A DNA stretch of 20,055 bases from a virus, in the IMG/VR virus record IMGVR_UViG_3300002835_001418, positions 1 through 20,055 of that record. One strand, 5' to 3'. Shown here piece after piece: positions 1 to 20,055 of this stretch. A program made the translations under genes and the position numbers. Below the pieces are notes generated by a model. It searched no databases. It had not been told where the DNA came from and saw nothing but the letters and a program-made list of their open reading frames with translations. Position 1 is the stretch's first letter; each line of letters opens with the position of its first letter.

Positions 1-666
1 CCTGTTAGTAAACTAACAGAGACTCAATACTTATGCAAAAAGAATTATGCTATTCATTATAGATACAATACTAAGACTGCCGAGTATGTTGTAGAACATA
101 TTACATTGGCAAACATTACTGGGCCTGCTAAACGTAAAGATGATTTTAGACCGGACTTAGAATTGCCCGAAAAACATAGAAGTGTATTATCCGATTATGC
201 GGGGCAACCATATGACAGAGGACATTTATCCCCAGGAGCAGATAACAACGCAAATGATATTTACATGAGCGAAAGTTTCTTTCTTAGCAATATGGTACCG
301 CAAGTTCCAAATCACAATAGAGGCATTTGGAAACAATTGGAAACCGCAGTACGTACTTGGGTAAGAGAAGGAAAGGACATTTATGTAGTTAGCGGAACGA
401 CATATTCTGCCGAATATCTTAAAATTGGTAAAGGTGAAGTAGGTGTACCAACAGGACTATGGAAGGTAATTATTGATGCGAAAACTAATAAAGCAATCGC
501 ATTTGACTTCCCTAATGCTCCTTTGCCTGTAAAAGATTTGCCTAAGTATGCTACAACTGTTAGAGCAGTTGAACAAAAAACGGGGTTAAATTTTCATCCA
601 AAATTGAAAGATGATTCTGTTGAAACGATCGCACCAAATTTGGCAGAATGGACGGGAATACAATAA
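1..666 (+). CDS. DNA/RNA non-specific endonuclease (NUC family), 5' truncated by window edge
   Basis: The reading frame is open from base 1, so the start lies upstream and any signal peptide cannot be seen; 221 codons are visible. The sequence carries the NUC (Serratia nuclease-like, beta-beta-alpha metal) signature DRGHLSPGADNN at about codons 73-84 of the visible part, which holds the catalytic His. It is followed by the metal-binding region FFLSNMVPQ..NHNRGIW, with the conserved Asn. The upstream stretch LCKKNYAIHYRY is also typical of the family. A TTG at 106 is a poor start because homologous sequence continues upstream of it. Members hydrolyse DNA and RNA with Mg2+. In a lytic phage it could degrade host nucleic acid, or act outside the cytoplasm if a signal peptide exists. 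It abuts the next gene with no spacer (TAA then ATG), which suggests one operon. Confidence 0.9.
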   Translation, partial: PVSKLTETQYLCKKNYAIHYRYNTKTAEYVVEHITLANITGPAKRKDDFRPDLELPEKHRSVLSDYAGQPYDRGHLSPGADNNANDIYMSESFFLSNMVPQVPNHNRGIWKQLETAVRTWVREGKDIYVVSGTTYSAEYLKIGKGEVGVPTGLWKVIIDAKTNKAIAFDFPNAPLPVKDLPKYATTVRAVEQKTGLNFHPKLKDDSVETIAPNLAEWTGIQ

Positions 667-1050
667 ATGAAAACACTTATTACACTATTTTTAAGTATAT
701 CTTTAATTGGTTGCACATCGATTAAAGATAAAGTTCCTAGTTTCTGGGACGATAACCAAAGTAAAATAAGCATAGATATACGACAAGAAATTAATCATTT
801 AAATTGTACTCAACCGCATTTACCACAAATTGAAAAAATACAAAGTAAGATCGAGTGGTTTATATTATACTCCGAAAGTAAACAAACCAAAGATGTATTA
901 AAATTGTTAAATCCTATGTCCGAAACTTTGGGGGATTTTTATACTCGAAGTAAAGAAAAAGAAGGTAGTGAAACTTATTGCAACTTGAAAAAGAAAGTAT
1001 TGTCGGCTCAAGCAAAATTGATAGCAGAAACTATACATGGGAGATTTTAA
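667..1050 (+). CDS. small predicted lipoprotein
   Basis: 127 aa. A short n-region and hydrophobic stretch (TLITLFLSISLIG) end in a lipobox LIGC with Cys at residue 16, followed by TS. This fits processing by signal peptidase II and anchoring in the outer or inner membrane of a diderm host. The rest is a charged, mostly helical domain with two further Cys (about residues 47 and 105) and no family I recognise. The start directly follows the nuclease stop, and the next gene starts directly after its own stop, so the three are probably translated together. It could be a superinfection-exclusion lipoprotein or a partner of the nuclease. A spanin-type outer lipoprotein is less likely, because it is long and no Rz-like inner-membrane partner is adjacent. 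Confidence 0.75.
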   Translation: MKTLITLFLSISLIGCTSIKDKVPSFWDDNQSKISIDIRQEINHLNCTQPHLPQIEKIQSKIEWFILYSESKQTKDVLKLLNPMSETLGDFYTRSKEKEGSETYCNLKKKVLSAQAKLIAETIHGRF

Positions 1051-1278
1051 ATGGACTTAAAGGAAATTGCAAAATGCGGACAGCCTTGGGCAGAAGAAAA
1101 GGCTAAAATTGCATTAGAATTACAGGAGCAATATAATGCTAAAACCATTTCGAAAGATGAATATGTGGAGTTGATCGAAGATATGGCAAGAATGGAATCG
1201 TTGGATGAGGTTTCTTCTGATATGAAATTAAAAACGGCTTTGGTAACCGCGCTCTTTGTTTTAGTGCAGATAGTATAG
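1051..1278 (+). CDS. small uncharacterised protein with hydrophobic C terminus
   Basis: 75 aa. The first 60 residues are acidic and helical (KEIAKCGQPWAEEKAKIALE.., then KDEYVELIEDMARME), and the last 15 are hydrophobic (ALVTALFVLVQIV), so a tail-anchored membrane protein is possible. The ATG directly follows the upstream TAA. The terminal TAG at 1276-1278 lies inside the -35 box of the uvsX promoter. I do not recognise the family. It resembles the short helical proteins common between phage operons. Confidence 0.6.
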   Translation: MDLKEIAKCGQPWAEEKAKIALELQEQYNAKTISKDEYVELIEDMARMESLDEVSSDMKLKTALVTALFVLVQIV

Positions 1279-1304
1279 ACAAGCGCAAATTTAGAATATA
1301 TAAT
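1276..1304 (+). promoter_or_regulatory. sigma70-type promoter for the uvsX operon
   Basis: TAGACA (1276-1281), 17-bp spacer, TATAAT (1299-1304). The -35 box overlaps the stop codon of the upstream gene, as at several other promoters in this window. A strong ribosome site AAGGAG (1315-1320) lies 5 nt before the uvsX ATG. Confidence 0.65.
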
Positions 1305-1325
1305 GTAGTATTATAAGGAGTTTAT

Positions 1326-2387
1326 ATGTCGTTACTTGAAAAATTGAAAAAGAATTCTACAATTAAAGAAACTGAAGTATTAAATAAATCCAAATTTTTT
1401 GGTAAAAAGGATATGATCCAAACATCTGTTCCTATGGTGAATGTTGCCCTTTCGGGAAGTTTAGAGGGCGGGTTGACTCCAGGATTAACTGTGTTTGCAG
1501 GGCCATCTAAGCATTTTAAAACTGCGTTCTCTTTGTTGTTGGCAAAATCTTACTTGGACAAATATGAAGATGCTGTTGTACTGTTTTATGATTCTGAGTT
1601 TGGTAGTCCTCAGTCTTACTTTGATTCTTTCGGTATTGACACCTCCCGAGTTCTACATACTCCAATTACCGACATTGAACAGCTAAAGTTTGATATCATG
1701 TCTCAGATTAACAATCTTGAAAGAGGTGATCATATTATCATCGTTGTAGATTCAGTTGGCAATCTTGCTTCTAAGAAAGAAGTTGATGATGCGTTGGAAG
1801 GAAAGTCTGTCGCGGATATGACTCGAGCAAAACAGATGAAATCTTTGTTCCGAATGATTACACCGCATTTGACTATTAAAGATATTCCTATGGTGGTTGT
1901 AAATCATACGTATGCTGAGATTGGTTTATATCCTAAGCAGATCGTTTCCGGTGGCACAGGAATATATTATTCGGCGGATAATATCTTTATTATTGGGCGG
2001 CAGCAGGAGAAAGATGGTACTGAAATTACAGGGTACAATTTTATCATCAATGTTGAGAAATCTAGATTTGTACGAGAAAAATCTAAAATCCCAGTAGAAG
2101 TACTGTATGAAGGTGGAATTAGTAAGTGGTCTGGTCTTTTGGATGTGGCATTGGAGGGCGGATTTGTAGTTAAACCCTCAAATGGTTGGTATTCTCTTAA
2201 AGGTGAAGAAAAGAAATATCGCAAAGCAGATACATACACAAAAGAATTTTGGATGCCGGTATTGACCTCCAAAGATTTTAGAGACTTTATTGAAAATCGT
2301 TATCAAATGGCTACAGGCGATCTGATGTCTAGCTCGTTTGATGATGTTGATTTAGAAGAGGAGTTTACAAATGCAAGTGAAGTATGA
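1326..2387 (+). CDS. uvsX: UvsX RecA-like recombinase
   Basis: 353 aa, slightly shorter than T4 UvsX. It is the RecA-family strand-exchange ATPase that drives recombination-dependent replication and repair with UvsY and gp32. The Walker A motif has the UvsX-specific form GPSKHFKT (residues 59-66, where T4 has GPSKSFKS). LFYDSEFG follows at about residue 86. The Walker B strand is IIIVVDSVGNLASKKE (about 137-152), followed by ADMTRAKQMKSLFRMITPHL and a VNHTY segment. NVEKSRFVREKSKIPVEV, GLLDVALEGGFVVKP and an acidic tail also match the T4 protein in order. The start has AAGGAG at a 5-nt spacing and its own promoter. It overlaps the next gene by 17 nt, so the two are translationally coupled. 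Confidence 0.97.
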   Translation: MSLLEKLKKNSTIKETEVLNKSKFFGKKDMIQTSVPMVNVALSGSLEGGLTPGLTVFAGPSKHFKTAFSLLLAKSYLDKYEDAVVLFYDSEFGSPQSYFDSFGIDTSRVLHTPITDIEQLKFDIMSQINNLERGDHIIIVVDSVGNLASKKEVDDALEGKSVADMTRAKQMKSLFRMITPHLTIKDIPMVVVNHTYAEIGLYPKQIVSGGTGIYYSADNIFIIGRQQEKDGTEITGYNFIINVEKSRFVREKSKIPVEVLYEGGISKWSGLLDVALEGGFVVKPSNGWYSLKGEEKKYRKADTYTKEFWMPVLTSKDFRDFIENRYQMATGDLMSSSFDDVDLEEEFTNASEV

Positions 2388-2667
2388 ACCTTGGCAATTA
2401 GTAAAAGAGGATAAAGAATATTGGGGAGTTAGAATTCTTGAGGGAAAATTTAATGAATTGGCTCTTGCGATAAATGATGTTAAAATGACAGAAGATGATA
2501 GTGTATCTGTAGACTATGACATTATTTATTCTCTATTACCTATAGAAGAAGTTACTGAAAGTCAAGAATTCAATGATACTCTATCTTTTATTATCCAAGA
2601 CATTTTAGTAAAGGCTATGAATGAGCACGAAAATCGAAACAGTAATACTGCAAAACTTAATACATGA
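2371..2667 (+). CDS. conserved small T4-like protein between uvsX and the helicase
   Basis: 98 aa with no catalytic motif that I recognise. The N-terminal half is beta-rich (YEPWQLVKEDKEYWGVRILEGKFNELALAINDVKM) and the C-terminal half acidic and helical. It lies exactly where T4 has gene 40 (uvsX-40-41), but I cannot show homology to gp40. Similar small proteins occupy this slot in marine T4-like phages. A GAGGAG ribosome site lies within the end of uvsX. The gene overlaps uvsX by 17 nt and the helicase start by 47 nt, so all three are coupled. The position suggests a replication or recombination role; that is inference only. Confidence 0.75.
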   Translation: MQVKYEPWQLVKEDKEYWGVRILEGKFNELALAINDVKMTEDDSVSVDYDIIYSLLPIEEVTESQEFNDTLSFIIQDILVKAMNEHENRNSNTAKLNT

Positions 2668-4054
2668 TGATGAATACATGAGGAAGGTAATCCCGTTTTT
2701 GAAGCGGGATTATTTTTTAGATACAAATGATAAAATTATTTACGACAAAATTACTGCGTACATTGATGATTACAATTCTTTACCTTCCAAAGATGCATTA
2801 GTTATTTCGATACAGAATGATAAAAATTTAAATGAGGATCAATATTCAGATGTTTTTAATTATGTTCAGCAATTAGAAGCAACTGATCATAACAAAGACT
2901 GGTTGTATAAAGAAACAGAAAAATTCTGTAAGGATAAGGCAGTTTATAATGCAATTTTAACTTCGGTTGCTATTTTAGACGGCAGAGACAAATCTAAATC
3001 TGAAGATGGAATCCCTTCTTTATTGCAAGATGCACTAGGTGTATGTTTTGATAATAATGTAGGGCATGACTATATTTTGAATGCGGATAAGCGATATGAG
3101 TTTTATCATAAAGTCGAATCTCGTATACCTTTTGATTTAGAATATTTTAACAAGATCACTAACGGCGGAATGCCGAATAAAACATTAAATGTGGTCTTAG
3201 CTGGAACCGGTGTGGGTAAAAGTTTATTCATGTGCCACGTAGCAGCAGCTGCCCTAAGTCAAGGCAGAAATGTTCTGTATATTACACTAGAAATGGCAGA
3301 AGAAAGAATTGCGGAACGTGTTGATGCGAATTTGATGAACATTACAATGGATCAATTAAAAGAATTACCTAAAGCCTTATTTGATAATAGAATGGATAAG
3401 ATCAAAGGTAAAACGCAGGGCAATTTGATTATTAAAGAATATCCTACTACAGGTGCACACGTTGGACATTTTAAATCCTTATTAAATGAGCTACAGCTAA
3501 AACGGCAATTTAAACCCGATCTTATTATTATCGACTATCTGAATATTTGCGCAAGTTCAAGATTAAAAGCAAGCGCAGGCGTTAATTCCTATACGTTAGT
3601 TAAATCGATCGCAGAAGAGCTTAGAGGTCTAGCAGTTGAGGAAAATGTACCTATTCTAAGTGCAACACAAACTACAAGAACTGGTTTTGGAAATACAGAT
3701 GTAGAGCTAACGGACACTTCAGAATCATTTGGTTTGCCTGCAACGGTTGATTTTATGTTTGCGCTAATTTCTACAGAAGATCTTGAAAAGATGAATCAAC
3801 TTATGGTTAAGCAGTTGAAGAATAGATACAATGATCCTACACTAAATAAAAGATTTGTAATTGGTGTTGATCGAGCAAAGATGAAGTTATATGATCTCGA
3901 AGAATCTGCACAGAAAAATATTTCAGATTCTGGAAATCCGCAAAGACAATCTTTACCTAAATATGATAAGCCACCGCAGTCTAGAGATAGCATGCAGGCA
4001 AATAAAGATATATTTACAGCCAACAAGCGCGATTTTTCAAAGATTAGATTATGA
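2621..4054 (+). CDS. 41: replicative DNA helicase, gp41/DnaB type
   Basis: 477 aa, close to T4 gp41. It is the ring-shaped 5'-3' helicase of the replisome, which recruits primase. The N-terminal DnaB-type helical region is followed by the RecA-like ATPase domain from about residue 168 (IPFDLEYFNKITNGGMPNKTLNVVLAG). Walker A is AGTGVGKS (194-201). Further on are ITLEMAEERIAERVDANL, Walker B LIIIDYLN (about 303-310) and the LSATQTTR sensor region. After ESFGLPATVDFMF come RAKMKLY and a polar tail with several Pro and Gln. The ATG at 2621 lies within the end of the upstream gene, with AAAGG a few bases before it. An out-of-frame ATG at 2617 is ignored. The stop shares bases with the next start (ATGA). 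Confidence 0.95.
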   Translation: MSTKIETVILQNLIHDDEYMRKVIPFLKRDYFLDTNDKIIYDKITAYIDDYNSLPSKDALVISIQNDKNLNEDQYSDVFNYVQQLEATDHNKDWLYKETEKFCKDKAVYNAILTSVAILDGRDKSKSEDGIPSLLQDALGVCFDNNVGHDYILNADKRYEFYHKVESRIPFDLEYFNKITNGGMPNKTLNVVLAGTGVGKSLFMCHVAAAALSQGRNVLYITLEMAEERIAERVDANLMNITMDQLKELPKALFDNRMDKIKGKTQGNLIIKEYPTTGAHVGHFKSLLNELQLKRQFKPDLIIIDYLNICASSRLKASAGVNSYTLVKSIAEELRGLAVEENVPILSATQTTRTGFGNTDVELTDTSESFGLPATVDFMFALISTEDLEKMNQLMVKQLKNRYNDPTLNKRFVIGVDRAKMKLYDLEESAQKNISDSGNPQRQSLPKYDKPPQSRDSMQANKDIFTANKRDFSKIRL

Positions 4055-4269
4055 AATCTTTAAAAAGTACTAGGTTGTCTTCTACTAGGTTGCAAAATGC
4101 GGAAACCGAAGTATTAGTGCAATTAGATAGCCCGATTGCTATAAGTATTAAGGATATTATACCAATGGGTAAAAAAATTAGTTATGTCGAAGATACTCAG
4201 GGATCTGAGGTATCGGAAAAATTTAAAAATGATATGATATGGCAAGAAATCCTTAAAAATACTAAATAA
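4051..4269 (+). CDS. small uncharacterised protein coupled to the helicase
   Basis: 72 aa. It starts inside the helicase stop (ATGA overlap) without a clear Shine-Dalgarno site, so it is probably expressed by re-initiation. The N terminus is basic and Ser/Thr-rich (KSLKSTRLSSTRLQN), followed by a short beta-type region (VLVQLDSPIAISIKDIIPMGKKISYV). No family is recognised. The tight coupling suggests a minor role with the helicase. Confidence 0.55.
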   Translation: MKSLKSTRLSSTRLQNAETEVLVQLDSPIAISIKDIIPMGKKISYVEDTQGSEVSEKFKNDMIWQEILKNTK

Positions 4270-4299
4270 ATAAAAGATAGCATATTCGAAAGGCGCAAT

Positions 4300-4806
4300 A
4301 TGAATCTTACTATACTAGGGGCAAAAGATCGAAAATTAACAAAAATGCTAAGGATGGCGGCAGATTCCTTCGCACATAAGTTACTAACCCCGCAAATGAT
4401 AAAACATATAACACTGGAAGTGCATATATGTGATAAGTTATCCGCGGGTGCATATTGTACTATTGCAGATGATTTACCGATACCTAGAAAATTTTTAGTA
4501 GAGATTCATAGAACAAGAAAAAAGATTCATATGTTTACCGCACTTGCACATGAAATGGTTCATCTTAAACAATGGGCCAGTGGTGAAATGAAGGGTAAGA
4601 TAAGAAAAACTAAATATATTACTGTTTGGAGAGGCGAAACATATGAGGATGACGTGTCCTATTGGGATCAACCTTGGGAGTTCGAAGCATATGGACTGCA
4701 AGAAAGTTTAGTCGCTAAATTTTTAACAGAGCACAATCAATTTAAAAATTTAAGACAGCGCCAAGAAGATTGGTTCGTGTATGATGATCTAGAAAATAGG
4801 GATTAA
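4300..4806 (+). CDS. SprT/WSS-like zinc metalloprotease-type protein
   Basis: 168 aa. The zinc-binding HExxH motif is visible as ALAHEMVHLKQWASGEM (His84, Glu85, His88). About 40 residues later WDQPWEFEAYGLQ supplies Glu residues (127 or 129) suitable as third ligand. This order (helix with HExxH, short loop, PWE..AYG) fits the compact SprT-like/gluzincin proteins seen in many marine T4-like phages. Cellular relatives include proteases that clear DNA-protein crosslinks, but the phage target is unknown. It has no signal peptide, so it is probably cytoplasmic. GAAAGG lies about 8 nt before the ATG. Its position after the helicase fits a replication or repair function, by inference. Confidence 0.8.
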   Translation: MNLTILGAKDRKLTKMLRMAADSFAHKLLTPQMIKHITLEVHICDKLSAGAYCTIADDLPIPRKFLVEIHRTRKKIHMFTALAHEMVHLKQWASGEMKGKIRKTKYITVWRGETYEDDVSYWDQPWEFEAYGLQESLVAKFLTEHNQFKNLRQRQEDWFVYDDLENRD

Positions 4807-4831
4807 AAATGTAGTTAACTAGGAGTAAAAT

Positions 4832-5008
4832 ATGGGAGAACTGATTTTTTCGTTGTATGATCTCATACAAATAGGATTGATGTTGTTAGCTTGCTATTGT
4901 TGCAAAGCATACGGATATCAAAAAGGAATTTTGGAAACGCTAGAGTTCTTTGAAACAAATGGAGTAATTGACATACCCACAGAAGACACAATCGAAGAAG
5001 AAAAATAA
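4832..5008 (+). CDS. 58-aa single-pass membrane protein
   Basis: ATG at 4832 with AGGAG (4821-4825) 6 nt upstream; stop TAA at 5006-5008. A hydrophobic segment near residues 11-24 (LIQIGLMLLACYCC) has a Cys-rich end. It is followed by a KAYGYQKG turn, a short helix and an acidic tail (EDTIEEEK). The layout is membrane helix, then a GYxxGxxET-like segment. Small proteins of this shape are frequent in T4-like phages, with unknown function. A terminator begins 10 nt after the stop, so this is the last gene of the uvsX operon. Confidence 0.7.
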   Translation: MGELIFSLYDLIQIGLMLLACYCCKAYGYQKGILETLEFFETNGVIDIPTEDTIEEEK

Positions 5009-5017
5009 CAATCTGTT

Positions 5018-5054
5018 AATAATACCCTAGAGAAACATTCTGGGGTATTATTTT
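5018..5054 (+). terminator. intrinsic terminator after the uvsX-helicase operon
   Basis: AATAATACCC (5018-5027) pairs with GGGTATTATT (5043-5052). The stem continues inward through TAGA/TTCTG with one or two wobble pairs, leaving a small A-rich loop. The 3' side runs into TATTTT. It separates this operon from the promoter at 5070. Confidence 0.8.
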
Positions 5055-5069
5055 GGCTAAAAATAGTGC

Positions 5070-5098
5070 TTGACTTCTTGTCCAAAATATGCTATAAT
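5070..5098 (+). promoter_or_regulatory. strong sigma70 promoter with extended -10
   Basis: TTGACT (5070-5075), 17 bp, TATAAT (5093-5098) preceded by TGC, which makes an extended -10. The -35 context is TGCTTGAC, repeated at other promoters here. It drives the SWIM-domain gene, whose AAGGAG lies at 5111-5116. Confidence 0.85.
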
Positions 5099-5121
5099 AG
5101 AGGTATAGTGAAGGAGCAGAT

Positions 5122-5511
5122 ATGAACTTTGTGATAGGACAATCGGTAGCAATTCAAACTAAGATGCGGTCGGTGCTTCTTGGAGAGGATTACAAATTTG
5201 TAACATTTACAGGCAAGGTGGTGCCGAACCCAAAATGGGTAGATACCGACTACGTCTGTGTTTTTACCGGTGACCCGAATCACCCTACTTCTGTTATTCA
5301 TAAAAAATTTATTGTAGGTCATACGTTCTCAGAATCTAGAACAAGTGAACGAATATTTCAGGTCAACTCCAAATCAACCGGTAAGACATATATGGTAATA
5401 TCGGTAAACGGAACGGTGTCCTGTAATTGTACGGGATATCAATTCCGTAGAAAATGTAGCCATTCCGACAAAGTTAAACAATTTATCCAAAAAGATGAAT
5501 CAAATGCTTGA
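5122..5511 (+). CDS. SWIM-type zinc-finger protein
   Basis: 129 aa. The C-terminal part has a CxCx8CxH motif, SCNCTGYQFRRKCSH (Cys101, Cys103, Cys112, His114). This is the SWIM zinc-finger pattern, which binds DNA or protein partners. The preceding strand pair (KTYMVISVNGTVSC) is what a SWIM fold needs. The N-terminal 80 residues form a beta-rich region (FVTFTGKVVPNPKWVDTDYVCVFTGDP..VIHKKFIVGH) that I do not recognise. A strong promoter and ribosome site sit directly upstream, so it is probably made early and well. The TGA stop overlaps the -35 of the next promoter. A DNA-binding or regulatory role is likely but unproven. Confidence 0.8.
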   Translation: MNFVIGQSVAIQTKMRSVLLGEDYKFVTFTGKVVPNPKWVDTDYVCVFTGDPNHPTSVIHKKFIVGHTFSESRTSERIFQVNSKSTGKTYMVISVNGTVSCNCTGYQFRRKCSHSDKVKQFIQKDESNA

Positions 5512-5536
5512 CTTTCTATCCGAACGGCTATATAAT
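5508..5536 (+). promoter_or_regulatory. sigma70 promoter overlapping the stop of the SWIM gene
   Basis: TTGACT (5508-5513), 17 bp, TATAAT (5531-5536). The TGA stop of the upstream gene (5509-5511) lies within the -35 box. The upstream context TGCTTGAC repeats that of the promoter at 5070. Confidence 0.8.
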
Positions 5537-5590
5537 TATGTTGTGGTGTTAAAAAATTGATGTTATTATTTTATTATGGAGATTTAAATT

Positions 5591-5977
5591 ATGTCTAAAT
5601 TCACAGTTGCCGGTGTTTCTACTCAAAATGGTATTACCAAAGTTCGTTTTGCGAACGACATTGTTTCTCGTACTAAACTGCTTGCGAAGGGCGGCCATTC
5701 TCCCCTGGAGCTTGTCCAGTTACCAAATGCTATGACCAAGGCAGAAGCTTGTCAGTATCTGCTTGATCTAGGTGGAGTATTTGCAGGTGATGTTAATCTT
5801 ATTACAGAGACAATGGGTAAGAAAAACGGTACGCCAATTGTACAGGCTAAAGCAAACACTAAGGCAGTAAAGGCAGTAGCAAAGTCTGCCGCAAAGTCTA
5901 AGCCGATTAAAGTTGTTGCGCATAAAGTGCAGGAAGAAGATCTTACGATTACAGAGATCAAAGAATTGGCGGCATAA
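5591..5977 (+). CDS. conserved phage protein with Ala/Lys-rich tail, function unknown
   Basis: 128 aa. The N-terminal 75 residues form a small alpha/beta region (SKFTVAGVSTQNGITKVRFANDIVSRTKLLAKGGHSP, then PNAMTKAEACQYLLDLGG). Next comes a low-complexity, basic Ala/Lys linker (about 83-110, AKANTKAVKAVAKSAAKSK) and a short acidic end. The first part resembles small proteins seen in other T4-like phage genomes, but I know no assigned function. A basic linker is compatible with nucleic-acid contact. It has its own promoter and a TGGAG site before the ATG. Codon choice looks more GC-tolerant than in its neighbours, which may reflect high expression. Confidence 0.75.
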   Translation: MSKFTVAGVSTQNGITKVRFANDIVSRTKLLAKGGHSPLELVQLPNAMTKAEACQYLLDLGGVFAGDVNLITETMGKKNGTPIVQAKANTKAVKAVAKSAAKSKPIKVVAHKVQEEDLTITEIKELAA

Positions 5978-6003
5978 ATAATAGACAATGAACGTGAGTG
6001 ACG

Positions 6004-6017
6004 GCGCCCTAGGGCGC
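6004..6017. other. 14-bp perfect palindrome in the intergenic region
   Basis: GCGCCCTAGGGCGC is a perfect palindrome, a GC island in AT-rich DNA, 13 nt before the ribosome site of the next gene. It could be a weak terminator (5-bp stem, CTAG loop, no proper T tract), an operator for a dimeric regulator, or a hairpin affecting the downstream gene. The sequence does not decide between these. Confidence 0.5.
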
Positions 6018-6040
6018 TGTTATGTCTTTAAGGAGTAATT

Positions 6041-6838
6041 ATGCTAAATGAAAATGTAACTAAAGTAGGTATCGTTGGGCTAGGTTTTGTTGGTGGGGCA
6101 ATTGCACAAAATATGCCCTGCGAACTTCGCATCGTAGATAAAGACCTAACAAAATCTACGCACACATATGCGGAATTGAAAGAATGCGATGGCATTTTTG
6201 TAAGTGTACCGACTCCTATGAGTTTTGATGGAGTGTGCAATACTTCAATTTTGGAAGAAGTATTAGAAAATTTAAAAGATTACACCAATCCAATTATTAG
6301 TAAATGTACTGCACCACCTACGGTGTATACTAAGTTATCAAAACAGTATCCAAATTTGATCCATGCCCCAGAATTTTTAACTGCTGCAAATGCGAAACAA
6401 GATTACCAGTATGGTAAATTTGCAGTCATAGGTGGATCTAACAGCGCACATATGGATAAGGCAGAAAGTATTATTCGTATTGGACAGCGAAATTTAATTA
6501 GTGTTGCCCGTGTTACAATTGAGGAAGCAGCATTGATGAAATATGGAATCAATACTTTTCTCGCAACTAAAATTGTTTTCATGAACGAATTGTTTATACT
6601 ATGTAGTAAACTTGAAATAGATTATAATAACATTTCTTCACTAATGAAGCTAGACTCTCGTATTGGATCTACGCATATGAAAGTTCCAGGACAAGATGGT
6701 TTAGGATTTGACGGAATGTGTTTTCCTAAAGATACTAGTGCGTTGTATTCATTTGCAAAAGCAAATGGCATTGATATGGAGCTATTGGGACATACAATTG
6801 AAGTCAACAAAAAGTTAAGAAAAATTGGTAGCAAATAG
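6041..6838 (+). CDS. short UDP-glucose/GDP-mannose dehydrogenase family protein
   Basis: 265 aa, against about 390-450 for cellular enzymes. It has the NAD-binding Rossmann motif GLGFVGG (residues 13-19), VSVPTP (55-59), KCTAPPT (89-94) and HAPEFLTAANA (109-118). The central helix carries Lys167 and Asn171 (MKYGINTFLATKIVFMNEL). The catalytic Cys227 lies in GFDGMCFPKD. The NAD domain and central helical domain are therefore complete with active-site residues, while the usual C-terminal UDP-sugar-binding domain is absent. Family members oxidise a nucleotide sugar to the uronic acid with two NAD+. Short phage versions exist, and their substrate is uncertain. It might modify surface glycans or supply sugars for DNA or virion decoration. 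AAGGAG (6030-6035) supports the start. Confidence 0.9.
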   Translation: MLNENVTKVGIVGLGFVGGAIAQNMPCELRIVDKDLTKSTHTYAELKECDGIFVSVPTPMSFDGVCNTSILEEVLENLKDYTNPIISKCTAPPTVYTKLSKQYPNLIHAPEFLTAANAKQDYQYGKFAVIGGSNSAHMDKAESIIRIGQRNLISVARVTIEEAALMKYGINTFLATKIVFMNELFILCSKLEIDYNNISSLMKLDSRIGSTHMKVPGQDGLGFDGMCFPKDTSALYSFAKANGIDMELLGHTIEVNKKLRKIGSK

Positions 6839-6857
6839 TCAAAGAATGTAAAATGCA

Positions 6858-7109
6858 ATGAAGGAACTACTCAAAGTATTACCACTCATTTTATCTAACT
6901 TCGGCATAGTAGTTAGGTTGCTTAAGATGCTACCAATGATACTATTGGGGTTGACCGTTGTAGGCGTAATAGGTTACGGAATTTATTATTACATAACAAA
7001 TTCTAAGGATCCATATAAATGTTTCAATGGTGAAATTTATGAAAAGATGACATTTGATTCTAATGTGTATCAATTCAAAGGCGGATATTGCGTAAATTCA
7101 AAAGATTAG
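6858..7109 (+). CDS. small membrane protein
   Basis: 83 aa. The N terminus is amphipathic or hydrophobic (LLKVLPLILSNFGIVVRLLKM), followed by a clear transmembrane helix (MILLGLTVVGVIGYGIYYYI, about residues 28-47). The C-terminal tail of about 35 residues has two Cys (YKCFNGEIYEKM..FKGGYC), which could form a disulfide if exported. There is no good Shine-Dalgarno site; it starts 20 nt after the dehydrogenase. Family not recognised; a holin-like or envelope role cannot be excluded. Confidence 0.65.
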   Translation: MKELLKVLPLILSNFGIVVRLLKMLPMILLGLTVVGVIGYGIYYYITNSKDPYKCFNGEIYEKMTFDSNVYQFKGGYCVNSKD

Positions 7110-7127
7110 GTATTCTTTATAAAATGC

Positions 7128-7156
7128 TTGACAAAGAAGTAATTTTATGTTAGAAT
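7128..7156 (+). promoter_or_regulatory. sigma70 promoter at the head of the tRNA region
   Basis: TTGACA (7128-7133), 17 bp, TAGAAT (7151-7156) with TGT before the -10. The upstream context is again TGCTTGAC. It drives the small basic ORF at 7180 and probably the first tRNAs. Confidence 0.8.
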
Positions 7157-7179
7157 ATATTTTAATTTAAGGATTGATG

Positions 7180-7320
7180 ATGAAGCGAAAAATTCAGATC
7201 ACTGCTCGGAACCCGTTTGTAAAGCTGGCCTTATTTAAAAAGGCGGGTAAACATCAAAAGACAAACAAAGCATTACGAAGAGAATATAAAACGGGCATAG
7301 CTCAGTTGGTAGAGCAGTAG
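7180..7320 (+). CDS. small basic RNP..KAG.H.K protein, 3' end running into a tRNA fragment
   Basis: 46 aa from the ATG at 7180 (AAGGA at 7169-7173, 6-nt spacing); the ATG at 7177 is too close to the ribosome site. The sequence is strongly basic: ITARNPFVKLALFKKAGKH, then QKTNKALRREYK. It matches a recurrent type of tiny protein in phages and proteobacteria with the pattern NPxVxxALxxKAGxHxKxxKAxRRxxK, which has no known function and probably binds nucleic acid. The last nine codons (TGIAQLVEQ) are read from a tRNA-Asn-like 5' fragment, so the original C terminus was probably replaced when the fragment arrived. Confidence 0.65.
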   Translation: MKRKIQITARNPFVKLALFKKAGKHQKTNKALRREYKTGIAQLVEQ

Positions 7321-7334
7321 ACTGTTAATTATTT
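7291..7334 (+). pseudogene. 5' half of a tRNA-Asn-like gene
   Basis: The sequence has TAGCTCAGTTGGTAGAGC, a textbook position 8 and D arm, followed by an anticodon loop CTGTTAA (anticodon GTT, Asn). The anticodon stem is broken (GTAGA against TTATT). No T arm or matching 3' acceptor follows, because the tRNA-Asp gene begins at 7335. It looks like a tRNA truncated just after the anticodon loop. No complementary 3' acceptor (TGCCCGT) was seen downstream. Confidence 0.7.
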
Positions 7335-7409
7335 GGTCTTAAAGTGTTCACGGACGCACATATGTCTGTCACGCATAAAGAAGGGGATCGTTACCCCTTG
7401 AGACCGCCA
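7335..7409 (+). tRNA. tRNA-Asp (GTC)
   Basis: The acceptor GGTCTTA pairs with TGAGACC (one wobble), with discriminator G and encoded CCA. The D stem is GTGT/GCAC with GG in the loop. The anticodon stem TATGT/GCATA encloses loop CTGTCAC, anticodon GTC. The T stem is AGGGG/CCCCT. The T loop is ATCGTTA: the usual T54 and A58 are replaced by A54 and T58, which is unusual. Length is 75 nt. Confidence 0.85.
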
Positions 7410-7440
7410 ATTTTAAATAGTTGTATATAAAGTTTTTAAA

Positions 7441-7524
7441 GCGGAAGTGATGTAATGGTAGCCATGCGGGTCTTAGAAGCCCGTGCCGAAAGGCGTGAGA
7501 GTTCGAGTCTCTCCTCCCGCACCA
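7441..7524 (+). tRNA. tRNA-Leu (TAG)
   Basis: Class II tRNA, 84 nt with encoded ACCA. The acceptor is GCGGAAG against CTCCCGC, with one A-C mismatch at pair 5-68. The anticodon stem CGGGT/GCCCG encloses loop CTTAGAA, anticodon TAG (reads CUA). The variable arm is GCCGAAAGGC, and the T arm GAGAG TTCGAGT CTCTC. Confidence 0.9.
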
Positions 7525-7529
7525 AACAC

Positions 7530-7604
7530 CTGGCGTTAGTACAACGGATAGTACAGGGGATTTCTACTCCCTCGATGTGGGTTCGATTCCTGCACGCCGG
7601 ACCA
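7530..7604 (+). tRNA. tRNA-Arg (TCT)
   Basis: Acceptor CTGGCGT/ACGCCGG, discriminator A and CCA. D stem GTAC/GTAC. Anticodon stem GGGGA/TCCCT with loop TTTCTAC, anticodon TCT (reads AGA, frequent in AT-rich genes). T arm GTGGG TTCGATT CCTGC. Length 75 nt. Confidence 0.93.
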
Positions 7605-7625
7605 AATTATTGATTAGGAGATATT

Positions 7626-7847
7626 ATGAGTAATAAGGTTAAAGCTGTTAAACGTACTGCTGTAATATTTGCAATTATTGTATCTGTACTTTTATTGCTT
7701 GTTGGATTTTTTGCAGAAGCGTCTGCTCAATTTGTAGCATGGACAATCATTATTGGAATAACCGCGTTTTACTTTTGGTTAGTATATTCTGTTATTTTGA
7801 ATCAAATAAATTATAGCGATAGTATAAAAGACAAAGAAGTTGAATAG
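7626..7847 (+). CDS. small two-helix membrane protein
   Basis: 73 aa. Two predicted transmembrane helices: VIFAIIVSVLLLLVGFFAE (about 13-31) and FVAWTIIIGITAFYFWLVYSVIL (about 36-58). The N terminus is basic (MSNKVKAVKR) and the tail charged (KDKEVE). AGGAG at 7616-7620 supports the ATG. It sits between tRNA genes. It could be a holin-like or envelope protein; nothing in the sequence decides this. Confidence 0.65.
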   Translation: MSNKVKAVKRTAVIFAIIVSVLLLLVGFFAEASAQFVAWTIIIGITAFYFWLVYSVILNQINYSDSIKDKEVE

Positions 7848-7852
7848 TATAA

Positions 7853-7889
7853 GGAGTATGGTGTAGGTTAAATCCTACATCCTCCACCA
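7853..7889 (+). ncRNA. tRNA minihelix: acceptor plus T arm only, with CCA (relic or small RNA)
   Basis: GGAGTAT (7853-7859) can pair with ATCCTCC (7879-7885), 6 of 7 pairs. Discriminator A and CCA follow (7886-7889). Between them lies a T-arm-like hairpin, GTAGG TTAAAT CCTAC, with a 6-nt loop. No D arm or anticodon arm exists. It is either the remnant of a tRNA deleted internally or a short structured RNA. It begins 5 nt after the stop of the upstream gene and ends 6 nt before the next tRNA. Confidence 0.5.
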
Positions 7890-7895
7890 AAATAT

Positions 7896-7988
7896 ACTCC
7901 GGTAGTGTAATGGTAGCACGACGAGATTTATAACCTCGATTCGCTAGATAGGCGGTTAGAGAAGGTTCGAGTCCTTCCCGGAGTACCA
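7896..7988 (+). tRNA. class II-like tRNA, apparent anticodon TAT (Ile), identity uncertain
   Basis: 93 nt. A perfect 7-bp acceptor ACTCCGG/CCGGAGT is followed by ACCA. D stem GTGT/GCAC. Anticodon stem CGAGA/CCTCG has an A31-C39 mismatch and loop TTTATAA, giving TAT (codon AUA). T arm GAAGG TTCGAGT CCTTC. Between anticodon and T arms lie 22 nt holding a hairpin (TCGCT/GGCGG, loop AGATA), so the variable region is long as in Leu, Ser or Tyr tRNAs. An Ile anticodon on a class II body is unusual. Confidence 0.75.
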
Positions 7989-8004
7989 AATTAGAAGGTA
8001 ATAA

Positions 8005-8214
8005 ATGTTTAAAGTATATTGGACTGATCATCAGGACATGTCGTATGGCAAACAATTTGAAAAAATGACAGAGGCTTTGAAGTTTACACAGGATCTACGT
8101 AACGTGTATCAGCGTAAATTTGTTACCATGGTAAGTGAGAACCCTGACTGCACTAGTCTATTGGGTGTGAGCGAAGTTAATGCTGATTATGATTTTAAAA
8201 AACGCAGAACCTAA
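8005..8214 (+). CDS. conserved small phage protein, function unknown
   Basis: 69 aa. Visible features are MFKVYWTD, EKMTEALKFTQDLRN, KFVTMVSENPD and the end DYDFKKRR. This layout (short strand, helix with TQxLRN, strand with VTMxSENP, basic end) recurs in marine T4-like phages among small early genes; no function is known to me. AAGG lies 6 nt before the ATG. It ends convergently with the DnaJ-domain gene, and the two stop codons share bases (TAA on + at 8212-8214, TAG on - at 8213-8211). Confidence 0.7.
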   Translation: MFKVYWTDHQDMSYGKQFEKMTEALKFTQDLRNVYQRKFVTMVSENPDCTSLLGVSEVNADYDFKKRRT

Positions 8215-8780
8215 CTTATTGCTACTAATTCTTCAAGGCCATAAAAATAGTCTTTAAGTATTTCCAATTCAAGATTACAAATTTTAATACGTGTATTAAA
8301 ATCTTCAAATTCCTGTTTACGTTGTTTTATTTGAAGTTGAACAACATCTAACAGTATATTGCGATTTTTATTTTTCGAATTTATCCTACGTATAACTTTT
8401 TCTAGTTGTAATATATATTGCTCACATACTATAATATTGTTAGCCATATCAACTTTAATTTGATTAATTTGGCCAACCATAATAGTAATTAGATCATCGT
8501 TTTCGGGATTAAAATTCGGAACAATTGCATGTAACATTTGTGTGATATGATCTAATGCCGATTGTTTAATATTTTGATTTGAATCCGCTTCACCTAATAG
8601 ATCATATTCTTTTCTGCGAATAGGATCAATCAGAATTTCGTATGCTAATTTTATGCGTTTGAATACTTCCTCGTCCCCACCTTTGTCGGGATGATGAATT
8701 TGCGCTAAAGATCTAAATTTGAGTTTTATCTCATCTTCAGACGCATCAATTGATATTTCTAATTCTATATATGGATTCAT
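8211..8780 (-). CDS. DnaJ-domain (J-domain) co-chaperone-like protein
   Basis: 189 aa from an ATG at 8780 on the minus strand. A J domain fills residues 1-62: PYIELEISIDASEDEIKLKF, then the HPD motif (30-32) in HHPDKGG, and FKRIKLAYEILIDPIRRKEYD. The remaining 125 residues are helical and coiled-coil-like (INQIKVDMANN, QLEKVIRRINSKNK, LQIKQRKQEFEDFN), with no Gly/Phe or zinc region. J domains stimulate the ATPase of host DnaK, and the coiled-coil part may recruit a phage substrate. It is the only minus-strand gene in the window. It diverges from the carboxypeptidase gene, with only 34 nt between the start codons. The frame extends further upstream, but that part is the antisense of the peptidase gene. 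No Shine-Dalgarno site is visible. Confidence 0.88.
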   Translation of the reverse strand: MNPYIELEISIDASEDEIKLKFRSLAQIHHPDKGGDEEVFKRIKLAYEILIDPIRRKEYDLLGEADSNQNIKQSALDHITQMLHAIVPNFNPENDDLITIMVGQINQIKVDMANNIIVCEQYILQLEKVIRRINSKNKNRNILLDVVQLQIKQRKQEFEDFNTRIKICNLELEILKDYFYGLEELVAIS

Positions 8781-8814
8781 GTTAAATATTTTTAAGTATT
8801 TATTAGGAGTTAGA

Positions 8815-9735
8815 ATGATATTTGCAACAACCAAGTCTCGCTGGTGTAGTGGCAGCACAGCAGTCTCCAAAACTGTTAGTCGCGGTTCGATTCCGTGGCG
8901 GGGCGCCATAGTTTTATTCACATCTTTAATTTTATGTTGTGCCAGTGCATACGCTAAACCGCACAAACATATTAAAAAGAAAAGAATGATTCGTACAGAT
9001 ACTACGAGTGTTCTAGTATTCAATGATACTACAAATACACATGAGTATAATAAGAATGCAAATAAAGTTAGGCCTTTTGCAAGTGTTACTAAATTAATGA
9101 CAGCAATGGTATCGTTAGATAGTGATAAAGATTTATCTAAAGTGATGCAAATTAATTCGAATGTCGGCGGATCATTACCTAGAAAAAAGAATTTTACCAG
9201 ATACGAAATTCTAAGTGCTATGCTAGTTAAAAGTGATAATTCCGCGGCAGAGACTTTGGCTAATGCATATCCCGGCGGAAGAAGAATGTTCATAGCACAA
9301 ATGAATCGAAAAGCTTTAGAGTTTGGTATGATTAGTAGTTCTTTTGACGATCCCTCCGGTATAAGTGCTAACAATCAAGCAACTGCTATAGATATAGGAA
9401 CAATGGTTGCAAAAGCTGCATCATATCCTATTATACGTGAGATTAGCACAAAGAAACAAATTGAAATTGAAACAAGTTATAAGAAGAAAATTAGAACAAT
9501 TACGTTAAACAATACAAATAGACCAGTATTATTTGAGTTTAACACCATTGTTGTTAGTAAAACAGGATTTACTAGCCATGCGGGATATTGTCTGGCTTTA
9601 GCAGTAGAACGGCATGGTCAAATGTATTCTGTCGTAATACTTGGAGCCAAAGACAAATATGACAGAATACGCAAAGTAGAAGATATTATGTATAATCATA
9701 TCATAGATAGGCGTAAAAAAGAGCTTGACGCCTAG
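8815..9735 (+). CDS. D-alanyl-D-alanine carboxypeptidase-like (peptidase S11), 5' end overlapping tRNA-Trp
   Basis: 306 aa from ATG 8815, which has AGGAG at 8805-8809 with a 5-nt spacing. All three penicillin-binding motifs are present: SVTK (Ser90, Lys93), SDN (140-142) and KTG (249-251). It is therefore a likely active serine DD-peptidase that trims peptidoglycan stem peptides in the periplasm. A signal peptide (IVLFTSLILCCASAYA, cleavage near residue 47) is preceded by a 31-residue basic extension. That extension is largely encoded by the tRNA-Trp gene lying in frame at 8835-8908. Alternative starts are ATA or GTT just after the tRNA, or ATG 8986, which would lose the signal peptide. The C-terminal beta domain of cellular PBP5 is absent. 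It may remodel the wall during infection or prevent superinfection. Confidence 0.87.
   Translation: MIFATTKSRWCSGSTAVSKTVSRGSIPWRGAIVLFTSLILCCASAYAKPHKHIKKKRMIRTDTTSVLVFNDTTNTHEYNKNANKVRPFASVTKLMTAMVSLDSDKDLSKVMQINSNVGGSLPRKKNFTRYEILSAMLVKSDNSAAETLANAYPGGRRMFIAQMNRKALEFGMISSSFDDPSGISANNQATAIDIGTMVAKAASYPIIREISTKKQIEIETSYKKKIRTITLNNTNRPVLFEFNTIVVSKTGFTSHAGYCLALAVERHGQMYSVVILGAKDKYDRIRKVEDIMYNHIIDRRKKELDA
8835..8908 (+). tRNA. tRNA-Trp (CCA)
   Basis: Acceptor GTCTCGC/GCGGGGC (two G-T pairs), discriminator G and encoded CCA. D stem GTGT/GCAC. Anticodon stem GCAGT/ACTGT with loop CTCCAAA, anticodon CCA. T arm CGCGG TTCGATT CCGTG. Length 74 nt. It lies entirely inside the reading frame of the S11 peptidase, between its ribosome site and its signal peptide. 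Confidence 0.93.
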
Positions 9736-9753
9736 CGAAAAAGGTGTTATAAT
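9725..9753 (+). promoter_or_regulatory. sigma70 promoter for the RNase H-like gene
   Basis: TTGACG (9725-9730), 17 bp, TATAAT (9748-9753) with TGT before it (extended -10). The -35 lies inside the last codons of the peptidase gene. The context GCTTGAC is shared with other promoters in the window. Confidence 0.8.
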
Positions 9754-9777
9754 TATATTAGACTCTCCTAAAAGACA

Positions 9778-10251
9778 ATGATGAAGCGATTAGATATCCA
9801 AGAAGTTAAAGCATTTATAGATATGCAAACACAGGAGACTAAAATCTATCTGGGAGCAGACTCTGAAAGATATAAACGTAACGGTAAATGGTATGCGGAT
9901 TATACTATAGCAGTAGTAATACACATCGATGGGTGCCATGGATGTAAAATTTTTGGTGAAGTTCAAACAGAAATAGACTACGACGCTAAAAGTAGCAAAC
10001 CTTCACTTCGTTTGATGAATGAAGTATATAAGGTAGCAGAATTGTATCAAAAACTCATTGACGTAATTTGTGATCGACACGTAGAAATTCATTTAGATAT
10101 TAATCCAAATGAAAAGCATAATAGCAACATCGTAATACAACAAGCAATAGGATACATTAAAGGTATGTGTAATGTGATTCCGTTGGTAAAACCTAATGCG
10201 TTTGCTGCATCATATGCAGCAGATAGATTAAAGTCTGTACTGGCGGTATAA
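9778..10251 (+). CDS. YkuK-like (DUF458) RNase H-fold protein
   Basis: 157 aa (ATG 9778; ATG 9781 is equally possible). An RNase H-like first strand carries Asp28 (IYLGADSERYKRNGKWYAD), followed by YTIAVVIHI and GCKIFGEVQTEIDYD. Then come LRLMNEVYKVAELYQKL and the second acidic strand VEIHLDINPNEKHNSN (Asp107). The end is CNVIPLVKPNAFAASYAADR. The order matches the YkuK family found in Firmicutes and in many cyanophages and marine T4-like phages, where it is annotated as a predicted nuclease without known substrate. An RNA or DNA hydrolysing role is plausible because acidic residues are kept. Its own promoter lies just upstream, and a tRNA-Thr follows 5 nt after the stop. Confidence 0.85.
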   Translation: MMKRLDIQEVKAFIDMQTQETKIYLGADSERYKRNGKWYADYTIAVVIHIDGCHGCKIFGEVQTEIDYDAKSSKPSLRLMNEVYKVAELYQKLIDVICDRHVEIHLDINPNEKHNSNIVIQQAIGYIKGMCNVIPLVKPNAFAASYAADRLKSVLAV

Positions 10252-10256
10252 TATAC

Positions 10257-10330
10257 GCCCCCTTAGTTAAATGGTATAACAGTTGATTTGTAATCATCAA
10301 TTGGCAGTTCGATTCTGTCAGGGGGCACCA
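10257..10330 (+). tRNA. tRNA-Thr (TGT)
   Basis: Perfect acceptor GCCCCCT/AGGGGGC with ACCA. D stem GTTA/TAAC. Anticodon stem GTTGA/TCATC with one T-T mismatch and loop TTTGTAA, anticodon TGT. T arm GGCAG TTCGATT CTGTC. Length 74 nt. Confidence 0.92.
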
Positions 10331-10344
10331 TTTGGGAGATAAAT

Positions 10345-10575
10345 ATGGGATTAGTAGAAGCAGGAACTTTTTTGGGAGCAACAATTCTTTTTGGTTTGGG
10401 AATTGCAGTCATTGGTGTTGTGGTTATTTTTCTAAATAACATAATCCATAAATTCTGGAAACCTTTGAATTGGTTTAAATTTTTAGATTTCAATGACACA
10501 AAAATGTACCCTGTTCGTGTCCATAAAGAACCTACATTTGATGATATCAAACCAACTAAGACTAATAAGGAGTAA
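10345..10575 (+). CDS. small single-pass membrane protein
   Basis: 76 aa. A long N-terminal hydrophobic segment (GTFLGATILFGLGIAVIGVVVIFLNNII, about residues 7-34) is followed by HKFWKPLNWFKFLDF, an aromatic, interfacial stretch, and a polar tail. GGGAG at 10334-10338 gives the start. Similar small proteins (hydrophobic stretch, then a W-K-P-x-x-W motif) occur in other marine T4-like phages, with no known function. It is separated from the next gene by 2 nt and probably co-transcribed. Confidence 0.7.
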   Translation: MGLVEAGTFLGATILFGLGIAVIGVVVIFLNNIIHKFWKPLNWFKFLDFNDTKMYPVRVHKEPTFDDIKPTKTNKE

Positions 10576-10577
10576 CT

Positions 10578-10730
10578 ATGGAAAAGACTTTACTAAAAGA
10601 AGATGGACCTAAGTGTGGATGTGGTCGTAGTCCGTCGGGGTATTGTATTGGTTGGCATAATTTATCTGAAGAAGCATATGCGGATAAACTAGAACAGTAT
10701 AAAAAAGATACTGGCGAGTATAATAAGTAA
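10578..10730 (+). CDS. 50-aa Cys-rich (CxC..C..H) mini-protein, possible metal or Fe-S binder
   Basis: ATG at 10578 with AAGGAG at 10567-10572; stop TAA at 10728-10730. The core KCGCGRSPSGYCIGWHNLSEE has Cys13, Cys15, Cys23 and His27. This spacing (CxCx7Cx3H) resembles the CDGSH iron-sulfur motif, but with CIGWH in place of CDGSH. The rest is a short helix with many charged residues. It could bind Zn or a 2Fe-2S cluster. Comparable mini-proteins with CGCGRSP..CIGWH seem to recur in marine phages. tRNA-Gly follows 5 nt downstream. Confidence 0.65.
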   Translation: MEKTLLKEDGPKCGCGRSPSGYCIGWHNLSEEAYADKLEQYKKDTGEYNK

Positions 10731-10735
10731 GATTT

Positions 10736-10809
10736 GCGGGGTTGTCATATTGGTTGTGTCCTAGCCTTCCAAGCTAGTCAAAGGAGTTCGATTCTCCTAC
10801 CCCGCTCCA
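10736..10809 (+). tRNA. tRNA-Gly (TCC)
   Basis: Perfect acceptor GCGGGGT/ACCCCGC, discriminator T and CCA. Anticodon stem CTAGC/GCTAG with loop CTTCCAA, anticodon TCC. T arm AGGAG TTCGATT CTCCT. The D stem GTCA/TGTC has one mismatch. Length 74 nt. Confidence 0.93.
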
Positions 10810-10813
10810 GTTT

Positions 10814-11089
10814 ATGAGAAAACAAAAAGACGAATCATATGAGAATTGGTCAGAGAGAGTTCGTCTTTTTGAATATGACATTGCGATCAAACAAATATCT
10901 ACAGGGATAGATGTGGAAATTGTTTTAGAATCCATGTCAAAAAGAATACAAGTAAAATTGTTACATTTTTTACTAAAAGAAATTAATGAAAACGTAAAAA
11001 TATATTATGATCCAATTACTTCAAAGAACCGATATGAAGAAACGTATTTACGGCGGACTAAACCTGCTGATCATATTTTGGATAACTAA
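10814..11089 (+). CDS. conserved phage protein with GluTR-dimerisation-like helices
   Basis: 91 aa. An N-terminal helix (ESYENWSERVRLFEYDIAIKQ) is followed by STGIDVEIVLESMSKRIQVKLLHFLLKEI and a C-terminal part ending DHILDN. The SKRIQxKLLH segment recalls the helical dimerisation region of glutamyl-tRNA reductase. Cyanophage homologues are sometimes annotated that way, but no catalytic domain exists here, so the name should not be read as haem synthesis. It starts 4 nt after the CCA end of tRNA-Gly, with no clear Shine-Dalgarno site, so RNase processing of the tRNA would leave an almost leaderless message. Confidence 0.7.
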   Translation: MRKQKDESYENWSERVRLFEYDIAIKQISTGIDVEIVLESMSKRIQVKLLHFLLKEINENVKIYYDPITSKNRYEETYLRRTKPADHILDN

Positions 11090-11092
11090 TGC

Positions 11093-11121
11093 TTGACAAT
11101 TTTAGTAGAATGTTATATAAT
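11093..11121 (+). promoter_or_regulatory. consensus sigma70 promoter before tRNA-Leu
   Basis: TTGACA (11093-11098), 17 bp, TATAAT (11116-11121). The -35 is embedded in TGCTTGACA, 3 nt after the upstream stop. It should drive tRNA-Leu(TAA) and rubrerythrin. Confidence 0.87.
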
Positions 11122-11137
11122 ATGTTTATTAATTAAT

Positions 11138-11221
11138 GCCCGGGTGGTGAAATGGTAGACACAAGAGACTTAAAATCTCTCGCCGAAAGGTGTGCCGGTT
11201 CGAGTCCGGCTCCGGGTACCA
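11138..11221 (+). tRNA. tRNA-Leu (TAA)
   Basis: Class II tRNA, 84 nt. Acceptor GCCCGGG/TCCGGGT with G-T pairs at both ends, then ACCA. Anticodon stem AGAGA/TCTCT with loop CTTAAAA, anticodon TAA. Variable arm with GCCGAAAGGTG. T arm GCCGG TTCGAGT CCGGC. Confidence 0.93.
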
Positions 11222-11244
11222 TTTTTATATGTTAGGAGATTGAG

Positions 11245-11688
11245 ATGAGTAATATGAGCGTAAAAGGAACTAAAACTGAGGAATGTCTGAAGGATGCATT
11301 TGCTGGAGAATCAAAGGCAAATCGTCGATATCTATATTTTGCAAACATGGCAGATATTGCAGGCGCACAAGACGTAGCTAGTGTTTTTCGTCATACTGCA
11401 GAAGGCGAAACCGGGCATGCGCATGGGCACATGGAATATCTAGTTAATGGAGGATCGGGCGATCCCGAAACAGGGTTGCCCGCAACTAATATTATTGAAG
11501 CGCTTGAATCTGCCATCTCAGGCGAGACTCATGAATATACGGATATGTATCCTGGTATGGCAAAGACTGCTCGAGATGAGGGGTTTGAAGAAATTTCAGA
11601 TTGGTTTGAAACTTTGGCAAAAGCTGAACGTAGTCACGCTGGCAAATTTAAGCGTACACTTGATGCGTACAAAGCAGAAATTAATTAA
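11245..11688 (+). CDS. rubrerythrin (ferritin-like diiron protein without rubredoxin domain)
   Basis: 147 aa. It has the four-helix diiron ligands of rubrerythrin: Glu22 in [13 protein letters not shown], Glu55/His58 in [10 protein letters not shown], Glu94 and Glu97 in [11 protein letters not shown], and Glu128/His131 in [10 protein letters not shown]. The C-terminal rubredoxin (CxxC) domain of classical rubrerythrin is missing, so an external electron donor is needed. The family reduces hydrogen peroxide in the cytoplasm. In a phage it is a host-derived auxiliary gene, likely protecting the infected cell from oxidative stress. AGGAG at 11234-11238 selects ATG 11245. The consensus promoter at 11093 lies upstream with tRNA-Leu in its leader, and tRNA-Met follows 13 nt after the stop. 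Confidence 0.93.
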
Positions 11689-11701
11689 GTAGAAGGTTTT
11701 A

Positions 11702-11780
<79 letters not shown>

Positions 11781-11797
11781 TTAATAAAGGTAACAAA

Positions 11798-12058
11798 ATG
11801 GTAATTTTAAACGTAGAAAATATTGTGGATAAAGGACGGTATACGTCCCAGCTTGCAGCAGAAAAAGCGGGTGGATTATATGATATGGTTTTAATTGCAA
11901 GTGCACGTGCTCGCGAATTAAAGAAACATCAATCCGCAGATACTGCCCGCAGTTTAATTAGTGCGGCAATTTCAGATGTAGAGGATGGTATTGCAGGGCG
12001 AGAATATTTGATTAAGCATCAAAAAGATATTGTTAGTCAGCATCGCCGTCATAAATGA
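11798..12058 (+). CDS. RNA polymerase omega subunit-like protein
   Basis: 86 aa from ATG 11798 (AAAGG at 11786-11790). A frame reaching back to 11747 overlaps tRNA-Met and is not used. The core resembles RpoZ: ENIVDKGRYTSQLAAE, then YDMVLIASARARELKK, where omega has FDLVLxAAxRARxL. A final helical segment SLISAAISDVEDGIAGREYL is like the omega TALREIxxGKI region. Omega helps assemble beta' in the host enzyme, so a phage version could replace host omega or serve as a docking subunit for late transcription. The match is by motif recognition only. An alternative is an unrelated small helical protein. Confidence 0.62.
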   Translation: MVILNVENIVDKGRYTSQLAAEKAGGLYDMVLIASARARELKKHQSADTARSLISAAISDVEDGIAGREYLIKHQKDIVSQHRRHK

Positions 12059-12069
12059 ACAACTTGTAA

Positions 12070-12097
12070 TTGACTTTTTTTAAAAGTCTGTTATAAT
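12070..12097 (+). promoter_or_regulatory. sigma70 promoter with extended -10 before the winged-helix gene
   Basis: TTGACT (12070-12075), 16 bp, TATAAT (12092-12097) preceded by TGT. The predicted start near 12104 leaves about 45 nt of AT-rich leader before GGAG (12141-12144). Confidence 0.78.
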
Positions 12098-12149
12098 TGT
12101 AATATAGTAAATGATTACTATAATTTTTTTTTATTTTAATGGAGATCAT

Positions 12150-12401
12150 ATGTTAAAAGATCGTATTTTGAAAGTACTAAAGTCTGGTCGTCAGTTTACT
12201 CCTTCGCAACTCGCAGGGTTGGCAGGTACTACTGAAGATTCAGTCCGTCCTCGTATTAGTGAACTTCGTGCTGAAGGTTTTGCTATTTACACAAACTCAA
12301 CTAAGAATGGCAAAACTGCCTATCGCATGGGTACACCTAGCCGCAAAATGGTAGCAGCTGCGTATCAATTGCACGGTAGCGACGCATTTAGCCGCGGCTA
12401 A
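12150..12401 (+). CDS. small winged helix-turn-helix DNA-binding protein
   Basis: 83 aa from ATG 12150 with GGAG 5 nt upstream. An in-frame ATG at 12111 has no ribosome site and would add a Phe/Ile-rich peptide, so it is rejected. Helices 1-3 are visible (LKDRILKVLKSG, TPSQLAGLAG, EDSVRPRISELRAEGF), followed by a beta wing (AIYTNSTKNGKTAYRMG). This is the wHTH pattern used by many regulators and by T4-like phage early proteins. The recognition helix is TEDSVRPRISELRAEG. It probably regulates early or middle phage genes or host genes. It has its own promoter. Confidence 0.82.
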   Translation: MLKDRILKVLKSGRQFTPSQLAGLAGTTEDSVRPRISELRAEGFAIYTNSTKNGKTAYRMGTPSRKMVAAAYQLHGSDAFSRG

Positions 12402-12428
12402 TCTTAGATAAAATCTTACCTATATATT

Positions 12429-12995
12429 ATGAGCATTTACAATTTTGATGATGTTGCATTCCGCAAAGAAGCAGATCGTATTTACAAAATTCGCGCACTT
12501 AAAGCTAGACCTTTAACTGATGAAGAAGCAGACATTGCAACCGCATATTCTAGCTGGAAGTATCAGAAGAATAAGAAGAGTTTAACTCCTCAGAAAGCTG
12601 CGAAGATTCGTAAAAAATTGCGTGAATGGCATAAGGCGAAAAAAGCAGATCCAAGTAAATTTGGTGATCTTGAATTCAAATCACTAAAAGCTCGGGTTGT
12701 TGCGTTTGAGAAAAAAGGTAAGATTCTTAAGTTTAATCTTACTCCTGAGTACATTCAAAAGATTTTTAATTCTTGCGACGGTAAATGTCAATTGACCGGA
12801 TTAGCATTTAATATGGAAATCGGTACAAAGGCTAAGAGAAATCCGTATAGGCCTAGCGTAGATAGAATTAATTCTAATGCAGGCTACGTTAAAGGTAACA
12901 TTCAAATAGTGCTAGCTATTGTGAATACAATGAAAATGGATTATACAGATGATGTAATTCATCCCGTGGTGCAAGCCTGGGCCTCTAGAATCTAA
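12429..12995 (+). CDS. HNH-like endonuclease-related protein
   Basis: 188 aa. The N-terminal 90 residues are basic and helical (AKIRKKLREWHKAKKADPSK). The C-terminal domain reads CDGKCQLTG (116-124), then RPSVDRINSNAGYVKGNIQIVLAIVNTMK (141-169). This matches the part of phage HNH-type proteins with the GxCxLTG...SxDRIxxxxGYxxxNIxxVxxxxNxxK pattern. The usual catalytic His just before DRI is replaced by Val, so nuclease activity is uncertain. It could be a degenerate homing endonuclease or a DNA-binding regulator. No Shine-Dalgarno site is visible; it starts 27 nt after the wHTH gene and probably shares its transcript. A strong terminator follows. Confidence 0.75.
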   Translation: MSIYNFDDVAFRKEADRIYKIRALKARPLTDEEADIATAYSSWKYQKNKKSLTPQKAAKIRKKLREWHKAKKADPSKFGDLEFKSLKARVVAFEKKGKILKFNLTPEYIQKIFNSCDGKCQLTGLAFNMEIGTKAKRNPYRPSVDRINSNAGYVKGNIQIVLAIVNTMKMDYTDDVIHPVVQAWASRI

Positions 12996-13017
12996 CTCTA
13001 GACTTCATTACCCCTTA

Positions 13018-13042
13018 GGGCGACTTCGGTCGCCCTTTTTTT
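13018..13042 (+). terminator. very strong intrinsic terminator at the early/late boundary
   Basis: GGGCGAC, TTCG tetraloop, GTCGCCC, then seven T. A UUCG-capped perfect 7-bp GC stem with a T tract is a textbook rho-independent terminator. It stops early transcripts just before the late promoter at 13060. Confidence 0.95.
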
Positions 13043-13059
13043 ATCTCGATTACGCAGGA

Positions 13060-13067
13060 TATAAATA
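13060..13067 (+). promoter_or_regulatory. T4-type late promoter, exact consensus
   Basis: TATAAATA is the T4 late promoter -10 consensus recognised by gp55-type sigma. No -35 box is seen, as expected. It lies 28 nt before the first late gene and is followed after 10 nt by the leader motif ATATTCTAATGGA (13078-13090). Confidence 0.8.
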
Positions 13068-13095
13068 TTATAGATTAATATTCTAATGGACAATC

Positions 13096-14109
13096 ATGAT
13101 AACTTCATTCAAATCTTTTCTCATAGAAGAAGCTAGAGAAACAGGAAAAGCATCCGATGCAGAGGGTAAATTGCATGAACTACTAACGGGTTTGCATTTT
13201 AACAAGGGAAAGCACGTAGAATCTTACCGTGAAGAAGGTCAATTGCCCGAAGATATACATAACAAATTGAAGGATGAGGTTAGTCCCGAAACCTACAATC
13301 GCATTAGTAAACATGCTAAAGAAATGGCAGGCCATTTACATGATTTTATCAAATCTAGCGGGTTTAAAGGTAAAATAGATAAGACCGCTTGGACTTCTCA
13401 AACTAAAGATATCGAGCATTTTACTGGCAAAAAAGATCCGAACAATGAGTCAGATTTGATGACTAGTTTGGTACATGGAGTCGGGTCAACTAAACCAAAA
13501 GGTACAGTAGAGCATCTTGGTTTTAGTATGAAATATGCAAATAATGCCCCTACCCTAAAAAATAAAACTCCTAAAACCTTAGCTGATACATATGGTGCAG
13601 ACCACACTCAGTTATCTAACCCGCATGAACAACATATAGCAGCGGTTAGAAAAGTGTTAGGTGCTAACAAAACTACATCTGCCGCAGAAATGCATACTAG
13701 ATATAAAGCATTAAGAGGTACAGATGTAGGGGATGCTATAGAAAAATCTTCGCATTCTTCCAGAGTAGAAATGATCAACAGATTACATAAACATTTAAGT
13801 AAAATGACACCCGATGAATTGCATGCGCAAGTAATGAACCATATTGCAGGTCCAACGAATACAAAAGTATTAATGGCAAGCACAAATTCGGACGGTAAAC
13901 ATAGTATTGTTGATACTAGAGAACATTACAATAAAATTTTATCGGATCACCGAGGTGAATTATCAGTTAAAAAGGGTGAAGGCACAACAATGTCTATCAC
14001 CGGTAAAGGAGGAAAACCATTGTTAAATATTCAAGCAGTAAACAAAGGTAGACCAACCAAGACTCCCGAATTTATAGCTAAACCTGGCGCAAGTCTTTTA
14101 AAGCATTAA
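13096..14109 (+). CDS. predicted capsid-targeted internal protein; possible PD-(D/E)XK-like nuclease
   Basis: 337 aa. The N terminus MITSFKSFLIE|EA resembles the T4 capsid targeting peptide, with a prohead-protease site (LxE) after residue 11. The body starts with a helix, SDAEGKLHELLTGLHFNKGK. Later it has ESDLMTSLVHG (118-128) and HLGFSMKYANNAPTLKN (140-156). The D...(G/x)xSxK layout is reminiscent of PD-(D/E)XK nuclease cores, but that call is tentative. The C-terminal part (SITGKGGKPLLNIQAVNKGRPTKTPEF) is beta-rich. It is the first gene after the late promoter, and the next gene follows 1 nt after its stop. His and Lys are very frequent. If packaged, it would enter the host with the genome; this is inference. 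Confidence 0.7.
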   Translation: MITSFKSFLIEEARETGKASDAEGKLHELLTGLHFNKGKHVESYREEGQLPEDIHNKLKDEVSPETYNRISKHAKEMAGHLHDFIKSSGFKGKIDKTAWTSQTKDIEHFTGKKDPNNESDLMTSLVHGVGSTKPKGTVEHLGFSMKYANNAPTLKNKTPKTLADTYGADHTQLSNPHEQHIAAVRKVLGANKTTSAAEMHTRYKALRGTDVGDAIEKSSHSSRVEMINRLHKHLSKMTPDELHAQVMNHIAGPTNTKVLMASTNSDGKHSIVDTREHYNKILSDHRGELSVKKGEGTTMSITGKGGKPLLNIQAVNKGRPTKTPEFIAKPGASLLKH

Positions 14110-14110
14110 T

Positions 14111-15283
14111 ATGAAAACATTTTTAAATTTTCTATCAGAAGAAGTTGCTGAAAAATCTAAAGCAACAAAACATTTAACTCATCTTGGGGGTGAAGCGCAC
14201 TTCTTTGGTAAAAAAGAATCAGACGCAGATGTATCTAGATTGGAAGAATTACACAAACACCTATCCGGAAATCCATCTGCTACCAAAGCAGTAGTTATTA
14301 AAGCAGATGGATCACCTTCTTTCGAAATGGGATATGTTAAAAATCCTAAATCCGGTAGTAAAGAATTTGGTGTGGCATATAAAGGTGCTACAAAGGGGTA
14401 TGCATTTAATCAAGACGATGTAAAAGAGAAATTTGGACACTCTGCAGGATTACAATCTAAAATGGGGCAGTTACTAGAACATGGTAAAAAGATTCTGTCA
14501 CCGTTACATGGGGTGTATCAAGGCGACTTCATGGGCAGTAAAAAAGATAAAACAATTAAACAAGAAGGCGATGAGATAACTCATAAAGAAAATTTAATTA
14601 AATATCATTATCCTGCAAATTCGGAAGAGGGCAAGGCAGTAAAACGAGCAAAAATAAGTGTGTCATTGCATACTAGAATCGACACGCCTGAACCGGAATA
14701 CGAAGTAGATACGTCAAAATTTCATAGCAATTCAGATGTACATATTTTTCATAATAAATTAAACAAAAAGAATGTTGATTATAATTTAGATGACAGGCAA
14801 GATTTTGCAAAACATCTTTCCAAAGCAAAAGAACATTTAGGCAATATTAAGCAACATGATCAATTAGTAGAAGGGCACACTCCTCATCTACAAACATATA
14901 TCAATAAGACAGTTAGAACAGGTGCATCTCCTAGCACCGCTGGTTATGCGTCGCACCTAGATGAAGCAATGCAAAAAGAAGTAGAAAAAGTTAAAAGACC
15001 AGAAACAAAGATGCGCAAATTTAATGAAAAATTGGAAATGCTGCATCATGTAGAAAAGAATAAAGAACATTTTGGCGAATTATTCAATGCACATAAACAT
15101 TTAGATAAGGCAAAGAATATTTTATTAAAGACTTTAGAAAACTCAGGCCAAAATCAAAAGCATACTATTGACGGCAAACCAACAAAACCTGAAGGATTTG
15201 TGGTTGGATACAAAGATGGATCCGTCGCTAAGGTAGTAAATAGAAGCAAAGAAGGTTTCTCTGGACAGAATTTAAACAAATGA
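14111..15283 (+). CDS. predicted capsid-targeted nucleotidyltransferase/ligase-like protein
   Basis: 390 aa. The N terminus MKTFLNFLSE|EV is a capsid-targeting-like peptide with an LxE cleavage site. The next part fits the covalent nucleotidyltransferase (DNA/RNA ligase) fold. Motif I is KADGSPSFEMG (Lys64 as candidate nucleotidyl acceptor). FGVAYKGATKGYAF follows, then GVYQGDFMG (134-142), EGFVVGYKDG (361-370, like motif IV) and SVAKVVNRSKEGF (371-383, like motif V with Lys374). A His/Lys-rich helical insert occupies about 200-350. Similar proteins in marine T4-like phages are known only as a domain of unknown function. Ligation or capping is inferred from the motifs. It overlaps the next gene by 4 nt (ATGA). 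Confidence 0.7.
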   Translation: MKTFLNFLSEEVAEKSKATKHLTHLGGEAHFFGKKESDADVSRLEELHKHLSGNPSATKAVVIKADGSPSFEMGYVKNPKSGSKEFGVAYKGATKGYAFNQDDVKEKFGHSAGLQSKMGQLLEHGKKILSPLHGVYQGDFMGSKKDKTIKQEGDEITHKENLIKYHYPANSEEGKAVKRAKISVSLHTRIDTPEPEYEVDTSKFHSNSDVHIFHNKLNKKNVDYNLDDRQDFAKHLSKAKEHLGNIKQHDQLVEGHTPHLQTYINKTVRTGASPSTAGYASHLDEAMQKEVEKVKRPETKMRKFNEKLEMLHHVEKNKEHFGELFNAHKHLDKAKNILLKTLENSGQNQKHTIDGKPTKPEGFVVGYKDGSVAKVVNRSKEGFSGQNLNK

Positions 15284-15576
15284 AAACATTCAAAGAATAC
15301 TTAGACGAAGATTGGCAGGATAATAAGTATAAAAATCCTGAAGGCGGATTAACTAAGGCCGGTGTTATGGCTTACAGACGAGAAAATCCGGGTAGTAAAT
15401 TACAAACTGCAGTTACTACTAAGCCATCAAAATTAAAACCGGGTAGTAAAGCTGCAAACAGAAGAAAATCTTTTTGCGCCCGTATGGGAGGAATGAAATC
15501 CAAATTGACTTCTGCAAAAACAGCAAATGATCCTAATTCAAGAATAAATAAAGCTTTGCGTAAATGGAATTGCTAG
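15280..15576 (+). CDS. small basic conserved phage protein with capsid-targeting-like leader
   Basis: 98 aa. The leader MKTFKEYLDE|DW is nearly the consensus of the cassette. The rest is very basic: GGLTKAGVMAYRRENPGSKLQ, then RRKSFCARMGGMKSK and the end RINKALRKWNC. This layout (GGLxxxG..AxRRExGxxL...RRKSFCARMxGM...ALRKWNC) is a well-recurring small protein of marine T4-like phages without known function. The basic body suits binding to packaged DNA, and the conserved Cys residues (about 67 and 98) could bind metal or form a disulfide. It is translationally coupled on both sides: the start overlaps the upstream stop, and the stop shares a base with the next GTG start. Confidence 0.8.
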   Translation: MKTFKEYLDEDWQDNKYKNPEGGLTKAGVMAYRRENPGSKLQTAVTTKPSKLKPGSKAANRRKSFCARMGGMKSKLTSAKTANDPNSRINKALRKWNC

Positions 15577-16175
15577 TGAAAACATTTAAGGCATATTTAG
15601 AAGAATCAAAAAAACATTCGTTACATATTTTTGATATAGATGATACGTTACTGCATACTACTGCAAAAATTCATGTTAAAGACAAACACGGTAATACAGT
15701 GCAAACATTATCTAATCAAGAATTTAATGATCATCATCTAAAACCAAATCACAGTTACGATTTTGGCGAATTTAGAAATGCTGAGAAATTTAGTAAAGAA
15801 TCAACACCTATACATAGTATGATAAATAAAGTAAAGTTGGTCTCCAATCAACCGGGACACCATGTCATTTTTAACACGGCTAGAGCAAACTTTGACGATA
15901 AACATAAATTCTTAAATACTTTCAAAAAACATGGAATCGATATGAGTAAGATACATGTTATACGTGCAGGAAATATCAATAAAGAGGGAACTCCTGCAGC
16001 AAAGAAAGCATTAGTTATTCATGGATATATAAACAAGCACAAATATAACGATGTGCATATGTACGATGACAGTAAATCTAATTTAAAAACTTTTTTGGAT
16101 CTACGATCTAAGCATGCATCTACTAAGTTTCATGCACATTATGTACAAGGTAATGAATCTAAACCCTTAGAATAA
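15576..16175 (+). CDS. HAD-superfamily phosphatase with capsid-targeting-like leader (GTG start)
   Basis: 199 aa from GTG 15576. An ATG at 15564 in the same frame would add MELL before the leader. I prefer GTG because it gives MKTFKAYLEE|SKK, aligned with the neighbouring leaders, and because TAGTG links it to the upstream stop. HAD motifs: FDIDDTLLHTT (motif I, Asp20 and Asp22), HVIFNTARANFDD (motif II, Thr), a Lys in KKALVIHGYI, and HMYDDSKSNL (motif III/IV acidic pair). These enzymes transfer phosphate through an aspartyl intermediate. The form resembles the phosphatase half of T4 polynucleotide kinase and related phage HAD proteins, so a nucleic-acid 3'-end or nucleotide substrate is possible. 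It is the fourth gene of the late cassette. Confidence 0.82.
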   Translation: MKTFKAYLEESKKHSLHIFDIDDTLLHTTAKIHVKDKHGNTVQTLSNQEFNDHHLKPNHSYDFGEFRNAEKFSKESTPIHSMINKVKLVSNQPGHHVIFNTARANFDDKHKFLNTFKKHGIDMSKIHVIRAGNINKEGTPAAKKALVIHGYINKHKYNDVHMYDDSKSNLKTFLDLRSKHASTKFHAHYVQGNESKPLE

Positions 16176-16233
16176 GAATAGCATATTTAATAGGGTACAT
16201 AGCAAATGATAACATCATGTCAATAGGTAGTCA

Positions 16234-17910
16234 ATGAAAAGTATTAAAGAAAAAGAGCTTTTGGCTAAATTTGCCAAATCGTTAGGTCAAGAAATCGATC
16301 CGGCATTAATTAAAGAGGTCGAATCATTTAATTCCATTAAAAAAGATGCGCACGCTTCAATTAAGAAAAATGCGTTAAATGACCTAATGGAAGCGTTTAA
16401 AACTGCTAATTTGGAAAAGGAAATAATTGAAATTATTGAATATCCTTTGCCACCTACGTTAGATGAAGTATTGTCTATTTTAAATGAACCAGACACGGAG
16501 ATACTAAATGAGTTGGTACAAAAGAACACCATTGAAGAATCCTCCATTATTGAAGAAATACCCATCCCCGCCCCAACCATCGAAAAAACTCTTGCCGAAA
16601 GAGCCGCCCAATTTATAAGTGAAGCACCGAAAGATAGTTTTCAGCAGCCTGACCCCGATCCAGTTTCAAAGAATTTTGAAGACATTCAACGTAAATTAAA
16701 ATTTTTAGAAGCAACAATTGGAAAAATTGCAGTGGCTGGACCAGGATCCGGTGAAACTAAATTTAGGATGTTGGACGATGTTGATAGATCATCTATAGGA
16801 AATACAGATCAAGTTCTTAGATGGAACCCCGATCCACGCGGTGATGCGTATGGTAAATTTTTCTTTGGTCAAGTTAGCGGCGATCAAGGACCTATTAGAT
16901 CAATGCGGTATGACACAAATGGATATGGTGCAAATGCAAATGTTGTTCCTGGGTTAACTGCATGGAATACATCTCAGGATTGCTTAGACATACATCATAA
17001 AGATGGATCGGTATTGCAAGTTGGACTAGAACAACATATACGAGTGTATAATAATACTAGTAATGTATTATACAATGGTACGTTTGTACAATTTGCCGGA
17101 GTCGTTGATACTGGGGCGAACGTGCAATTTGAGGCATGTAATTTTGTTGTTACGTGTCAACCGTATATCTCAAATACTACCGCAGATCAACTGTACACGG
17201 TTGGAGTTTTAACAACTGACGTACTCCCCAATACTATAGGTAGAGCAACGACATTTGGTGAAGTTAGGAATCTTAATACTACCGGAAATTTAGTTAATGA
17301 AGTTTGGTATAGTGGAGATTTGCTATGGGGACATCCTGGTATCCCCGGTGCACTTACAAAAGTCCGCCCAACTTCTCCAAATGCAGTTATTTCTGTGGCG
17401 GCAGTTATACATGCAGATGTGGGAGATGGTATACTGTTAGTGAGACCAACTATCGAATATCGAAGACCATATGGCGTGTTCTCTAGTAACGTATCACAAA
17501 ATGCAAACGTCATAAACACGCCGTATGCTATTTCATATAACACGGTTAATTTTTCGAATGGTATATTTGCAAACGGGGCAAATATCTTAATGAATGGCAA
17601 TTATGGCCTATATGATATTCAATATAATTTACAATTAGTATCTACGAATGCAGCTGCAAAAGACGTATGGGTCTGGGCAAGAAAAAACGGATTGGATATT
17701 CCTCTTTCCGCAAGAAGAGTATCAATTACTGGAAATGGAGTAGAAACAGTTCTTGCTGGTAACTTTTTTGTTAGTATGGTATTCAATGATAGGTTTGAAA
17801 TATATTGGGCAGCAAATTCTACTGATGTTAGATTGGATGCTCCTCCTAGTACTACTTTTTCTCCTGCAATACCATCTGTTCGTATATCCGTAGCTCAAAT
17901 AGCTAGATAG
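16234..17910 (+). CDS. virion structural protein (fibre or decoration type) with C-terminal jelly-roll-like domain
   Basis: 558 aa. The N-terminal 120 residues are acidic and helical with a Pro-rich stretch (EEIPIPAPTIEKT). Then come AERAAQFISEAPK, a short coiled coil (NFEDIQRKLKFLEATIGKI) and GPGSGETKFRMLDDVDRSSIGNTDQVLRWNP. That last block is common in marine T4-like virion proteins. The middle is beta-rich (VYNNTSNVLYNGTFVQFAGVVDTGANVQF). The last 130 residues (GNYGLYDIQYNLQLVST, VWVWARKNGLDIPLSARRV, FFVSMVFNDRFEIYWAANS, PSVRISVAQI) resemble C1q/TNF-like jelly rolls of fibre tips and decoration proteins. It has no MKTF-type leader. FISE|A at 127-130 is a possible prohead protease site. The ribosome site is weak (TAGG). 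Confidence 0.75.
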   Translation: MKSIKEKELLAKFAKSLGQEIDPALIKEVESFNSIKKDAHASIKKNALNDLMEAFKTANLEKEIIEIIEYPLPPTLDEVLSILNEPDTEILNELVQKNTIEESSIIEEIPIPAPTIEKTLAERAAQFISEAPKDSFQQPDPDPVSKNFEDIQRKLKFLEATIGKIAVAGPGSGETKFRMLDDVDRSSIGNTDQVLRWNPDPRGDAYGKFFFGQVSGDQGPIRSMRYDTNGYGANANVVPGLTAWNTSQDCLDIHHKDGSVLQVGLEQHIRVYNNTSNVLYNGTFVQFAGVVDTGANVQFEACNFVVTCQPYISNTTADQLYTVGVLTTDVLPNTIGRATTFGEVRNLNTTGNLVNEVWYSGDLLWGHPGIPGALTKVRPTSPNAVISVAAVIHADVGDGILLVRPTIEYRRPYGVFSSNVSQNANVINTPYAISYNTVNFSNGIFANGANILMNGNYGLYDIQYNLQLVSTNAAAKDVWVWARKNGLDIPLSARRVSITGNGVETVLAGNFFVSMVFNDRFEIYWAANSTDVRLDAPPSTTFSPAIPSVRISVAQIAR

Positions 17911-17926
17911 CCAAACAATCAAAACA

Positions 17927-17934
17927 TATAAATA
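17927..17934 (+). promoter_or_regulatory. second exact T4-type late promoter
   Basis: TATAAATA, 27 nt before the ATG at 17962, again followed after exactly 10 nt by ATATTCTAATAGA (17945-17957). Same arrangement as at 13060. Confidence 0.8.
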
Positions 17935-17961
17935 ATAGAACATTATATTCTAATAGATCTC

Positions 17962-19824
17962 ATGAATTTCAAAGACTACATTAAAGAAGAGTCAACCAAA
18001 AAGGACACGATTGTTGTCTTAAATGGTCGCATGAATCCAATGACTCGTGGTCATGAGGATAATATTAAAGGAATGACCGGATTCGCAAAAAAGCATAATG
18101 CCGATCATTTGGTTATCGCCTCTCATTCGCACGATAATAAAAAGAATCCACTTGCGCCTGAGCAAAAATTAAAACATTTGCAAAGAGCTTTTCCTGACGT
18201 AAATATTAAAACTTCAGACAAGCAACATCCTACGATTTTTCATCAGTTATCAAATATTCACGATCAGGGATATAAGCATGTAGTTCTTGCTAGCGGCGCA
18301 GATCGTACAGAAGATTACGACCGAATTAAAGAATATAACGGCAAACATGGTAAACATGGTTATTATAACTTTAAATCCATCTCTACTGCAAGTACCGGTG
18401 AAAGAACTGAAGGCATATCTGGGACGGATATGCGAAATCATGCACTCAATAATAATTTTAACGAATTTAAAAAGAATCTTCCTACAAAACTTGCGGCAAA
18501 TACTGAACATGCGAAGGAAGTATTTAATGATGTAAAGACAGGATTACAACCTAAGAAAAAAGTAACTGAAGATTATGAAAATCCTTATAGATTTGATTGG
18601 GGTACTCCTGGCGGTACAAAATATATGCAAAATATAACTCCTAACAAACCTACGGAATGCGTAACACCCGGGGAAACTTGGAGTCAAGAAAAGGGAATGT
18701 GTGTCTCTATTAGAGAGGCATACATTAATGACGAAATTTTTAGATTAAATGAAGTTGTAGAAACTACTAATGGGGATATTGGTCCTATTGTTTTTAGAGG
18801 ATCTACATACGTTACTATGAAATTAGAAAATGGACAAACAGTTAAGCATTGGTTAAAAGATATTGTTGAACATACTGGTGAATCATTTAGCTCAAAAATA
18901 TCTGAACCAGTAATAACATATAAGAAAAGATTTAGTGAGCAAAAAGCAGCTCTTCTAATGTCTAAAGAGGCATTATCCGAAATGTTAAATACACAAAAAG
19001 AAATAACATATCAAGATTATAAAACAACAAATCTTCATATGTGTGCAGATGCATCTAAGCAACTTAAAGAGTTGATGGCAAACTCTAAACTTAATCCTAA
19101 ATTTGTACTGCAGGCAATACAAGCAACAGATCAATATTTAGGAATAGAAAAAGCTGCAATGAAAAATGGCTATGCAGATCAAGAAACAGTGCATAATTTT
19201 ATAATGAAATTTGCAATTGCACATGATACTTTAAATATGTTAGGTTATCCGGACAAAGAACTCGCATATATGGAAAAGCATTTGACAATTATGTCAAATT
19301 TAAGTATGCACAAGGATACAAACTTTGCAAACGAGATTGGCACAACTATTAATACTTATGGGGCAGAAGACACATCTGAAGGTGTTGATACTTCAGACTA
19401 TGCAATAAAAATAGATGCATCAGGAAGAAAACGTAAAGTTCATCCAAATCGAATAATAAGCGATAGACAAGTTGTAAAAGAAACTAGAAAGACTGAACCT
19501 ATGAAAAATAATTATAATACGTTCCGCAAAAAGATACAAGAGATTTATGAGCCAGATCCACCGACTCATAGTAGAGATATTAATTTCTCAGATATCAAAG
19601 ATATATTTCATGGAATAGATAAACCTATTCATGATGAGACCATTGACGGAAAACCGGTAGGTATGGTATCTTTTAAGACCTTTATGAATGAGCCAATGAA
19701 TAAAAAATTGGCAGCTGCGCATGAAAAAGATAGACAAGATGTGCATAGAGATCAAGTAGAAATTAGTTCGCAACATTCTCCTTCATACAAAATGATGAGA
19801 AAAGTAACCCAATTGGAGCCATAA
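17962..19824 (+). CDS. multidomain HxGH-type nucleotidylyltransferase with capsid-targeting-like leader
   Basis: 620 aa. The leader MNFKDYIKE|ES has an IxE cleavage site. A nucleotidylyltransferase domain follows (about 15-180): VVLNGRMNPMTRGHEDNI with TRGH as the HxGH-like motif, HLVIASHSHD, LAPEQKLKHLQRAFPDV, and EGISGTDMRNHAL as the ISSTxxR-like motif. Such domains join a nucleotide to a phosphate acceptor (NMN, FMN, phosphopantetheine or a polyol phosphate); the substrate is unknown. The long C-terminal part has no known domain: ENPYRFDWGTPGG, TPGETWSQEKGMCVSI, a small beta block (IGPIVFRGSTYVTMKLENGQTVKHWL), a helical region (about 320-460), and a terminal segment with MVSFKTFMNE (568-577) that looks like an internal copy of the leader. 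It has its own late promoter; the next gene starts 1 nt after its stop. Confidence 0.8.
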   Translation: MNFKDYIKEESTKKDTIVVLNGRMNPMTRGHEDNIKGMTGFAKKHNADHLVIASHSHDNKKNPLAPEQKLKHLQRAFPDVNIKTSDKQHPTIFHQLSNIHDQGYKHVVLASGADRTEDYDRIKEYNGKHGKHGYYNFKSISTASTGERTEGISGTDMRNHALNNNFNEFKKNLPTKLAANTEHAKEVFNDVKTGLQPKKKVTEDYENPYRFDWGTPGGTKYMQNITPNKPTECVTPGETWSQEKGMCVSIREAYINDEIFRLNEVVETTNGDIGPIVFRGSTYVTMKLENGQTVKHWLKDIVEHTGESFSSKISEPVITYKKRFSEQKAALLMSKEALSEMLNTQKEITYQDYKTTNLHMCADASKQLKELMANSKLNPKFVLQAIQATDQYLGIEKAAMKNGYADQETVHNFIMKFAIAHDTLNMLGYPDKELAYMEKHLTIMSNLSMHKDTNFANEIGTTINTYGAEDTSEGVDTSDYAIKIDASGRKRKVHPNRIISDRQVVKETRKTEPMKNNYNTFRKKIQEIYEPDPPTHSRDINFSDIKDIFHGIDKPIHDETIDGKPVGMVSFKTFMNEPMNKKLAAAHEKDRQDVHRDQVEISSQHSPSYKMMRKVTQLEP

Positions 19825-19825
19825 T

Positions 19826-20055
19826 ATGAATGAATTACAGATAGCACTCAAAAAGGTATTAGCAAATACATTCGTAATGTATTTTAAAACTCATACATAT
19901 CATTGGAATGTAGAAGGAATGTTTTTTCCGCAACTACATGAATTCTTTGGAAATTTATATGAAGAACTATATGGTGCGGTAGATCCTATTGCAGAACATA
20001 TTCGTGCAATGGATAGTTATACTCCTTTATCGCTAGTTGAATTAAAAGGATTATC
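19826..20055 (+). CDS. dps: Dps-like ferritin (3' end outside window)
   Basis: The 76 visible codons read NELQIALKKVLANTFVMYFK, then HTYHWNVEGMFFPQLHEFFGNLYEELYGAVDPIAEHIRAMDSYTP. The HWNVEG..F..LHEFF...Y......VD.IAE.IR pattern is the ferroxidase signature of Dps mini-ferritins, which bind and protect DNA and oxidise Fe2+ with peroxide. The start is 1 nt after the upstream TAA, so it is coupled to the nucleotidylyltransferase and expressed late. No capsid-targeting leader is present. A phage Dps together with rubrerythrin suggests protection from oxidative damage. The C terminus and length cannot be judged. Confidence 0.9.
   Translation, partial: MNELQIALKKVLANTFVMYFKTHTYHWNVEGMFFPQLHEFFGNLYEELYGAVDPIAEHIRAMDSYTPLSLVELKGL

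Follow-up and report, generated by a model that had tools for sequence, protein, structure and literature searches.

Five neighbouring genes begin with one short peptide

Why do five genes of a virus, whose products are otherwise unrelated, begin with versions of a single short peptide? The genes lie at positions 13096 to 19824 of a 20,055-nucleotide stretch of viral DNA (hereafter the window). The window is identical at 20053 of 20055 positions to nucleotides 42527–62581 of a 66-kb IMG/VR record (G001), which encodes T4-type gp22 (truncated where the contig ends) and gp23, together with DNA polymerase, uvsX and gp41; it is a piece of an uncultured T4-like phage. T4 internal proteins begin with MKTYQEFIAE, which targets them to the prohead and is cut after (I/L)xE by the prohead protease gp21. 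On this likeness, the original prediction proposed that the five genes form a late cassette of enzymes packaged in the capsid and perhaps injected with the DNA. We compared G001 with three longer records of relatives (G004, G007 and G008; 126, 190 and 222 kb).

All five genes are on the + strand. Gene 1 (13096–14109; 337 aa, mature pI 9.4) begins with MITSFKSFLIE (13096–13128), with a predicted cut after E11. Gene 2, coding for DUF6267 (14111–15283; 390 aa, mature pI 9.3), begins with MKTFLNFLSE (14111–14140; predicted cut after E10), and gene 3, coding for DUF6321 (15280–15576; 98 aa, mature pI 10.6), with MKTFKEYLDE (15280–15309; predicted cut after E10). The HAD-family phosphatase (DxDxT) of gene 4 (15576–16175; 199 aa from a GTG start, mature pI 9.6) carries (M)KTFKAYLEE (15576–15605; predicted cut after E10), while the NMNAT/cytidylyltransferase-like protein (TxGH, SxTxxR) of gene 5 (17962–19824; 620 aa, mature pI 8.3) carries MNFKDYIKE (17962–17988; predicted cut after E9). 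A further gene within this range (16234–17910, + strand) has no leader in the window or in any of 17 homologs, codes for an acidic protein (pI 5.0) and serves as an internal negative control.

The five leaders share M..F..[FY][LI].E, with the spacing ahead of the motif shifted by one residue in those at 13096 and 17962, and all end in (L/I)xE, the gp21 cleavage motif. They stand where they had been reported, the sole correction being that gene 4 has a GTG start codon at 15576, which overlaps the stop of the preceding gene (TAGTG); the first ATG in its frame is at 15564 (MELLVKTF...). In a near-identical contig, whose adjoining DUF6267 protein is 97% identical, ATG replaces this GTG and gives MKTFKSFLTE. 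Cassette neighbours overlap or abut. The protein bodies behind the leaders are unrelated, as had been claimed: BLASTP among the five found nothing better than E 0.7, and in the gene-1 slot different phages carry unrelated bodies behind the same leader. AlphaFold gave low confidence to the N-terminal 19–20 residues of both DUF6267 and gene 1, fitting a detachable piece; its model of the leader is a short helix.

The leader pattern is concentrated at gene starts in one block

We defined a strict pattern as a few residues followed by an aromatic, two residues, an aromatic or Leu, Leu or Ile, any residue and Glu. Across G001 and its three relatives, 17 of 801 ORFs matched at ATG or GTG starts, whereas among 4831 internal start codons 5 did (Fisher p 4e-11; given their relatedness, the four records are not independent). 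All 17 fall within a single block per genome. The peptide might have been equally common elsewhere in these genomes, which would have spoken against a targeting role; no ATG or GTG start outside the cassette matched. Two TTG starts outside it did match, and a slightly wider pattern adds one 65-aa gene outside the cassette. A 65-aa gene starting MYNQ[FY]ILEAK (G007:C1:55113-55376 and G008:C1:144520-144714) is conserved in both records, distant from the cassette, and possibly codes for a further packaged protein. Among IMG/VR loci that we gathered, the strict pattern occurs on 79 distinct proteins, compared to 1 of 5506 internal start codons.

As a positive control, the strict scan of T4 returned only gp61.1 and two proteins starting MKTYQEFIAE, which from their length and place we take to be IPII and IPIII. 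SPO1 and pelagiphage HTVC033P, both lacking the S77 protease, gave no strict matches. A relaxed pattern was dropped, as it also matches other starts in T4 and SPO1. Since the peptide is short and looser versions do match by chance in these two phages, one might ask whether the matching starts are a chance likeness of short N termini rich in lysine and phenylalanine. The counts refute this explanation, to which we give next to no weight: a single internal start in 5506 matches, the 17 ATG/GTG matches lie in one block per genome, and the leader is present in 24 of 24 DUF6267 homologs.

The motif also turned up at other positions. A scan for a C-terminal form revealed no general pattern; the 69-aa virion protein gp279 of S-SCSM1 (L153:7627-7836) ends in KKKRTFKEFLEYIE, with the motif at its C- rather than its N-terminus. 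In a family starting with SRWSxW (L217, L218, L219 and ORF12 of S-CREM2 at L085:7704-10313), [FL]xxF[LIM]xEA is displaced to about residues 18–27.

Conserved leader residues coincide with those required in T4

In the capsid targeting sequence (CTS) of T4 IPIII, residues 4 and 7 are needed for targeting, and residues 8 and 10 for processing (PMC9026906). The fixed positions of the leaders coincide with these, with aromatics at 4 and 7, I/L at 8 and E at 10. The claimed match in pattern and cleavage motif thus extends to the residues mapped as essential in T4. For retention counts, homologs were chosen by their bodies alone, ignoring the leaders, which answers the problem of selection. The leader stands on all 24 DUF6267 homologs so chosen, with F as the invariant first aromatic and F or Y as the second, followed by L, any residue and E. 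Entropy at the positions in between is about 2 to 3 bits, and the stretch downstream varies, with insertions and deletions. The leader is also present in 6 of 6 HAD phosphatase homologs, in 15 of 21 transferase homologs of near relatives (absent in the other 6) and in 7 of 13 gene 1 homologs, two more of which have one extra residue ahead of the motif.

In neighbouring leaderless families the leader occurs in 0 of 17, 0 of 17, 0 of 19 and 0 of 8 homologs. A ferritin/Dps-like gene (19826–20053 of the window), directly 3' of the cassette in near relatives, has it in 0 of 17. The family that follows this gene (EEIDxLIESLEWEDV; L014:13631-14071 and homologs) carries the full leader in 9 of 17 members, while others have a worn version (MISFREYDVNE), as though they were gradually losing targeting or cleavage. 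Two pelagiphages without S77 have the DUF6321 protein, and in both the leader is absent. Syn1 encodes gp21, yet its DUF6267 and transferase homologs have no leader.

The conserved L/I of the leader is spelled by seven codons, and therefore selection acts on the protein and not on the RNA. An RNA- or DNA-level cause of the common start was ruled out on the basis of this codon diversity.

Two leader genes follow late promoter boxes, and leader proteins are basic

The sequence TATAAATA is the T4 late-promoter box. In the window it occurs on the + strand at 13060–13067, 28 bp before leader gene 1, and at 17927–17934, about 27–29 bp before leader gene 5. With 2 sites compared to 3.9 expected, the box is not over-represented overall and only its placement is informative; the simulated chance that both sites fall 20–40 bp ahead of leader genes is 1e-5. 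In G004, G007 and G008, TATAAATA also precedes gp22, gp23, the cassette and genes that we take, from their sequences, to be putative tail sheath and tube genes. Two leader genes thus lie behind the same box as head and tail genes, in line with their description as late genes; judged by these promoters, their products would be present when heads assemble.

In the window, the mature leader proteins have basic pI values, from 8.3 to 10.6, compared to 5.0 for their leaderless neighbour. Across the four records, 16 of 17 mature leader proteins have a pI >8, as opposed to 19–27% of the remaining proteins. T4 internal proteins are likewise basic (PMC9026906).

Relatives encode the prohead protease

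A gp21-type protease had been suggested as something to seek in related phages, and an S77 (gp21) prohead protease is encoded by all three of the long relatives. It is also present in six isolates including T4. The G004 protein, the one aligned in full, conserves His85 and Ser140 of T4 gp21, which we take to be catalytic. The window's virus presumably encodes gp21 as well, at a locus just beyond the contig end. LxE stands at the propeptide boundary of the capsid protein in T4 (FGSFLTE/A), S-CREM2 (GLLTE/A), S-SCSM1 (GSFLAE/A) and the window's virus (RQALFE/TP), where the slash marks the cut; the T4 site alone is experimentally known and the others are predicted. The cut site of T4 gp23 carries the same F..FL.E/A string as the leaders.

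Leader-bearing proteins are found in virions of related cyanophages

We compared the leaders with three published cyanophage proteomes, none of which had been produced with this question in mind. In S-CREM2, 52 of about 219 proteins were assigned to the virion (PMC10665884). The three S-CREM2 proteins with strict leaders, a SAM hydrolase (MKDFDSFLEE), an APH/ChoK kinase (VKRFDAFLTE) and a cytidylyltransferase (MKNFSSFLTE), are all in virions, as are ORF13 and ORF136, which carry a looser leader (PMC10665884); the chance of all five being detected is 6e-4. The Cas9-like ORF12 was also detected in virions, and its motif (RFASFMAEA) starts near residue 19. S-SCSM1 has one strict match, the NMNAT, which was detected in virions, while one loose match, gp030 (MKTFKQFMSE), is absent from the virion list (PMC9602691). 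S-SM1 likewise has one strict match, T4-GC190, which is a virion protein according to the text of the paper (PMC3037559). Thus, 5 of 5 strict-leader proteins in the three phages were detected, with a combined chance of about 4e-4. A later, blind check concerned the S-CRM01 kinase, which is cited as a virion protein and proved to start with MISFDQFLSE.

As for the cassette proteins themselves, homologs of gene 5 (17962–19824) are among the proteins detected in cyanophage virions, and gp029, an S-SCSM1 virion protein, ends in DUF6321. In the available portions of the published cyanophage proteomes we found no proteome evidence for DUF6267, the HAD protein or gene 1. Four leaderless neighbours of the S-SCSM1 NMNAT were also detected in virions, and therefore the leader is not the sole way in. 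It is neither necessary for packaging, as these neighbours and Syn1 indicate, nor always accompanied by detection, as with gp030.

The proteome authors allowed for such enzymes being either cargo or co-purified contaminants, and the S-SCSM1 virion list includes a translation repressor (PMC9602691). In the accessible parts of their reports they name no targeting signal, and among open PMC papers we found none connecting capsid targeting sequences with cyanophages. Altogether, the proposal that leader-bearing proteins are packaged is well supported by detections made by others in relatives of the window's virus. Because similarly tagged enzymes are known from particles of related cyanobacterial phages, the leader probably marks proteins that are delivered into the host along with the DNA.

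The cassette occupies a conserved position

The block lies after gp41/mazG in Syn1, S-SM1, S-SCSM1 and S-CRM01, and it ends ahead of gp61 and nrdA in the first three of these. In S-SCSM1, five consecutive genes of this block all code for virion proteins. In the window, nine tRNA genes (Asp, Leu, Arg, Ile, Trp, Thr, Gly, Leu and Met; 7335–11780) lie between gp41 and the cassette. T4 gp61.1 (NC_000866 18966-19130), annotated as hypothetical, has a CTS-like start, MKTFKEFIKED, and is located between genes 41 and 61, the interval in which the cyanophage cassette sits. The arrangement looks old.

The predicted cargo includes two recognizable enzymes

The description of the locus as a cassette of enzymes is secure for two of the five proteins, the transferase and the HAD phosphatase, and not for the other three. 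By its family match and its retained TxGH and SxTxxR motifs, gene 5 belongs to the NMNAT/cytidylyltransferase superfamily, and gene 4, a HAD-family phosphatase, retains DxDxT. In DUF6267, KxDG and EGxVV (EGFVV-like) motifs are invariant, as in ATP-dependent ligases, and the best fold match is RNA editing ligase 1, a weak hit (E 0.04). A profile comparison with T4 RnlB was negative, and the ligase reading therefore rests on the motifs and the weak fold match, which together make DUF6267 possibly ligase-like, a lead only. PADLOC gave one marginal match for DUF6267, to Csx21 (E 0.001). DUF6321 is a small, very basic domain. In gene 1, E28, D120 and S144xK146 are invariant in nine homologs, resembling PD-(D/E)XK; a Foldseek search with a model of moderate confidence gave no significant match, and gene 1 is a possible PD-(D/E)XK-like nuclease. 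Sequence searches against solved structures with DUF6267, the HAD protein and the transferase domain returned nothing useful.

A capsid delivery model and its alternatives

We consider it highly probable that the five peptides are capsid targeting leaders of the T4 type. According to this model, the cassette genes would be transcribed late, and during prohead formation the leader would dock each protein onto a gp22-type scaffold core via its two aromatic residues. The gp21 protease would then cut after (L/I)xE, leaving the basic mature protein among the packaged DNA, from where it would be ejected into the next host upon infection. The cargo would comprise the basic DUF6321 protein, the possibly ligase-like DUF6267, the HAD phosphatase, the NMNAT-like transferase and the gene 1 protein, and would most likely exert its effect during the first minutes of infection, either by countering host defences or by altering the state of nucleotides and nucleic acids. 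There are precedents for injected cargo: IPI* blocks a restriction enzyme and Alt modifies RNA polymerase.

Two other explanations deserve consideration. As a short helix, which is how it is modelled, the leader might be amphipathic and direct proteins to a membrane, or to another late assembly such as the tail, baseplate or portal rather than the head interior; the proteomes derive from whole particles and would not tell one location within the virion from another. We regard such a destination as improbable, given that the (L/I)xE end and its fixed spacing agree both with the motif of the prohead protease and with the corresponding site in the capsid protein of these phages, that the cargo is basic like the DNA-embedded internal proteins of T4, and that the DUF6321 homologs of the two phages without S77 are leaderless.

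A slightly lower probability still attaches to the proteins being cytoplasmic late enzymes, whose common start either serves as a signal for translation initiation or is an N-terminal cap that spreads among genes, and whose detection in virions reflects abundant contaminants. Contamination was raised by the proteome authors themselves, and overlapping or abutting genes would ease recombination at gene starts. Against this reading, seven codons spell the conserved L/I, the invariant residues coincide precisely with those of the T4 CTS, and virion lists are enriched in leader proteins (5 of 5 strict matches, p about 4e-4).

The capsid targeting model has close counterparts. IPI, IPII and IPIII of T4 share with the cassette proteins a leader of about 10 residues that is aromatic at positions 4 and 7, has I/L at position 8 and E at position 10, and ends in (L/I)xE, as well as basic mature proteins with unrelated bodies, T4-type gp22 and gp23, and gp21, here in relatives. 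However, the T4 proteins are small, whereas the window's cargo includes larger proteins with enzyme motifs (199–620 aa) in one syntenic late cassette; cleavage and packaging are known for T4, while the window's virus is read from its genes. T4 Alt, an injected ADP-ribosyltransferase, is likewise a head-carried, gp21-processed enzyme with early action on the host, but it is an unrelated enzyme, is processed at both ends and has another N-terminal sequence. Further counterparts are the virion NMNAT, cytidylyltransferase (T4-GC190) and kinases reported for S-SM1, S-SCSM1, S-CREM2 and S-CRM01, which carry the same leader. The cyanophage transferase is homologous to that of the window and lies in the same syntenic block; those virions were analysed, whereas the window's phage is uncultured. 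In the phiKZ-like giant phage SPN3US, N-terminal propeptides of head proteins are also cut by a gp21 homolog after a short motif ending in E, but they are mostly >100 residues long and a T4-type scaffold is not confirmed there (PMC5694885).

Targeting of internal proteins is already known from T4; what the comparisons made here suggest as new is its extension to enzymes in Kyanoviridae and their relatives. NMNAT-like enzymes, kinases and a SAM hydrolase have turned up in virions studied by several groups, for whom it was puzzling how these proteins enter or whether they are contaminants, and the leader offers a mechanism. More tentatively, and with the balance of probability against so broad a reading, Kyanoviridae and their uncultured relatives may use ten-residue leaders as a general, swappable system of delivery from the head, in which this late cassette would inject a nucleic-acid repair and NAD-making kit (ligase-like DUF6267, HAD phosphatase and NMNAT) that counteracts host defence just as infection begins. 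The ten-residue leader would predict from sequence which proteins enter the host, and it makes the question checkable through one N-terminal peptide per protein. The uncharacterised DUF6267 and DUF6321 thereby become candidates for injected functions in early infection.
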